Assembly: GCA_947501885.1 (NCBI GenBank)
Contig: CANMXN010000001.1
Location: forward strand, 620,001-684,000
Direction of reading: 5' to 3'
Origin: an uncultured Sphingorhabdus sp.
Lineage (GTDB): Bacteria > Pseudomonadota > Alphaproteobacteria > Sphingomonadales > Sphingomonadaceae
DNA: 64,000 bases
A program made the translations under genes and the position numbers. Of the stretch, positions 1-64,000 are shown one piece after another. Below the pieces are notes generated by a model that ran no database searches, was not told where the DNA came from, and saw nothing but the letters and a program-made list of their open reading frames with translations. Position 1 is the stretch's first letter; the number at the start of each line of letters is the position of its first letter.

Positions 1-249
1 ATTCTTGCACCTATGCTGGGCCAAATAAAGAGTATCACTGTCCTTCCCATTAGTGGCCATGACCATCATGATATAGAAGCCTTTAAGAGCATTATCATAA
101 ATCATGACATAGCAATCAAAAGTGTCGATACCATCCAGAGCGCACTACAATCTATCGATAATATCGCGCCAAATGATATTATTTTTATCGCTGGTTCACT
201 TTATCTCGCTGGCACTGTTCTGGCTGCGAATGAGCAATATCCAGATTAG
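1..249 (+). CDS. folC: Bifunctional folylpolyglutamate/dihydrofolate synthase, C-terminal end only
   Basis: The reading frame is open from base 1, so the gene starts outside the window and only about 82 C-terminal residues are visible. The motif GSLYLAGTVLAANE near the end is typical of the C-terminal Mur-ligase-like domain of FolC, which adds glutamate to dihydropteroate or folates in the cytoplasm. No catalytic ATP-binding motif is visible because the N-terminal domain is missing. The stop codon overlaps the stop of the convergent permease gene by four bases. The identification rests on this short tail, so it is good but not certain. Confidence 0.8.
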   Translation: MLAPMLGQIKSITVLPISGHDHHDIEAFKSIIINHDIAIKSVDTIQSALQSIDNIAPNDIIFIAGSLYLAGTVLAANEQYPD

Positions 250-1646
250 GCTTTCTTTCCTTCTTCTAAATTTTGATTTTCATGCCCATCATCTTCTGTA
301 CTGGCTTGCCTTACAGTATCTACTATAAAGCCTCTGTTCCAAAGTACCCATAAGAGCGCCATTCCAGGGACTGCTACTAAAATAGTAAAGCCCCAAAAAC
401 CAATCCAACCCATACCATTAGCAATAATTCCTGCCGGAGCTGCTAACCAAGTACGACCAACAGCGGCAAAAGATGACAATAAAGCAAATTGTGTAGCAGT
501 GTAAGCTAGGCTAGATAAGCCTGACAAATATGTAACAAACACTGTTAAACCGATACCACTAGTAAAGTTTTCAGTACCTACCGCTAGTCCAAGCATGAAT
601 GTATTATGACCAATGGCGGCCAAGATCATAAACATTACATTACTGAACATCATCATTAGTCCAGAAAAGACCAATGCACGGCCCATACCTAACCATGCAA
701 TAAAAGGAGCGCCCATCGCAGAACCTAATATCAACGCCCAGAATCCTACAAGTTTATTAGCTGCTATAAATTCGGTATCCGTAAAACCTAATTCTACAAT
801 CATTGGGTTAAGCATTCCCTGCCCCATCGCATCACCCACTTTGTAAATTAATACGAATAATAATATTAAAAACGCGCCATCACGCCCCAGAAACTCACGA
901 AATGGATTGACAACTGTTTCTCTAAGCCAAGCAAGAAAGCTCTGTCCAGCTATCCGAGCATGTCTCTCGACAAATGTTCCCGTACCAGCATATAATGCAC
1001 CTAGAGCCGCAGGTATTACGCAAAATCCGGTTAAACCATAGGCCAATGCCCAGCCATAATTCATGCCTTCATTAGACGCGAGCCATACAGTACCAACCCC
1101 TGCGATCAAATTACCTGTACGATAACCAAATTGATTCATGGCTGTACCATGAGCTATTTCTTCATCACTCAATATCTCAATACGATAAGCATCAATGACA
1201 ATATCTTGCGTTGCAGATAGAAAGGCAACTATAATGGCCCAAAATGCAAATAAGGCCAAACCATTTTCAGGTTGGCTATTGCCCAATTGCCATAGAGCGA
1301 AAAATAACAATCCTTGAATGAAAAATAACCATCCACGGCGCTGACCAAAAGCTTTTGTTAAAAATGGTATAGGTAATTTATCGACCAATGGAGCCCATAA
1401 AAATTTTAGTGTATAAGGTGTCGTTAAACCTATTGCAAAACCAATTGCAGATTTATCAATACCAACTTTAGATAACCAAAATGTCATGGTTGCCAATAAT
1501 AAAGTGAGCGGAAAGCCACTGGATATACCCAATAAAAATGCTACAAATGGCATTTTACGAAGATAGGGTTTGAAAGCCGCTACCTGTGTAGCCAACCCTC
1601 CTACAATTGTAATAGCCGCTATGGCAATAATCCAGTTAATGGACAT
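246..1646 (-). CDS. AmpG-like muropeptide permease (MFS)
   Basis: Product of 466 residues with about 12-14 hydrophobic segments and the AmpG-type features F-x-SGFPL-x-LL near residue 43 and a SATQDIVIDAYRIE segment near residue 145. AmpG proteins import anhydro-muropeptides from the periplasm for cell-wall recycling and, in some species, for beta-lactamase induction. No other recycling gene lies beside it, so the substrate is inferred from the family only. It converges on folC with a four-base overlap of the two stops and is separated by 92 bases from the divergent rluB. The start at 1646 is preceded on the minus strand by GGGGAG, a strong ribosome binding site. Confidence 0.85.
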   Translation of the reverse strand: MSINWIIAIAAITIVGGLATQVAAFKPYLRKMPFVAFLLGISSGFPLTLLLATMTFWLSKVGIDKSAIGFAIGLTTPYTLKFLWAPLVDKLPIPFLTKAFGQRRGWLFFIQGLLFFALWQLGNSQPENGLALFAFWAIIVAFLSATQDIVIDAYRIEILSDEEIAHGTAMNQFGYRTGNLIAGVGTVWLASNEGMNYGWALAYGLTGFCVIPAALGALYAGTGTFVERHARIAGQSFLAWLRETVVNPFREFLGRDGAFLILLFVLIYKVGDAMGQGMLNPMIVELGFTDTEFIAANKLVGFWALILGSAMGAPFIAWLGMGRALVFSGLMMMFSNVMFMILAAIGHNTFMLGLAVGTENFTSGIGLTVFVTYLSGLSSLAYTATQFALLSSFAAVGRTWLAAPAGIIANGMGWIGFWGFTILVAVPGMALLWVLWNRGFIVDTVRQASTEDDGHENQNLEEGKKA

Positions 1647-1738
1647 ATCGAACTCCCCTAAATTTTATATGATAGAATCTAGCGCTCTTTTCATGAATAG
1701 CTAGTGACTTTTTCACCTAATTACGCCAAAGGGGCGTT

Positions 1739-2761
1739 ATGGCTTATACGCGCACCCCCGATAGCAAGAAAAATGCTCTTAAACGCAAGACTCGAAAAGC
1801 CATTCCGCGCGATGGTAGCGAGCGCAAAGATCATGATGAAAATAGCAAAAAACAAGGCTCTAAACCATCTAAATCGCAATCAAAAAATTCAGGTGCAGGT
1901 TCGGACAAACATGGAGTAGCAAGCCGCAAAAATGCTCCAAAGAAACCGCGTTCGCGCCGTGAGAATTTTGCAAATTTTGACACTATCCCTAGCAAACCAC
2001 GCTTTGAATCAAAAGGTAGCGGTACTTTAGAACGCAAAAATGGCGAACAGCGGATTGCCAAACTCTTGGCCCGAGCTGGCATTGCATCGCGCCGCGAAAT
2101 AGAACGGATGATCGCCGATGGACGCATATCGCTCAATGGCAATATAGTCGAAACTCCCGCAACATTGCTCAAAACATTACAAGGTGTAACCGTTGATGGC
2201 CATGAAGTTGGACAAACAGATCCAACGCGATTGTTTATGTTTCACAAAGCTGCTGGCTTTTTAACAGCTGAACGCGACTTTTCGGGCCGTAAGACTATTT
2301 ATGATGACCTTCCAAAAGATTTACCGCGCTTGATGCCCATCGGGAGACTTGACCTTAATACAGAAGGCTTATTGCTCATGACCAATGATGGTGAGTTTAA
2401 GCGCGAAATGGAATTGCCCAAATATGGCGTAGAACGCACTTACCGCGCCCGTACCTTTGGTGATATTTCGCAAGACCAGCTCGAAGCCTTGGTCGATGGG
2501 ATAGAGATTGAAGGCGTAAAATATGGCCGTATCGATGCTAATTTAGAGCGCCGAACAGGTGCAAACCAATGGGTTGAAATGACATTAACAGAAGGCAAAA
2601 ACCGTGAAGTGCGCCGAGTGCTTGAGCATTTCGGCCTGCAAGTATCGCGCCTTATTCGTACCCGTTATGGCCCCTATGAATTAGCCAATTTACCAACCTC
2701 TAAAATCGTCGAAGTAAAACGCGCCGACGTTGTAAAACATCGCCGCAACCTTAAGTCTTAA
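1739..2761 (+). CDS. rluB: Pseudouridine synthase, RluB/RsuA family
   Basis: Product of 340 residues. The first 100 or so residues are a very basic, Lys/Arg/Ser-rich low-complexity tail. Then comes an S4 RNA-binding domain (IAKLLARAGIASRREIERMI) and the RsuA/RluB catalytic domain with GRLDLNTEGLLLMTNDGE, where the Asp of GRLDLNTEG is the catalytic residue of the family. It probably modifies 23S rRNA (position 2605 in E. coli numbering). AAAGGGG lies just ahead of the ATG at 1739. The gene is followed three bases later by rsmD, another rRNA-modifying enzyme, so the two likely form an operon. RluB is preferred over RsuA because of the long basic tail, but RluE/RluF-type activity cannot be excluded. 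Confidence 0.88.
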   Translation: MAYTRTPDSKKNALKRKTRKAIPRDGSERKDHDENSKKQGSKPSKSQSKNSGAGSDKHGVASRKNAPKKPRSRRENFANFDTIPSKPRFESKGSGTLERKNGEQRIAKLLARAGIASRREIERMIADGRISLNGNIVETPATLLKTLQGVTVDGHEVGQTDPTRLFMFHKAAGFLTAERDFSGRKTIYDDLPKDLPRLMPIGRLDLNTEGLLLMTNDGEFKREMELPKYGVERTYRARTFGDISQDQLEALVDGIEIEGVKYGRIDANLERRTGANQWVEMTLTEGKNREVRRVLEHFGLQVSRLIRTRYGPYELANLPTSKIVEVKRADVVKHRRNLKS

Positions 2762-2764
2762 AAT

Positions 2765-3313
2765 ATGCGTATTATCTCTGGTGATTGGCGATCACGCCCC
2801 CTTAAAGCACCCAAAGGTGATACAACCCGACCAACCGCTGATCGCACGCGCGAAGCTTTATTCTCTATGCTAATCAGCCGCATTGGCAGTTTTGAAGATT
2901 TACAAATACTTGACCTTTTTTCTGGTTCAGGTGCTTTGGGATTAGAGGCACTATCACGCGGCGCAGCACATTGTACATTTGTTGAGCAAGACTCCTATGC
3001 CCTTAAAGCGCTTGAACATAATATCACGATGTTAAACGCTAATGCCACGGTCAAAAAATCATCAGTGCTTACATTGGGCCAAGCGCCGTCTAAGTTTGAC
3101 ATTGTTTTTCTTGATCCACCCTATCAATCTGGCGCAGCAGTCGTTGCATTAGAAAAACTCCAGCGCTTTGATTGGATAGCTCCATCGGCTTGGATTAGCG
3201 TTGAAACAGATCGTGATGAAACGCCTCGACCTAAAGGTTATATAGTTGAAAAAGAACGCAATATTGGAAAAGCTAAAATCTCATTATTTCGGCCGATAAC
3301 AGCGCACCAATAA
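2765..3313 (+). CDS. rsmD: 16S rRNA (guanine-966-N2)-methyltransferase
   Basis: Product of 182 residues, the usual length for RsmD. It begins MRIISGDWRSRPL and has the RPTADRTREALFSML segment, the SAM-binding motif [16 protein letters not shown] (about residue 48) and the catalytic DPPY motif (about residue 117). It methylates G966 of 16S rRNA during assembly of the 30S subunit. It sits three bases behind rluB in the same direction, a pairing often seen in alphaproteobacteria. Nothing unusual is seen. Confidence 0.95.
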   Translation: MRIISGDWRSRPLKAPKGDTTRPTADRTREALFSMLISRIGSFEDLQILDLFSGSGALGLEALSRGAAHCTFVEQDSYALKALEHNITMLNANATVKKSSVLTLGQAPSKFDIVFLDPPYQSGAAVVALEKLQRFDWIAPSAWISVETDRDETPRPKGYIVEKERNIGKAKISLFRPITAHQ

Positions 3314-3374
3314 ATTTTATTCTGTATCCAACATCGCTCTTGCCCTTGATCAATTTGTTCCCTAATCGTTCTAT

Positions 3375-5741
3375 ATGCAACAAGATGCTCTTACCACTGA
3401 AACAATCGATATACCCCCCTATGCACAGCAATTAAACGCACCGCAGCGCGAAGCCGTGCTCACCACTGAGGGGCCAGTTTTGGTGCTGGCTGGCGCTGGA
3501 ACGGGCAAAACGGCTGCTCTTACAACGCGCCTTGCCCATTTGATTATCACCCGCAAAGCATGGCCATCGGAAATATTGGCCGTAACCTTCACCAATAAAG
3601 CTGCACGCGAGATGAAGGAACGTATTGGCCAAATGATGGGCGAAGCTGTAGAAGGCATGCCATGGCTTGGCACATTTCACAGCATAGGTGCCAAAATGCT
3701 GCGGCGTCATGCCGAGCTGATTGGACTTGAGAGCAATTTCACCATCATCGATACTGATGATCAGTTGCGTCTATTGAAACAGCTTATTCAGGCTGAAGAA
3801 TTGGACGAAAAACGCTATCCCACGAAACAGCTCGCTAGCCTTATCGATCGTTGGAAGAATAAAGGCTATTTGCCCAAAGACATTGATGCAGGGGAGAGCG
3901 AAGCCTATGCCGAAGGGCGCGGCGGCGAAATGTACCGCAAATATCAAGAGCGGTTAATTACCCTCAATGCCTGTGATTTTGGCGATTTATTGCTGCATAG
4001 TCTGCGTCTGTTGCGCGAGCATGACCATATATTAGAGCAATATCAAACCCGTTTTAAATATATCATGGTTGATGAATATCAAGATACCAATGCAGTGCAA
4101 TATTTGTGGCTCAGGCTTCTGGCACAAAAACGAAAAAATATTGCTTGCGTGGGCGATGATGACCAGAGCATTTATAGTTGGCGCGGAGCTGAAGTGGCGA
4201 ATATATTGCGCTTTGAAAAAGACTTTCCAGGTGCCAAAACCATTAAGCTTGAACAAAATTACCGCTCTACACCGCAAATTTTGGCAGCAGCATCCGGGTT
4301 GATCAATGCCAACAGCGGACGGCTCGGCAAGACATTATGGACCGAGATTGATGACGGTGAAAAGGTACGCATCATTGGCATTTGGGATGGCCCAGAAGAA
4401 GCTCGTAGGGTTGGTGAAGAGATTGAGACATTACAAAATCGTGGTGTCGGTTTAGAACATATAGCAATTTTGGTGCGCGCCCAGTTCCAAACCCGCGAAT
4501 TTGAAGATCGCTTCATTCAAATAGGATTAAATTATCGCATCATCGGCGGTTTTCGTTTTTATGAACGTGCAGAAATTCGTGATGCTATTGCCTATTTGCG
4601 GATCATTAATCAAATCGCCGATGATCTGGCATTTGAGCGTATTGTTAACACACCAAAGCGCGGCATTGGCAGCAAAGCAATTGAGAAGATTCATCTTATC
4701 GCCCGTACGCATAAAAGCCCATTGGTCAAAGGCGCGATGGAGCTTATCGGCACCGACGAACTGCGCGGCAAAGCCAAAGCATCACTGAGTGAATTATGTA
4801 AAAATATTGCCCGTTGGCGTGATCTCGCCAATGAAATGTCGCCTGCTGAATTGGTGCGTATCGTGTTAGATGAAAGCGGCTATACCGATATGCTTCAGGC
4901 GGATCGCACACCAGAAGCTGCTGGACGGTTGGAAAATCTCTCTGAACTATCACGTGCAATGGAAGATTATGAAACATTGGGTGATTTTTTAGAACATGTT
5001 AGCCTCGTTATGGATAATGATGCCAATGAGAGTGGCGACAAAATCACCATCATGACCATGCATGGCGCAAAGGGACTTGAATATAATCATATATTTTGCG
5101 TGGGTTGGGAAGAAGGTGTTTTCCCATCGCAAAGATCACTCGATGAAGGCGGGTTAGCCAGCCTCGAAGAAGAACGCCGCTTAGCCTATGTAGCCATTAC
5201 TAGGGCACGGCAAAAATGTACGATATTGCATGCTGCCAATCGCCGCATCTATGGCCAATGGACCAGTTCCATCCCTTCGCGCTTTATAGAAGAATTACCG
5301 CAAGACGTTATTGAAGCAGAAAATAGCATGGGTGCTGGCCAATCCATGTGGCGCGATAGCTGGAGCGAACGCGAGCAACCTTTTGCTCAAGTGGCAGGCA
5401 ACATAAGCCGCGTAAAGGAACATATTGACAATCGTGGACGCGGTCCTGGATGGGAACGGGCAGCAAAAGCGCGCTCATGGGGAAGTGCAGCCAAAGATTA
5501 TGGCGCTTCTAACTATGGCGCAACACAGCGACCATCATCAGCAGCAAATGCGCAGCGCCGCAGTCCTAGTGCCTTTTCTATGGGTGAGAGAGGCCGAACC
5601 GATGTGTCATCAGGCATGCGCATCCTTCATAAGAAATTTGGCTATGGCATCATCATGCAAATTGATGGCAATAAACTAGAGATAGAATTTGAAGAGGCGG
5701 GTCTAAAACATGTGATGGACAGTTTTATCGAAATTGTTTGA
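3375..5741 (+). CDS. ATP-dependent DNA helicase, UvrD/PcrA family
   Basis: Product of 788 residues carrying the full superfamily 1A helicase set: Q motif region LNAPQREAV, Walker A AGAGTGKTAA (about residue 40), TFTNKAAREMKERI, Walker B VDEYQDTN, GDDDQSIYSWRGA, ITIMTMHGAKGLEYNHIF and YVAITRAR. A low-complexity Arg/Ser/Ala linker leads to a C-terminal Tudor-like segment (MRILHKKFGYGIIMQIDG), as in UvrD and PcrA. The protein unwinds DNA in nucleotide excision and mismatch repair and displaces RNA polymerase or RecA. The start at 3375 has no strong Shine-Dalgarno, but the N-terminus lines up with the family. It stands alone, 61 bases after rsmD. Confidence 0.93.
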   Translation: MQQDALTTETIDIPPYAQQLNAPQREAVLTTEGPVLVLAGAGTGKTAALTTRLAHLIITRKAWPSEILAVTFTNKAAREMKERIGQMMGEAVEGMPWLGTFHSIGAKMLRRHAELIGLESNFTIIDTDDQLRLLKQLIQAEELDEKRYPTKQLASLIDRWKNKGYLPKDIDAGESEAYAEGRGGEMYRKYQERLITLNACDFGDLLLHSLRLLREHDHILEQYQTRFKYIMVDEYQDTNAVQYLWLRLLAQKRKNIACVGDDDQSIYSWRGAEVANILRFEKDFPGAKTIKLEQNYRSTPQILAAASGLINANSGRLGKTLWTEIDDGEKVRIIGIWDGPEEARRVGEEIETLQNRGVGLEHIAILVRAQFQTREFEDRFIQIGLNYRIIGGFRFYERAEIRDAIAYLRIINQIADDLAFERIVNTPKRGIGSKAIEKIHLIARTHKSPLVKGAMELIGTDELRGKAKASLSELCKNIARWRDLANEMSPAELVRIVLDESGYTDMLQADRTPEAAGRLENLSELSRAMEDYETLGDFLEHVSLVMDNDANESGDKITIMTMHGAKGLEYNHIFCVGWEEGVFPSQRSLDEGGLASLEEERRLAYVAITRARQKCTILHAANRRIYGQWTSSIPSRFIEELPQDVIEAENSMGAGQSMWRDSWSEREQPFAQVAGNISRVKEHIDNRGRGPGWERAAKARSWGSAAKDYGASNYGATQRPSSAANAQRRSPSAFSMGERGRTDVSSGMRILHKKFGYGIIMQIDGNKLEIEFEEAGLKHVMDSFIEIV

Positions 5742-5750
5742 TGATTGAAT

Positions 5751-6149
5751 CTATAAAATACGCTTCATATCTTCTGATTTGGGTATCCAACATTCTTCTC
5801 TTTTACCAAATAAACGATATCGGTTACGCGCTATAATTCGGTATATTGGGTCACGCATAAAGCGCGGGACTACCGAGAATAATGCCATTATTCTCCATGG
5901 CCAACCTAAATTACTATAAATGAAAATCACAGCATCGCTATCCTTTATAACCTTATCACCATCAACGATAATTAAAGTATCAGGGTCATTCGGTTCCATG
6001 CCAAATTTTTGATATAATGCAGTGCCGACCACTCCTTGCATTGAAGCTAGTTTGAAATAATGGTCTTTGTCATATTTTAATATGAATTGCGCGTTATAGG
6101 AACAAAGAACACACATCGCATCAAAAACAATGATCGGTTCTTTGCTCAT
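5751..6149 (-). CDS. DCC-family thiol-disulfide oxidoreductase-like protein (DUF393)
   Basis: Product of 132 residues with FDAMCVLCS near residue 10, the D-x-x-C-x-x-C motif that defines the DCC (DUF393) family, although the central Gly of the usual DGxCxLC is replaced by Ala-Met. The segment VIFIYSNLGWPWR and the tail end YRLFGKREECW also fit the family. The fold is thioredoxin-like; a redox role is predicted, but no substrate is known. No signal peptide is seen, so it is likely cytoplasmic. It converges on the helicase gene and lies 24 bases downstream of the DUF885 lipoprotein. Confidence 0.8.
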   Translation of the reverse strand: MSKEPIIVFDAMCVLCSYNAQFILKYDKDHYFKLASMQGVVGTALYQKFGMEPNDPDTLIIVDGDKVIKDSDAVIFIYSNLGWPWRIMALFSVVPRFMRDPIYRIIARNRYRLFGKREECWIPKSEDMKRIL

Positions 6150-6173
6150 ATTTCACATCCTTAATTTACATAT

Positions 6174-7943
6174 TTAGAAAACAGCCTTCGCTTCATCTTC
6201 TTTCATCATAGCTTTTCGCACCAATGGAATATGCGGACCACCATAGCTTAGAAATTCATCATGAAATGCTTTCCACTTGCTGCGGTCTCCGCCTGTCCAA
6301 TCTTCACGCAATTTTTTAATCATTAACTTACCCAATGTATAATTGAGATAGGCGGGATCATAAGTACCGCGCTCTGATTGCTGAATGGCGGTGCCTTCCA
6401 CTTGGAAGCATTCATCCATGAAAAATTGCTTTGATTTCTCAACGCTCCAACCTTGTGTGTGCAGACCAATAGCCGATAAATAGCGGCAATCGCGCAACAA
6501 AGCATTACTAATTTGCCCAACACGTACTTCATCGGGCGTCAATCCCTCCATCACACCGCTCTCTGGCAAACCAGCTTCATTCATCATCTCTTCGGTATAA
6601 TGCGCCCATCCTTCGGCAAAAGCATAACCAACGAACAAACGTCCAAATAGTGATTCTGCGCGGTTCGCATGAAGGAAGTTTAGGAAATGCCCCGGCCAAA
6701 TTTCATGAATAGATGTGCCAAGCAAATCTGCTTTACCTGCGACAAAATCATCTTGCGCCTTTTGCGTCCAACTAGGATCGGGCGGACTAATATAATAAAC
6801 CGAAGGTAAGCCTTTTTCAAACGGTCCTGGTATGTCGATATAAGCAGAATTAGCCCTATTATAGGGTGGCGATTCCTCAACCAACGCTTCTTCCGTTCCG
6901 GGAATTGAAACCAAATCTTTATCGATCAAAAAGGCTTTTGTCGGCGGCAATTGACGACGTGCTTCTGCAACAGGTCCATCGCTCGCTTTGTTCGCATTCA
7001 TCTTATTCATACAATCTTGCATCGATGCGCCTGGTGCATAATTTTCGCAGACCGCAGCAAGTGCGTCTTGATTGCGCTTCAAATCAGCACGGCCAATTTT
7101 TTCTAACTCTGTTAGAGAAATATCAACGCCTTCGGTCTTTTTGACCATATTAGCAAAGCGCTCAGAACCTAATGCATAGCCATCAGGCGTACCCGGTTGT
7201 GAACCAACATATTCCGCCAAAGACTTCATCGCTGTTGATGCTGATGCTGCTGCTTCATTCAATTCATTTTGCAGCGCTTCATCTTCAACCTCAGCAAAAG
7301 CTTCTTTTGCGCCGCCAAGGTAAAATTCACCAAAACCGCCAAAGCCACCTTGGCCGCGTTTCACAAAAGATGCAGGCAATGGTAATTTGAGATTGGCGCG
7401 AATTTGGTCGGCAGCGGTTGGAATATTCTTCAAATATTTGATAAAGGCCTTAAGCCGCGTTTCCGCATCAGCATAGGGCCGCGCAATATATACACTAGGG
7501 TCCAAGGCACCAACATAATAAGCAGGATTACGATGCGGTCTATCAGCTTCCTCAAGCCAGAAAAGTTCACCTGTTAATGTATTTATCAAATATTGACGCT
7601 CAAATTTCTGCGCATCGCTCAACTCGTTCTCATCAATTGCCTGTGCATCGGCAATAGCTTTTTTATGATAAGCGATAGAGGCTTGGAGGCCTTCTTCAGA
7701 GAAATCTATTAATTGACCATCAAATTCATGACGCCCTTGGGAAATGGCAAATGTCGGATTAATCTCAAAATAACCATTAAGAAATGTCTCCATATAGTCG
7801 CCCCAAGCGCTGCCATCACTCTCGATAACTGCTTCTTTAACAGCAGAATCATCTGCAAGATCGCCCTCACCTGTTTTGCTACAACCCGATGTTACCGCAA
7901 TCACCGCTAATGAAGCTGCGAGCATATATTTGCTGATTTTCAT
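6174..7943 (-). CDS. DUF885-family lipoprotein, putative metallopeptidase
   Basis: Product of 589 residues from the ATG at 7943, chosen because GGGAGA precedes it at good spacing; a longer frame upstream has no ribosome site. The N-terminus (KISKYMLAASLAVIAVTSGC) is a lipoprotein signal with the lipobox Cys at residue 21. The motif HEIWPGH near residue 415 matches the conserved HExxPGH of DUF885 proteins, which resemble zinc peptidases. It is probably an outer-membrane or periplasmic lipid-anchored peptidase, but the substrate is unknown. A following GWAHY-TEEMM segment is also typical. It is transcribed ahead of the DCC-family gene. Confidence 0.85.
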   Translation of the reverse strand: MKISKYMLAASLAVIAVTSGCSKTGEGDLADDSAVKEAVIESDGSAWGDYMETFLNGYFEINPTFAISQGRHEFDGQLIDFSEEGLQASIAYHKKAIADAQAIDENELSDAQKFERQYLINTLTGELFWLEEADRPHRNPAYYVGALDPSVYIARPYADAETRLKAFIKYLKNIPTAADQIRANLKLPLPASFVKRGQGGFGGFGEFYLGGAKEAFAEVEDEALQNELNEAAASASTAMKSLAEYVGSQPGTPDGYALGSERFANMVKKTEGVDISLTELEKIGRADLKRNQDALAAVCENYAPGASMQDCMNKMNANKASDGPVAEARRQLPPTKAFLIDKDLVSIPGTEEALVEESPPYNRANSAYIDIPGPFEKGLPSVYYISPPDPSWTQKAQDDFVAGKADLLGTSIHEIWPGHFLNFLHANRAESLFGRLFVGYAFAEGWAHYTEEMMNEAGLPESGVMEGLTPDEVRVGQISNALLRDCRYLSAIGLHTQGWSVEKSKQFFMDECFQVEGTAIQQSERGTYDPAYLNYTLGKLMIKKLREDWTGGDRSKWKAFHDEFLSYGGPHIPLVRKAMMKEDEAKAVF

Positions 7944-8061
7944 AATTTTTCTCCCAAAATATATGTACACTATTTTCTACACATATTATCATTTGATACC
8001 AGTGCTTGTTTTTGAAATTATGCTTTGTCGTCAAGCTCTATACAGCTAAGAGAGTTTGATC

Positions 8062-9303
8062 ATGCAGCAACACCCCTTTTCTATTGCCAATTTCCGATAT
8101 CTATGGGCTGCTCGCTTCTCAGCAATGCTTGCTTATTATGGATTAGCACTAATCTTAGGCTGGCAAAGCTATAACATAGCACGCGAAGAAATGGACATTG
8201 CCACATCAGCGGGCATATTAGGACTTATCGGCCTATTACAATTCATACCACTTTTTATATTAACCCCATTGGTGGGTTGGGCCGCAGACAGATGGGACAG
8301 ACGCTGGATTGCGCGCATCACAAGCTTGGTGCAGGCAATTATCGCACTATCTTTAGCGCTGTTAACATTTACTAATCAAATCAGCTTAAGCTATATCTAT
8401 ATTGCAGCTATTTTCCTTGGTATTTGCCGCGCTTTCATGGGACCAGCCATATCAGCTTTAACACCTAATCTAGTACCAAAGGATATATTGCCCAAAGCCA
8501 TCGCCCTTTCAACAATAGCATGGCAAGTGGGCGTTATTATTGGTCCTGCGATCGCTGGACCGCTTTACAGCATCGCCGATTATATGCCTTACGCTCTATG
8601 CGCAATATTATATACGCTATCATGCATAAGCTTATGCCTCATTGGCAAAGTTGAACGCAGCACTATAGACCGCAGTAAGGGGCCTTTTCGCCAAGTTGCC
8701 GATGGCATGTCTTATGTATGGACCAATAAATTGGTTTTGGGCGCGATCACATTAGATCTATTCGTTATGTTTTTGGCGGGTGCGCAGGCCATGATCCCAG
8801 TATTTGCCCGCGATATATTAGAGGTTGGTGAATTGGGCCTATCCTTGCTTGCTATATCGCCAGCCCTTGGTGCTTTGCTAGTTGCCAGTTGGTTTTCACA
8901 TAAGCCGCTCACAAATAATGTTGGCCGTAAAATGCTCATCGCAATGGCCGTATTTGGGGTTTGTACTATTGGCTTTGGTTTTTCCAAAATATTACCTCTA
9001 TCCATGCTCTTTTTGGCTCTGTGCGGCGCGGCAGATATGTTTGGCGTTTTTGTTCGTAGCACATTAATTCAGCTCCACACACCCGATGACAAACGCGGCC
9101 GCGTTGGCGCAGTCAGCCAGATGACAATCAGCGCATCGAACGAACTAGGTGATGCTTTTACAGGCGGACTAGCGGTTCTAATTGGTCCAATAGCGGCTAT
9201 TGCTGTTGGCGGGGCGGGTGCTATGGTGATAACAGGATTTTGGTATCGACTTTTTCCGCAATTAAATGCAGCAAAGACATTTGATCCACCAAAAGATGAT
9301 TAG
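8062..9303 (+). CDS. MFS efflux transporter, EntS/MFS_3 type
   Basis: Product of 413 residues with about 12 membrane segments. The loop WAADRWDRRW near residue 80 is the major-facilitator signature between helices 2 and 3, and the overall layout resembles the EntS-like (MFS_3) exporters of siderophores and drugs. The ATG at 8062 is chosen over an in-frame TTG six bases earlier because AAGAGAG lies at the right distance from it. It is followed 39 bases later by cysK in the same direction. No siderophore or resistance gene is nearby, so the substrate is unknown. Confidence 0.82.
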   Translation: MQQHPFSIANFRYLWAARFSAMLAYYGLALILGWQSYNIAREEMDIATSAGILGLIGLLQFIPLFILTPLVGWAADRWDRRWIARITSLVQAIIALSLALLTFTNQISLSYIYIAAIFLGICRAFMGPAISALTPNLVPKDILPKAIALSTIAWQVGVIIGPAIAGPLYSIADYMPYALCAILYTLSCISLCLIGKVERSTIDRSKGPFRQVADGMSYVWTNKLVLGAITLDLFVMFLAGAQAMIPVFARDILEVGELGLSLLAISPALGALLVASWFSHKPLTNNVGRKMLIAMAVFGVCTIGFGFSKILPLSMLFLALCGAADMFGVFVRSTLIQLHTPDDKRGRVGAVSQMTISASNELGDAFTGGLAVLIGPIAAIAVGGAGAMVITGFWYRLFPQLNAAKTFDPPKDD

Positions 9304-9342
9304 AAATTCAATGATAAATGATACACCCCAAGGAGAGTTTTC

Positions 9343-10260
9343 ATGATTAATAACACCATTTTAGAAACGATTGGAAATACACCGCATATCAAAATGCAGC
9401 GGCTTTTTGGCAATCATAATGTCTGGATCAAATCAGAACGTTCTAATCCAGGTGGCTCTATCAAAGATCGTATCGCCCTTGCCATGATTGAGGCCGCCGA
9501 AGCCTCTGGCGCGCTCCAAGCGGGCGGCACGATTATCGAACCGACCTCTGGCAATACGGGCGTCGGCCTTGCTATGGTGGCCGCTGTAAAGGGCTATAAA
9601 CTTATTCTCGTCATGCCCGAATCTATGTCATTGGAACGCCGCCGCTTAATGCTGGCTTATGGTGCAAGCTTTGACCTCACACCCAAAGAAAAAGGGATGA
9701 AAGGAGCAATTGAGCGTGCTACAGAATTAATCGAACAAACGCCCAATAGCTGGATGCCGCAGCAGTTTGAAAACCCCGCGAATGTCGATGTGCATGTGCG
9801 CACCACAGCACAGGAAATATTGCAAGACTTTGCCGATAATCCATTGGATGCCATCATCACAGGCGTTGGCACTGGCGGCCATATCAGCGGCGTAGCGCAA
9901 GTCCTCAAAGAGCATTGGAGCGACCTCAAAGTCTATGCCGTTGAGCCCACAGCATCACCAGTCATTAGCGGCGGACAGCCTGGCCCTCATCCCATCCAAG
10001 GCATTGGTGCAGGCTTCATTCCGGGTAATTTACACACACAAATCATCGACGGTGCGATCCAAGTGGATCCAGCCGATGCCAAAGAAATGGCACGGCGCAG
10101 CGCACGCGAAGAAGGCATGTTGGTGGGTATATCATCAGGTGCAACATTAGCCGCTATCAACCAGAAGCTAGCTGAACTAGGGCCTGATGCCAATATATTG
10201 GGCTTTAATTATGATACGGGCGAGCGTTATTTGTCCGTTCCCGATTTCTTGCCTGAGTGA
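9343..10260 (+). CDS. cysK: Cysteine synthase (O-acetylserine sulfhydrylase)
   Basis: Product of 305 residues, a PLP enzyme that makes cysteine from O-acetylserine and sulfide. The PLP lysine sits in [12 protein letters not shown] (about residue 44), the substrate loop [11 protein letters not shown] at about residue 69, and the phosphate-binding [10 protein letters not shown] loop at about residue 177. The C-terminal [10 protein letters not shown] is also typical. AAGGAGAG precedes the ATG closely. It is more like CysK than CysM or cystathionine beta-synthase in length and motifs, though a CysM function cannot be ruled out. Confidence 0.92.
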
Positions 10261-10361
10261 ACAATATCGCAAATTTTAACCGACAAGACCGAATATAGAT
10301 TACAGAATATTATCAAAGCCAATGGTGATACCAGCATTAATATAATCAACGGTTAAGTTTC

Positions 10362-10388
10362 CATGCGCTGGTTGATAGCCAGCGCATG
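10362..10388. terminator. Hairpin between convergent genes
   Basis: A perfect 10-bp inverted repeat, CATGCGCTGG (10362-10371) and CCAGCGCATG (10379-10388), with a seven-base loop. It lies between the end of cysK and the end of the convergent small-protein gene. Neither side has a run of U, so it may stop transcription weakly or protect 3' ends rather than act as a classic intrinsic terminator. Confidence 0.45.
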
Positions 10389-10398
10389 AATATAGCCC

Positions 10399-10734
10399 TT
10401 ACTTCTTTGGTGGAGCTTTATCTGGTTTTCCATCGCCATCATTATCAAATTTATCAGGCAGATTGTCTCCGTCACTATCCCACGCATCGGGGCGACCATC
10501 TTTATCACGATCCCACGCATCTGGAATACCATCATTATTCGTATCTATGGTTGGCGGAGGAATTTCCTTTTGCTCAACCACTTTCACATGGTTGTTCGGA
10601 ATAGTTTCTTTTTTCAGAGAGCTCTCTTTAGCCACAACTGGTTGCAACATAATAACCACCATAACTATCATTGCGATTGTTAAAAATATAAAGCCTATTA
10701 GATTGGTTGGTTTGGTTCCTTGATTGGAAAGCAT
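10399..10734 (-). CDS. Small membrane-anchored or secreted protein with calcium-type DxDxDG repeats
   Basis: Product of 111 residues from the ATG at 10734, which has AGGAGA six bases ahead; a longer frame lacks any such site. A single hydrophobic segment (about residues 14-33) acts as anchor or signal. The C-terminal half holds four repeats of the D-x-[DN]-x-D-G-x-P-D type (NNDGIPDAWDRDKDGRPDAW and following), like thrombospondin type 3 calcium-binding repeats of surface proteins. The likely location is the outer face of the inner membrane or outside the cell. No specific function can be assigned, and it has no operon partner. Confidence 0.7.
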   Translation of the reverse strand: MLSNQGTKPTNLIGFIFLTIAMIVMVVIMLQPVVAKESSLKKETIPNNHVKVVEQKEIPPPTIDTNNDGIPDAWDRDKDGRPDAWDSDGDNLPDKFDNDGDGKPDKAPPKK

Positions 10735-10915
10735 TGCAAATCTCCTATATATTGCATGTTTTCCCCTGACGATTAATAGATGGCAAATTACCAATATCTA
10801 TACAAACCATCTTCGTTCGATAGAGCCGCAAACAAGACATACGGCAAACCATATTCGGCCCACCGCATGCTATAAACTCATCATCCTATCTATTGTAAAA
10901 TCAAATATTGTAATG

Positions 10916-12718
10916 TTAAGCGACTTCAAACATCTCAGGGGATAGCGCCATAATGCTCTCTCCGCCTGTTTCAATTTTACGGCGCAGTGCCCCTGCATCG
11001 GGCATGATACGTTCAGCAAAATAACGCGCCGTTACTAATTTCGCTTCATAAAAATCTTTATTGCCCTCGCCGCTTTCCAGTGCCTCACGCGCCGCAACGC
11101 TCATACGCAGCCATTGCAAACCAAGCGCAACAATACCCATGATATGCATATAATGATGCGCCCCTGCCCCAACATTATCGGGGTTAGCCATACCATTTTG
11201 CATGAACCACATCGTCGCTGCTTTTAATTCGCCATTGGCTTTTTCCAAACGTTCAGCAAAATCACTGCTATCAGCACCTGCTTTCGCAGCAGCACATTCA
11301 TCATCTACAATCTTAAAGAAAGCTTGGACAGCACGCCCGCCATTTTGCGCCAATTTACGGCCTACCAAGTCCATCGCTTGAATGCCATTGGCGCCTTCAT
11401 AGATCATCGTGATGCGGGCGTCGCGCACATATTGCTCCATGCCCCATTCGCCAATATAGCCATGGCCGCCATAAACTTGCTGCGCATTTGTCGCAATGTC
11501 ATAGCCTTTATCGGTACCATAGCCTTTGATAACAGGCGTTAAGAGCGAGAGCAGGTCATCGGCGCTCTCGCGCTCTTCTTCTGTCGCGCCTTTATGGATA
11601 AGGTCCGCCTGCAATGCCCCCCATAGACACAGCGCGCGCAAGCCCTCTGTAATCGCTTTGGCATCCATCAACATGCGGCGCACATCTGGGTGGACAAATA
11701 AGGTGTCGGCTTTTTCTTCCAAATCTTTCGGCCCAGTAAGCGCACGTCCTTGGCGGCGATCCGCAGCATAAGCAACGGCGTTTTGATAAGATATTTCCGA
11801 AATACCCAATCCTTGCTGGCCAACACCAAGACGTGCAATATTCATCATAATAAACATAGCGGCAAGGCCTTTATTCTCTTCGCCCACCAAATAACCTGTC
11901 GCGCCATCATAATTCATCACACATGTAGAATTGCCATGAATACCCATTTTATGTTCAATCGATCCGCAGGATAATGTATTGCGATCTCCCAAGGAACCAT
12001 CATCATTGACGATGAATTTCGGCACGATAAACAGCGATATACCTTTTACGCTGTCTGGCGCATCGGGGGTTTTTGCCAATACCAAATGAATGATATTTTC
12101 GGTTAAATCATGTTCACCCGAAGAGATGAAAATCTTGGTTCCACTAATTGCATAGCTGCCATCATCATTTGGTTCGGCCTTAGTGCGGATTAAACCCAAA
12201 TCAGTACCGCAATGCGGCTCGGTCAAATTCATCGTGCCGCCCCATTTTCCCGACACCATGTTGGGGACATATTTTTCTTTTTGCTCTTGGCTGCCTTTTG
12301 CCAAGATAGAAGAAACTGCGCCGTGGGTTAAACCAGGGTACATTGCAAATGCCATGTTCGAGCTAGCCATAAATTCTTCAAATGCCATGCTCACCACATG
12401 CGGCAATTCTTGTCCGCCAAATTCTTCGGGTGCGGACAATGTCCCCCATCCTGCCTCGCAATATTGTGCATAGGCCTCTTTAAAACCCTTGGGCGTTGTA
12501 ACGCTGCCATCATCGTGGCGCGTGCAGCCTTCTAAATCACCCGATTGGTTGAGCGGGAAAAGAATATTTTCAACAAATTTAGAGCCTTCGCCCAAAATGG
12601 CTTCCACCATATCAGGGCTAGCATTTTCAAACCCTGGTAGATTGGAATACTTCTCTAATTTCAAAACATTATTAAGATTAAACAATGTGTCATTTACGGG
12701 GGCTTTATACTGAGGCAT
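10916..12718 (-). CDS. Acyl-CoA dehydrogenase, DmdC-like long form
   Basis: Product of 600 residues, longer than the usual 380-residue acyl-CoA dehydrogenase because of N- and C-terminal extensions, as in the DmdC (3-methylmercaptopropionyl-CoA dehydrogenase) and related FadE groups. Seen are the FAD/substrate segment [39 protein letters not shown] and [10 protein letters not shown], whose Glu is the expected catalytic base. It is a flavoenzyme that oxidises acyl-CoA in the cytoplasm. Substrate preference cannot be read from sequence; DMSP-derived, medium-chain and long-chain acyl-CoA are all possible. It lies 58 bases behind the MerR regulator, with AGGA ahead of the ATG, so co-transcription is likely. 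Confidence 0.88.
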
Positions 12719-12776
12719 ATTTTTATCCTAAATCTATGATAAATTTAAAGGGGTAGACGTAATTATATGTTGAATT

Positions 12777-13220
12777 TTACTGTTTATCAGAAATTTCTGC
12801 TTTTTCTACAACATCAACAAATTCCGTCAATTCTGAGATCGCACTATTAATATCATCTTTTTGTTTTTTCAGTAGTTCAATGCGGGCGCGACATTTTTCA
12901 AGTGTTACTTTGCGTTGTAAATTCCGACCATCGCCAACATCATATAAATCAATCATCTCACGAATTTCAGCCAAGCTAAATCCCACACGCTTGGCACGCA
13001 ATATCCATGCAAGGCGCGCACGGTCGCGTTTAGAATAGACACGAGACAAACCATTTCTCTCTGGCGCTATCAGTCCTTGGTCTTCATAAAATCTTAGCGC
13101 ACGGGCCGTTACGTCAAATTCCGTTGAAAGATCGGAAATTGTATAAGACTCACGGTTTAGCTTGTCGGGCATTTCCAAAGTCGCATCGGCTCTGGTTTTT
13201 TTGGTTACAGCTTTGTTCAT
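12777..13220 (-). CDS. MerR-family transcriptional regulator (fatty-acid/branched-chain catabolism type)
   Basis: Product of 147 residues. The helix-turn-helix YTISDLSTEFDVTARALRFY and the wing EDQGLIAPERNGLSRVYSKR are typical MerR, followed by a coiled-coil (residues about 95-140) and no Cys cluster, so it is not a metal sensor. MerR regulators with this N-terminus (LiuR-like) control acyl-CoA and branched-chain amino acid catabolism, which fits the acyl-CoA dehydrogenase directly downstream. A strongly symmetrical element lies ahead of the gene at 13246-13293, suggesting autoregulation. Regulon membership is inference. Confidence 0.85.
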   Translation of the reverse strand: MNKAVTKKTRADATLEMPDKLNRESYTISDLSTEFDVTARALRFYEDQGLIAPERNGLSRVYSKRDRARLAWILRAKRVGFSLAEIREMIDLYDVGDGRNLQRKVTLEKCRARIELLKKQKDDINSAISELTEFVDVVEKAEISDKQ

Positions 13221-13245
13221 GTTCGAATCTCTTCTTTACATACTC

Positions 13246-13293
13246 TATAATTCCTTACTTAACGTTTACGCTAACGTCAAGTAAGGAATTATA
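13246..13293 (-). promoter_or_regulatory. Perfect 15-bp inverted repeat with inner ACGT half-sites, likely MerR operator
   Basis: TATAATTCCTTACTT (13246-13260) and its exact complement AAGTAAGGAATTATA (13279-13293) flank an 18-base spacer. The spacer plus flanks, read on the minus strand, gives TTGACGTTAGCGTAAACGTT, which contains ACGT-type half-sites like those reported for LiuR-type MerR operators. It sits 26 bases ahead of the MerR gene start, where a promoter is expected. Binding is inferred. Confidence 0.6.
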
Positions 13294-13450
13294 ATCTATT
13301 ACAAATATTATTATTTATAATCAAAAAATAACTAGCCGTAAATTATCGCCATTAATCTATCATCCAATAATTAGGAAATAAATGATCCAGTTCAGATTAT
13401 GATATATGGCAATCCGTCTAGCACTTTTGTAAATAAAGAAAAATTCTTAA

Positions 13451-14329
13451 TCACAATATCCACTCATTGCGTTTGATGCCCTGCGCATAAAGCAGCGCCG
13501 TCAAATCACCATGAACGATCTTCATATCGGCTGCCTTTTGCGCCGCTGGCTTAGCTTTATAAGCTACCCCTAACCCAGCAGCTTCGATCATAGGTATGTC
13601 ATTGGCACCATCCCCAACCGCGAGAGTTTGCGATATAGACCAATCATTCTTATCAACAATTTTCTGTAAAATGTCCTTCTTGCGCTGCGCATCGACAATA
13701 GCACCAATAATATTACCGCTTATCAAATGATCGGCGATTGCAAGTTCATTGGCATAATATTCATGAAAGCCCAATTCCATAGCAACGCTGCGCGCAAATT
13801 GCGTAAAACCGCCTGACACCAATATGCATTTAGCCCCCCGCGAAGCCATGGTCTGCACCAATATTTTGGCGCCTTTGCTCATCGTCACTCTTTCATCAAG
13901 ACATGTGATAATATTATCAGCATTAAGCCCTTTCAGAAGTGCCACACGGCCTCGCAAAGCTTCTTCAAAATCTAATTCGCCTCTCATCGCAGCTTCGGTT
14001 ACCGCTGCTATTTGCTCTTTAATCCCTGCATAATCCGCAAGTTCATCGATACATTCAACCGTAATCATAGTGCTATCCATATCGGATATTAGCATTTTCT
14101 TCTCGCGATTTTCAGTTGGTTGCACCACCCAATTCAGTGCATCAGTGATAGAGGCAAGAGTTTGTTTTGCAGTTAAAATATCACCAGTAAAGTTAATATC
14201 TACTGCATATCCATCATCTATCCATATACTATTTTCAACTATTAAGCCTGCCTCATGCATGCGATCACAAGCCGATGATAATTGTCCATTTGCAAGCGTC
14301 TCACTTGCTATTAAGGTTGCTACTGGCAT
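13451..14329 (-). CDS. serB: Phosphoserine phosphatase
   Basis: Product of 292 residues from the ATG at 14329, which has AGGATT six bases ahead; the frame runs further up but that part is antisense to the miaA P-loop. Residues about 1-80 form an ACT-like N-terminal region, then the HAD phosphatase core: DMDSTMI (nucleophile Asp), VSGGFTQFA and GDGANDIPM. It makes serine from phosphoserine, the last step of serine biosynthesis. Its start codon overlaps that of the divergent miaA in the sequence CATG. No serA or serC is nearby. Confidence 0.93.
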   Translation of the reverse strand: MPVATLIASETLANGQLSSACDRMHEAGLIVENSIWIDDGYAVDINFTGDILTAKQTLASITDALNWVVQPTENREKKMLISDMDSTMITVECIDELADYAGIKEQIAAVTEAAMRGELDFEEALRGRVALLKGLNADNIITCLDERVTMSKGAKILVQTMASRGAKCILVSGGFTQFARSVAMELGFHEYYANELAIADHLISGNIIGAIVDAQRKKDILQKIVDKNDWSISQTLAVGDGANDIPMIEAAGLGVAYKAKPAAQKAADMKIVHGDLTALLYAQGIKRNEWIL

Positions 14330-15263
14330 GACGAATCCTATCAATGATAAAATAGTAGCGCTTATCGCTGGTCCAACTGCAAGCGGCAAGAGCGGATTGG
14401 CCATCGCCCTGTCGAAACATTATACAGATCGCCAATATTGCATTATCAATGCCGATAGCGCGCAAGTCTATGACCATCTGCCGATTTTAAGCGCCCACCC
14501 TAGTGCCGAAGAATTAACGCAAGCGGAACACCGCCTCTATGGCTATTGGGATAGCAAACAATCTTGCAGCGCTGTTGATTGGGCCAAAGACGCTAAAGAT
14601 GAAATTAACCGCGCCCATGATGCAGATAAAATTCCAATATTGGTTGGCGGCACAGGTCTTTATATTCGCACTTTGCTTGATGGCATTGCGCCTATACCTA
14701 ACATTGACCCTGAGCTGCGACGCAGCATCAGAGTTATGCCAATCGAAGAATCCTATAATGCCTTAATTCAGCAAGACCCTGATGCAGCGCAACATTTAAA
14801 CCCAAATGACAGTGCCCGTATCTGCAGAGCATTAGAAGTCATTAAGTCAACAGGACAAAGCATTACAATTTGGCGACAACAAAAAGAAGGCGGCATTGCC
14901 GATACCATCACCCTACAGCCACTTATTTTATTACCGCCGCGCGACTGGCTCTATGAAAGATGCAATAGGCGTTTCGTACAAATGTTTGATACTGGCGCCA
15001 TAGATGAGGTCGAAGCACTCATAAAGCGCAACCCACCTATTGACAGTCCGCTCTGGCGTGCAATCGGAGTAAGTGAAATAAAGTCTTATTTAGAAGGACA
15101 AGTTGAGCGGGAAACCGCAATAGAATTAGGCCAAATTGCTACCCGCCAATATGCTAAAAGACAATATACTTGGTTTCGCAATCAATCACCAGCACATTGG
15201 CATAGGCATAAAGAGCATATAAATTATAATAAAATAAATATTTTTGAAACTATATTTCAATAA
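14328..15263 (+). CDS. miaA: tRNA dimethylallyltransferase
   Basis: Product of 311 residues. The start at 14328 is the only ATG that fits ahead of the P-loop IAGPTASGKSGLA (about residue 15); AAGG lies 11 bases ahead. Other family motifs are INADSAQVYDHLPILSAHP, LVGGTGLYIRTLLDG and the C-terminal RQYAKRQYTWFR. It adds a dimethylallyl group to A37 of tRNAs reading codons that start with U. Its first codon overlaps the first codon of serB on the opposite strand, so its promoter must lie inside serB. Confidence 0.93.
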   Translation: MTNPINDKIVALIAGPTASGKSGLAIALSKHYTDRQYCIINADSAQVYDHLPILSAHPSAEELTQAEHRLYGYWDSKQSCSAVDWAKDAKDEINRAHDADKIPILVGGTGLYIRTLLDGIAPIPNIDPELRRSIRVMPIEESYNALIQQDPDAAQHLNPNDSARICRALEVIKSTGQSITIWRQQKEGGIADTITLQPLILLPPRDWLYERCNRRFVQMFDTGAIDEVEALIKRNPPIDSPLWRAIGVSEIKSYLEGQVERETAIELGQIATRQYAKRQYTWFRNQSPAHWHRHKEHINYNKINIFETIFQ

Positions 15264-15269
15264 TTAGTA

Positions 15270-15298
15270 TTGACAAGCAATATTAATTTCATTAACGA
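15270..15298 (+). promoter_or_regulatory. Possible promoter of ilvBNC
   Basis: TTGACA at 15270-15275 followed after 17 bases by TAACGA (15293-15298). The -35 box is a perfect match to the sigma-70 consensus and the -10 box is weak. It lies about 100 bases ahead of ilvB in the 135-base gap after miaA. Confidence 0.35.
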
Positions 15299-15398
15299 GC
15301 CTGTTCTTGCCTATTCTTATTCTTAAGATAGACAGTTATTTGATATTCAATTTTAACCATGCCTCATCTTGGCATATTATATCGGATTGGAATTATGT

Positions 15399-17144
15399 GT
15401 GAGCGCAAAATCCGGCGCAGAGATATTATTAAAAAGCCTCATAGACCAAGGCGTTGATACCGTTTTTGGATATCCGGGTGGTGCAGTACTGCCTATTTAT
15501 GATGCGCTATTTAAGCACCCCAAAATTAAACATATTTTGGTTCGTCATGAAGCTGGAGCAGCACATGCCGCAGAAGGTTATGCCCGCTCCACGGGTAAAC
15601 CAGGCGTGGTTTTAGTTACGTCTGGGCCTGGCGCTACCAACGCTGTGACAGGTATCGCTGATGCATTTATGGACTCTATTCCTCTCATTGTCATCACAGG
15701 ACAAGTGCCCTCCACGCTCATTGGTTCTGATGCCTTTCAAGAGGCTGACACTGTTGGCATAACGCGGCATTGCACCAAACATAATTATTTGGTGAAAGAC
15801 CCCAATGAACTTGCTAGCGTAATGAAAGAAGCATTTTTCATTGCTACCAATGGCCGCCCTGGCCCTATTGTCATTGATATTCCCAAAGATGTACAAGTCG
15901 CGCAACCCGATACTGACACACCGCAGAGAAAAGCACATGCGCGCTGCAATATACCGCATGAAGCCGATATACATGATATCACCAAAGCTGTGGAATTATT
16001 GGCAAATGCTAAAGCCCCCATATTATATACAGGCGGCGGTATTATAAATTCAGGCCCTGCTGCCAGCAAAGCCCTCATCGAACTAGCAAGCCTCTGCAAT
16101 GCGCCCGTCACATCCACGTTGATGGGCCTAGGGTCACTCCCCTCTGATGATCCCAAATGGCTCGGTATGCTGGGAATGCATGGCACATATGAAGCCAATA
16201 TGGCGATGAACCAATGCGATGTAATGTTATGTCTTGGTGCACGTTTTGATGACCGTGTAACTGGTCGTCTCGATGCATTTTCACCCAATAGCTATAAGAT
16301 TCATGTCGATATTGACCGCAGTTCGATTAACAAAACTGTGCGCGTTGATCTTCCTATCATTGCCGATGTCGGTAGAGCGATAGAACAAATGATCAAAATA
16401 TGGAAAGGCAGGAAATTAAAAGCTGCTAATCTCGAAAAATGGTGGGAATCTATAGAAGGTTGGCGAGCCGTTAAATGCCTAAATTATCCTGCTAATAAAG
16501 ACGAGATTATGCCGCAATATGCCATTGAACGTCTATATGAGGCCACCAAAGATAAAAGCCTCATTATTACGACAGAGGTTGGTCAGCATCAAATGTGGGC
16601 GGCTCAGCATTTTCATTTTCAAGAGCCTAACAAATGGCTAACTAGTGGTGGCCTAGGGACAATGGGCTATGGCTTACCAGCAGCGATTGGCGCACAAATC
16701 GGCAATCCCGATGCTCTGGTTATTGATATTGCGGGTGAAGCCTCCATACAAATGAATATTCAAGAATTAGGAACGGCCTCTCAATATCGCCTCCCTATTA
16801 AAATTTTCATCATCAATAATCAATGGATGGGCATGGTTCGTCAATGGCAAGAACTTACATTTAAAAGCCGCTTCTCAGAGAGTTACTCGGACAGCTTACC
16901 AGACTTTGTCCGTTTAGCCGAAGCTTATGGGTGGAAGGGCATAGTCATTGATCATCCCGATAATTTGGATGATAGTATCGCAGAAATGATTGCCTATAAG
17001 GGCCCCGTTATTGTGGATTGCCGCGTTACAAAAAACGCCAACTGCTTCCCAATGATACCATCAGGCGCTGCTCATACAGATATGCTACTCGATAGCAGCG
17101 CAGTAACAGGGGAAATGGACGATGAAGCGAAGGCCTTGGTATAA
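15399..17144 (+). CDS. ilvB: Acetolactate synthase, large catalytic subunit
   Basis: Product of 581 residues from the GTG at 15399, chosen because the family starts right before KSGAEIL and GGA lies at good spacing; TTG codons at 15369 and 15387 are alternatives. Motifs: FGYPGGAVLPIYDALF, the thiamine-diphosphate glutamate in LVRHEAGAAHAAEGYARS, LVTSGPGATNAVTG, and the cofactor region DIAGEASIQMNIQEL ending in NNQWMGMVRQWQEL. It joins two pyruvates, or pyruvate and 2-oxobutyrate, in the first common step of valine, leucine and isoleucine synthesis. The stop TAA overlaps the ATG of ilvN by one base, showing translational coupling. A 32-codon frame starting at 15359 overlaps its start. Confidence 0.95.
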   Translation: MSAKSGAEILLKSLIDQGVDTVFGYPGGAVLPIYDALFKHPKIKHILVRHEAGAAHAAEGYARSTGKPGVVLVTSGPGATNAVTGIADAFMDSIPLIVITGQVPSTLIGSDAFQEADTVGITRHCTKHNYLVKDPNELASVMKEAFFIATNGRPGPIVIDIPKDVQVAQPDTDTPQRKAHARCNIPHEADIHDITKAVELLANAKAPILYTGGGIINSGPAASKALIELASLCNAPVTSTLMGLGSLPSDDPKWLGMLGMHGTYEANMAMNQCDVMLCLGARFDDRVTGRLDAFSPNSYKIHVDIDRSSINKTVRVDLPIIADVGRAIEQMIKIWKGRKLKAANLEKWWESIEGWRAVKCLNYPANKDEIMPQYAIERLYEATKDKSLIITTEVGQHQMWAAQHFHFQEPNKWLTSGGLGTMGYGLPAAIGAQIGNPDALVIDIAGEASIQMNIQELGTASQYRLPIKIFIINNQWMGMVRQWQELTFKSRFSESYSDSLPDFVRLAEAYGWKGIVIDHPDNLDDSIAEMIAYKGPVIVDCRVTKNANCFPMIPSGAAHTDMLLDSSAVTGEMDDEAKALV

Positions 17145-17659
17145 TGCAAATATATAAAGAGAAATCAGAACGCCATGTTCTTACATTGACCGTCGATAAT
17201 GAAGCAGGAACATTAGCGCGTATCGCAGGCATGTTCACAGCGCGCGGTTATAATATCGATAGCCTCACTGTTGCCGATGTTACCGAAGATCGTTCTACGA
17301 GCCGTATCACTATTGTTACCAATGGCCCACCTGCCACTATTGAACAAATTATTGCACAATGTGAGCGTCTTATTCCCGTTCATAAAGTTACTGATTTAAC
17401 CGAAGAAGGCCCTCATGTTGAACGTGAATTGGCTCTTGTTAAAGTTACGGGAAGCGGCGATAACCGTATCGAAGCAATTCGTCTTGCTGATATTTACCGC
17501 GCCCGCGTGATTGATGCGACAACCAAAAGCTTTATTTTTGAGATAACGGGTAGCCCAGAGAAGATAGATACATTTTTGACATTGATGCGTGAGGTTGGTT
17601 TTGTAGAAGTAGGGCGCACAGGGGTTGCCGCCTTGATGCGCGGCAGCAAACCATCATGA
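17144..17659 (+). CDS. ilvN: Acetolactate synthase, small regulatory subunit
   Basis: Product of 171 residues, the long form of the regulatory subunit (also named IlvH). The N-terminal ACT domain starts HVLTLTVDNEAGTLARIAGMF and includes RGYNIDSLTVADVTED, where the valine feedback site of the family lies; a second ACT-like domain follows (LALVKVTG onward). It binds the IlvB subunit, raises its activity and mediates feedback inhibition by valine. It is coupled to ilvB by a TAATG junction and is followed 45 bases later by ilvC. Confidence 0.95.
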   Translation: MQIYKEKSERHVLTLTVDNEAGTLARIAGMFTARGYNIDSLTVADVTEDRSTSRITIVTNGPPATIEQIIAQCERLIPVHKVTDLTEEGPHVERELALVKVTGSGDNRIEAIRLADIYRARVIDATTKSFIFEITGSPEKIDTFLTLMREVGFVEVGRTGVAALMRGSKPS

Positions 17660-17695
17660 TTACAATATAACAGTTACAAATTTTGCTAAAATTAA

Positions 17696-18739
<1,044 letters not shown>

Positions 18740-18775
18740 ACGTAAACTATCAAATAATACTATATAAATCACACA

Positions 18776-18816
18776 TAAAAAGGGTGGCTCCCATCCGTAG
18801 GAACCACCCTGATTTT
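18776..18816. terminator. Bidirectional intrinsic terminator
   Basis: AGGGTGGCTCC (18781-18791) pairs with GGAACCACCCT (18800-18810), an 11-bp stem with one G-U or C-A position and an eight-base loop. AAAAA lies on the left and GATTTT on the right, so it gives a U-tract in both directions. It ends ilvC on the plus strand and the Cys-repeat gene on the minus strand. Confidence 0.85.
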
Positions 18817-18838
18817 ACCAGCGAATGCTGAAAAATAT

Positions 18839-19150
18839 TTATTCGCTAGGCGAACATGCGCCGCACGCACCACAAGCACTACATGCTGAGCACGCACCAC
18901 AGGCGCCACAAGCTGCTGCACAAGCGCCGCACGCACCACAGGCCGCTGCACAAGCGCCGCACGCACCACAAGCACCACAAGCACCACATGCTGAACATGC
19001 ACCGCAGGCTGAACATGCTGAGCATGCTGAGCATGCTGAGCATGCTTTACAAGCGCTGCATGGACCAGCGGCTGCTACTGCTGGTGCAGATGCAATTGCT
19101 AGACCACCAGCTACTGCTAATAATGTCGCTAATTTTGTCGTTTTTGTCAT
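18839..19150 (-). CDS. Exported cysteine-triplet repeat protein, [G/S]-A-C repeats
   Basis: Product of 103 residues from the ATG at 19150, with GGAG at good spacing; an in-frame TTG at 19162 is a poorer start. Residues 1 to about 28 are a Sec signal peptide ending in an Ala-rich cleavage region. Residues 31-99 are a run of SAC/GAC triplets holding 23 cysteines; all are three residues apart except two gaps of four caused by CAAAC. There is one Lys and no aromatic residue in the repeat. No enzyme domain is present. A periplasmic thiolate metal buffer is the most likely role, by inference from composition and export. The signal peptide and first repeats nearly match those of the YHS fusion next upstream, so one arose from the other by duplication. 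I recognise no named family. Confidence 0.8.
   Translation of the reverse strand: MTKTTKLATLLAVAGGLAIASAPAVAAAGPCSACKACSACSACSACSACGACSACGACGACGACGACAAACGACGACAAACGACGACSACSACGACGACSPSE
18915..18970. repeat. 30-bp tandem duplication inside the Cys-repeat gene
   Basis: A 26-base identical block occurs at 18915-18940 and again at 18945-18970, a period of 30 bases. It encodes the two copies of the ten-residue unit CGACGACAAA. Near 19012-19041 a nine-base unit (CATGCTGAG) is repeated three times. Both point to growth of the gene by slippage or unequal recombination. Confidence 0.85.
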
Positions 19151-19177
19151 TTTACTCTCCAATATATTTTATAATAA

Positions 19178-19195
19178 AAACCTAATATTAGGTTT
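19178..19195. repeat. 18-bp perfect palindrome upstream of the Cys-repeat gene
   Basis: AAACCTAATATTAGGTTT is a perfect palindrome 28 bases ahead of the start codon at 19150. On the minus strand it is followed by TTATTATAAAA, so it could form a weak terminator-like hairpin or be an operator for a dimeric regulator. No choice can be made from sequence. Confidence 0.5.
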
Positions 19196-19216
19196 ATTTC
19201 GTCTTATGGGGACAAA

Positions 19217-19240
19217 TGAGCCGGCACAAAGGCCGGCTCA
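19217..19240 (-). terminator. GC-rich hairpin after the Cys-repeat/YHS gene
   Basis: TGAGCCGGC (19217-19225) and GCCGGCTCA (19232-19240) form a perfect 9-bp stem with a six-base loop, seven bases after the stop codon at 19248. The minus-strand tail is only TTTGTC, a weak U-tract. It could end part of the transcripts and lower expression of the downstream Cys-repeat gene, or stabilise the 3' end. Confidence 0.6.
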
Positions 19241-19247
19241 AATTCTT

Positions 19248-19859
19248 TTATTGGTTTCCAACGCTAGCACCATTAGGAATGGTAGGCCATTTAGCATCAG
19301 ACTTTGCTAGATAACCTGGTATATCTTTCAACCATCTTGCTTGAACATTTTTGTTGAAGTTCAAATATAATTTGCCATCAACAACTTTTGATAATTTTGG
19401 ATCACCTGGTGCCAATTTACCATTAGACATGGCCCATGCGCAGTGACCACCATATTGGGGTGCATAATTTGCAGGATTCTTTTCAAACTCCTTCAAATTT
19501 TTCTTGCTAGCAAAGTGATAAGTAGCGCCTGCATATTCAAGCGAATATTCGGCATTGCCTGCTACTGGTGTGCCATCACCTTGGAAATAGCTGACCACAT
19601 CATATCCGCTCACCGCTGGTTTATCACCATCAATACCTTTAAAAACAGGACGATAAGATGCGGTTGCTGCACATGATGGAGCACAGGCACCGCATGATGC
19701 TGCGCAAGCGGAACAAGCGCCACAAGCTGAACACGCACCGCACGCAGAACATGCTTTACAAGCACCACATGGCGCAGCGGATATAGTCGCAGGGGCTGTT
19801 GCGATTGCCAAGCCACCAGCTACTGCCAGCATGGTTGCTAATTTTACTGATTTAGACAT
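19248..19859 (-). CDS. Exported Cys-triplet repeat / YHS-domain fusion protein
   Basis: Product of 203 residues, AGGA seven bases ahead of the ATG. Residues 1 to about 28 form a Sec signal peptide. Residues 31-63 are a cysteine-repeat segment (11 Cys, mostly GAC/SAC triplets). Residues about 70-190 are a YHS domain with VSGYDVVSYF, YHFASKKNLKEFE, NPANYAPQYGGHCAWAMS and LYLNFNKNVQARWLKDIPGY. YHS proteins of this type (called YHS domain (seleno)proteins) carry Cys or selenocysteine in the GG-x-C position; here it is an ordinary Cys codon. YHS domains are linked to soft-metal binding and heavy-metal ATPases. Its partner lipoprotein gene lies 56 bases upstream. Metal handling in the periplasm is inferred. 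Confidence 0.85.
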   Translation of the reverse strand: MSKSVKLATMLAVAGGLAIATAPATISAAPCGACKACSACGACSACGACSACAASCGACAPSCAATASYRPVFKGIDGDKPAVSGYDVVSYFQGDGTPVAGNAEYSLEYAGATYHFASKKNLKEFEKNPANYAPQYGGHCAWAMSNGKLAPGDPKLSKVVDGKLYLNFNKNVQARWLKDIPGYLAKSDAKWPTIPNGASVGNQ

Positions 19860-19915
19860 ATTTTTTCCTAACTAATTCACTAAATTTCAAACAGGGATTA
19901 AAAATTACGACGGTC

Positions 19916-20467
19916 TTAGGCGCCAAATACAGCGTCATCAGGAATTGTCGGCCAAGCAGCTTCTGATTTTTCAATATAACCAGGGATATCGCTTAGCCAA
20001 TCTTTTTGAACCTCTTTGTTGAAGTTCAAATATAATGCGCCATCGACAACTTTTGCCAAAGTGGCATTACCTGGAGCCAGATTTCCTTTAGACATGGCCC
20101 ATGCACAATGCCCACCATATTTAGGAGCAAAAGCTGCTGGATCACCAATGAATTTTTCTTTATTTTCTGCAGATGCAAAATGATACAGAGCATCACCATA
20201 TTGTACGACATGTTCTTCACTGCCAAGAACAGGTGTACCATCATCCGTGAAATAGCTAGTCACATCATAACCTGAGACTGCAACATTGCCGCCTTCTACA
20301 CCCAAAAATACAGGACGCTTTGCAGCTTCAATAACAACTAGCTCATTGCTCTTCTCTTCAGCTACACTGGTTTCTTCTCCACTATTAGCGGTATCTCCAC
20401 CAGTTCCACAAGCTGCCAAACCAAAGATAATGGTCGTTGCTGCAGATGATAATAATGCTCTTTTCAT
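19916..20467 (-). CDS. YHS-domain lipoprotein
   Basis: Product of 183 residues. The N-terminus MKRALLSSAATTIIFGLAAC is a lipoprotein signal with the lipobox Cys at residue 20, followed by an acidic linker rich in Glu/Ser/Thr and a YHS domain (VSGYDVTSYF, YHFASAENKEKF, FAPKYGGHCAWAMSKG, LYLNFNKEVQKDWLSDIPGY). The domain is clearly homologous to that of the next gene, but there is no Cys-repeat segment; the only mature cysteines are the lipidated one and that of GGHC. It should sit on a membrane facing the periplasm. It is the first gene of the presumed operon, with an ECF-like promoter about 64 bases ahead. Confidence 0.85.
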   Translation of the reverse strand: MKRALLSSAATTIIFGLAACGTGGDTANSGEETSVAEEKSNELVVIEAAKRPVFLGVEGGNVAVSGYDVTSYFTDDGTPVLGSEEHVVQYGDALYHFASAENKEKFIGDPAAFAPKYGGHCAWAMSKGNLAPGNATLAKVVDGALYLNFNKEVQKDWLSDIPGYIEKSEAAWPTIPDDAVFGA

Positions 20468-20530
20468 TTAATGTTTTCCTTATGATTCTCAAATTTATAT
20501 GGCTATAAATAAATGGCCTATGAAATAGGT

Positions 20531-20555
20531 TTCGCACCATATAAGATATAGTTAC
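20531..20555 (-). promoter_or_regulatory. ECF-sigma-like promoter, GTAAC-N16-CGAA
   Basis: Read on the minus strand, GTAAC (20555-20551) is followed after exactly 16 bases by CGAA (20534-20531). The two boxes resemble the -35 and -10 elements described for the Caulobacter heavy-metal-stress ECF factor SigF (GTAAC-type -35, CGAA-type -10), with spacing differing by at most one base. It lies in the 147-base gap ahead of the YHS lipoprotein gene. No sigma factor gene is in the window. Confidence 0.5.
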
Positions 20556-20614
20556 ACAAAATTAAGATTTAAAATAGGGTTATATATAAGAATCTGATAT
20601 AAAATATTATTTTT

Positions 20615-21586
20615 TCAATATATGATTATATTAAGCCGCTCTGAGGCTCGGTTATATTCGCTCGTCAACTTATCAACCATTTCAGCGACAGATTGCACAT
20701 CATCAATATTACCAATACCTTGACCGCAACCCCAAATATCTTTCCAAGCTTTAGCATCTGTATTGCCGCCCGACCCAAAATTCATTTTGCTAGGGTCACT
20801 CACAGGTAAATTTTCTGGGTCAAGTCCAGCATTTACAATAGACTCGCGCAGATAATTACCATGCACGCCTGTAAAAAGATTCGAATAAACAATATCTTCC
20901 GCAGCGCCCTTCACTATACCTTGTTTATATCCATCATCTGCACGCGCCTCTTTGGCCGCTATAAATGCACTACCAATATAGGCAAAATCAGCCCCCATTG
21001 CTTGCGCGCTTAATATCGCGGCCCCTGATGCAATAGAACCCGATAGAGCAACGGGGCCATCAAACCATGCTCGAATTTCTTGCATCAGCGCAAAAGGTGA
21101 GGTCACGCCTGCATGGCCACCTGCTCCTGCCGCCACGGGAATTAACCCATCAGCACCTTTTTCAATCGCTTTGTGCGCAAAACGATCATTAATCACATCA
21201 TGCATTGTGATGCCGCCCCATTCATGCGCCGCTTTGTTCAAATCTTCGCGCGCTCCAAGCGAGGTTATTAACATGGGAACCTTCCATTTGGCGCAGGTCA
21301 CCATATCTTCTTCGAGACGATTGTTCGTTCTATGAACTATTTGATTTACAGCATAAGGCGCAGCCGGTTTATCTGGATTATCACGATTATGGGCCGCCAA
21401 TTCCTCAGTTATTTGATGCAGCCACTCATCCAATTGCGATTGCGGCCGAGCATTAAGCGCAGGAAATGAACCAACTATACCTGCTTTACATTGGGCAATC
21501 ACCAATTCAGGCCCTGATATAATGAATAATGGAGACCCAATAACGGGTAAACGAAGATTATCAAATAAGGGAGAAGGCATCGTCAT
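20615..21586 (-). CDS. Nitronate monooxygenase (2-nitropropane dioxygenase family)
   Basis: Product of 323 residues with AGGA seven bases ahead of the ATG. It is an FMN TIM-barrel of the NMO family: PVIGSPLFIISGPELVIAQCKAGIVGSFPALNARP at the N-terminus, GGHAG near residue 155 for FMN and substrate, and ALSGSIASGAAILSAQAMGADFAYIGSAFIAAKEA, which binds the FMN phosphate. It oxidises nitronates such as propionate-3-nitronate. It ends 147 bases ahead of the YHS lipoprotein gene, and the promoter-like element between them suggests separate control. Confidence 0.88.
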   Translation of the reverse strand: MTMPSPLFDNLRLPVIGSPLFIISGPELVIAQCKAGIVGSFPALNARPQSQLDEWLHQITEELAAHNRDNPDKPAAPYAVNQIVHRTNNRLEEDMVTCAKWKVPMLITSLGAREDLNKAAHEWGGITMHDVINDRFAHKAIEKGADGLIPVAAGAGGHAGVTSPFALMQEIRAWFDGPVALSGSIASGAAILSAQAMGADFAYIGSAFIAAKEARADDGYKQGIVKGAAEDIVYSNLFTGVHGNYLRESIVNAGLDPENLPVSDPSKMNFGSGGNTDAKAWKDIWGCGQGIGNIDDVQSVAEMVDKLTSEYNRASERLNIIIY

Positions 21587-21695
21587 AGATATTTCCTAAG
21601 TTTTAATCATATAATTAAAAACTACAAAGACGTTCAGGTCTAAAATGTCAATCCTATATAAGCATCAGATTGCATGATGAAAATGACAGATAATC

Positions 21696-23372
21696 CTACG
21701 CCTTTGCAATGCTGTTAACAGCGCTTAATATTGCACGAATTGAGGCCGTTGCAACATCTTGACTCATACCAACCCCAAATATTCGATCTTGCCCATCAAC
21801 GCTGCATTCAACATAAGCAGCAGCTTTAGCATGGCTTCCAGTTCCAATGGCATGCTCAGAATAATCTACAATATCAATATGAATATCAATCGCTTCGGAC
21901 AATGCGTTGATCATTCCAGAAATAAGACCATTACCGCTACCTTGGATCGCAATCTCTTCCATGCCTTTATTAATGCGCCCTATAAATAACCTTTTACCGC
22001 TCCCATCTTTCACCAATTTTTCTTGGTGCTGCGTTAATCTATAGAGACCGTCAACCGATATGAAATATCGTTTTTGGAAAGCAGTCCAAATATCATCGCT
22101 TGTCAATTCTCGTCCCAATTCATCAGATATAGATTGTACGGTTTGAGAGAAATTGGCTTGTAACCTTTTCGGTAATTTCAGGCCATGGTCTTTTTCCAAT
22201 ACCCAAGCAACACCACCCTTGCCGCTTTGTGAATTAACGCGAATAACCGCTTCATAATCGCGGCCCAAATCCGCTGGATCAATTGGCAAATATGGAACAT
22301 TCCAATATTCATCATTGCGCGCGGTTTGCGCCTCAAAGCCTTTTTTTATGGCATCTTGATGGCTACCAGAAAAAGCCGTGAACACCAAATCACCCGCATA
22401 AGGATGGCGTGGGTGTACTGGTAAATCATTACAATAAGTAACTGTTTCGATAATTTCATCTATGTTAGAAAAATCCAAATTAGGCGTAACCCCTTGTGTA
22501 TAAAGGTTGAGCGCTAATGTTACCAAATCTACATTACCAGTACGCTCTCCATTACCAAACAAACAACCTTCAATCCGATCAGCACCAGCCATAAGGCCTA
22601 GCTCTGCCGCAGCAATACCAGAACCACGATCATTATGGGGATGGAGCGAGATAATTACTTTTTCACGCGCTGAAATATTACTGCACATCCATTCAATTTG
22701 ATCTGCATAAATATTGGGTGTTGATGCCTCAATTGTTGCAGGCAAATTTAATATCAATGGTTTTTGGGTCGTGGGCTGCAACACATCTATCACCGCCTCA
22801 CAGACTTCTAAGCTAAAATCTAATTCAGCGGTTGAAAATGTCTCTGGGGAATATTCAAAATGCCAATCAGTTTGTGGATATTTTTCTGCCTGTTCCGCTA
22901 AAATCTGCGCACCCGTCACAGCAATATTTTTGACCTCGGCACGATCAAGCTTAAACACAATATCACGCCATGCAGGAGAAACAGCATTATAAAGATGTAC
23001 AATTGCTTTTTTAGCACCTGCCATGCTTTCAAAGGTTTTTTCAATCAAATCTCGTCTGGATTGCGTAAGTCCTTGAATGGTAACATCGGTGGGAATTTTA
23101 TCCCCTTCAACAAGCGACCTAACATAGTTGAAGTCTGTACTGCTAGCTGATGGAAAACCAACTTCAATTTCTTTAATTCCAATAGCAACAAGCAAATCAA
23201 AAAAACGCTGCTTCTTGGCGCTATCCATAGGGTCCACAAGCGCTTGATTACCATCACGCAAATCTGTGGAGAGCCATATTGGCGCCTTTGTTATTTGCGT
23301 ATTGGGCCATTGTCTGTCTGGCAAATCCACTCTTGGAAAAGCTTTATATTTATTGCTCGGTATAGGGTTCAT
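21696..23372 (-). CDS. leuA: 2-Isopropylmalate synthase (LeuA type 2)
   Basis: Product of 558 residues, the long type 2 form. The barrel has [15 protein letters not shown], the Mg2+ ligands in [12 protein letters not shown], and [23 protein letters not shown]. The C-terminal regulatory domain starts about residue 430 and is expected to bind leucine. It makes 2-isopropylmalate from 2-oxoisovalerate and acetyl-CoA, the first leucine-specific step. Its Shine-Dalgarno (AGGAT, eight bases ahead of ATG) can pair with the coding part of a candidate leader peptide at 23467-23517. Confidence 0.95.
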
Positions 23373-23380
23373 AATATTAT

Positions 23381-23488
23381 CCTGCGATTTAAAGTTATCA
23401 TATCCGAAACTCAGTGGTCGGTTTCAATTTCCCTTAGACAATCATCTCAATGATGATCTTTCATGTCTAAGGGCGCATAAGTCGCAGG
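23381..23488 (-). promoter_or_regulatory. Structured leuA leader RNA, candidate attenuator
   Basis: A 16-base arm (23431-23446) pairs with 23464-23473 (TGTCTAAGGG, 10 bp) and 23452-23457 (GATGAT, 6 bp), leaving a six-base bulge and a five-base loop. In addition, CCTGCGA at 23381-23387, containing the complement of the leuA Shine-Dalgarno, and TCGCAGG at 23482-23488 are exact complements. The latter lies on the Leu11-Arg12 codons of the leader frame. This suggests translation control by ribosome position. Confidence 0.55.
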
Positions 23489-23517
23489 TGGGTAATAATT
23501 TGCGTGTTGAAAACCAT
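23467..23517 (-). CDS. Candidate leuA leader peptide
   Basis: A 16-codon frame, MVFNTQIITHLRLMRP, whose TAG stop falls inside the 5' arm of the leader hairpin (as transcribed). It has two leucine, two isoleucine and one valine codon, and its Leu11-Arg12 codons pair with the leuA ribosome site. AGGGA lies only one or two bases from the ATG, which is tight and lowers confidence that the frame is translated from this codon. Confidence 0.4.
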   Translation of the reverse strand: MVFNTQIITHLRLMRP

Positions 23518-23586
23518 ATCCCTGTATAAAAATAATTATCTATATTCGTCCAGTGAAATAATCAATTTTTCTATAATAATGCAATG

Positions 23587-24090
23587 CTAGGTTGATATCG
23601 CACTCCAAAGCCGATCAACATCATCATCCAAATATGTAAAATTAATATGCCTGCTCATCGGATCACGCTTGTTCAAGATTATTGGGCAAGGGTTAGATAA
23701 TAATGTCCCACGCAGGGTTTTTTGGACTTTATATAAGCGTAAAGCTATATCTCTGGGGTTACTTTTATATCCAATCTTACCGCATGATTGACGTATAGAA
23801 TTTTCTAGTTTGAAAAGGCGCGTCGCAACCAACTCATTATAGCGCGGATGAGGCCCTCGATGCAGCGGCCTCTCGCATTGCGCTGCCAGCCTCTCACTTG
23901 CAGGGAGATATACACCATTGGTTCTAAAGTCGCGCGGATCAAAACCGCCTATTTTAGCATATTCAAATAGTTTTCCAAAAGCTGGTTTGCGAAATATTTG
24001 CACGGGAATTAAATGATGTTTTTGAAAACCTCTTGCCATAGGCCTCGTCAGACTATGTCTATAAAAACCATGAAGAGAATCTGACGTCAT
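23587..24090 (-). CDS. Small AHH/HNH-type nuclease-like protein
   Basis: Product of 167 residues with FQKHHLIPVQIF near residue 22, which resembles the HH core of the AHH family (HNH/EndoVII nuclease fold), and FDPRDFRTNGVYLP, similar to the segment after it. The C-terminal half holds basic helices. AHH domains are often toxin nucleases, but stand-alone chromosomal copies with no immunity gene are frequent in sphingomonads. No signal peptide is seen. Flanking genes give no hint of function. The family call rests on a short motif. Confidence 0.6.
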   Translation of the reverse strand: MTSDSLHGFYRHSLTRPMARGFQKHHLIPVQIFRKPAFGKLFEYAKIGGFDPRDFRTNGVYLPASERLAAQCERPLHRGPHPRYNELVATRLFKLENSIRQSCGKIGYKSNPRDIALRLYKVQKTLRGTLLSNPCPIILNKRDPMSRHINFTYLDDDVDRLWSAIST

Positions 24091-24155
24091 ACCGCCATAT
24101 CACAAAATTACAGCCATATTTGCAAATCAAGTAATGATTATGAATAAGAGTTCTG

Positions 24156-25502
24156 TTATTTTATAGCCATAAAATCAAAGGATATTAAAACAGCATTGGC
24201 TATTTCATCATAACCAGTTTCGCCAATTTTATAATGTAATCGATTAATTGTCACATCGCCCTTTGCATGAGCAGTTGTTTCTTTTTCATCAAGTGTAAAT
24301 ATCACAGTGATCGGGCGAACAATGTTTTTCAAACGCAATTCTCCTTGCATCTCATAACGATTTGCGCCCAGTGCTTTGATAGAGTTAGATGTGAAAGATG
24401 CTTTGGGAAAATTATTAATATCAAAAAAATCCATGCCCATAATGGCACCATTAGCACTAGCATCGGATGTTGTGGCCGATGATATATCAATATCAACCGT
24501 AATTTTTGATTGCTCCAAAGCGCCAGATGCAAAATATATATTTGCATCCCAACGGCTAAAGCTACCCATCACATCATTATCATTCCATTTAACGGTGAAT
24601 GATAATTTCTTTTCTCCAACTATCTTCCACGGAACTGGCTTGCTGTTTTTAATTAACAAGGGTGCCTGTGCCTCAGAGGATGTTTGATCACCCGCATCGG
24701 GTCCATCATTTTCTTCTTCTACGCTCTCTTCTGTTTCTACTTTTCCATCTTTATCGGTATCTATATTACCGTTTAACAGTTGATCATTTATCACGCTATC
24801 CACAACAGATTCAGAAGATAAAGCTGCTGGTTGATTTGGCTTTTTCATATGCCCCTCACCCCAGGTTTGTGCTGCCGCAAATAAGATCAATATTAATACA
24901 ACCAATCCAATTATAGCCGCACTACCAACATTCTTATCTTGTAATTTTGCGATTGGTAACATGCGCAATAAAATAGGTTCACCCTTATAATATTGGTGCC
25001 TCAATGCCCCTGCTATATGCAAAGCAAAAAGTGCAATCCCCACCCATGCAATCATTTCATGTGCCGCCATAGAAGCATCATTTATATTACTTCGTATATC
25101 ACCAGAGATATACTCCAATCCTGGAATATGCGGCCAATATAATATATCAAATAGATAGGTGTCGATGTTAAGACTAGACGTTGAGACCATTAGCCAGCCA
25201 GAAACAGGCGCACCAATCATGAAGGCATAAAGTGCAATATGCGTCATTTTGGCAAGACGCAAAGCCCATATATCATCAATATTTGACAGCGGCGGCGGCT
25301 TTAAGAACCGCAATACCAACCTAGCGATAGACAGTATCAATATTGTAATACCAATAGATTTGTGAAGCTGCGTGATATTAAACAAGCCTTGGCCTATATC
25401 CAATTCCTCCATGCGCCAACCAAGGCCAATTTGAAAAGCCAACGCAAAAGCCAGCCCCCAATGTAAGAGCATGGCATAAATAGAATAGCGCTGATTATCC
25501 AC
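24156..25502 (-). CDS. Cytochrome b561 / YceI-domain fusion protein
   Basis: Product of 448 residues. Residues 1 to about 185 hold four membrane helices of the cytochrome b561 type with candidate heme histidines in MLLHWGLA, QLHKSIGI, AAHEMIAW and FALHIAGALRHQYY. A fifth helix (about 193-212) leads to an acidic Asp/Glu-rich linker (NIDTDKDGKVE). Residues about 280-448 form a YceI-like lipocalin domain (FTVKWNDNDVMGSFSRWDANIYF, GEMQGELRLKNIVRPITV). YceI binds isoprenoid lipids such as polyprenyl quinones, so a quinone-linked redox role at the periplasmic face is plausible but unproven. Confidence 0.85.
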   Translation of the reverse strand: MDNQRYSIYAMLLHWGLAFALAFQIGLGWRMEELDIGQGLFNITQLHKSIGITILILSIARLVLRFLKPPPLSNIDDIWALRLAKMTHIALYAFMIGAPVSGWLMVSTSSLNIDTYLFDILYWPHIPGLEYISGDIRSNINDASMAAHEMIAWVGIALFALHIAGALRHQYYKGEPILLRMLPIAKLQDKNVGSAAIIGLVVLILILFAAAQTWGEGHMKKPNQPAALSSESVVDSVINDQLLNGNIDTDKDGKVETEESVEEENDGPDAGDQTSSEAQAPLLIKNSKPVPWKIVGEKKLSFTVKWNDNDVMGSFSRWDANIYFASGALEQSKITVDIDISSATTSDASANGAIMGMDFFDINNFPKASFTSNSIKALGANRYEMQGELRLKNIVRPITVIFTLDEKETTAHAKGDVTINRLHYKIGETGYDEIANAVLISFDFMAIK

Positions 25503-25588
25503 TATAGGCTCCCACTCTTCGTTTTTTACATGATAAATATATCATCTACCAAATCACTTGAATAGGGCGGCAGACGAGAAAAGAACAA

Positions 25589-26335
25589 TCAAAAGATGCT
25601 ACATGCTTCTGCTAAGTTCGGGTTGTTGACGGTAATTAATATTTTCTCATCAACATCTAAGCCTGTGATCTGCATATCATTTGCATAGGCGCCATTTACT
25701 GCAATATCATGAACTATACGCATGATACGCTTCATAATGTCTGCAATATCAAGATCTTTCTTTAAATAGCAAACTTCTTGTTCGGAAAAATAAGTTAACC
25801 CGCGCGAGCATATTCTATCGTCATCCTTATGGATGAAGTCGATAGTCGATAATATTGGGAAAGCACCACCATTCTCATAATGGTCAATTGTTTCCGCAAA
25901 ATAGCTAGAGTCAGAAATAATTTTTGTTATATTCCAAGCGACTGCCTCAGGCTGTAATGATTTTACCAATTGCTGTGCAAAACGGAAAAAGCTAGCCATA
26001 ATAGCAGGGTTTTTCCTACCATTTTTTACATGCGATCCTAGTGAAATCACCAATGCTGAAGTTAGCTTTTCAACATCAACATTACAGAATATCTGTTTAT
26101 AATCATGGATATTATCATAATCACTATTTAGAGAAATATCCAATTCTATGCCTTCATATTGAACATTCCATGAGGAAATATCTTCAGAAGATGAAATATG
26201 CTTTTTCGTAGTAATTTCTCTATTCTGACGTAAGATTATATCATCATTATCCGCTAATATAGCATGAAAGCTTGATGGTCCAAATTCAGAGAATAACAAC
26301 AATAGTGGTTTTTCATAGTGCACGTCAGCATTCAT
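25589..26335 (-). CDS. Protein of unknown function, possibly DUF4261-like
   Basis: Product of 248 residues without signal peptide or membrane helices, so probably cytoplasmic. I do not recognise it firmly. The C-terminal part (EAVAWNITKIISDSSYF, then SRGLTYFSEQEVCYLKKDLDI) loosely recalls DUF4261 proteins, which have a conserved TRG-x-x-xFG-x-x-E segment. It stands alone between the b561/YceI gene and ccmI, both also on the minus strand. Codon use looks like its neighbours. Confidence 0.6.
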   Translation of the reverse strand: MNADVHYEKPLLLLFSEFGPSSFHAILADNDDIILRQNREITTKKHISSSEDISSWNVQYEGIELDISLNSDYDNIHDYKQIFCNVDVEKLTSALVISLGSHVKNGRKNPAIMASFFRFAQQLVKSLQPEAVAWNITKIISDSSYFAETIDHYENGGAFPILSTIDFIHKDDDRICSRGLTYFSEQEVCYLKKDLDIADIMKRIMRIVHDIAVNGAYANDMQITGLDVDEKILITVNNPNLAEACSIF

Positions 26336-26406
26336 ATAAGGTTCAATTCATATAAGTTCTCATTTTGTTCTTATATGCTATTTGCTGAATAATCAACTCT
26401 TATTGT

Positions 26407-27051
26407 TTATTGCTGGTTTGGCGAAAACGCTTCTTCTCTTAATTGACGCAATGCGCTCAATTGACGTTCTAATACGGGGCGATATTTCGCTTTTGGTGTA
26501 GCATTATTAAGCGCTCTTAACCAATATTCTTCTGTCTCAGCCGCTCTACCTTCAAATAATGCCGCTAACCCTTCAAAATAATCAGGAACAGGCCCTTTAG
26601 GCCATGATTTACGTGAACGATCAAATGCCAATTGCGCAGGTGGTGATAAACGCCCCTCGCTTGCTAACATAAGCTGCACGCCCAAAGCGCCCCATAACTC
26701 AGCATCTTCAGGATATTTGTCCAAGCCATTTTTCAACAATGCAGCGGCTAAGGTATATTTGCCATCTTTTGCGGCACCATCTGATAATATCAAATAACGT
26801 TTAGCCCTACCAAAACTCTGATCCATCTCTTGACGCACTGCAATTAATTCTTTTGCGCTGTCGGCGGATGCTGCAACAGTTTGGGCATAGGATGCAGGAA
26901 CATCAGGCCGCCCTTGATAGGCATAACCTGCAAGGGCCAATGCCCCAATAGAGGCTGGCATAACCCACATATTCCTCGGCAAACGAGCGATCAATATTGT
27001 CACAGCACAAACCAATATGCTCAAAAAGATAACGGCTATCCAGATTGTCAT
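26407..27051 (-). CDS. ccmI: Cytochrome c biogenesis TPR protein CcmI
   Basis: Product of 214 residues, last gene of the ccm cluster. Two N-terminal membrane helices (about residues 3-22 and 30-45) are followed by a periplasmic TPR-like region (LAAALLKNGLDKYPEDAELWGALGVQLML). CcmI holds apocytochrome c for the heme ligation complex CcmFH. It is shorter than the 400-residue CcmI of rhizobia and resembles the compact forms of sphingomonads. The start overlaps the stop of ccmH (ATGA). Confidence 0.82.
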   Translation of the reverse strand: MTIWIAVIFLSILVCAVTILIARLPRNMWVMPASIGALALAGYAYQGRPDVPASYAQTVAASADSAKELIAVRQEMDQSFGRAKRYLILSDGAAKDGKYTLAAALLKNGLDKYPEDAELWGALGVQLMLASEGRLSPPAQLAFDRSRKSWPKGPVPDYFEGLAALFEGRAAETEEYWLRALNNATPKAKYRPVLERQLSALRQLREEAFSPNQQ

Positions 27052-27476
27052 AAATCGCCCTCATTGGTTTTTTCTTTGTTACGAAACAAAGGTAAAACGA
27101 TGAATATAGCCAAGGCAAATACCAACATTGGTCCAACCCATAATAATATCGATAATCCTGAAGATGGTGGTTCAAAGCTGACATAATCGCCATATCGAGC
27201 AATCATCCATTTTTTTATATCATCATTATTTTCGCCATTTTTAACGCGCAATCTTACTTGATGCCGCATCGCCTCAGCAATTGGGGCATCGCTATCTGCA
27301 ATAGACTGGCTTTGGCATTGAATGCAGCGTAATTTCAACATCAACTCATAAGCTTGCTCTTCCATTTCTGGATCTGATAACTGCACATTGGCATAATTAA
27401 CTTTCGTATTACTGTCTTGCGCCTTTACAAGCGGTGAGAGCAATAACGCCAATATGAGCAATCCAAACCTTATCAT
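27048..27476 (-). CDS. ccmH: Cytochrome c biogenesis protein CcmH
   Basis: Product of 142 residues. Signal peptide (MIRFGLLILALLLSPLVKAQ), then the redox motif LRCIQCQSQSIADSDAPIA with the C-x-x-C pair that reduces apocytochrome c, then a membrane helix near residues 105-128. It works with CcmF and CcmG in thio-reduction and heme ligation in the periplasm. Both neighbours overlap it by four bases, so the cluster is translationally coupled. Confidence 0.93.
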   Translation of the reverse strand: MIRFGLLILALLLSPLVKAQDSNTKVNYANVQLSDPEMEEQAYELMLKLRCIQCQSQSIADSDAPIAEAMRHQVRLRVKNGENNDDIKKWMIARYGDYVSFEPPSSGLSILLWVGPMLVFALAIFIVLPLFRNKEKTNEGDL

Positions 27477-27997
27477 TTTAACGCCGCTATATCTGATAAT
27501 ATAATAGGAACATTATCTTCCCTAATATCACCAATATATTGTTTACGAATAATGCCTTGGCCATCGATTAAATAGGTTTCTGGTACACCTGAAGACCCTA
27601 AAAGTAATTGTATCTGCAAATCAGGGTCAGCCCCTATATTGATAAATGGATTGCCATATAAACGCAAAAACTCCGCAACATTTGCTGGCGTATCTCGCAC
27701 CGCAATAGCATGTATTTCAACGCCAGCCTCTTTCAGTGCTTCGAGTTGCGGTGCTTCGGCTCTGCACGGTATACACCATGACCCAAAAATATTGAGCAAA
27801 CGCACCTTACCATCTGCAAAATCTTGGTTGCTTAACCCTTCTATTCCATGTGTTGCTGCTTCCAAATTAAATACAGGCAAAGGCTGATCAACCAATTGAG
27901 ACCGAACAAAATCATCCTTTGGTTGATTGAGTTGATAGAATAGAAACCCAACCAGAAAAGCAAAGATAATAAGTGGCAACCATAATCTTATCGACAT
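27473..27997 (-). CDS. ccmG: Periplasmic thioredoxin CcmG/DsbE
   Basis: Product of 174 residues from the ATG at 27997, preceded by GAGGTGGG; a GTG four codons upstream is less likely. N-terminal membrane anchor (about residues 4-22), then a thioredoxin fold with the active site GSWCIPCRAEAP and the cis-Pro region GVPETYLID. It passes reducing power to CcmH and apocytochrome c. It starts 15 bases after ccmF and overlaps ccmH. Confidence 0.94.
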   Translation of the reverse strand: MSIRLWLPLIIFAFLVGFLFYQLNQPKDDFVRSQLVDQPLPVFNLEAATHGIEGLSNQDFADGKVRLLNIFGSWCIPCRAEAPQLEALKEAGVEIHAIAVRDTPANVAEFLRLYGNPFINIGADPDLQIQLLLGSSGVPETYLIDGQGIIRKQYIGDIREDNVPIILSDIAALK

Positions 27998-28012
27998 AGA
28001 AAAACCCACCTC

Positions 28013-29959
28013 TTATGCATAACGACCACCTGTTATCGCTTTTGAAGACTTAGTTTTGCGCCGTTTAATACGTCCCAACAATGCCAATAATCCACCTAAT
28101 GCAATAATAACACCGCCATACCAAATAAATGTTACAAAGGGTTTCCACCATAGCCTTATTTGCCAACGGCCATCATCATTTTGCTTGCCTAGCACAGCAT
28201 ATAATTGCCCATTCCAGCGCGTCATAAGCGCTGCTTCACTGGTCTCTTGTTGTGGCTTAAAGAATAATCTTTGCTCTGGATTTAATATCACTGCTTTTGG
28301 GTTACGTTCTTTCGTTTTACTCACCGATAACTGCGCTTGCATCGCCACCCAATTTTCACCGATAGAAGGAGAAACATTAGATAATTTCACATCCCAACCC
28401 GCTATTTCGCTTGTTTCGCCAATTTCAACAGACCTCAGCAATTGGGTGCTATAACCACTCTCTGCCGCCATACCAAAAGCACTCACGGCTATACCAAAAT
28501 GCGCAACCACCATCGCGTAAACAGGCATAGGTGTACGCAGTAAATTACGTCCAATAAGCGGCATGAAGCTAGCAACGGCTAAAGCTGCCGCTAAAGCTAA
28601 TGCAATTGTTGAGAATATAGGTGTCTGCGGAGATAAAATAATCGTAATGACCAATATCGCAACCGCAATAACAGCCGATACAAGAGTTTTTTTACCAATA
28701 CGCCCAAGATTATCTTTGCGCCAACGCAGCAAAGGACCAGCCCAAAGCAATATCATGAGCAAAAACACAAAAGGAAGCGTTGCTTTATTAAAATAAGGAG
28801 GGCCAACAGAAATCTTCTCATCAGCCAAACCTTCGGCAAATAATGGAAATAATGTTCCCATAAATACAATCGCTAAAATCGATACTAAGATTATATTATT
28901 GGCAACGATTGATCCTTCACGGCTTGTAATTTGGAATATCTTGCCTTGCTTTACTTGGTTCATACGCAGCGCATATAATATCAAAGCGCCTGAGATGTTA
29001 ATCACCATCAATCCCAAAATAAAAGCGCCGCGTTCTGGGTCGACTGCAAAGGCATGAACGCTCGTCAATATGCCTGAGCGCACCAAGAAAGTCCCCGCCA
29101 TCGACATGGCAAAACCTACCAGAGCCAATATGATAGTCCAAGACCGCAAAGCATCACGCGTAGCCATTACCGCAATCGAATGAAGTAATGCGGTTGCCGC
29201 AATCCATGGCATGAGCGATGCGTTTTCAACGGGGTCCCAGAACCACCAACCACCCCAGCCTAGCTCATAATAGGCCCAATAGCTCCCAGCCGCGATACCG
29301 AGTGTCAAAAATATCCAAGATAATAATACCCAAGGACGCATAGCGCGCGCCAGAGCAGAATTAATCTGGCCGCTGATCAAACCTCCAATTGCGAATGAAA
29401 AAGCAATAGAAAGCCCAACATACCCTAAATATAGCGTCGGCGGATGGAAGGCCAAACCAATATCTTGCAGTAAAGGATTAAGCCCCGCCCCTTCTATTGG
29501 TGCAGGAGATAAACGCTCAAATGGGTTAGATGAAAATATTAAAAATGCATAAAAGCCAATAGACACAAATGCTTGCACCATCAGTGTGGCAATATAACTT
29601 CTCTCATCAAGCCGCTTTTCAAAAAAGGCAATAGCCGATCCTGACATCGCCATGACACTGACCCACAACAGCATAGAACCTTCATGATTGCCCCATGTGC
29701 CCGCAAATTTAAATATCCAAGGTTTATCCAAATGACTATTCTTAGCAACCAATAGAACCGATAAATCTGTTTTGAGAAACAGCAATATTAATATCAAAAA
29801 GGAGGTCATGCACAATATACCTTGCATGATGGCAACGGCTTTGATCAATTTGATAAGATCAAGCCTATTATCCTTTAGGCTGAATAGTGAAGCCGTAAAT
29901 TGTAAAAATGCGAGGGCAAAGGCGAGCCAAAGCGCAATTAAGCCCAATTCAGCGATCAT
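28013..29959 (-). CDS. ccmF: Heme lyase subunit CcmF
   Basis: Product of 648 residues with about 15 membrane helices. The tryptophan-rich WWD heme-handling motif GWGGWWFWDPVENASLMPW lies near residue 230, and FERLSPAPIEGAGLNPLLQDIGLAFHPPTLYLGYVG is typical of CcmF. With CcmH and CcmI it attaches heme to apocytochrome c at the periplasmic side. The start overlaps the stop of ccmE by four bases. Confidence 0.96.
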   Translation of the reverse strand: MIAELGLIALWLAFALAFLQFTASLFSLKDNRLDLIKLIKAVAIMQGILCMTSFLILILLFLKTDLSVLLVAKNSHLDKPWIFKFAGTWGNHEGSMLLWVSVMAMSGSAIAFFEKRLDERSYIATLMVQAFVSIGFYAFLIFSSNPFERLSPAPIEGAGLNPLLQDIGLAFHPPTLYLGYVGLSIAFSFAIGGLISGQINSALARAMRPWVLLSWIFLTLGIAAGSYWAYYELGWGGWWFWDPVENASLMPWIAATALLHSIAVMATRDALRSWTIILALVGFAMSMAGTFLVRSGILTSVHAFAVDPERGAFILGLMVINISGALILYALRMNQVKQGKIFQITSREGSIVANNIILVSILAIVFMGTLFPLFAEGLADEKISVGPPYFNKATLPFVFLLMILLWAGPLLRWRKDNLGRIGKKTLVSAVIAVAILVITIILSPQTPIFSTIALALAAALAVASFMPLIGRNLLRTPMPVYAMVVAHFGIAVSAFGMAAESGYSTQLLRSVEIGETSEIAGWDVKLSNVSPSIGENWVAMQAQLSVSKTKERNPKAVILNPEQRLFFKPQQETSEAALMTRWNGQLYAVLGKQNDDGRWQIRLWWKPFVTFIWYGGVIIALGGLLALLGRIKRRKTKSSKAITGGRYA

Positions 29960-30405
29960 TGTACCACCGATTTTTCTAATGTATCTCTATTATTCAAATC
30001 AACATCCTGCAATTCGCGCGGCACATAATTTTCATCATGTTTAGCGAGCAAATTATCTGCAACGAACAGACCATTATCATCAAGCCGACCATCAGCCACC
30101 ACACCGCTACCTTCAACGAATAAATTGGGCGTTACCCCTTTAAATATAACATCTTGTTCGGCGCCGCTATCTTGAACAATAAAATTCGTCGTCACTCCAT
30201 CATCGGCAATATTGATAGAACCAACTTTCACCTGTCCACCCAGCCGAATAGCTTGTCCGGGTTTCACTTCCTCTTTTTCCAGCGTAGTGGGCGTATAAAA
30301 ATATGACGCCTCATCACTTAGCGCCGAAATAGCAATTAATGTTGCCGCAATTAAACCTGCGACAGCCAATAAAGCCAATAATAATCTTTGATGTTTTGGT
30401 TTCAT
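29956..30405 (-). CDS. ccmE: Heme chaperone CcmE
   Basis: Product of 149 residues. N-terminal membrane anchor (about residues 8-28), then an OB-fold domain. LLAKHDENYVPREL near residue 122 contains the His that binds heme covalently and the Tyr of the usual H-x-x-x-Y motif. It carries heme from CcmC to CcmF in the periplasm. Start and stop overlap ccmD and ccmF by four bases. Confidence 0.96.
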   Translation of the reverse strand: MKPKHQRLLLALLAVAGLIAATLIAISALSDEASYFYTPTTLEKEEVKPGQAIRLGGQVKVGSINIADDGVTTNFIVQDSGAEQDVIFKGVTPNLFVEGSGVVADGRLDDNGLFVADNLLAKHDENYVPRELQDVDLNNRDTLEKSVVQ

Positions 30406-30533
30406 GAATTATCTTTTAAGTCCTGCAAGACTTTCTCGGCTCTACTCATTGTAATATAGCTGTTAATAGATAATCCGCCCATTAATAGCGCAGAAATAAT
30501 ATAGCTTGCGATAATAAGGTTTTCGACTGTCAT
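30402..30533 (-). CDS. ccmD: Heme exporter protein CcmD (43 residues)
   Basis: A 43-residue frame, MTVENLIIASYIISALLMGG at its start, with one membrane helix followed by a short charged tail (SRAEKVLQDLKDNS). Length, topology and position between ccmC and ccmE fit CcmD, which helps release heme-loaded CcmE from CcmC. It overlaps ccmC by four bases at its start and ccmE by ATGA at its stop. Confidence 0.9.
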   Translation of the reverse strand: MTVENLIIASYIISALLMGGLSINSYITMSRAEKVLQDLKDNS

Positions 30534-31267
30534 TGCGCATCCTCATTATTATCATCGGCCAAACGGCGCATCCGTGCTTCGATTTTAATCTGTGCCAGTG
30601 CGCCGCGCATACGCATAAAAACAATAGCGGTAAACATAAATGTAAAGCCCAAGACAGAAATAAATAATGGTCCCAAATAAACACCATCAATACTCGATCC
30701 TGTTAATGTGATGCTAGCCTCTTGGTGATGGCTTTCCCACCAAACAACCGATCTGTTAATTATCGGAATGTTAATCGCACCAATAATTCCAAAAACAGCA
30801 GTCACACGGCTTGTTTGCCCTTTATCGCTGCTTGCATTGGCCAATGCGATATAACCAAGATATAGGAAAAACAATACCAGGACCGAAGTTAAACGGCCAT
30901 CCCATACCCACCAAGCTCCCCATGTCGGCTTGGCCCACAACGATCCAGTAATGATACAAAGCGCTGCGAATATAGCGCCAGCGGGGGCTATCGCTCGCGC
31001 AGCAATACTTGCAAGGGGATGGCGCCAGACCAATTGTGCAATGCTAGAAATTGCGATGCCCGTCCAGCCACCAATCGCAAGCCACGCAAAAGGAACATGG
31101 ATAAAAATAAATTTAACCGTGTTACCAAGCAAGCGTTCATCAGGCGAGAATAATATACCCCATGTGCACGCACCAACAACCAAGATTAAACCCACATAAA
31201 ATAATATTGGGGTTAATGGCCTAGCGATCTCTAAAAAGCGTGTGGGGTTAGCAAAACGATGAATCAT
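30530..31267 (-). CDS. ccmC: Heme exporter protein CcmC
   Basis: Product of 245 residues with six membrane helices and the WWD motif PTWGAWWVWDGRLTSVLVLFFLY near residue 125; the His residues in FIFIHVPFAW and SHHQEAS fit the heme ligands. CcmC loads heme onto CcmE. It is the first gene of this cluster; the ABC components CcmA and CcmB, which usually accompany it, are not in the window. The 138 bases ahead hold no clear promoter. Confidence 0.95.
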   Translation of the reverse strand: MIHRFANPTRFLEIARPLTPILFYVGLILVVGACTWGILFSPDERLLGNTVKFIFIHVPFAWLAIGGWTGIAISSIAQLVWRHPLASIAARAIAPAGAIFAALCIITGSLWAKPTWGAWWVWDGRLTSVLVLFFLYLGYIALANASSDKGQTSRVTAVFGIIGAINIPIINRSVVWWESHHQEASITLTGSSIDGVYLGPLFISVLGFTFMFTAIVFMRMRGALAQIKIEARMRRLADDNNEDAQ

Positions 31268-31405
31268 ATATGTCTTTCTTGACGACGCATAGCATCACAA
31301 TTCCACTAATCCAATGGATGATTTCTATAAATCTAATGCATAGTTTGCAATGCTAAATATCGAAAAATGCATCAACAACAGAGGTTGACATCAATTATAG
31401 ATAAT

Positions 31406-32455
31406 TTAACGGCCAATCATACGCACAGCCATTTTATCGGCTATTTCTGCAGAAGGTGTTTTTTCCGCGTGACTCTCATCCCATATTTCTTTGAGACGAA
31501 CAGGGATATTATCTATCTTCTCATATACTTGATCAACGCTTTTATCACCCAATATTTCCATACCAACGTTAATGATACCACCAGAATTGATCACATAATC
31601 AGGTGCATATAATATATCACGATCAAACAATGCCTTTGCATCATCTTTACTAGCAAATTGGTTATTCGCACCGCCCGCGACAGCAGAAACCTGTAAATTA
31701 GCAATACTCTTGCTATCCAATATACCGCCTAGCGCATTTGGGCTAAATATATCCGCTTTGACAGTCAATATATCGTTAAGACCGCAGGTCTGCGCCCCTA
31801 ATTCTTGAGCCAATTCATTCAATCTGCTTTCATTGACATCTGATAATGTAAGTTTCGCGCCATCTGCGGCTAACAGGCGTGCCAATCCACCGCCTACACT
31901 TCCAACGCCCTGTATTGCAACATGCACGCCTTCCATGCTATTTACACCAAGACGATATTGCGCCGTAGCTTTCACACCTAAATATACGCCTTTGGCTGTA
32001 TATGGCCCAGGATCGCCTCCCACACTACCTTGTTTGGTAACCGGTAATCCAGCAACATATTTCGTTTCTTTGGACAGGCTCACCATATCCATGTCACTCA
32101 TACCAACATCCTCAGCGGTATAATATTGACCGCCTAATGTTTCAATAGCACGACCAAAAGCTGCAAGCATTTGAGGTGTTTTATTGCGCGCACTATCCGC
32201 CAATATTACAGCTTTACCGCCGCCAAGCGGCAAACCTGCTAGTGCATTTTTATAACTCATTCCTCGTGAGAGGCGCAGAACATCTTTGACTGCAGAATGC
32301 GTATCAGCATAATGCCAAAATCTAGTGCCACCAGCAGCTGGCCCCAAATGTGTGGAATGCAGAGCAATGATTGCTTTGAGGCCCGTTTTTGGATCATCAA
32401 AAAAATGCACCGATTCATGCGCATCATAATCGGCTATTTCCCACATTGTGGTCAT
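31406..32455 (-). CDS. Leucine dehydrogenase (Glu/Leu/Phe/Val family)
   Basis: Product of 349 residues with GGGAGA five bases ahead of the ATG. The N-terminal domain has HSTHLGPAAGGTRFW and the catalytic lysine region GLPLGGGKAVI; the Rossmann domain has VAIQGVGSVGGGLARLL. This length and the substrate pocket segment fit leucine or valine dehydrogenase, which deaminates branched-chain amino acids with NAD+. Phenylalanine dehydrogenase is an alternative. It points to branched-chain catabolism alongside the biosynthetic ilvBNC and leuA in the window. Confidence 0.87.
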   Translation of the reverse strand: MTTMWEIADYDAHESVHFFDDPKTGLKAIIALHSTHLGPAAGGTRFWHYADTHSAVKDVLRLSRGMSYKNALAGLPLGGGKAVILADSARNKTPQMLAAFGRAIETLGGQYYTAEDVGMSDMDMVSLSKETKYVAGLPVTKQGSVGGDPGPYTAKGVYLGVKATAQYRLGVNSMEGVHVAIQGVGSVGGGLARLLAADGAKLTLSDVNESRLNELAQELGAQTCGLNDILTVKADIFSPNALGGILDSKSIANLQVSAVAGGANNQFASKDDAKALFDRDILYAPDYVINSGGIINVGMEILGDKSVDQVYEKIDNIPVRLKEIWDESHAEKTPSAEIADKMAVRMIGR

Positions 32456-32608
32456 TATTATCTCCCAACCCTGCTCAAATCATGGGCATATGCAAAATAT
32501 TGACACAGAATCAAAATTTCAAAAATGCGTAATAATATTACAAACCCACTTTGTCAGCTATTTTATGCAAAATTTCAAAAATAGCAGCTTAATATCAAAT
32601 TGGGATGA

Positions 32609-32686
32609 TGGGGCGATCGAGGGGTCTCGAACCCCCGACCTCCGGTACCACAAACCGGCGCTCTAACCAACTGAGCTACGATCGCC
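32609..32686 (-). tRNA. tRNA-His (GUG)
   Basis: The cloverleaf folds fully: acceptor GCGATCG with CGATCGC, U8 A9, D-arm GCTCAGTTGGTTAGAGC, anticodon stem CCGGT/ACCGG with loop TTGTGGT (anticodon GTG), T-arm GGGGG-TTCGAGA-CCCCT. An extra G at position -1 (32686) pairs with C73, the identity element of tRNA-His, and CCA is encoded (32611-32609). Confidence 0.97.
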
Positions 32687-32811
32687 ATCACAAGAAGACT
32701 CATCTTCAAGATCGGCCTCTTAAAAGCACTAACAGCTAAAGGTCAAGAAAATTGAGCTACAAGATATAAAATGCATCTTTCAATGCCTATTTATCATGCT
32801 AATCATAATAT

Positions 32812-34050
32812 ATGAGCTTTAAAAATATATTATCATATCGCCCAGGGCCCGGCATGCTTGTAACAGCCGCCTTCATAGGCCCCGGAACAGTAACAGCAGC
32901 CTCTATGGCAGGAGCAAATTTTGGCTATGCTTTGCTTTGGGCTCTAATCTTTGCAACCATAGCAACCATTATATTGCAATCATTTGTCACACGTATCACA
33001 TTGGTAAGCGGTCAAGCCTTAGGACAAGTGATATTATCATCATTTCAGTCTAGTTCAGCCAAAATTGCGACGATCATCTTATTATTCTCCGCTTTGCTCA
33101 TCGGCAACGCCGCCTATGAGGCAGGCAATATTAGCGGTGCTGCACTTGGATTAAACACATTAATGGGGAATCTTTTATCCGAAAACTCTCTCTCCATATT
33201 ATCACCAGCCAATATCATAGGTTTGTTTATTTTAGCGCTCTTATTCATTGGAAAGATTGAGAGAATCACACAATTTTTAATCTTCTTAGTTGTGGTCATG
33301 AGTCTATCATTTTTGACTATATTTTTTATAACGCGCCCTGATATCACGGGACTATTAAGCGGATTGATCCCGACAATACCAAATGAGGGTATCTTTACCG
33401 CAATTGCGCTAATTGGTACCACCATTGTACCTTATAACTTATTTTTACATGCATCTAATGTTCGCAAAAAATGGAGCATTGAACAACTTGATGAAGCCAA
33501 AACAGAGAGCGCCATTTCTATTGGTATTGGCGGACTAGTCTCCATCGCTATATTGGCATCAGCGGCCAATATCTTCTTTGTCAACTCGCTGGAGATAACA
33601 AGTTTGAGCGATATGGCTGTACAAGTGGAACCTTTATTTGGTGAATTTGCAACCCAAGCATTGGCTATAGGCCTATTGGCTGCTGGTTTAACATCAGCAC
33701 TCACCGCTCCGCTCGCCACAGCCTATATCGTGACAGAAATCTGGCAAAGCGATAATGAAAAGCAGCATAACATACGCTTTAAAAGCATAGCTGCTGCCAT
33801 TGTAATTATTGGAATGCTAGTATCTATGTTCCAGATCAAACCGCTCGAGATTATTCTTTTTGCCCAAGTTGCTAATGGTCTATTGCTGCCATTTGTAGCA
33901 ATATTTCTCGTCAAAATATCAGCCGATAAAAATATTATGGGTAGCTATTGTAATAGCCATATCCAAAATATTGCAGCTATTATCATTTTATTGATATCGA
34001 TAGCACTTGGCTTGCGCCTTATTTTAAGGGCTAGTGGAATTATGCCATGA
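32812..34050 (+). CDS. NRAMP-fold transporter lacking metal ligands, linked to 5-oxoproline use
   Basis: Product of 412 residues with about 11 membrane helices and clear NRAMP-family layout. The first unwound helix reads FIGPGTVTAAS where true NRAMP proteins have DPGN, and helix 6 reads GTTIVPYNLFLHAS where they have a conserved Met before Pro-His. So the Asp, Asn and Met metal ligands are all replaced. Its stop overlaps pxpA (ATGA), so it is part of the pxp operon. B. subtilis has the related gene ycsG in its pxp (ycsF-kip) cluster. I infer uptake of 5-oxoproline or another organic solute rather than Mn2+ or Fe2+. No strong ribosome site is seen. Confidence 0.82.
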   Translation: MSFKNILSYRPGPGMLVTAAFIGPGTVTAASMAGANFGYALLWALIFATIATIILQSFVTRITLVSGQALGQVILSSFQSSSAKIATIILLFSALLIGNAAYEAGNISGAALGLNTLMGNLLSENSLSILSPANIIGLFILALLFIGKIERITQFLIFLVVVMSLSFLTIFFITRPDITGLLSGLIPTIPNEGIFTAIALIGTTIVPYNLFLHASNVRKKWSIEQLDEAKTESAISIGIGGLVSIAILASAANIFFVNSLEITSLSDMAVQVEPLFGEFATQALAIGLLAAGLTSALTAPLATAYIVTEIWQSDNEKQHNIRFKSIAAAIVIIGMLVSMFQIKPLEIILFAQVANGLLLPFVAIFLVKISADKNIMGSYCNSHIQNIAAIIILLISIALGLRLILRASGIMP

Positions 34051-34802
34051 GCTTATTAATCGATCTTAATAGCGACTTAGGGGAAATGCCTGATCCACTC
34101 TCACGCCAGCGTGACATTGACATATTATCGATCGTTAGTAGCTGCAATATTGCTTGCGGAGGACATGCTGGCGATGAAGAAAGTATGCGTTTAATGATTA
34201 TACATGCCGCAAAAAATAAAGTACGCATTGGGGCGCATCCATCTTATCCTGACAAAGAAAATTTTGGCCGACAATCTATACAAATTGACGCTATTACTTT
34301 GCGCAATTCATTGCATCAACAGATTAGCACTATTATCACCATTGCAAAAGAAGAATCCGAGCGCATTACCTATGTAAAGCCTCACGGTGCGCTTTATAAT
34401 GATTGCGCCGATGATACAGCTCTTGCACAAATATTGGTTCGAGTGATCAAAGACACCGATAATGGTTTATCAATAATGGGATTGCCCAACAGCCAATTAG
34501 AAAAGGCCGCACAAGAGCATAATATAGGCTATATCGCAGAAGCCTTCATTGATAGACGTTATACTTTAAATTCCAGATTACAGAGCCGCAGTAAAGAAGG
34601 CGCTGTTATTACCGATAAAGAGCAACAAAGATTGCAAACATTAGCATTGATAAAAGGTCATCCCATCACGACAGCAGAAGGAAAACAAATCTCCATAAAA
34701 GCGCAAAGCCTATGTATGCATTCTGATAGCCCAGATGCTCTTGCCAATGCAGAGTATATTCGCGCCATAATTATTGAAAATAATATTGAGATTAGAGCCT
34801 AA
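34047..34802 (+). CDS. pxpA: 5-Oxoprolinase subunit A (LamB/YcsF family)
   Basis: Product of 251 residues beginning LLIDLNSDLGEMPD, then SSCNIACGGHAGDEESM, GAHPSYPDKENFGR and YVKPHGALYND, all conserved in PxpA. The enzyme complex PxpABC hydrolyses 5-oxoproline (pyroglutamate) to glutamate using ATP. The order transporter-pxpA-pxpB-pxpC with four-base or one-base junctions shows a single operon. Cytoplasmic. Confidence 0.95.
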   Translation: MSLLIDLNSDLGEMPDPLSRQRDIDILSIVSSCNIACGGHAGDEESMRLMIIHAAKNKVRIGAHPSYPDKENFGRQSIQIDAITLRNSLHQQISTIITIAKEESERITYVKPHGALYNDCADDTALAQILVRVIKDTDNGLSIMGLPNSQLEKAAQEHNIGYIAEAFIDRRYTLNSRLQSRSKEGAVITDKEQQRLQTLALIKGHPITTAEGKQISIKAQSLCMHSDSPDALANAEYIRAIIIENNIEIRA

Positions 34803-34803
34803 T

Positions 34804-35427
34804 ATGAATGCAGATAATATCTTCATCTATGAAGACCATGCACGCATTACTATATTGGACGACATAATGCGCCAACGACTATCCACTGCATTATTAGAAA
34901 CAAGAGAATTCGAAGAAGTCGTTCTTGGCATTGAAGAATTATGCGTAAAATTTGACCCTGAATATATTAATGATAATGAAGTTAAATATCTGATTAGCCA
35001 GCACTTAAAAAGCCGTAATCATGACACTATAAGTTCGCCAAATCATCATAGATTAGATATATCATTTGATCATAGTCATGCGCTTGATATCAATCATGTA
35101 GCGCATATAATGGAGATGAATGAAGCAGAATTTCAAAATTGGTTTTTACAACAGAGATTCCGTGTACAGATGATGGGATTTCAACCTGGCTTTGTCTATT
35201 TATCTCATGATATCGATGCACCAGAAATAAAGCGTTTGAATATTCCTAGAGCTAAAGTTGCGGCTGGTAGTATCGGCTTTTTAGGAACAAGTGCCTGTAT
35301 CTATGCCCATGATGGTCCAGGCGGTTGGCCCATTATTGGTAAAGTCAAAAACAATATTTTTGACACTGCAAACACACCACCGAACCTCTTAAACAGCGGT
35401 GATAACATCATATTCCATTTATCATGA
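34804..35427 (+). CDS. pxpB: 5-Oxoprolinase subunit B (KipI family)
   Basis: Product of 207 residues from the ATG at 34804, one base after the pxpA stop. The segment VQMMGFQPGFVYLSHDI and YAHDGPGGWPIIGKV near the end are typical of the cyclophilin-like KipI/PxpB family. The N-terminal third is less conserved. With PxpC it forms the part of the complex that acts on 5-oxoproline. The stop overlaps the start of pxpC by four bases. Confidence 0.92.
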   Translation: MNADNIFIYEDHARITILDDIMRQRLSTALLETREFEEVVLGIEELCVKFDPEYINDNEVKYLISQHLKSRNHDTISSPNHHRLDISFDHSHALDINHVAHIMEMNEAEFQNWFLQQRFRVQMMGFQPGFVYLSHDIDAPEIKRLNIPRAKVAAGSIGFLGTSACIYAHDGPGGWPIIGKVKNNIFDTANTPPNLLNSGDNIIFHLS

Positions 35428-36362
35428 TAGAAATAGTTGATATTGGTCTATTGGCGAGCATACAAGGCAAAGCCTATCGCGGTAGTCGCCACTTAGGCAT
35501 GCCATTATCGGGCGCTGCCGATCCGCTTACCATGGGTATCGCCAACACATTAGCAGGCAATGCTTATGATTGCGCTTCAATTGAATTCTCTATTTTAGGC
35601 GGTGCTATAAAAGCTCATCATGATATGCATGTTGGAATCACGGGGCCCATTAAACAGGTCAGTATCAATGGTAATGATTATGACCATCATAAAAGTATAT
35701 CACTAACCGCTGGTGATATATTAATGATCGAAGCATTACCCGCAGGGGCCAACATTTACATGGCCGTTCATGGCGGATTAGAAGCCGATCAGCATTGGAA
35801 TGGAAACTCTACATTTACACCTGCTAAAATAGGCGGTCATAGAGGGAGAGCGCTACAAAAAGGTGACGTGCTGAAGGTTAACACTGGTATAAAAACAGAT
35901 ATTAACAAATTATATTTAATGCATACGCTTCCTGAAAAATATAGAATGCAATATGGGCATCACCATATCATTCGCATATGTCCTTATACTGATGCACTAG
36001 GTCAGCAACTTTGCGATGCTCCATGGAACGTTGGCAGACAAGGCAATCGCATTGGTTATGCCTTAGACGGTGATCAAAATATCATTTCCCCGCCACATAT
36101 GAGCAAAAGCGTGGCCGTTTTCACGGGACATATCCAATGCCCGCCCAGCGGTGCACCTTTTTTGCTAGGACCAGATGCACAAACTACGGGAGGGTATCCG
36201 CTTATTGGCCATGTCATCCGTGCAGATCGGCATATCATCGGTCAAATTAAAAGCAGCGATAAGATAAGCTTTATAGCAAATAAACCCCACGAGGCACGCA
36301 GGGTTTATCAACAAAAATTAAAAATGTGGCGGGACTATATTCCCGATTTACACTTGGATTAA
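35424..36362 (+). CDS. pxpC: 5-Oxoprolinase subunit C (KipA / biotin-dependent carboxyltransferase-like)
   Basis: Product of 312 residues. Family motifs: SRHLGMPLSGAADPLTMGIAN, NAYDCASIEFSILGG, HVGITGP, YMAVHGGLE and LGPDAQTTGGYPLIGHVIRAD. KipA/PxpC is related to the urea amidolyase carboxyltransferase fold and completes the 5-oxoprolinase. It is the last gene of the operon; rpmE converges nine bases further on, with no visible terminator between. Confidence 0.95.
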   Translation: MIEIVDIGLLASIQGKAYRGSRHLGMPLSGAADPLTMGIANTLAGNAYDCASIEFSILGGAIKAHHDMHVGITGPIKQVSINGNDYDHHKSISLTAGDILMIEALPAGANIYMAVHGGLEADQHWNGNSTFTPAKIGGHRGRALQKGDVLKVNTGIKTDINKLYLMHTLPEKYRMQYGHHHIIRICPYTDALGQQLCDAPWNVGRQGNRIGYALDGDQNIISPPHMSKSVAVFTGHIQCPPSGAPFLLGPDAQTTGGYPLIGHVIRADRHIIGQIKSSDKISFIANKPHEARRVYQQKLKMWRDYIPDLHLD

Positions 36363-36371
36363 CAAAGCAAA

Positions 36372-36599
36372 TTATTTTTTCAGGCTAAGGCCACCAAAAC
36401 GTTTGTTAAAGCGTGCAACCTGACCACCGCTATCTAGTAAACGATTGTTACTGCCAGTCCACGCTGGATGAGACGTTGGGTCAATATCGAGTTGCAATGT
36501 TTCGCCTTCGCTGCCCCATGTTGAGCGGGTTTCAAAAACGGTTCCATCTGTCATTTGAACCTTGATCATGTGATAATCAGGGTGAATATCTTTTTTCAT
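36372..36599 (-). CDS. rpmE: 50S ribosomal protein L31, zinc-free type
   Basis: Product of 75 residues from the ATG at 36599, chosen because the family starts [10 protein letters not shown]. It has [26 protein letters not shown] and a basic tail. The Cys residues of zinc-binding L31 are absent, as is common in alphaproteobacteria. It lies behind fabZ at the end of the envelope block. Confidence 0.95.
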
Positions 36600-36708
36600 T
36601 TTATCTGCTCCAAAATAGGCTGGTTCCAACCAGACCATAGCATTGATCGAAAAAGCCCATTAGCGTCGATTGATTAAGCTTGCAAGCCTTAGTGACACTA
36701 TATGTGAA

Positions 36709-37167
36709 TTATTCTGGTGGATCGGCAATCATGGCGGTAAAATTAGCCTCAGCAGCAACGCTGTCTCCTAGCATTGCTTTTCCTGCAAATTTGCATACCT
36801 TTGTGCGTTTCTGCACAAATTCTACATCCAAATATAACAGGCATCCAGGTTCAACGGGCATTCTAAACTTAGCACCGTCAATCGCCATGAAATATACCAA
36901 TTTATTAGTATTCGCTATACCTAGGCTTTCTAGTGCCAATATGCCTGCAGCCTGTGCCAATGCCTCAATAATCAAAACACCTGGCATAATTGGCCTGCCT
37001 GGGAAATGTCCCTGGAAAAAACCTTCATTCATACTAACGGCTTTTACCGCGCGTATTTTTTGGTCAACTTCAATGGATTCAACGCGATCAACAAGAAGCA
37101 TGGGATAGCGATGCGGTAGCGCCGCCATCACACGCTTGATGTTATAATTATCATAATCCGAAGACAT
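36709..37167 (-). CDS. fabZ: 3-Hydroxyacyl-ACP dehydratase FabZ
   Basis: Product of 152 residues with [11 protein letters not shown] at the start and the active site [20 protein letters not shown], where His and Glu are catalytic. It removes water from 3-hydroxyacyl-ACP in fatty acid synthesis. It follows skp by five bases. In most Gram-negatives lpxD lies before and lpxA after fabZ; both are missing here. Confidence 0.96.
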
Positions 37168-37172
37168 TAAAA

Positions 37173-37892
37173 TTAACGACCTGTCGGTTGTTGACTTGCA
37201 GGTTGTTGTGCTTGAGCTGGTTGTTGTCCCTGCTGCGCTTGAGCTGCTTGTTGCGCCAAAGCTGCACGAATTTGCTGTACTTGCTGATATAGAGCCTGTG
37301 TAGGTCTATCTGGCTGCCAACCTTGCGGCACATTGGTATTCGCGAAAGGCACCAAAGCATTTAACTTAGTAATAGCATCTTGGCTAATATTTATAACCTC
37401 TTTGTTTAAATCAAGGCCTTCTTTCGCATATAAAATCGAACCTTGTGCAATAAGCATATCGACATTTTTTTCCGTAATCACTTGCTGAACAGCAGAAGAA
37501 TATTGCAATGCAACTTGCTGAAGAGCAAACATTTGTGATAATGCAATAGGCACTGATAAATTATCAATAGCATTATTTTCTGCCTCAATCTGCTGCATAA
37601 CAGTTGGATTAGCATCTCGCTCTTGTTGCGATAATCTATTGTCATTATTAACATCTAATTGTTTGCTTAATTCTACGACGCGATTTTCACGGCCTGTAAT
37701 TTCATCAAACTGCGTTTTAAATGTTGTTCTAATTTGCGTATAAGCATCGGTCAGTGCCTTAGCACTCGCAATTGTGCCCTCGCGGCTTACTACGGCAATA
37801 TTGTTGATTTGTGCATAAGCAGTCGATGTTAAAACCGAACTTCCCGCAATAATTGCAGACGCCATAAGCGCTTTTTTAAATAATTTAGTCAT
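37173..37892 (-). CDS. skp: OmpH/Skp-family periplasmic chaperone
   Basis: Product of 239 residues. Signal peptide with cleavage after STAYA (about residue 27), then a helical OmpH-like body (coiled-coil around residues 55-105) and a Gln/Ala-rich tail from about residue 205 that looks disordered. Skp holds outer membrane proteins on their way to BamA, encoded just upstream with a one-base overlap. It is longer than E. coli Skp (161 residues) because of the loop and the Gln-rich tail. Confidence 0.85.
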
Positions 37893-40606
37893 TAAAATTG
37901 TGTCCCTACATTGAATGAGAATGATTTAATATCGTCGCCTTCTACGCTTGTTAGAACGCGCGCTAAATCAATACGAAATGGTCCAAATGGTGAATTCCAA
38001 TTAACACCAATACCAACGGCAACTCTTGGTCTTGCCGAATCCCCTACAAAACTTTCAACAAATTGCAGTGCCTCTACACCCATAGTACCATCTGCATTAA
38101 GATTATCTACACCTGTCTGTACAAGACCATTTGCATCAACGGTACGAAATAGAGGTTGGCCTGTTACTGGATCCATCAAATTAACCGATTGTAAAATAGG
38201 TGTTGTTACACCAAATACGGCACCTACATCAGCAAATATAGAAGGTCTAATACCCAATCCAGAGGCCCCTGCTCCTAGAGGGATATTAAGCTCTGCTCTC
38301 GCTAGGTAAAATGCTCTACCGCCGATAGCATCATCTTGTATATTATCACGATTAATAATCGGATCGTTAATGGGATTACCAGCACCATCTATGCCTGATT
38401 GGAAAAATGTTCTTAAAACGCGGGGGCCAACACCGCGAATATCAAAGCCTCTGATTTGTCCTTCACCTAAGAAGAATCTGTCGGTCAAACGAACATCATC
38501 GGTCCCTGGACCTACCGAACTCCTATCTTCCAACGCTTGAATATAACCGCCTTCCGCTTTTAAAGAGAAGATAAAATTACTGCGGCCAATACGCCAATAT
38601 TTATCACCCTCCACGCGTGTACGGATAAAGGCAACACTGCCCCCCAAACCAGCAACGTCTTGGCTCAAGGTTATGCTATGTCCTCTTGTTGGCCTAATTC
38701 TATTATCGCGCGTATCGTAAAGGAATGAATACCCAAGCGAAGAAGTAGTCCGCTGGCCTATATTATCACATAAAAACACGCCGGCTCGCAATGGATCACA
38801 TTCCAAATCACCATCACCATCAATATCGCTAAAGAATTGACCTTGATTTAACGTCACATCATCAACACTTAAATTATAACGCAGTTGGAAGAATAAAAAT
38901 TCATTAATCGGCACACCAGTAGAAACCCTGAAACCAGTCGTTAATTGTTCAAAGGTGGTGTTACGTTCATTGTTGAAAAAGTTGAAACTGTTCAAATCAC
39001 GCCTGAATACATCGGCACTTAAAGATATAGAGCGGTCAAACAAAAATGGCTCAGTAAAACCTGCCTCAATAGAATTTGTGAATTGGGACACTTGTACACT
39101 GGCCCGTAATTGTTGACCTTTACCACGAAAGTTTCTCTGCCTTACAGAGCCTTGAAAAATAAAATTCTCAATACTGGAAAAACCAGCTGATAATGACAGT
39201 TCGCCAGTATTGCCATCTTCTACATTGGCAATCAAAACGATACGGTCTGTATCACTACCTTGTTCTTGTTCAATTTCAAAACCCTCTTGGAAGAAACCAA
39301 GCGACCTTATTCTATTGGTAGAGCGCGATAGATTAAAGCTATTAAAAGCATCCCCTTCATTCAAACGGAACTCGCGGCGCACCACTTTATCTTGTGTCAA
39401 TATATTACCATTAATATCGATACGTTCAACATAAACACGCTGGGTTTCCGCAACCTCAAAGGTAATGTTCATAGTTTTCGTTTCGCGATCAGGCATAAAG
39501 TCTGGGTTAACTTCCGCAAAGGCATAGCCGAATAAACCAGCACCTTCAGTTAAACTTTCAACTGTATCTTCAACAACTTGCGCATTATACCAATCACCTT
39601 CGCGCGCCCTTAAGTTTGAAGACAATAATTCAGAACTAAAGTCACGAATTTTACTATCGACTTTGACTTCCCCGAATTTATAGCGTTCGCCTTCTTCCAC
39701 AACGAATGTTAATATGAAGTCACGTTTATCAGGAGTTAATTCTGCAACAGCTGAGATAATCCGAAAATCGGCGTAACCCTCTTGCAGATAAAATTGGCGC
39801 AACTGAATCTGGTCAAATGCAAAACGATCTGGATCATAAGTAGTAGAAGAACTTAAAAAACGTTTTGCCCGTGCTTGTTTGGTGACCAACTCACCGCGGA
39901 CCTTATTGTCAGAAAAAACAGTATTACCAATAATATTAATCTGACGGACCTTTGATTTTGGCCCTTCATTTATTTCAAACACAACGTCAACACGATTTTG
40001 CTCTAACTGCACCAATTTCGGTTCCGCAGTAGCCGCAAAACGTCCTTTACGCTTATAAAGTTCCGTAATACGAGCAACATCGGCCCTCACTTTTGAGCGC
40101 GAGTAAATTTGGCGCGGCGCTAGACGAATTTCTGGTTGCAAATCATCATCTTTTACCCGCTTATTACCTTCCACTATTACCCTGTTAATGATTGGGTTTT
40201 CACGGATTTCAATAACAACAGCGCCATTATTATTCTTGATACTAGCATCTGCGAATAATTCAGTCGCATATAAATCTTTTAAAGCGGTATCGGCGCGTTC
40301 TTGTGTCCATTGTTCGCCTTCGCGCAATTTCACATAGGTTTTAACCGTGGTAGGTTCCAGCCGCTGAATACCAACAACTGTGATAGAACGAATAATATCT
40401 TGCTGCGATGCTGCCTGACTTGCCGCAGTTTCGTTTGCCGCAGTTTCACCAACAGGTATCTCTTGTGCATATATTGGTGAATGAGCAAGAGAACCAGCTG
40501 CTAAACCCGTCATAATATATGCTGCTGCCGATTTTATATTAATATTCTTTCGAACTTTTAACGCAGTAGAAGCCATTAATATATTTTTGGCCAACTTATT
40601 CTTCAT
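37892..40606 (-). CDS. bamA: Outer membrane protein assembly factor BamA
   Basis: Product of 904 residues. Signal region up to about residue 48 (SPIYAQE); it is unusually long, so a start at 40576 is possible. Five POTRA repeats follow (about residues 70-440, with typical VEGNKRVKDDDL, INIIGNTVFSDNKVRGEL and IDINGNILTQDKVVRREF segments), then the Omp85 barrel with the VRGF-like loop GEGQIRGFDIRG and a C-terminal Phe (NVGTQF). It inserts beta-barrel proteins into the outer membrane. Confidence 0.95.
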   Translation of the reverse strand: MKNKLAKNILMASTALKVRKNINIKSAAAYIMTGLAAGSLAHSPIYAQEIPVGETAANETAASQAASQQDIIRSITVVGIQRLEPTTVKTYVKLREGEQWTQERADTALKDLYATELFADASIKNNNGAVVIEIRENPIINRVIVEGNKRVKDDDLQPEIRLAPRQIYSRSKVRADVARITELYKRKGRFAATAEPKLVQLEQNRVDVVFEINEGPKSKVRQINIIGNTVFSDNKVRGELVTKQARAKRFLSSSTTYDPDRFAFDQIQLRQFYLQEGYADFRIISAVAELTPDKRDFILTFVVEEGERYKFGEVKVDSKIRDFSSELLSSNLRAREGDWYNAQVVEDTVESLTEGAGLFGYAFAEVNPDFMPDRETKTMNITFEVAETQRVYVERIDINGNILTQDKVVRREFRLNEGDAFNSFNLSRSTNRIRSLGFFQEGFEIEQEQGSDTDRIVLIANVEDGNTGELSLSAGFSSIENFIFQGSVRQRNFRGKGQQLRASVQVSQFTNSIEAGFTEPFLFDRSISLSADVFRRDLNSFNFFNNERNTTFEQLTTGFRVSTGVPINEFLFFQLRYNLSVDDVTLNQGQFFSDIDGDGDLECDPLRAGVFLCDNIGQRTTSSLGYSFLYDTRDNRIRPTRGHSITLSQDVAGLGGSVAFIRTRVEGDKYWRIGRSNFIFSLKAEGGYIQALEDRSSVGPGTDDVRLTDRFFLGEGQIRGFDIRGVGPRVLRTFFQSGIDGAGNPINDPIINRDNIQDDAIGGRAFYLARAELNIPLGAGASGLGIRPSIFADVGAVFGVTTPILQSVNLMDPVTGQPLFRTVDANGLVQTGVDNLNADGTMGVEALQFVESFVGDSARPRVAVGIGVNWNSPFGPFRIDLARVLTSVEGDDIKSFSFNVGTQF

Positions 40607-40841
40607 AAAACAAATCTCTCACTCTATCGTTATCTGACTATAACCTTACAGATAATGATATTTTTCAATATTTTATCAAATATAAAAAGGCCGCGATCAT
40701 ATGCAAACTTCTTATCAAGATAATAACTGACAAAAATTCCTTATTATGGCAACTCCCTGCCCTATGAAACCCTCGTAATCAAGCAATCATTACAAACTCA
40801 CCAATATTTGCCGCCTTTATATTCCAAAACGCTTAGAACAT

Positions 40842-41954
40842 CTAAAAAAGGCCAAATGATGACAAGTCATTAAATGTTACCATGACCATAAATCCAACAA
40901 CCACTATGAACCCAACCTTAAAGAACCATTCTTGAATAGCAGGTGTAACTGGTTTTCCTATAATTGCTTCCACCCCATACATTAGTAAATGCCCACCATC
41001 GAGCATCGGGATTGGCAGCAAGTTGATGAACCCTAAATTAATTGAAATAAGGGCAATAAGAGAAATATACGCCAAAAGACCCAGCGCAAAGCGCTCTCCA
41101 GACACTTTGGCTATTTTCAATGGCCCTCCTAATTCTTTTACTGAACGCTTCCCTGTGATAATTTGACCTAATGATTTAAAGGTAAGGCGAATAATATTAG
41201 CAGTTTCAATTGTCGCCAAAACTGGAGCTTCTATAATTGATACAGGCTCTAAAACAGGGGCAATCGGCATAACACCCAACAACCCTAACCGGGCCTCATT
41301 ACCATATTCATCTTTGACGATTTGTTCACCCATACGACCAGTAAATATCTGATTTGCTTCATTCCTCTTAATATTGATTTCAACGTCTTCATTTGGAATG
41401 ATGGATAATTCACGGGCCAATTCACTATAGCTATCAATCGATATGCCATTCACTTCGATAATTTCATCGCCTTTTCGCAACCCCATTTTTTCAGCAGCAG
41501 AAACTGGTTCAATAGATTCAATAATCGCAGGCGTCGATGGGTTTCCATAAACGACATAAAAGCCCGCTATAATTAATATTGCGAATAGAAAATTAACCGC
41601 TGGTCCAGCAAAGACTATAGCCGCTCTCTGCCATAATTTTTTGGACTGAAAGGTTTGATTTTTCTCACGTTCAGATAGGTTTTGCCAATTTGGATCTTCA
41701 CCGCCAGCAGCCCCCATATCTCCTGCAAACTGCACATAGCCGCCTAGCGGTAAAGCTGCCACTCGCCATAATGTACCTCTTTTGTCAACGCGCCCATAAA
41801 TTTGCGGACCAAAGCCTACAGAGAATTTTTCAGCCTTTACGCCGCACCAACGGCCCACAAGATAATGCCCCAATTCATGAATGATAACCAATATACCAAT
41901 CATGATGACAAAAGCCAAAATAGTAATAATGGGATTAGGTGATGATAATGGCAT
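40842..41954 (-). CDS. rseP: Site-2 metalloprotease RseP
   Basis: Product of 370 residues. HELGHYLVGR near residue 25 is the zinc HExxH site and LLPIPMLDGGHLLMYG near residue 320 holds the third ligand. One PDZ domain (PVSAAEKMGLRKGDEIIEVNG) is present where E. coli has two, as usual in alphaproteobacteria. It cuts membrane anti-sigma factors and signal peptides. It follows dxr by three bases; the 235 bases up to bamA downstream hold no gene and no feature I can name. Confidence 0.95.
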   Translation of the reverse strand: MPLSSPNPIITILAFVIMIGILVIIHELGHYLVGRWCGVKAEKFSVGFGPQIYGRVDKRGTLWRVAALPLGGYVQFAGDMGAAGGEDPNWQNLSEREKNQTFQSKKLWQRAAIVFAGPAVNFLFAILIIAGFYVVYGNPSTPAIIESIEPVSAAEKMGLRKGDEIIEVNGISIDSYSELARELSIIPNEDVEINIKRNEANQIFTGRMGEQIVKDEYGNEARLGLLGVMPIAPVLEPVSIIEAPVLATIETANIIRLTFKSLGQIITGKRSVKELGGPLKIAKVSGERFALGLLAYISLIALISINLGFINLLPIPMLDGGHLLMYGVEAIIGKPVTPAIQEWFFKVGFIVVVGFMVMVTFNDLSSFGLF

Positions 41955-41957
41955 ATT

Positions 41958-43127
41958 CTATCCTATTACTTTATGCGTGAACACCCTTGCTTGGGTATCA
42001 ACAGCCAATAAATCCCCCAAATTTTCTGGTATAGCGGGGCTATACTGATTTAATATTTTATCGCAAGTCATTGCTATATCCAAAAATGAAATTCTTTTAT
42101 CCAAAAATGCAGCAACTGCAACTTCATTAACTGCGTTTAATATCGCAGGTTTGGCGCCGCCTTCTGCTATGGCATCATGGGCAAGTTTCAAAGCAGGAAA
42201 GCGTTCATAATCTGGCACTTCAAAATCTAACCTAGATATATGGGCTAAATTAAGCGGTTCACATTGCGTTTCCATGCGTTCTGGCCAGGCCAAAGCGCTA
42301 GCAATAGGAATGCGCATATCGGGAGAACCAAGCTGTGCTATAGTTGATCTATCATGATATTCGACCATCGAATGAATAACCGATTGCGGATGCACCAATA
42401 TGTCTATCTTATCTAATCCAATGGGAAACAAATGATAGGCCTCAATATATTCAAGACCTTTGTTCATCATCGTGGCAGAATCGATGCTGATTTTTGCACC
42501 CATCGACCAATTGGGATGCGCAACCGCCTGTTCTGGTGTAACATTTTTCATTTGATCATAAGAAAAGGTGCGAAATGGGCCGCCGCTAGCAGTCAGTGTC
42601 AATTTGCGCACTTGGTCAAGGCGCCCCCCCGCCAGACATTGGAATAGCGCATTATGTTCGCTATCTACTGGTAATAATGTAGCGCCAGACTGTTGCACAG
42701 CGGCCATCATAATTGATCCTGCTGAGACCAGAGACTCTTTATTCGCTAATGCTACTGTCTTGCCGCGTTCAATAGCCGCTAATATCGGTTCTAAACCCAC
42801 GCAACCAACAATGGCTGCCATAGTCCAATCGCTATCAATTTTTGCGGCATCAACCAGAGCTTTCGCACCTGCTGCTACCTCTATGTCATAGCTTTTCAGA
42901 GCAGCTTCTAATGCAGGAAGATAGCGCTCGTCAGCAATCACAGCTAGTTTTACCGAAAATTCAATCGCCAATGATGCAAGTTTTTCAACATCACTATTGG
43001 CGGTTAACACCAAAATATCATATTTGTGCGGTTCAAGGCGTATTAAATCCAATGTAGATGTACCGACAGAACCCGTCGCACCAAATATTGAAACACTCTT
43101 TACGCGAGATTGGTCCTGAGAAATCAT
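41958..43127 (-). CDS. dxr: 1-Deoxy-D-xylulose 5-phosphate reductoisomerase
   Basis: Product of 389 residues. NADPH-binding SIFGATGSVGTSTLDLI at residue 13, LANKESLVSAG, LPVDSEHNALFQCL and LTASGGPFRTF (metal and substrate sites). It makes methylerythritol phosphate in the non-mevalonate isoprenoid pathway, which supplies uppS in the same cluster. It overlaps cdsA by four bases. Confidence 0.96.
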   Translation of the reverse strand: MISQDQSRVKSVSIFGATGSVGTSTLDLIRLEPHKYDILVLTANSDVEKLASLAIEFSVKLAVIADERYLPALEAALKSYDIEVAAGAKALVDAAKIDSDWTMAAIVGCVGLEPILAAIERGKTVALANKESLVSAGSIMMAAVQQSGATLLPVDSEHNALFQCLAGGRLDQVRKLTLTASGGPFRTFSYDQMKNVTPEQAVAHPNWSMGAKISIDSATMMNKGLEYIEAYHLFPIGLDKIDILVHPQSVIHSMVEYHDRSTIAQLGSPDMRIPIASALAWPERMETQCEPLNLAHISRLDFEVPDYERFPALKLAHDAIAEGGAKPAILNAVNEVAVAAFLDKRISFLDIAMTCDKILNQYSPAIPENLGDLLAVDTQARVFTHKVIG

Positions 43128-43840
43128 CCGTTAATATTATTCCAAAGTAGCGGAATATGTAGCAAACCCATAGCAAAGAATACTGCCAATATACCGTCTG
43201 CACGATCCAAAAGCCCACCATGTCCTGGGATGAGAGTACCGCTGTCTTTTTTGCCTGCCTTACGTTTCATCCAGCTTGCAAACAAATCTCCAAGCTGTGC
43301 AACAATTGCCAACGTCGCACCCGATGCAAAGGCCATATACCAGAGCGCACTATTATTTTGCACCGAATATAGCATCCAAACCAAGCCCGCGGCAATCATA
43401 CCTCCAATAAGACCAGACCATGTTTTGCCGGGACTTATGGCAGGCGCTAATTTCTTACCACCAAATTTTCGGCCACTAAAATAAGCACCGACATCGGTTG
43501 CTACTACTACGAGTAATAGCATCAACGTCGGGATATAACTTATATCTTTTAAGCGAAAGTAGATGAGCATAAAGGTTGCAAAACCAATATAAATAACGCC
43601 AGCCGCAAGCCATATATTGGTCTTTATTTTGCTGAGATGAAAAGCATCAGATATATTTTTCCATTCCCAAAATGTTGCTGCTCCAACAATTGTAGCAAAA
43701 ATTGCAAAAATTGCACCGCCAACCCAAAGCGCAAAAACGGATATTACTGCCATAATCACGCCAGAAAAAACCCGTAATTTTAAATCCGACTTGTTGGTTG
43801 CTGCAACGCCCTGATCATTATCATCCTTATTATCGCTCAT
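43124..43840 (-). CDS. cdsA: Phosphatidate cytidylyltransferase
   Basis: Product of 238 residues with about seven membrane helices. The signature is seen in KTWSGLIGG and LGDLFASWMKRKAGKKDSG-x-LIPGHGGLLDRADGI at the C-terminus. It makes CDP-diacylglycerol for phospholipid synthesis. It lies nine bases after uppS in the conserved frr-uppS-cdsA-dxr order. Confidence 0.94.
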   Translation of the reverse strand: MSDNKDDNDQGVAATNKSDLKLRVFSGVIMAVISVFALWVGGAIFAIFATIVGAATFWEWKNISDAFHLSKIKTNIWLAAGVIYIGFATFMLIYFRLKDISYIPTLMLLLVVVATDVGAYFSGRKFGGKKLAPAISPGKTWSGLIGGMIAAGLVWMLYSVQNNSALWYMAFASGATLAIVAQLGDLFASWMKRKAGKKDSGTLIPGHGGLLDRADGILAVFFAMGLLHIPLLWNNING

Positions 43841-43849
43841 AATTAATTC

Positions 43850-44620
43850 CTAGCGTCCCCCATAGCGCCGATCACGCGCAGCAAAATCTTGTAAGGCATC
43901 TTCTAACTGTTCATGTCCAAAATCAGGCCATAATATATCGGTAAAATAAAATTCTGCATAAGCACATTGCCATAGCATAAAATTGGAAAGCCTGCGTTCC
44001 CCAGATGTACGAATCAGCAAGTCTAGCGGCGGTAAACCAGCGGTATCAAGCATGGATTCAAACATCTTTTCATCAATATGCTCTGGCGCAATCTCACCAT
44101 CTTTGCTCATCATTGCAAGGCGCTGCGTCACTCGCAACAATTCGTCTTGCGCACCATAATTCAGCGCCACTGCTAAAGTCGTTTTACCATGTGCTGTTCT
44201 TGCAATCGCATCGTCAATCATATCAACAATATCTGGTGCCAATGCTTTATAATCACCAATCACTTTTAGCCGTACATCATTAGCGACAAATTCTTCTAAA
44301 TCGCTTTTGATATAATTACGCAAGAGCATCATTAAATCATTAACTTCACTCTCAGGCCGCTTCCAATTTTCAGAAGAAAAAGCGTAAATAGTTAGCGCTT
44401 CTAAACCTAATGCCCCAGCAGCGCGTACTGTTTTACGCACTGCCTCTACGCCATTTTTATGCCCCATAGCGTGCGGTAAAAAACGTTTCTTTGCCCAACG
44501 TCCATTACCATCCATAATGATAGCAACGTGCCGCGCTCCATGCCAAGGAAGGGCGTCATCATCATGGGCAGCCTCTTGATCAGCCGCATCCTTATTATCG
44601 AGAGGCGGCTCACCTATCAC
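43850..44620 (-). CDS. uppS: Undecaprenyl diphosphate synthase
   Basis: Product of 256 residues. The start is GTG at 44620, sharing bases with the frr stop (GTGA). An acidic N-terminal tail precedes the catalytic [16 protein letters not shown], then [13 protein letters not shown] and [17 protein letters not shown]. It makes the C55 lipid carrier for peptidoglycan and other envelope polymers. The acidic tail of about 30 residues is longer than in E. coli. Confidence 0.95.
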
Positions 44621-45168
44621 TGTGTTAAAATTTCTTTCTCTTTGGCCGCTGACGCTTCATCAACCTGAGTAATATGATCATCGGTTAATTTTTGAACTTC
44701 GGCAGAAAAGCGCTTGGCTTCATCTTCGCCTATTTCTTTTTCATCGGCCTTAATCATGTCCATGCCATCGCGGCGTACATTGCGAATGGCGATGCGGGCT
44801 TTTTCAGCATAGCTGCTAGCAAGCTTGGCCAATTCTTTACGGCGTTCTTCGGTCAAATCAGGAATGGGTAAGCGAATAAGTTGACCATCCGATATAGGGT
44901 TGAGGCCTAAACCAGCACTACCGATGGCTTTTTCAACAGGCGTTACATTTGATTTATCCCAAACTTGTACCGAAAGCATCCTTGGTTCAGGTGCAGAGAC
45001 AGTGGCCACTTGGTTGAGCGGCATCATTGCCCCATATACCTCAACCGTCACTGGGTCTAAAAGCGTTACATTGGCTCGGCCTGTGCGCAGACCCGCAAGG
45101 TCTCCTTTGTAAGATGTTACAGCGCCTTGCATACGGCGTTCTAAATCAGCCTTATCATATTGCGGCAT
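44617..45168 (-). CDS. frr: Ribosome recycling factor
   Basis: Product of 183 residues from the ATG at 45168, preceded by AGAGGA at eight bases; the frame extends 16 codons upstream but that part overlaps pyr[21 protein letters not shown] and [33 protein letters not shown] are typical. It splits post-termination ribosomes with EF-G. It begins one base after the pyrH stop. Confidence 0.96.
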
Positions 45169-45169
45169 A

Positions 45170-45895
45170 TTAATTCCTCTCGGTTTGGACAATAGTGGAC
45201 GTACCTGATCCTGCAAGCACTGATGCTAAATTCCCTTGTTCTCTAATTGAAAATACAACAATTGGAATATCATTATCGCGGCACAGCGCAACTGCGCTCG
45301 CATCCATAACACGCAAATTGTCAGCAAGCACACGGTCAAAGCTAAGCGTTTCATAACGTGTTGCCGATGAATCCGTTTTTGGGTCGGCATTGTATACGCC
45401 ATCAACGCTTGTGCCTTTAAACAATGCATCACACTTCATTTCAGCCGCGCGCAAAGCTGCGCCGGAATCTGTTGTAAAATAAGGACTACCGACGCCTGCT
45501 GCAAAAATAACCACACGCCCTTTTTCCAAATGCCGTTCTGCACGCCTGCGTATTACTGGCTCGCAAACCGCATCCATCTGTATGGCCGATTGTACGCGCG
45601 TGGTAACGCCCAATTGCTCTAGCGCATTTTGCATCGCTAGTGCATTCATAACCGTGGCGAGCATACCCATATAATCGGCTTGGGCGCGGTCCATGCCTTT
45701 GGCGGCTCCTGCCATTCCGCGAAATATATTACCGCCGCCAATAACCAAACAAATTTCTAAACCAGTATCTTTTGCGGCTTTAACTTCCTCAGCCATACGG
45801 CTGACTGTGTCTGGATCAATGCCGAATTGTCCCGTTCCCATCAATGCTTCACCTGAAAGCTTGAGCAAAATACGGTTAAACTTATTTGCGGTCAT
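45170..45895 (-). CDS. pyrH: UMP kinase
   Basis: Product of 241 residues. [13 protein letters not shown] at the start, IGGGNIFRG, and [32 protein letters not shown] are typical of the amino-acid kinase fold UMP kinases. It makes UDP for pyrimidine nucleotide synthesis. It lies in the classic tsf-pyrH-frr order. Confidence 0.96.
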
Positions 45896-45947
45896 GTAGA
45901 CACCCCCATAGAATCACTATTTCATATTGCATAAGGCAGATATGACT

Positions 45948-45978
45948 ATGGCGCAAAGCTATAAAAGCCTTGCGCCAT
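45948..45978 (-). repeat. Inverted repeat between tsf and pyrH
   Basis: ATGGCGCAA (45948-45956) and TTGCGCCAT (45970-45978) form a 9-bp stem, extended after one mismatch by two G-C pairs. There is no U-tract on either strand. It lies in the tsf-pyrH gap behind the terminator-like hairpin at 45992-46009 and may stabilise an mRNA end or processing site. Confidence 0.45.
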
Positions 45979-45991
45979 ATCGCAAAGTAAA

Positions 45992-46009
45992 AGCGAACAA
46001 AAATTCGCT
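45992..46009 (-). terminator. Terminator-like hairpin after tsf
   Basis: AGCGAA (45992-45997) and TTCGCT (46004-46009) with a six-base loop, followed on the minus strand by TTTTACTTT. It lies 15 bases after the tsf stop. The stem is short, so some read-through to pyrH is likely. Confidence 0.6.
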
Positions 46010-46024
46010 AAACTCCTATATATT

Positions 46025-46948
46025 TTAATTTCCAGCTACAGCAGCAACTTCAGCAGCGAAATCCTCTTCTGCTTTTTCGATGCCTTCACCCAATTGGAAA
46101 CGTACATAATCGACCAACTTAATGTCTTTACCAGCTTCTTTTGCAGCATTGGTAACAACATCAGCAATAGGAGTTTTATTATCGATAACAAAGAGTTGCG
46201 ATAATAATGCATTTTCTTTGGCAAACTTCTTCATCGCACCTTGGACCATTTTTTCAACAATCTCAGCGGGCTTTCCAGATTCTGCAGCTTTTTCTGTTGC
46301 AATCGCTTTTTCACGATCAAGCATATCTTGGTCTAAACCATCGGCATCCAATGCTAATGGGAAAGCCGCTGCAATATGCATAGCAAGCTGCTTACCAAGG
46401 GCAGATAATGTCGCTTCATCAGCTTCGCTCTCAAGCGCAACCAATACACCAATTCCGCCTAACCCTGTTGCTGCCGCATTATGCACATAAGATACCACAG
46501 CACCATTATTGACCGATAATGTTTTAACACGGCGTAATGATTGGTTTTCACCAATAGTCGCAATATTATTCGTCAATGTATCAGCAACGCTTGTTCCAGC
46601 GTCATATTCCGCTGCTGCGACGGCATCAATATCATTAGCACCAAGACCAAGGGCAATATCAGCGCATCGACTCACAAATTCTTGGAAGATATCATTTTTA
46701 GCAACAAAATCTGTTTCACTATTAATTTCTATCGCAGTGCCTTTGGTGCCATCAACAGCGACACCGACAAGGCCTTCGGCTGCGGTGCGGCTAGATTTCT
46801 TCTGTGCAGCAGCCAAACCTTGAGCGCGCAAATTATCAACAGCAGCCTCTACATCACCGTTAGTTTCAGCGAGCGCCTTTTTACAATCCATCATACCAGC
46901 GCCGGTTTTCTCACGAAGTTCCTTCACTGCAGCAGCTGTAATAGCCAT
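46025..46948 (-). CDS. tsf: Elongation factor Ts
   Basis: Product of 307 residues. Two ATGs lie two codons apart; the one at 46948 ([13 protein letters not shown]) is chosen because AAGGA is eight bases from it but only about two from the other. [19 protein letters not shown] and [11 protein letters not shown] are the conserved EF-Tu contact regions. It exchanges GDP for GTP on EF-Tu. It follows rpsB. Confidence 0.96.
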
Positions 46949-46975
46949 AGTCATATTCCTTCTATTAAATTTGAC

Positions 46976-47007
46976 GAAACGCAGGACAATTCATATCCCT
47001 GCGTTTC
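46976..47007 (-). repeat. Hairpin in the rpsB-tsf gap, upstream of tsf
   Basis: GAAACGCAGG (46976-46985) and CCTGCGTTTC (46998-47007) form a perfect 10-bp stem with a 12-base loop about 28 bases ahead of tsf. There is no U-tract. Partial termination, RNA processing or autogenous control of tsf are all possible. Confidence 0.5.
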
Positions 47008-47019
47008 ATTTCATATGGG

Positions 47020-47037
47020 TTAGGCGAAAACGCCTAA
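47020..47037 (-). terminator. Small hairpin after rpsB
   Basis: TTAGGCG (47020-47026) and CGCCTAA (47031-47037) with a four-base loop, seven bases after the rpsB stop. The U-tract is missing, so it is at most a weak attenuator between rpsB and tsf. Confidence 0.45.
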
Positions 47038-47043
47038 ACAATT

Positions 47044-48006
47044 TTATGCTTTTGCTTCGTCTGTAGCAGGCTCATCTGCCTTTTTATCAGCAGGTGCGGC
47101 CTTAGCAGCTTTTTTCGCAGGAGCCTTTTTTGCAGGAGCCTTTTTTGCCGCTGGTTTCTTGGCCGGAGCTTCTGGAGCCGCCTCAACTGGAGTTTCAACT
47201 GAAGCTTCTGCCTCAACTGCTTCCGTCGCAGCTGCCACAGGTTCTTCTACTGCAACTTCAATCGCAGCTTCTACTGGTGGCTCGCTCATCGCACCCAAAT
47301 CTTCTCCGCGTGCTTGCGCTGCTCCTTGATTACCCTTGCTTGATGCTGCTGCAATAGCGTCACAATAAAGACGAATAGCTCGGCTAGCATCATCATTGGC
47401 AGGAACAGGAAATGCAATACCAGAAGGATCAACATTTGAGTCCAATATAGCAATCACAGGAATGCCCAAAACATTGGCTTCTTTAATCGCTAATTCTTCT
47501 TTGTTTGCATCAATCACAAACATGACATCAGGAATACCGCCCATATCACGAATACCGCCAAGTGATAATTCAAGCTTGTCGCGTTCCCGTGTTAGCTGAA
47601 GAATTTCTTTCTTAGTAAGACCTGTAGTCTCGCCAGATAGCTTCTCTTCCAATTCCTTCATCCGTTTGATGGATTGTGAAATTGTTTTCCAATTGGTAAG
47701 CATTCCGCCAAGCCAACGGTGGTTCACAAAATGTTGACCCGATGCACGCGCTGCTTCTGCAACGGCTGTTTGCGCTTGACGCTTTGTACCAACCATCAAA
47801 ACTTTACCGCCGCCTGAAACTGTGGAAGCCACAAATTCAAGTGCGCGCGCAAAAAGAGGAACGGTCTGTGATAAATCTAAAATATGGATACCGTTACGTG
47901 CGCCAAAAATATAAGGCTTCATACGTGGGTTCCAACGATGTGTTTGGTGGCCGAAATGCGATCCGGCTTCTAGCAATTGCTGCATTGTAACGACAGGTGC
48001 CGCCAT
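47044..48006 (-). CDS. rpsB: 30S ribosomal protein S2 with histone-like Ala/Lys/Pro tail
   Basis: Product of 320 residues from the ATG at 48006 (GGAGAATAACC ahead); the family starts near [29 protein letters not shown]. The S2 body ends near residue 235. About 80 further residues are first Glu/Ala/Val-rich, then a run of Ala-Lys-Lys-Ala-Pro repeats like histone H1, ending in an acidic stretch. E. coli S2 has 241 residues, so the tail is a real extension. First gene of the rpsB-tsf operon. Confidence 0.95.
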
Positions 48007-48595
48007 GGTTATTCTCCTAATCCGGTTATACCTCTGGGATATGATGACCAAATTTCTTCAGCACCGGTATATATATACCCCATGTGGAATGATTGCGCGG
48101 TTAGAGATCATCGTGCCAAAGGTCAAGACAATTATGCATATATCCAGATAATACAATCTAAGAAACAGCTTACATAATCACAACCCATCTCTAAAATGGC
48201 GATAAGCGATTAGGATTTATATTAGATGATTTAGGATCATTCACATTGTAAAATACTCCATTACCATCGTTGCAAATATATTATTACAACCAATTATATC
48301 AACATTATGCCAACAGCTTTCCCACAGATTTATCATGAACTTAATCCATAATAGATATTAATTTTGTCGGTAAGAAAGTTTATTTAATAATATAAAACAT
48401 TATTAATCAATAGTTTATAAAATATATCATTATTCTGTTGACTTATTATAATAAAAAGAACAAAACATAAACATAGATTATGAGTAACTTAATAATTCAT
48501 TCACACGAAACAGTCGATATAATGTTTCTTAAGTCCAGAAGATTAGCCCCCAGCTAAGCTCATAATGAGATAGTTTAATATTTGGAGTTCGCATA
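48007..48595. other. Non-coding gap of about 590 bases, promoter region of rpsB and of the small gene at 48596
   Basis: No supportable reading frame is seen. Near rpsB a 14-bp perfect palindrome, GGTATATATATACC (48066-48079), may form a hairpin in the rpsB leader. From about 48230 to 48500 the DNA is very A/T-rich. One CCCACAGATTTATC stretch near 48315 loosely recalls a DnaA box but is not a match. Promoters for both neighbouring genes must lie here; I cannot place them. Confidence 0.5.
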
Positions 48596-48871
48596 ATGAC
48601 CATCGTTGCTTCTTTATTGTTTATAACAATAATCGCCTTTTCATTTTATACAATTTCGACATCACTCAAATCTTCCATGCCGCGAGTAGAAGAAATTATT
48701 CAATCCCGTAATCTTGCTTATGCAGTCACCCCCAAAATTCGCATTGGGAAAATTAAACATTATAAAGCATCAGCAAAAATTGCTTCTGCTCCAACCAACA
48801 TCAAGCCTTTTACGCTAAATTTAACCCATAAAATGAACAGCGAATATAGTGCGCTCGATCAAGCAGCTTAA
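48596..48871 (+). CDS. Small single-pass membrane protein of unknown function
   Basis: Product of 91 residues with GGAG nine bases ahead of the ATG at 48596. Residues about 2-24 are hydrophobic and form an anchor or uncleaved signal; the rest is basic and probably periplasmic or cytoplasmic depending on orientation. I do not recognise a family. It stands alone after the long A/T-rich gap and converges on rnhB. The good ribosome site and the membrane helix argue that it is real. Confidence 0.6.
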   Translation: MTIVASLLFITIIAFSFYTISTSLKSSMPRVEEIIQSRNLAYAVTPKIRIGKIKHYKASAKIASAPTNIKPFTLNLTHKMNSEYSALDQAA

Positions 48872-48885
48872 TCTGTATCAATATT

Positions 48886-49461
48886 TTATATATCCAACGT
48901 CATTTGTGACATAGGTGCAAAACTTTTCCGATGATAAGGCGTAGGCCCAAATGTCTTAATCGCTTCCATATGCACCTTAGAACCATAGCCTTTATTTGAT
49001 GCCCAACCATATTGCGGATATTTTTTATCCGCCTCTATCATGAGACGGTCACGATATTCTTTTGCAATGATTGATGCCGCCGATATATTAGCGTGCAGTG
49101 CATCACCGCCGATCACAAATTCTGCACTATAGTCCCATTGTGGCAATTTATTACCATCAACCAAAATATGATCAGGTCTCTGCTGTAGTCCATCAACCGC
49201 GCGTTTCATTGAAACCAATGTTGCTTGTAATATATTGATACGGTCAATTTCATCAGGTTCGGCCATACCGATAGCATAATCACAACCTTCAATTATCTGG
49301 GCTTCTAGTGCCGATCGTTTGATGGGCGATAATTTCTTACTATCGTCTAAACCTATGATATTATGATTATCTGGTAATATAACAGCCGCCGCCACTACAG
49401 GCCCCGCAAGAGGACCGCGCCCAGCTTCATCAACACCTGCAATGGTAATAGTTTTCATCAT
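48886..49461 (-). CDS. rnhB: Ribonuclease HII
   Basis: Product of 191 residues from the first of two adjacent ATGs (49461 or 49458); the frame runs on into thiD but the family starts just before TIAGVDEAGRGPLAGPVVAAAV. The catalytic Asp-Glu pair is in GVDEAGRG and a further Asp in DGNKLPQ. SAASIIAKEYRD is also typical. It removes RNA from RNA-DNA hybrids, including single ribonucleotides. No clear ribosome site is seen; coupling to thiD, which ends 19 bases earlier, is likely. Confidence 0.92.
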   Translation of the reverse strand: MMKTITIAGVDEAGRGPLAGPVVAAAVILPDNHNIIGLDDSKKLSPIKRSALEAQIIEGCDYAIGMAEPDEIDRINILQATLVSMKRAVDGLQQRPDHILVDGNKLPQWDYSAEFVIGGDALHANISAASIIAKEYRDRLMIEADKKYPQYGWASNKGYGSKVHMEAIKTFGPTPYHRKSFAPMSQMTLDI

Positions 49462-49480
49462 CGCTATATTTTTTGCGGCA

Positions 49481-50227
49481 TCATATTTTGGGTACACCCA
49501 TCGGGCCATGGCCTGCGCCAATATTGGGTGCGCATTGCAAGCTTGCACGAACATATTGCCGAGACTTTGCGATTGCATCTATCATGTCATCACCTTGCCC
49601 CATATAAGTTGCGATGGCCGATGATAGGGTACAGCCCGTACCATGATTATGCTCTGTTTCGATACGCTCGCCCTGCCAGCGCTGTATCTCTTCGCCGTCG
49701 CGTACCAGACGCTCGCTCAACACTCTTCCTTCACCATGACCACCTTTGATAAGCACATCACATGGATAGTCTTGCGGAGAGATGCTTTGCGACAAACGTT
49801 CATATTCGAGCAGATTAGGCGTCAATAATGTCACCGATTGCATCAAGGTTTCAAATGCTGCAATCCCGTCATCATTGACAAGCTCCGCACCGCTACTTGC
49901 CGCCATAACAGGATCAAATATAATCGGTAATGGGTCTAATTTCTCAATATATTGCGCAATCGCTAGAACGCTATCACGGCTACCAATCATACCAATTTTT
50001 ATCGCATCCACTCCGAAGTCACGAACAACTGCATCAACCTGCGCTATCACTATATCAGCATCAATCATCTCAATAGCGGAAACACCCACGCTATTTTGTA
50101 CCGTTATCGCGGTTACCGCTGTCATAGCATGTCCGCCAAGCTGTGTTATGGTTCTAATATCGGCTTGGATACCCGCACCACCACCACTATCAGATCCCGC
50201 TATTGATAATATACGCGCAATTGTCAT
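49481..50227 (-). CDS. thiD: Hydroxymethylpyrimidine/phosphomethylpyrimidine kinase
   Basis: Product of 248 residues. ILSIAGSDSGGGAGIQADIRTI at residue 6, FDPVMAASSGAELV, LTPNLLEYE, LIKGGHGEG and HNHGTGCTLSSAIATYMG (anion hole) are typical ThiD motifs. It phosphorylates hydroxymethylpyrimidine twice for thiamine synthesis. It starts by overlapping the DUF1272 stop. Confidence 0.95.
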   Translation of the reverse strand: MTIARILSIAGSDSGGGAGIQADIRTITQLGGHAMTAVTAITVQNSVGVSAIEMIDADIVIAQVDAVVRDFGVDAIKIGMIGSRDSVLAIAQYIEKLDPLPIIFDPVMAASSGAELVNDDGIAAFETLMQSVTLLTPNLLEYERLSQSISPQDYPCDVLIKGGHGEGRVLSERLVRDGEEIQRWQGERIETEHNHGTGCTLSSAIATYMGQGDDMIDAIAKSRQYVRASLQCAPNIGAGHGPMGVPKI

Positions 50228-50451
50228 TTGGCATTATATCTGCGTTTTTGAGATGCAGGATAATCTATCAATGCAGAGCCTAATCGCGTTGGTCTTTTGC
50301 ACAATTCGCCGCCGCAATTGGGGCAAATATATCCCGTACGCGACGCGCAATCCGTACAGAAACTACATTCGAATGAACATATAACAGCATCCAAACTATC
50401 AGGATGTAAATCTCTTCCGCAGCTCTCACAATCTGGTCGCATCTCTAACAT
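50224..50451 (-). CDS. DUF1272 zinc-ribbon-like protein
   Basis: Product of 75 residues beginning [19 protein letters not shown], then ICSFECSFCTDCA and YICPNCGGEL: four C-x-x-C-type pairs that should bind zinc. This is the DUF1272 family. Function is unknown. It shares one base with the glmM stop and four with the thiD start, so glmM-DUF1272-thiD-rnhB looks like one operon. Confidence 0.88.
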   Translation of the reverse strand: MLEMRPDCESCGRDLHPDSLDAVICSFECSFCTDCASRTGYICPNCGGELCKRPTRLGSALIDYPASQKRRYNAK

Positions 50452-51794
50452 TATGCACCAACCGCAGCTACAGCCTCACAAATATCATCAACGACCTTAT
50501 GAACGAGTGCCTCATCATCACCTTCTGCCATAACACGGATTACGGGTTCTGTGCCTGACGGCCGAATGACCAAGCGTCCATTATCTGCCAATGTTTCTTG
50601 CGCATCTGCTATCACTTTTTTAACATGTTCATCATCAAGTGGCTTTCCGCCATCAAAGCGCACATTTTTGAGCAACTGCGGAACAGGGTCAAACATATGT
50701 AATAATTCACTAGCTGGCTTTCCTGCTTCAACCAGAGCCGCGAGCACTTGCATCGCTGCAATGGTGCCATCACCCGTCGTAGCATGATCGAGCATGATCA
50801 TATGGCCTGATTGTTCCCCGCCAGCATTAATACCCTTATCACGCATCATTTCGAGAACATAACGATCGCCCACTTTTGAACGATATAATTCTAAACCTTG
50901 TGATTGCAAATAACGCTCTAATCCCAAATTGGACATCACCGTTGCGACAATGCCGCCGCCAGTCAAAAGCCCTACTTTGCTCATTTGCGTTGCAATAAGC
51001 GCCATAATTTGATCACCATCGACAATAGCGCCTTTTTCATCGACAATGATAAGACGGTCAGCATCACCATCAAGCGCAATACCAATATCAGCACCAGAAG
51101 CTACAACCGTTTCTTGCAATGTATCAAGCGAAGTCGAGCCAACCTTATGATTAATATTTTTGCCATTGGGTGATACACCAATGCTAGTGACGCGCGCGCC
51201 CAATTCCCAAATAGCAGATGGCGTCACATTATAAGCCGCTCCATTGGCGCAATCGACAACAATATGCAGTCCATCAAAACGAATATGTTCTGGCAAACTA
51301 CCTTTAACAGCATGGATATAGCGCCCACGACCATCTTCCACGCGCCTAGCCCTGCCGATATCAGTGGCTTGCGCCAAATCAGTCTGACCTTTAATCAGAG
51401 CTTCGATAGCCAGCTCATCTTCATCGGATAGCTTAAATCCATCAGGACCAAATAATTTAATGCCATTATCTTCATAAGGGTTATGGCTCGCCGATATCAT
51501 CACGCCCAAATCAGCGCGCATAGAACGGGTTAATAAAGCAACAGCTGGCGTTGGTATCGGTCCAAATTGAACAACATCCATTCCCACGCTCGTAAAACCA
51601 GCAACCAAGGCATTTTCAACCATATAGCCCGAAAGCCTTGTATCTTTGCCAATTACGACGCGATGCTTATGTTTTCCGCGTAAAAAATGCTGCCCTGCGG
51701 CTTGACCGACCTTCATCGCAATTTCTGGAGTCATTGCCCCTGCATTGGTGCGCCCTCTTATGCCATCAGTGCCAAAAAACTCTCTATTGCTCAC
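50451..51794 (-). CDS. glmM: Phosphoglucosamine mutase
   Basis: Product of 447 residues. [12 protein letters not shown] at the start, the phosphoserine loop [13 protein letters not shown] (about residue 100), the metal loop [10 protein letters not shown] and GGEQSGHMI are the standard motifs; [12 protein letters not shown] is the phosphate site. It makes glucosamine 1-phosphate for UDP-GlcNAc and cell-wall synthesis. First gene of its operon. Confidence 0.97.
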
Positions 51795-51957
51795 ACGTCC
51801 CCCATATCATCATATGACAATTATTAATATTTGTAATTATTCTCTATAATAGTCTTACGCAGCTTGCCATAAAAACATTGTATCATTCTAATATAAAATT
51901 TAATGCTGTTTCCATCAATCATATTTATATCAATATTATAATCCAAATGAGGCCCAT

Positions 51958-53178
51958 GTGAAAAAAGCATATCTAATATTAATCGCACTGGTCCTAGGGC
52001 TTGGCTTGGGTATTTTTATCGAAGATAGCGCACCTAATATTTTAAACAGCGCTGAAATTATTGGTAATGCATGGCTCAACGCCCTGCGTATGACAGTTAT
52101 TCCTCTGATCATATCATTGCTTATTGTTGGTGTATTACAAGCAGCGCAAATGGCACGCGCTGGCCGTATGACTGTGAAAGCTCTGATCATTATGATCACA
52201 ATCCTATGGTGTTCATCCATCATGGCCGCTTTTGTAACCCCTGCATTATTGGCCATTTTCCCATTAGCGGAAACATCTATCGCAGCAATGCAAAGCGCTC
52301 TTGGAAGCGCAGCAGCACCTGGCGAAGTCCCCCCATTTTCAGAGTTTTTGCGCGCTTTAATTCCAACGAATATTGTTGATGCTGCTGCTAATGATGCCAT
52401 TTTACCATTGATTATCTTTACATTATTTTTTGCCTTTGCCGTGACCCAGCTTGAGGACAAACCCCGCAAAACTATTGGCGACTTTTTTAACGCAATTAGT
52501 GAAGCCATGCTCATCATGATCAATTGGGTCTTATATATCGCACCCATCGGTGTTTTTGCACTTGCCATGACAGTAGGTGCAAGAGCAGGCACTGCAGCCT
52601 TTGGCGCATTACTGCATTATGTCATCATCGTAACAGCAGTTGGCACAGTAGTTTGGATTGCTTCCTTTGCATTGGCGGCCCTTGCAGCCCGCAAAAACCC
52701 GATTACATTTTTCAAAGCAGCCATACCATCACAAGTCCTTGCTATCTCCACACAAAGCTCACTCGCTTGTCTCCCCGCAATGGTAAAAGGTTCACATACA
52801 TTGGGCGTGGGCACTCGTTCTACTGATGTTGTTTTACCCATTGCTGTGGCTTTATTTCGCGCAACAGGGCCTTGTATGAATCTAGCTGTTGTTATCTATA
52901 TAGCGCATCTATTGGGCATAGAGTTAACGGTAACAGCATTAGCTATCGGTGTTGCCGTAGCAGCGACAACGACATTGGGTGCAGTCAGCTTGCCTGGCTC
53001 CGTAAGCTTTATTGCCTCCATTGCCCCTATATGTATTGCGATGGGCGTACCCATTGAGCCGCTTGTCATATTGGTCGCTATTGAAGCATTCCCAGATTTG
53101 ATGCGCACTATCGGCAATGTCACCATGAATATGGCAGTAACGGCAACAGTTGCCAGAACCGAGAATGATATCAGCTAG
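51958..53178 (+). CDS. Dicarboxylate/amino acid:cation symporter (DctA/GltP family)
   Basis: Product of 406 residues, start GTG at 51958 with GAGG six bases ahead. About eight membrane helices plus two re-entrant loops, with NALRMTVIPLIISLLIVGV and the serine-rich hairpin AISTQSSLACLPAM; the transport-core region ATGPCMNLAVVIY replaces the usual N-M-D-G-T motif. The C-terminal Asp/Asn binding residues of glutamate carriers (N-x-x-R) are not plain, so substrate is uncertain. It lies beside genes for peptide uptake and amidohydrolases and converges on them. Confidence 0.85.
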   Translation: MKKAYLILIALVLGLGLGIFIEDSAPNILNSAEIIGNAWLNALRMTVIPLIISLLIVGVLQAAQMARAGRMTVKALIIMITILWCSSIMAAFVTPALLAIFPLAETSIAAMQSALGSAAAPGEVPPFSEFLRALIPTNIVDAAANDAILPLIIFTLFFAFAVTQLEDKPRKTIGDFFNAISEAMLIMINWVLYIAPIGVFALAMTVGARAGTAAFGALLHYVIIVTAVGTVVWIASFALAALAARKNPITFFKAAIPSQVLAISTQSSLACLPAMVKGSHTLGVGTRSTDVVLPIAVALFRATGPCMNLAVVIYIAHLLGIELTVTALAIGVAVAATTTLGAVSLPGSVSFIASIAPICIAMGVPIEPLVILVAIEAFPDLMRTIGNVTMNMAVTATVARTENDIS

Positions 53179-53180
53179 AT

Positions 53181-54479
53181 TTATCTTTCATAGGCTTTGG
53201 GCAAAGACCCCTCTGACGGATTACGATAACGTTCGCGTAATTTTGCCTGACGGTTAGAAAGTTCTTGCTTTTTACCATCGATAAAAACTTGTTCCGCAGC
53301 ACTTGAAAGCTCCAACGGGTCACCATCCCAGATTACCACATCGGCCTTACGATTGGCTTTTAAAGAACCTAATTGCGCGTCCATACCCATGATCTTCGCA
53401 GGCATAGAGGTAATCGCAGCAAAAGCTTCATCCCATGTTAGACCATTAGCACGTGGTACTTTATTAAGGCTCACCAAATTACCCGCATATTGCATGCTAT
53501 AACGCAATTGATGGGCATCACGATCATCAATCATGCCAATCGCAACTTGCACACCTGCATCTTTCATACGTCCAATATTAGACTGTGTAGCCGCAAGCGA
53601 TTCAAAACCACTCGGCAAATCATTGAGTGCAGAGGCAATAACTGGCACATTAGCTGCAACAATTTTGTCGGCAACACGCCATCCCTCGCTCACCCCAACC
53701 AAGACCATACGCAATTTTGGAAAATCTTTCTTCAAATCCAAAACACGCAATATATCATTGGCTCCTTCGACATGGACGAGCAATCTTGTTTTGCCATTAA
53801 TCACTGGTAATAATGCTTTCGCATCTTGAATGGTAAGTATATTATCATCAAAGGCATCATTACCAGCAGCATAGCGCTGTGCTTCTTGTAAACTGGCTTT
53901 GAATAACAAATGGCTAGCACTGCGGCTACCACCTGCAATATTGACACCGCGTTCGCCCATCTCAACAAATTGAAACGCTTGCGACTTGGTAATAGGATTA
54001 ATATCATCGCCCAAATCGGCAATAGCACCTTGCCCAGCGAATAATTTTCCGCCCGATGAAGGCGCAACAACGGCGCGCGTAATACCTTCTGCCCGATTAA
54101 CAGCAATAGGACTTCTAAAAGGGTCAATTGATTCCGAAACATCAAGTGCTGCTGAGAAATTACTTCCAAAAGAACGGCTATCATTTGTTTGTCGTACTGC
54201 GCCAATCTCAACCAGTCCAACGCGGCTAAACCCTGCAAATATACCTGGCGTTACCCACTTTCCATTGGCATCAATACGCCGTGCATCTGCTGGGATCGCA
54301 ATATCTTTCCCTGCGTTCACAATACGGTCATTACGAATGACAACTGTTCCGCCTTCAATAGGTGCACTGCCATCCCCAATCACGACCTTACCGCCCGTTA
54401 TCGCAATAGTCTCAGCCATTACACTAGGTGAAAGAATAAGAGCTGTTGATATAATTAATGTTTTGAAGATATTTTTCAT
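53181..54479 (-). CDS. Exported amidohydrolase-family protein with degenerate active site
   Basis: Product of 432 residues with a Sec signal peptide (cleavage near residue 22, VMAE). The amidohydrolase fold is plain (AITGGKVVIGDGSAPIEGGTVVIRNDRIVNAG at the start; MGMDAQLGSLKANRKADVVIWDGDPLE at the end), but the metal motif after WVTPGIFAGF reads FSR where active members have H-x-H. A lone His remains in LLVHVEG. It is probably a catalytically dead partner of the next enzyme, with which it overlaps by four bases. It could instead use other residues. Confidence 0.85.
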   Translation of the reverse strand: MKNIFKTLIISTALILSPSVMAETIAITGGKVVIGDGSAPIEGGTVVIRNDRIVNAGKDIAIPADARRIDANGKWVTPGIFAGFSRVGLVEIGAVRQTNDSRSFGSNFSAALDVSESIDPFRSPIAVNRAEGITRAVVAPSSGGKLFAGQGAIADLGDDINPITKSQAFQFVEMGERGVNIAGGSRSASHLLFKASLQEAQRYAAGNDAFDDNILTIQDAKALLPVINGKTRLLVHVEGANDILRVLDLKKDFPKLRMVLVGVSEGWRVADKIVAANVPVIASALNDLPSGFESLAATQSNIGRMKDAGVQVAIGMIDDRDAHQLRYSMQYAGNLVSLNKVPRANGLTWDEAFAAITSMPAKIMGMDAQLGSLKANRKADVVIWDGDPLELSSAAEQVFIDGKKQELSNRQAKLRERYRNPSEGSLPKAYER

Positions 54480-55900
54480 TTCACATCTCCCTCGCCTACT
54501 TGGCCCAGTTCGAAGTCACTCACGGGCCTACGCGAAGCATCAGTGGAATCAAATAATAAAGCTCCATCAATCCATACTTTTTCAGGCCGCGAATAAACCG
54601 AGAATGGATTACCGTTCCATAACACCACATCGGCCATCTTGCCTGATTTCAGGCTTCCCACCTTATCTTCTATGCCCAATGATTTGGCTGCATTATAAGT
54701 GATCCAGCTCATCGCTTGCGCCTCTGTTATATCAAGCCCCATGCGGCGGCCATCGGCCAGCGCTTTTGATGCCTCTTGGTTGAGACGCTGTATCTGATTA
54801 TCGTCATCGCTGTGGATGATAGCGCAGGCCCCTGCATTATGAATGAGCGCTGCATTTTCAGGAATGGCATCATAGGCTTCAATTTTAAAACCCCACCAAT
54901 CGGCCCAAACCGCGCTGCATGCATCGGCCTCTTTCAAATAATCGGCTATTTTATAGCTCTCCACTGCATGGTGAAAGGCCGTTACTTTATAATTAAACTC
55001 CTTGGCCATATCAAGGATTTGGACCATTTCATCGGCGCGATAACAATGATTATGCACCAGAATATCACCATCCAAAACACCAGCCAATGTTTCCATGCCC
55101 AAATTGCGTGTGAAGTTTTCACCAGAATCGCGTTTCTCGCGATATTCTTGTGCCCTTATCCATGTTTGCCGATTAACCGCCAAACTGCCCATCCGTGTCT
55201 GCGGCTTTTGATTGCGGCTCCCATAAACACGTTTCGGATTTTCACCACAAGCCATTTTCATACCATAAGGTGCGCCTGGAAACTTCATTTGCTGAACAGT
55301 ACGCGCAGCAACATTTTTAAGCGTCACAGAACGACCGCCAATTAGGTTTGCTGAACCTGGTAAAATTTGCATAGATGTAATTCCGCCATTGGCTAGTGCG
55401 CGCGAAAAACCAGGGTCTTGCGGCCAAACGCCATGTTCCGCATATACATCGGGCGTAGTAGGCGATGTGATTTCATTGCCATCGCTATGCGCATCCACGC
55501 TAGGACTAGCATAGACCCCCAAATGACTATGAACATCAATAATACCAGGAGTAATATATTTGCCCGCTCCATCAATGATCAATGTTCCTTCGGGGATAGA
55601 GGCATCACCATCGGCAACTTCGGTAATAAAACCATCCTTCATGAAGATGGTGCCTTTTTCAATCTTAGCTCCTTCACCATCAAAAATAGTAACATTAGTG
55701 ACGGCCGTAGGGCGAGATGGATAAGCCTTATATGTCGAGGCGAATGCATTTGCTGTTTTAGCAGGTTTGTCGACTTGCTCTTTATCATCCTTCTTTTTCT
55801 TTTTGGCAAAGGATGGCGATATTTCACCTACACTCATGTTGAGCGACAGGCCCGCTAGCAATGGCGCCCACATATATTTCGCTTTGATTGATTTCGACAT
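54476..55900 (-). CDS. Exported amidohydrolase (imidazolonepropionase-like)
   Basis: Product of 474 residues from the ATG at 55900 (AAGGA seven bases ahead). Sec signal peptide to about residue 33. Active-site residues are present: DVHSHLG (H-x-H), LVHNHCYRADEM, FHHAVES and IIHSDDDNQ. The fold matches the large imidazolonepropionase/prolidase-like amidohydrolase group, many of which cut dipeptides in the periplasm. The POT transporter upstream and the symporter downstream fit a role in peptide use, by inference. Substrate unknown. Confidence 0.88.
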   Translation of the reverse strand: MSKSIKAKYMWAPLLAGLSLNMSVGEISPSFAKKKKKDDKEQVDKPAKTANAFASTYKAYPSRPTAVTNVTIFDGEGAKIEKGTIFMKDGFITEVADGDASIPEGTLIIDGAGKYITPGIIDVHSHLGVYASPSVDAHSDGNEITSPTTPDVYAEHGVWPQDPGFSRALANGGITSMQILPGSANLIGGRSVTLKNVAARTVQQMKFPGAPYGMKMACGENPKRVYGSRNQKPQTRMGSLAVNRQTWIRAQEYREKRDSGENFTRNLGMETLAGVLDGDILVHNHCYRADEMVQILDMAKEFNYKVTAFHHAVESYKIADYLKEADACSAVWADWWGFKIEAYDAIPENAALIHNAGACAIIHSDDDNQIQRLNQEASKALADGRRMGLDITEAQAMSWITYNAAKSLGIEDKVGSLKSGKMADVVLWNGNPFSVYSRPEKVWIDGALLFDSTDASRRPVSDFELGQVGEGDVK

Positions 55901-55931
55901 AATTCTGTCCTTCACACGTAATGATTTACAC

Positions 55932-55961
55932 AAAAAAAGGGGCAGTCAAAACCGCCCCTTT
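55932..55961 (-). terminator. Intrinsic terminator after the POT transporter gene
   Basis: AAAGGGGC (55936-55943) and GCCCCTTT (55954-55961) form the stem; on the minus strand a run of seven T follows. It ends the peptide transporter transcript before the amidohydrolase gene pair. Confidence 0.85.
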
Positions 55962-55973
55962 AATTTCTATATT

Positions 55974-57698
55974 TTATGCTTTTTCAGCTTCATCATCTTT
56001 CAATGTATCCAGATGCATCAGCTTTTTGATAAGTGGTGCAATAATAAATACTGCAGCCCCTACTCCAACAGCCACCCAGCCGATATCAGTATAGACATCT
56101 AACACTATTTGTTTACCTGCTCCCTCTCCTGATGCTGCTTCAGAGCCAGTTGCTTCTGAAATTTTACCTGCAACGAAATTACCAGTTGCTGATGCAAAGA
56201 ACCATGTACCCATTATTAGTGAAGCCATGTTAGCAGGCGTTAGACGATTCATTGCCGAGAGACCAACTGGCGATAAACATAATTCACCAGTGGTGTGGAA
56301 TAAATATATCAAAAAGATGAATATTACTGGCACCATAGCACCACCACCAGCTTTTGCACCAGCTACTAATACCAAAAATCCAATACCTAATTGAACAATA
56401 CCCATACCGAATTTGGCGGGGGCAGAAGGTTCAATACCTCTTTTGCCCATTTGTATCCATATCCATGCAAATATTGGTGCTAATAAAACAATATAAATAG
56501 CATTTAGTGATTGGAACCATGTCGTAGGCATTAACCATCCAAAAATTTCACGATCCACGTGCCTATCGGTAAATAGGTTAAGCGATGATCCTGCTTGTTC
56601 AAATAATGCCCAAAATAAAACTGAACCTAATATTAAAAACATAGCTGCAAAAATACGATCGCGCTCGTCACTAGCTTTTGAGATAAATTGTTGAATTATA
56701 ACTCCTAGGATAAGAGCCCCACCTATAATCAACGATGCAATTGTCATATCTGCAAGTTCTGGTGAGACTGATCTAGTTATTGCAGATATTACTATAGCAG
56801 CTACGCCAACAGAATATAATACCATTGGCACTTCAGGTGCGTTCAAATAACTCTGATAAGGTAACTTAAACATAGCAATAGAGAGAACATATAATACTAG
56901 AATCAGCCCTGCTGCCCCCAGCAATGTACCAACAATTGCCTGATTTTGGACCATCCACCAGCAAGCTACTACAGCTGCTAATCCAACTAAGTAAATCAAC
57001 CACTCAAATTTAATACCAAATTTTTTCTCTACTAAAGATTCTGGATTAGTTGATTCACCTCTACCTAACAACAAAGGTTTAAAGATAACAAAAACTATCA
57101 GCCCCAGCAGCATGCCTATGCCAGCTGCCCCAAAACCATATGACCAGCCATAAGTTTCACCCAACCAGCCGCACAAAATTGCACCCAGAGCAGCACCAAG
57201 ATTAATGCCCATATAGAATATAGTATAGGCTCCATCACGGCGTATATCCGTTCGTGGGTAAAGCTGCCCAACCATCACGGATATATTGGCTTTGAGGAAG
57301 CCAGATCCAACTATGATGAAAGCAAGAGCTAACCAAAATATATTAAGTGCGGCAGGGTCTTGTCCACCAGTACCTTCGAAGCCCATCAGACCATGACCGA
57401 TAGTAAGCAATATTGCGCCATATAGGACAGCTTTGCGTTGACCAAGGTATTTATCCGCTAAATACCCGCCTAGCACTGGGGTAATGTAAACGAGAGCTGT
57501 ATAAGCTCCATATATAAGACTGCTCTCGCCATCAGAAAAAAGCCAATGCTTTGTAAGATATAATATGAGCAAAGCGCGCATACCATAATATGAAAAGCGC
57601 TCCCACATTTCAGCAAAAAATAGTACAAACAATCCTTTAGGATGTCCAAACAATGTGCCTTTTGCGTCGCCGCTTTCAGCATAACCTGTTGATGACAT
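55974..57698 (-). CDS. Proton-dependent oligopeptide transporter (POT family)
   Basis: Product of 574 residues with about 14 membrane helices. The POT signature is present: FAEMWERFSYYGMRALLILYLTKH (E-x-x-E-R-F-x-Y-Y), GGYLADKYLGQRKAVLYG and FYMGINLGAALGAILCGWLGE. It takes up di- and tripeptides with protons. It lies ahead of the exported amidohydrolase pair, separated by a terminator. AGTGGGGAG is ahead of the ATG. Confidence 0.93.
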   Translation of the reverse strand: MSSTGYAESGDAKGTLFGHPKGLFVLFFAEMWERFSYYGMRALLILYLTKHWLFSDGESSLIYGAYTALVYITPVLGGYLADKYLGQRKAVLYGAILLTIGHGLMGFEGTGGQDPAALNIFWLALAFIIVGSGFLKANISVMVGQLYPRTDIRRDGAYTIFYMGINLGAALGAILCGWLGETYGWSYGFGAAGIGMLLGLIVFVIFKPLLLGRGESTNPESLVEKKFGIKFEWLIYLVGLAAVVACWWMVQNQAIVGTLLGAAGLILVLYVLSIAMFKLPYQSYLNAPEVPMVLYSVGVAAIVISAITRSVSPELADMTIASLIIGGALILGVIIQQFISKASDERDRIFAAMFLILGSVLFWALFEQAGSSLNLFTDRHVDREIFGWLMPTTWFQSLNAIYIVLLAPIFAWIWIQMGKRGIEPSAPAKFGMGIVQLGIGFLVLVAGAKAGGGAMVPVIFIFLIYLFHTTGELCLSPVGLSAMNRLTPANMASLIMGTWFFASATGNFVAGKISEATGSEAASGEGAGKQIVLDVYTDIGWVAVGVGAAVFIIAPLIKKLMHLDTLKDDEAEKA

Positions 57699-57876
57699 AA
57701 ATACTCCCCACTCCCTGAACTTTAAATTCAGTTGTAATTTTGCGATTCCCTCAACCTAGTCAAAAAATCATCGATGTGAAGCGCAATAATTACAAATGTA
57801 CCTAATTTTATTATAATTTTGTCGCTTTGTGACATTTCTATGGATTGAACATCCGATAATTTGCTACGCATACCCC

Positions 57877-58461
57877 ATGTTTAATGATCTTTCTTCTTTA
57901 CAACCTTATCTATCCACGCGCCGTTCAGGCAGACCTCGCGATATGATCGCTCCTGGTCCGAACAGTGAGCAATTACAATCTATCATTGAAATGGCTCTAA
58001 GAACGCCCGATCATGGCAAATTGGCACCCTGGCGTTTTATCACTATCGCTCTTCAGCAACGTGAGCAATTGGCGCATATCATGGCGCAAGCATTGCGTAT
58101 TGCCAGTCCGAATTGTAGCAATACACAAATCAATAGTGCGTGCGAAACAGCCTATCTTGCGCCGCAACTCATCATCATGGTCTACGCACCAAATTTGCAA
58201 TCAAAAATCCCAGAAGTGGAACAATTATTAAGCGCAGGAGCGGCTGGAATGAATCTGCTACATGCAGTGCATGCGCATGGCTTTGTCGGCAGTTGGATTA
58301 CGGGGTGGGCGGCTTATGATGAAAATATACGCCGCGAATTTTGTGAAGAGCATGAACAAATCACTGGCTTTTTCTATATAGGTAGCGCCAAGCAGCCTCT
58401 GGTCGAACGGCCAAGGCCCGAACCCAAAGAGCATATTCACGCTTGGATGCCCAAAGCTTAA
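57877..58461 (+). CDS. Nitroreductase-family protein (YdjA-like)
   Basis: Product of 194 residues from the ATG at 57877; 16 in-frame codons upstream start with GTG but the family begins near here. RRSGRPRDMIAPGPNSEQLQSIIEMALRTPDHGKLAPWRFI and AAGMNLLHAVHAHGFVGSWITGW are typical of the YdjA group of FMN enzymes that reduce nitro compounds or quinones with NADPH. FYIGSAK is the FMN phosphate region. It is divergent from the peptide transporter and followed 60 bases later by a GntR regulator. Confidence 0.85.
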   Translation: MFNDLSSLQPYLSTRRSGRPRDMIAPGPNSEQLQSIIEMALRTPDHGKLAPWRFITIALQQREQLAHIMAQALRIASPNCSNTQINSACETAYLAPQLIIMVYAPNLQSKIPEVEQLLSAGAAGMNLLHAVHAHGFVGSWITGWAAYDENIRREFCEEHEQITGFFYIGSAKQPLVERPRPEPKEHIHAWMPKA

Positions 58462-58521
58462 TCATCCATTTGTAATAATCCGAGCTTGACCCGCTGCACT
58501 GTATTATGGCACTGATGCACT

Positions 58522-58863
58522 ATGAATAAAAAGCAGCCCGTCTATTTGAAATTATTCGAAACTATTTCCCACGCTATATTAGATGGGAAATATAAAGATG
58601 GCGATTTATTACCATCGGTTCGCGCTTTTGCTAGCACTCAAGGTGCTAATCCGCTTACAGTGGCTAAGGCCTATCAACTATTTCAAGACCGCGGATTGGT
58701 TACCGTGAAACGCGGTGTTGGCTTATTTGTCGCCAATGGCGCTGTACAAAAATTGCGTAATGCTGAGCGGCAAAATTTTATCGACAATAGTTGGCCAGAA
58801 ATCAGCAAACATATGCATCGTATCGGTATTGAGCTATCTGATTTGATCGAACAAGAAGGTTGA
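58522..58863 (+). CDS. GntR-family regulator, YtrA-like short form
   Basis: Product of 113 residues. An N-terminal winged helix-turn-helix (PVYLKLFETISHAILDGKYKDGDLLPSVRAFASTQGANPLTVAKAYQLFQDRGLV) followed by a short helical tail, as in the YtrA subgroup that lacks a large ligand domain. YtrA regulators usually control ABC transporter genes, but none lies here. Its target may be the nitroreductase upstream. No ligand can be predicted. Confidence 0.88.
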   Translation: MNKKQPVYLKLFETISHAILDGKYKDGDLLPSVRAFASTQGANPLTVAKAYQLFQDRGLVTVKRGVGLFVANGAVQKLRNAERQNFIDNSWPEISKHMHRIGIELSDLIEQEG

Positions 58864-58957
58864 TTGATAAACAATTAGAATAGAAATTTACAACGGCCGT
58901 TTTGATATAAATTGCTAACGGATTATTGCTAAGTTTAAGAACGAAACACAAAAGGCT

Positions 58958-61093
58958 CTAATCCTTTTTATTTTCACTCTTGTCTTTATCATTCTCATCG
59001 CTTGCAACATCATCTTCTATTGCAGCATCACCTTCTGCTACAGCTTCAACCTCTTCGATATTTCCTTCATTCGCCAAAAATGCTTCAAGTGCAATTGCTT
59101 CTTCTAATTCAGCTTGTAAGTCTGCATCATCGGGTTCAAATTTTAGCGCCTTTTTATATAGTTCGACAGCAGCCGTTCCATCTTCACCTTGCCGAAGCAA
59201 TGCAAAGCCATACATGCGCGTTGTTAGGGCGCTAATTCGGTTAATACCATAGGCAATTTTAGCAGTTTTAACAGCATCATCAAAGCGCTCCGCTGCGATA
59301 TAACTACGTGCTAATTTGGTCAACAAAACCGTATCATTATATCCAACACGATCACGCACGGCCTCTAACCAAAAGATGGCCTGCTGTGCATCACCTGAGT
59401 CTATATAGCTATCAGCCATTAATTTTTGTGCTTCTAAATCTCGAGGGTTATTAGACAAATAAAATGAAATGGCTTCTTGCGCTTCATCAAATTGTTCTGT
59501 GCGCCGCAGAGCATCAACCAACCGCAACATAGTTGGTTGCTCAAAACTTATCGCTTGGGCATTACGAAAATGTTTCAATGCAACGCTTGGTTTATTCCTT
59601 CTAATTTCTATATCACCAACCAATATATGAGCATCAGCTACGCCTTCGTTATTTTTTAATAATTGCTTAGCCAATGTCAGAGCAGTACCAACATTTCCTC
59701 TTGCCAATAATGCCCGAATATAAGGAATAACAATATTTGCACTTTTGGGGCTTTTAAGCGCGTTTTTTTGCAATGATTCAAAATCATCCTCTTCTTTGAC
59801 TAATGATAATTTGGGGCCACCTTCAAATATAGTATTATCTAAAAATTTAGCAGCCTCGCCTCTTTTGTCCACGGCTTCCAATGATCTTGCGGCAACTACA
59901 CTGCTATAACTATCTTCGCCATATTTGTTTATATAGCGAGATATTGCCTTATAAGCGGTTTCATATTCTCCTGCTCGATAAAGACCAGATGCCAATAATT
60001 TTAACCCGCGCTTATGATTGCGTTGGACCTTGAGCAGTTTTCGAAAAAAACCGACAGCCTTATTATAATTACCCAGTTCATATTCAACGATACCAGAGAG
60101 CAATAAACCTGAAGGCCTATTCACTTGATAGTCGCCAGCTCTAAGCAATAAACGGCGAGCGAGAGCATAGTCACGCGCACGGCCTGCAATAACGGCCTGC
60201 ATATAAAAGGCATTTCCATTATTGCGCTCCAAAGCTAAAATATCTCTGGTAACCTTGAGCATGTCACTCGCTCTTCCTGCATCCCCTAAAGTAACGGCAT
60301 ATTCCGATAACAGTGGAATATCGTCTGGAACAATTTCTAATGCTCTTTCAAACCACGGCAAAGATGCCAACAATCCTACTTGAGAACGCACCATCCGCCC
60401 TCTAAATTCTAGAGCACGGATATTATTTTTATCCAATTCTACAGCACGTTCAACCGCTTCAATTGCGCCTTTCTGATCACCAAGTATATATCGAAAACGT
60501 CCAATGTCTGTCCACAACATACTATTATCAGGTGTTTTTTCTAAAGCTCTATCAAAAGCGGCCCTAGAACCATCGACATCACCTGTCTCAATTAAGACAC
60601 GTCCTAATATACGTTGCGACTCTGGGTAATTCTCTTCTTTTATTTTTTTGTTAGTTAATGCCACTTTGGCGTCATCATATTCGCCTAACAACCAATGGGC
60701 TTGGCCAAGTAGATGATCAATCTCACTTGAATCAGTTCCTAACTCTTTCGCTATTAGCAATTCATTTTTTGCCCCTGCTGCATCAAATAATTTTAATTGC
60801 ACTTGCGCTAATACTATGCGTATATTTGGCCACCTTTTATCTGATTTAACAGCATTTTTTAACTCTATTCTAGCGGCTCGGTAATTTGAATCCTCAATAT
60901 ATTTCTCTGCAACAGCAAGATATTCTTTGGCCTCTTCCCTATCAACACCATCATTCGCATTAATCGTTTTTATAAGAAACGTAACAGAAACCGCAAGAGC
61001 AAGCACTGCAACTAACGTAAGCGCTCCCATCTTCCTTATTTCTCGAAACAAACGCTTTCGAGCTGTTTTTCCTGTTCTGTAACGACGTGGCAT
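58958..61093 (-). CDS. TPR-repeat protein of the PEP-CTERM/exosortase region (PrsT-like)
   Basis: Product of 711 residues. A basic N-terminus and one membrane helix (about residues 24-43) are followed by a long series of TPR units through about residue 665, then an acidic Glu/Asp tail. This matches the TPR protein that travels with PrsK and PrsR and exosortase in PEP-CTERM exopolysaccharide loci. It starts three bases after prsR. The TPR arm probably faces the periplasm and holds a partner protein. The exosortase itself is not in the window. Confidence 0.8.
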   Translation of the reverse strand: MPRRYRTGKTARKRLFREIRKMGALTLVAVLALAVSVTFLIKTINANDGVDREEAKEYLAVAEKYIEDSNYRAARIELKNAVKSDKRWPNIRIVLAQVQLKLFDAAGAKNELLIAKELGTDSSEIDHLLGQAHWLLGEYDDAKVALTNKKIKEENYPESQRILGRVLIETGDVDGSRAAFDRALEKTPDNSMLWTDIGRFRYILGDQKGAIEAVERAVELDKNNIRALEFRGRMVRSQVGLLASLPWFERALEIVPDDIPLLSEYAVTLGDAGRASDMLKVTRDILALERNNGNAFYMQAVIAGRARDYALARRLLLRAGDYQVNRPSGLLLSGIVEYELGNYNKAVGFFRKLLKVQRNHKRGLKLLASGLYRAGEYETAYKAISRYINKYGEDSYSSVVAARSLEAVDKRGEAAKFLDNTIFEGGPKLSLVKEEDDFESLQKNALKSPKSANIVIPYIRALLARGNVGTALTLAKQLLKNNEGVADAHILVGDIEIRRNKPSVALKHFRNAQAISFEQPTMLRLVDALRRTEQFDEAQEAISFYLSNNPRDLEAQKLMADSYIDSGDAQQAIFWLEAVRDRVGYNDTVLLTKLARSYIAAERFDDAVKTAKIAYGINRISALTTRMYGFALLRQGEDGTAAVELYKKALKFEPDDADLQAELEEAIALEAFLANEGNIEEVEAVAEGDAAIEDDVASDENDKDKSENKKD

Positions 61094-61095
61094 AA

Positions 61096-62457
61096 TTACA
61101 CTTGCATTTGATATTGTTTGAGCAAATCATATAAAGTTGGTCGGCTTATTCCCAGCAGCTTGGCAGCATTAGAGATATTGCCTTCGGTCCGTGCAATCGC
61201 ACGTTTTATAGCGCGCCTATCTGCTAACTCTCTTGCAGCTTTAAGATTAACGAAACCATCCATTTCATCATCTTCTTCAAGCTCCAAATCATCGACAGAA
61301 ACCATATTGTCATCCGCCATAATCACGGCACGTTTTACTTTATTTTCGAGCTCTCTAACATTGCCTGGCCACTCCCAAGTATCAATGGCGTTCAATGCAT
61401 CAGGCCTAAAACCTTTAATTAAAGGATTCATCTCTGCCGCAAATTTTTTCAAGAAATGTTTAGCTAGTAAAACAGAATCGCCTGTTCTCTCACTCAGCTC
61501 AGGAATATTAACAATAATCTCTGCTAAGCGATAATATAAATCGTCTCGGAAAGTCTTCTCAGTAATCATTTGATTTAAATTTCGGTGCGTTGCACAAACA
61601 ACGCGTACATCAACAGGGATAAGCTTGCGTCCGCCAATTCTCTCAACACTTCTTTCCTGCAAAAATCTGAGTAATTTTACTTGTAATGGTAACGGAATAT
61701 CACCGACCTCATCCAAAAATAATGTTCCGCCGTTGGCAAGTTCAATCTTGCCCTGTGTGGTTTTTACTGCACCAGTAAAAGCACCTTTTTCATGACCAAA
61801 TAATTCTGATTCCAGTAAATTCTCTGGAATCGCACCACAATTAATTGCGATAAATGGCTTATCACTTCTTTCGCTCACATTATGCAGACCGCTGGCTAAT
61901 AACTCCTTACCAGTGCCGCTAGCTCCCAATAGCATCACAGAGACATTTGTTTTTGCCACACGCTCAATTGTGCGGGCTACCTTTATCATTTCAGGCGACG
62001 CTGTAATAATTTTACCCAATAATGTTTCTTGCTGCACATCTTTATTGAGTTGGTTTTCATTTTCTTGCTCAAGTTTATGTACATGAAGAGCGCGGCTAAC
62101 GATTAAGTGAAGTTCGTCAATATCAACAGGTTTTTGATAAAAATCCCAAGCTCCAGCCGCAACAGCACGCATTGCGCTATTTTGCTCTCCATGACCAGAA
62201 GCAACAATGATTTTTAAATTGGGTACCAGTTTCAACATCTCTTCTAATGCTTTAAAACCCTCAGTTGCTCCATCAGGATCAGGCGGCAGTCCTAAATCGA
62301 GCGTAACAACATCAGGCTCTTGCGCACGCAATATCGTCATGGCTTCTTCTCTATTGCTAGCCGTAAAAACTTCAAAGTCTTCATAAGACCATTTCAACTG
62401 TTTCTGTAATCCAAGATCATCTTCAACAATGAGTAATTTGGGTTTTTTATCAGACAT
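61096..62457 (-). CDS. prsR: PEP-CTERM response regulator PrsR, sigma-54 dependent
   Basis: Product of 453 residues from the ATG at 62457, with GAGG at eight bases; the frame starts seven codons earlier. Receiver domain with VEDD and LDLGLPPDPDG (phospho-acceptor Asp about residue 55), sigma-54 AAA domain with LLGASGTGKE, the sigma-54 contact loop HEKGAFTGAVK and LFLDEVGDIP, and a Fis-type HTH at the end (NISNAAKLLGISRPTLYDLL). It is phosphorylated by the neighbouring PrsK and activates sigma-54 promoters, in known systems those of PEP-CTERM genes. Confidence 0.92.
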   Translation of the reverse strand: MSDKKPKLLIVEDDLGLQKQLKWSYEDFEVFTASNREEAMTILRAQEPDVVTLDLGLPPDPDGATEGFKALEEMLKLVPNLKIIVASGHGEQNSAMRAVAAGAWDFYQKPVDIDELHLIVSRALHVHKLEQENENQLNKDVQQETLLGKIITASPEMIKVARTIERVAKTNVSVMLLGASGTGKELLASGLHNVSERSDKPFIAINCGAIPENLLESELFGHEKGAFTGAVKTTQGKIELANGGTLFLDEVGDIPLPLQVKLLRFLQERSVERIGGRKLIPVDVRVVCATHRNLNQMITEKTFRDDLYYRLAEIIVNIPELSERTGDSVLLAKHFLKKFAAEMNPLIKGFRPDALNAIDTWEWPGNVRELENKVKRAVIMADDNMVSVDDLELEEDDEMDGFVNLKAARELADRRAIKRAIARTEGNISNAAKLLGISRPTLYDLLKQYQMQV

Positions 62458-62458
62458 A

Positions 62459-64000
62459 TTAAGCAGCCTCCCCTTCATTTGAAGGAAAATAAACTTCCTG
62501 TATATCTAACTTATCATCACCACTATCTTGCAGTTTTATCTCACTTGGCAAAGAAATAATAAACCGGGTTCCTTTACCTTCTGTACTTTCTACTCTTAAA
62601 TTACCTTCCATAGACTCGATCAATGATTTGGCTTCATATGCGCCAATTCCGAAACCACCATTCTTACTCGACTCAAAGGGTTTAAATAATTCATTATTCA
62701 TGAACTTTTCGCTCATACCGCTGCCTCTATCAATGACTTGAATGATAATATTTTCGCCTTGGCGCCTAGCAACTATTGTAATCGGGGCCTCATTCGTCGT
62801 TGCTTCAATCGCATTTTGGATCAAATGCGTAATAGCTGTTTCCAAACGCATAGCATCAAACACAGCCCATAATGCTGGTTCAAAATCTGTCTCAATAGGA
62901 TGTAATAATCTTTTAGGCTGCAACGCACGCATTATGCTTGGTTCTATTTCCCCGCTCATTGGTGTGTCATGCCTGACTTTATTATGTTGAGAAAGCCGCG
63001 CTAATAACTCATTCATTTTACCAACCGAAGATTGTAATGTATCAACCATATCACTACGAAACTCTGGATTATCAGCATGTTTTTCAGCATTGCGCGATAA
63101 TATGCTAAGCTGGCTAACAAGATTCTTTATATCATGCATAACAAATGCAAACCGGCGATTAAATTGATCAAATTGCTGACCTTCGATTAATCTCTTTTGG
63201 CTCGCAGCTTCTGCTAAATAGCTACCTAATTGGCGGCTTACAACACGAAGCATATCCATATCTTCCCAATCAACTTGCCATGAAATACGTGGACGTGCCA
63301 ATATAACGATACCCGTTAGTTTCCCGAAATGAACCAAGGGCACAACCAACCATGCATTATTTTCATCATATAACCATTGCGGTAAAGCCCTAGGGTCACA
63401 TCTATTATCACTGCCTGAACGTGCATCATCCATCACAACGATATGTCCTGTTGATTCAAAAAAATCGATCATATTTTGTGTGCCAGGATTTGCAGGAACA
63501 TCAGCAGATGACCAATTCCACCGCGATTGCAGCATCAACTGACCGCCGTTAGATGGGACCAATAATAAACCGCTTGGACATTCTAATATATCTGCCATCG
63601 CCTTGATAACGCGTTCATGAAATGAGGTATCTTCATTTCCAGAAAAACCAACTGTATCTGCAAAACGCATCCATTCTGTTCGATAATCATAACGATGTTG
63701 AAAGAAGTTTTTAGCAATTTTAACTTTGAACCATGCGCGAAACTTACCTGATGGCAAGATAAGCAGCGCAGCAATAGACATGACGAAAATTATACTGCTT
63801 TGTGCCAAACGGGCATAATCACCGCCAATCAACTCGATGGCAATATTCAATATTACCATGGCAAGCAAATATCCGCCAATGGCAAATAATGATACGGATT
63901 GGAAAGCGACAGAGCGAGAAAGTCTTAATCGCAATTCGGCATTACGAAGCGCCGCCATAACAAATATAGGCGCTAGTAAAGCCGTCGCAATACCGCGCAT
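62459..64000 (-). CDS. prsK: PEP-CTERM sensor histidine kinase PrsK, N-terminus beyond the window
   Basis: The last 513 residues are visible; the frame is open at the window edge, and the family is about 680 residues, so several membrane helices are missing. Membrane helices are seen at about residues 30-90, then a GAF-like region and the kinase core: FVMHDIKNLVSQLS (phospho-accepting His), NAIEATTNEAP and DRGSGMSEKFMN for ATP. It is the partner of PrsR, whose start lies two bases downstream. Confidence 0.9.
   Translation of the reverse strand: MRGIATALLAPIFVMAALRNAELRLRLSRSVAFQSVSLFAIGGYLLAMVILNIAIELIGGDYARLAQSSIIFVMSIAALLILPSGKFRAWFKVKIAKNFFQHRYDYRTEWMRFADTVGFSGNEDTSFHERVIKAMADILECPSGLLLVPSNGGQLMLQSRWNWSSADVPANPGTQNMIDFFESTGHIVVMDDARSGSDNRCDPRALPQWLYDENNAWLVVPLVHFGKLTGIVILARPRISWQVDWEDMDMLRVVSRQLGSYLAEAASQKRLIEGQQFDQFNRRFAFVMHDIKNLVSQLSILSRNAEKHADNPEFRSDMVDTLQSSVGKMNELLARLSQHNKVRHDTPMSGEIEPSIMRALQPKRLLHPIETDFEPALWAVFDAMRLETAITHLIQNAIEATTNEAPITIVARRQGENIIIQVIDRGSGMSEKFMNNELFKPFESSKNGGFGIGAYEAKSLIESMEGNLRVESTEGKGTRFIISLPSEIKLQDSGDDKLDIQEVYFPSNEGEAA

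Follow-up and report, generated by a model that had tools for sequence, protein, structure and literature searches.

Three neighbouring genes of an uncultured Sphingorhabdus sp. combine predicted exported cysteine repeats with YHS domains. Judged from sequence comparisons, this gene set probably constitutes a new, thiol-based line of periplasmic defence against toxic metals. The genes lie in a stretch of 64,000 nucleotides that was analysed as a whole (referred to as the window). We consider it about an even chance (roughly 0.5) that they form a periplasmic thiolate set which is controlled by sigma-F, serves under soft-metal or thiol stress and is regulated together with the bufferin system. 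The metal-related reading follows from regulation and genome context and not from the YHS domain. A word search of one open-access library returned no description of this gene make-up, although one may exist elsewhere.

The set comprises, in order on the minus strand, a YHS lipoprotein gene (19916..20467), a Cys-repeat/YHS fusion gene (19248..19859) and a repeat-only gene (18839..19150). Briefly, the first product (183 aa) has a lipobox-like LAAC. The second (203 aa) joins in one protein a leader with a signal peptide, a [G/S]AC repeat with about 11 cysteines within residues 29-72 and a YHS domain C-terminal of these. The third (103 aa from the ATG at 19150) has a signal peptide and 23 cysteines. 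The signal peptides and the lipobox were read by eye, and all the elements named in the first-pass annotation (export signals, YHS lipoprotein, fusion and repeat-only protein, encoded side by side) are present. Both YHS proteins are members of the NCBIfam family NF041384 (YHS_seleno_dom, cut-off 70 bits), with 126.9 bits for the lipoprotein and 143.8 bits for the fusion (residues 82-192); we know of no function for this family. With the Pfam YHS model the fusion passes the cut-off (49 vs 30.3) and the lipoprotein falls short of it (23.2). The repeat-only protein has no Pfam or NCBIfam match at E values up to 1, and its gene is overlapped by antisense ORFs of 161 and 109 aa, which such repeats often permit.

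A strong hairpin (19217..19240, minus strand), which may act as a partial terminator or an mRNA stabiliser, parts the fusion from the repeat-only gene, and a hairpin of differing sequence stands at the same place in L010 and L011, which gives one in each of the three species with the set. A single operon for all three genes, as in the first-pass annotation, is unproven for this reason. An intrinsic-terminator-like hairpin follows 3' of the repeat-only gene (18781..18810, minus strand), and similar hairpins with T runs occur in L010 and L011. The block is flanked on one side by an NMO-family gene adjoining a leuA-like gene and on the other by ilvC (leuA and ilvC were named by eye). Elsewhere in the window, we observed a lone gene of the AHH nuclease family (23587-24090, Pfam AHH 52.3 bits), whose counterparts, identified by eye, occupy the corresponding site in L010, L011 and L047, and a cytochrome b561 fused with a YceI domain (24156-25502), also present in L010 and L011.

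Conservation of the neighbourhood had been set beforehand as a refutation test in the first-pass annotation, and it was found at two levels. First, the three genes occur in identical order in two other species, G035 and G022 (Sphingorhabdus records L081 and L080). Their dN/dS values are 0.09-0.12 for the lipoprotein and 0.05-0.13 for the YHS part of the fusion, where one dS of 2.5 is saturated. Second, a YHS-alignment scan of named genomes gave 77 loci from the best 80 of 205 matches, a sample in which distant taxa are under-represented, and 42 of these loci have a Cys-dense, predicted exported ORF close to their YHS gene. A single leader pattern recovered 40 of the 42 loci; it matched 42 ORFs, all of them Cys-dense and two of them fusions. 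The other two loci (L102 and L107) were recognised by direct reading. Except for L126, a MAG titled Sulfitobacter, the records of the 42 loci carry the titles Sphingorhabdus, Parasphingorhabdus, Erythrobacter, Porphyrobacter, Altererythrobacter, Pontixanthobacter, Sphingomonadaceae or Sphingomonadales.

The arrangement varies within the genus: the order is YHS, Cys repeat, YHS lipoprotein in G028 and YHS, Cys repeat, DUF6969 in G005, and the stretches inspected in G011 and G012 showed no Cys gene. The Cys-repeat/YHS fusion was found in three species only, and it is in this fusion that the window proteins stand apart within NF041384. Strict [G/S]AC triplet arrays occur in 3 of 45 congeners, a fourth (G009) having a single isolated match, and a sequence search with the repeat protein gave matches in only 3 of 61 relatives because the repeats diverge fast. 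Among plasmids, 82 records match the fusion and none covers 80% of it.

Of the 75 residues past residue 28 in the repeat-only protein, 23 are Cys, 26 Ala, 12 Gly and 10 Ser, the cysteines being mostly placed in [G/S]AC triplets that amount to overlapping CxxC motifs; both other forward frames of its gene contain stops. As in metallothioneins, Cys makes up a large share of the repeat and bulky hydrophobic residues are nearly lacking. Unlike metallothioneins, the window repeat proteins are predicted to be exported, and membership was rejected, with no Pfam metallothionein match for the window repeat protein. The leader of the fusion is 71% identical to that of the repeat-only protein over 35 residues, and the fusion therefore resembles a repeat-gene copy to which a YHS domain has been attached. 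Across 40 repeat proteins, the Cys spacing is mostly 3, 4 or 5 with CC in a few, and after residue 28 Cys makes up 12-28%, Met is absent and His is rare. We infer that a flexible thiolate polymer agrees better than a single fixed fold with a period that changes while the Cys density is retained. A neutral low-complexity expansion, in which the repeats would have no function of their own, could account for the tandem arrays, for repeat numbers and periods that differ among relatives and for the leader-bearing relative L223, which has almost lost its cysteines. We regard it as very improbable: the repeat-only gene has mixed synonymous codons and a dN/dS of 0.05-0.25 over its first 38 codons, and high Cys density is kept in the 40 proteins despite their unlike periods.

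The first-pass annotation had also placed the genes behind an ECF-like promoter, and a sigma-F-like box, GTAACT-N15-CGAA, does lie on the minus strand (20531..20555), 63 nt 5' of the first ATG. It differs from the Caulobacter sigma-F consensus GTAACC-N16-CGAA, as given in sections of PMC3511200, by a spacer of 15 instead of 16 and by a T in place of the final C of GTAACC; two close relatives have GTAACC-N15-CGAA, also with 63 nt from box to ATG. According to the same sections, the Caulobacter sigma-F regulon consists of eight genes in three units, two of which are DUF2282/DUF692/DUF2063 operons, and is induced by chromium and cadmium. In the 77 loci (best 80 of 205 matches), the pattern TGWAACY-N15/16-CGA gave 68 hits, 59 of them near the YHS start, and the reversed control pattern gave 11, with one near the YHS start. 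In this comparison "near" is defined generously, from about 60 nt inside to 450 nt 5' of the estimated start, the T/A and C/T freedom was set post hoc after the sequences had been seen and the loci are mutually related. In the same sample (best 80 of 205), 39 of the 42 Cys-gene loci and 10 of the 35 loci lacking that gene have the box near the YHS start. When spacers of 6 to 30 were scanned, 56 hits near the YHS start fell at 16 (against 7 away from it), 3 at 15, 13 at 28 and 0-3 elsewhere. The smaller second peak of the half-sites at spacer 28, with 13 near the YHS start and 6 elsewhere, is unexplained. Box counts in six single genomes, with spacers 14-15 only, were rarer than the reversed control (16 vs 79 in the own genome). 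They were set aside as uninformative about a regulon, the pattern having missed spacer 16, and the promoter claim therefore rests on position and conservation.

The same box points to the bufferin system, which combines Buf1/Buf2 with MNIO, DUF2063, DoxX, ECF sigma-F and NrsF (parts of PMC12452194 and PMC3511200). A single MNIO gene (303.7 bits) occurs in the own genome. It is preceded by a DUF2282 gene (83.4 vs 22.4 bits) whose product is below the NCBIfam BufA2 cut-off (32.3 vs 60), and followed by DUF2063, DoxX, ECF sigma (ECF sigma domains being present) and NrsF (138.7 bits, cut-off 26.8). Of 21 MNIO regions, drawn from 19 of 49 relatives, G005 and the own genome, 17 carry a box with spacer 16 at most 700 nt upstream of MNIO, both strands being counted. 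The 49 genomes obtained for 50 loci (42 with a Cys gene and 8 without) all contain MNIO, and 48 of them contain NrsF. MNIO is not specific to the Cys gene because all eight tested genomes without a Cys gene have it too; MNIO and the box are associated with the YHS gene no less than with the repeats. Within the genus (37 genomes), all 10 genomes that have the YHS family also have MNIO, compared with 10 of the 27 that lack the family (Fisher p 0.0006, relatedness disregarded). Beyond the genus, the YHS family is present and MNIO absent in G038, G041, G047 and G054.

A gene for a predicted exported protein of the YHS (seleno)protein family was also observed directly before MNIO in G015 (L035 1501-3135), G021 (L036) and G031 (L021). 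The small ORF between the two genes in G015 is a DUF2282 protein (84.6 bits) and the MNIO there is BufB (344.7 vs 310); a like small ORF before MNIO was seen by eye in G031, and the ORF listing of G021 contained none. The word YHS is absent from the portion of the main text of the MNIO survey PMC12452194 that was available.

Like the bufferins, the window set consists of small, predicted exported, Cys-containing proteins with the same kind of promoter box in the same genomes, and in three congeners a YHS gene lies within the DUF2282-MNIO cluster. Unlike them, it has low-complexity repeats, a YHS domain and no adjacent MNIO. Bufferin membership was rejected, the three window proteins having no DUF2282 or BufA match in Pfam or NCBIfam. 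The originally suggested link to metals is supported by the box shared with bufferin operons and by the co-occurrence with MNIO, and not by the YHS domain.

In an alternative that we find doubtful, the Cys-repeat proteins would be precursors of RiPPs, their signal peptide would also function as the leader and their cysteines would be modified in the cytoplasm before export, giving a heterocycle-based metallophore, with the bufferin MNIO acting in trans here and an adjacent DUF6969 protein in some relatives as modifiers. The presence of MNIO in all 49 genomes and the common promoter agree with it, and parts of PMC12452194 consider in-trans modification possible for precursors encoded at a distance from MNIO genes. 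No maturase, however, adjoins the window genes. In the same source, HvfA-type/Buf_EGKCG oxazolins resemble the window proteins in their export and in repeats that place a Cys at intervals of a few residues; the window repeats differ by the absence of EGKCG, by spacings of 3-5 and by having no adjacent MNIO. Among period-5 relatives, the NPC-type L084 passes the CefA model NF038108 "Cys-every-fifth RiPP peptide" (34.2 bits, cut-off 30), with L044 (24.5) and L083 (22.9) below. CefA membership of the window repeat protein was rejected, as neither it nor the own genome has a match, and the protein matches no other RiPP model.

The leader gives a similarly divided picture. M1, V13, G15 and G16 are invariant across 44 sequences, as would suit a RiPP leader, but the idea that it is better conserved than ordinary signal peptides had to be dropped (0.695 vs 0.693 for the lipoprotein signal peptide and 0.618 for that of the soluble YHS protein, 23 loci). 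A profile of the leader scores the repeat-only protein at 54.6 bits, a value from a model that includes that very sequence. At E <1e-5 it detects 2 genomes among 385 of the class (the own genome and one more from its family) and 21 among 296 of the order, all from that family.

A further pairing concerns DUF6969. All nine loci that have NPC-type repeats (L084, L085, L089, L100, L104, L105, L106, L108 and L140) have a DUF6969 gene beside the YHS cluster, against 0 of 31 others, with kinship ignored and two of the 42 loci left out at contig ends; it starts 54-115 nt past the Cys gene in all nine. This pairing is in line with the RiPP proposal. Among 28 loci inspected with the leader profile, 19 have no YHS gene within the fetched 2-3 kb; 15 of these 19 carry a DUF6969 ORF (L223, L225-L233, L235-L238 and L241), and several leader proteins of YHS-less loci resemble lipoproteins. 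Seven histidines of DUF6969 (H40, H58, H60, H70, H72, H74 and H106) are invariant in 15 sequences, with the motif HxH...EHGHFH. Its structural model is confident (pLDDT 89.4), a fold search gave no PDB match at E <0.6, and the term DUF6969 was not found by word search of one open-access library. DUF6969 may be a candidate maturase or modifier, or a metal protein; no DUF6969 gene lies beside the window genes at their own locus.

The YHS domain was examined in an alignment of 72 domains, two from the window and 70 of 117 from the loci. Asp/Cys ligands have been proposed for metal-binding YHS/TRASH domains (part of PMC4626032). In our alignment the ligand cysteines are missing in 72 of 72 domains, columns 117 and 121 (matched by eye to the FCSxxC ligands) holding no Cys. 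A canonical metal-binding YHS/TRASH domain (Asp/Cys plus three Cys ligands) was therefore rejected, and soft-metal binding deduced from the YHS domain, as in the first-pass annotation, is not supported. The sole invariant Cys is C140 within YGGHCAWA (72 of 72); 70 domains contain one Cys and two contain two. C140 lies in the GxC/GxU motif of NF041384, which appears as GxU in the selenoprotein table of PMC13188914, and the position is selenocysteine in some members. In an AlphaFold model of the fusion (mean pLDDT 81.0), residues 71-200 reach 86-98 per ten-residue block and the repeat is low. The domain has two beta-hairpin-helix halves, and the second half alone has no Pfam YHS match. A fold search with this model gave no match at E <0.001, and its top rows (adenylate kinase 9, axonemal and toluene monooxygenase entries) are only YHS-containing chains.

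The position of C140, at the GxU of the selenoprotein form, suits another reading, a periplasmic thiol-redox buffer in which the repeats would be sacrificial thiols against oxidants, the YHS protein with its Sec-exchangeable Cys would be a peroxidase or reductase partner and metals would be just one trigger of sigma-F. CxxC-type repeats, which outnumber other types in the window proteins, would also suit it, as would the effect of Caulobacter sigma-F on hydrogen peroxide survival recorded in a section of PMC3511200. That paper, however, reports no sigma-F transcriptional response to peroxide; the YHS domain lacks a resolving Cys and no reductant gene was noted next to the YHS gene. We judge this reading unlikely.

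A further formulation, possible but tentative, is a new class of periplasmic metallophore or thiol polymer: exported, fast-evolving Cys repeats with a conserved leader would be loaded, unloaded or reduced by Sec-exchangeable YHS proteins and matured by DUF6969 in some lineages, within the sigma-F/bufferin regulon. Under the sigma-F-controlled thiolate set that we prefer, metal or thiol stress would free sigma-F from the sigma-F/NrsF system, which would also run the bufferin operon, and the cell would then export the Cys-repeat protein, the repeat-YHS fusion and the membrane-anchored YHS lipoprotein. The repeats would serve as a dense thiolate sponge for soft metals, with Cu(I), Cd, Ag or Hg as the likeliest ions, and the YHS domain, through its single invariant Cys, would act on them as a thiol/metal exchange or redox partner. 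An exported YHS (seleno)protein family, for which we found no described function, would in this way gain a setting, namely a sigma-F/bufferin response to metal or thiol stress, and a thiol-rich partner. If the repeats are modified, MNIO in trans or DUF6969 would represent a new route of metallophore maturation; if they are unmodified, the set would be an unusual exported thiolate buffer.
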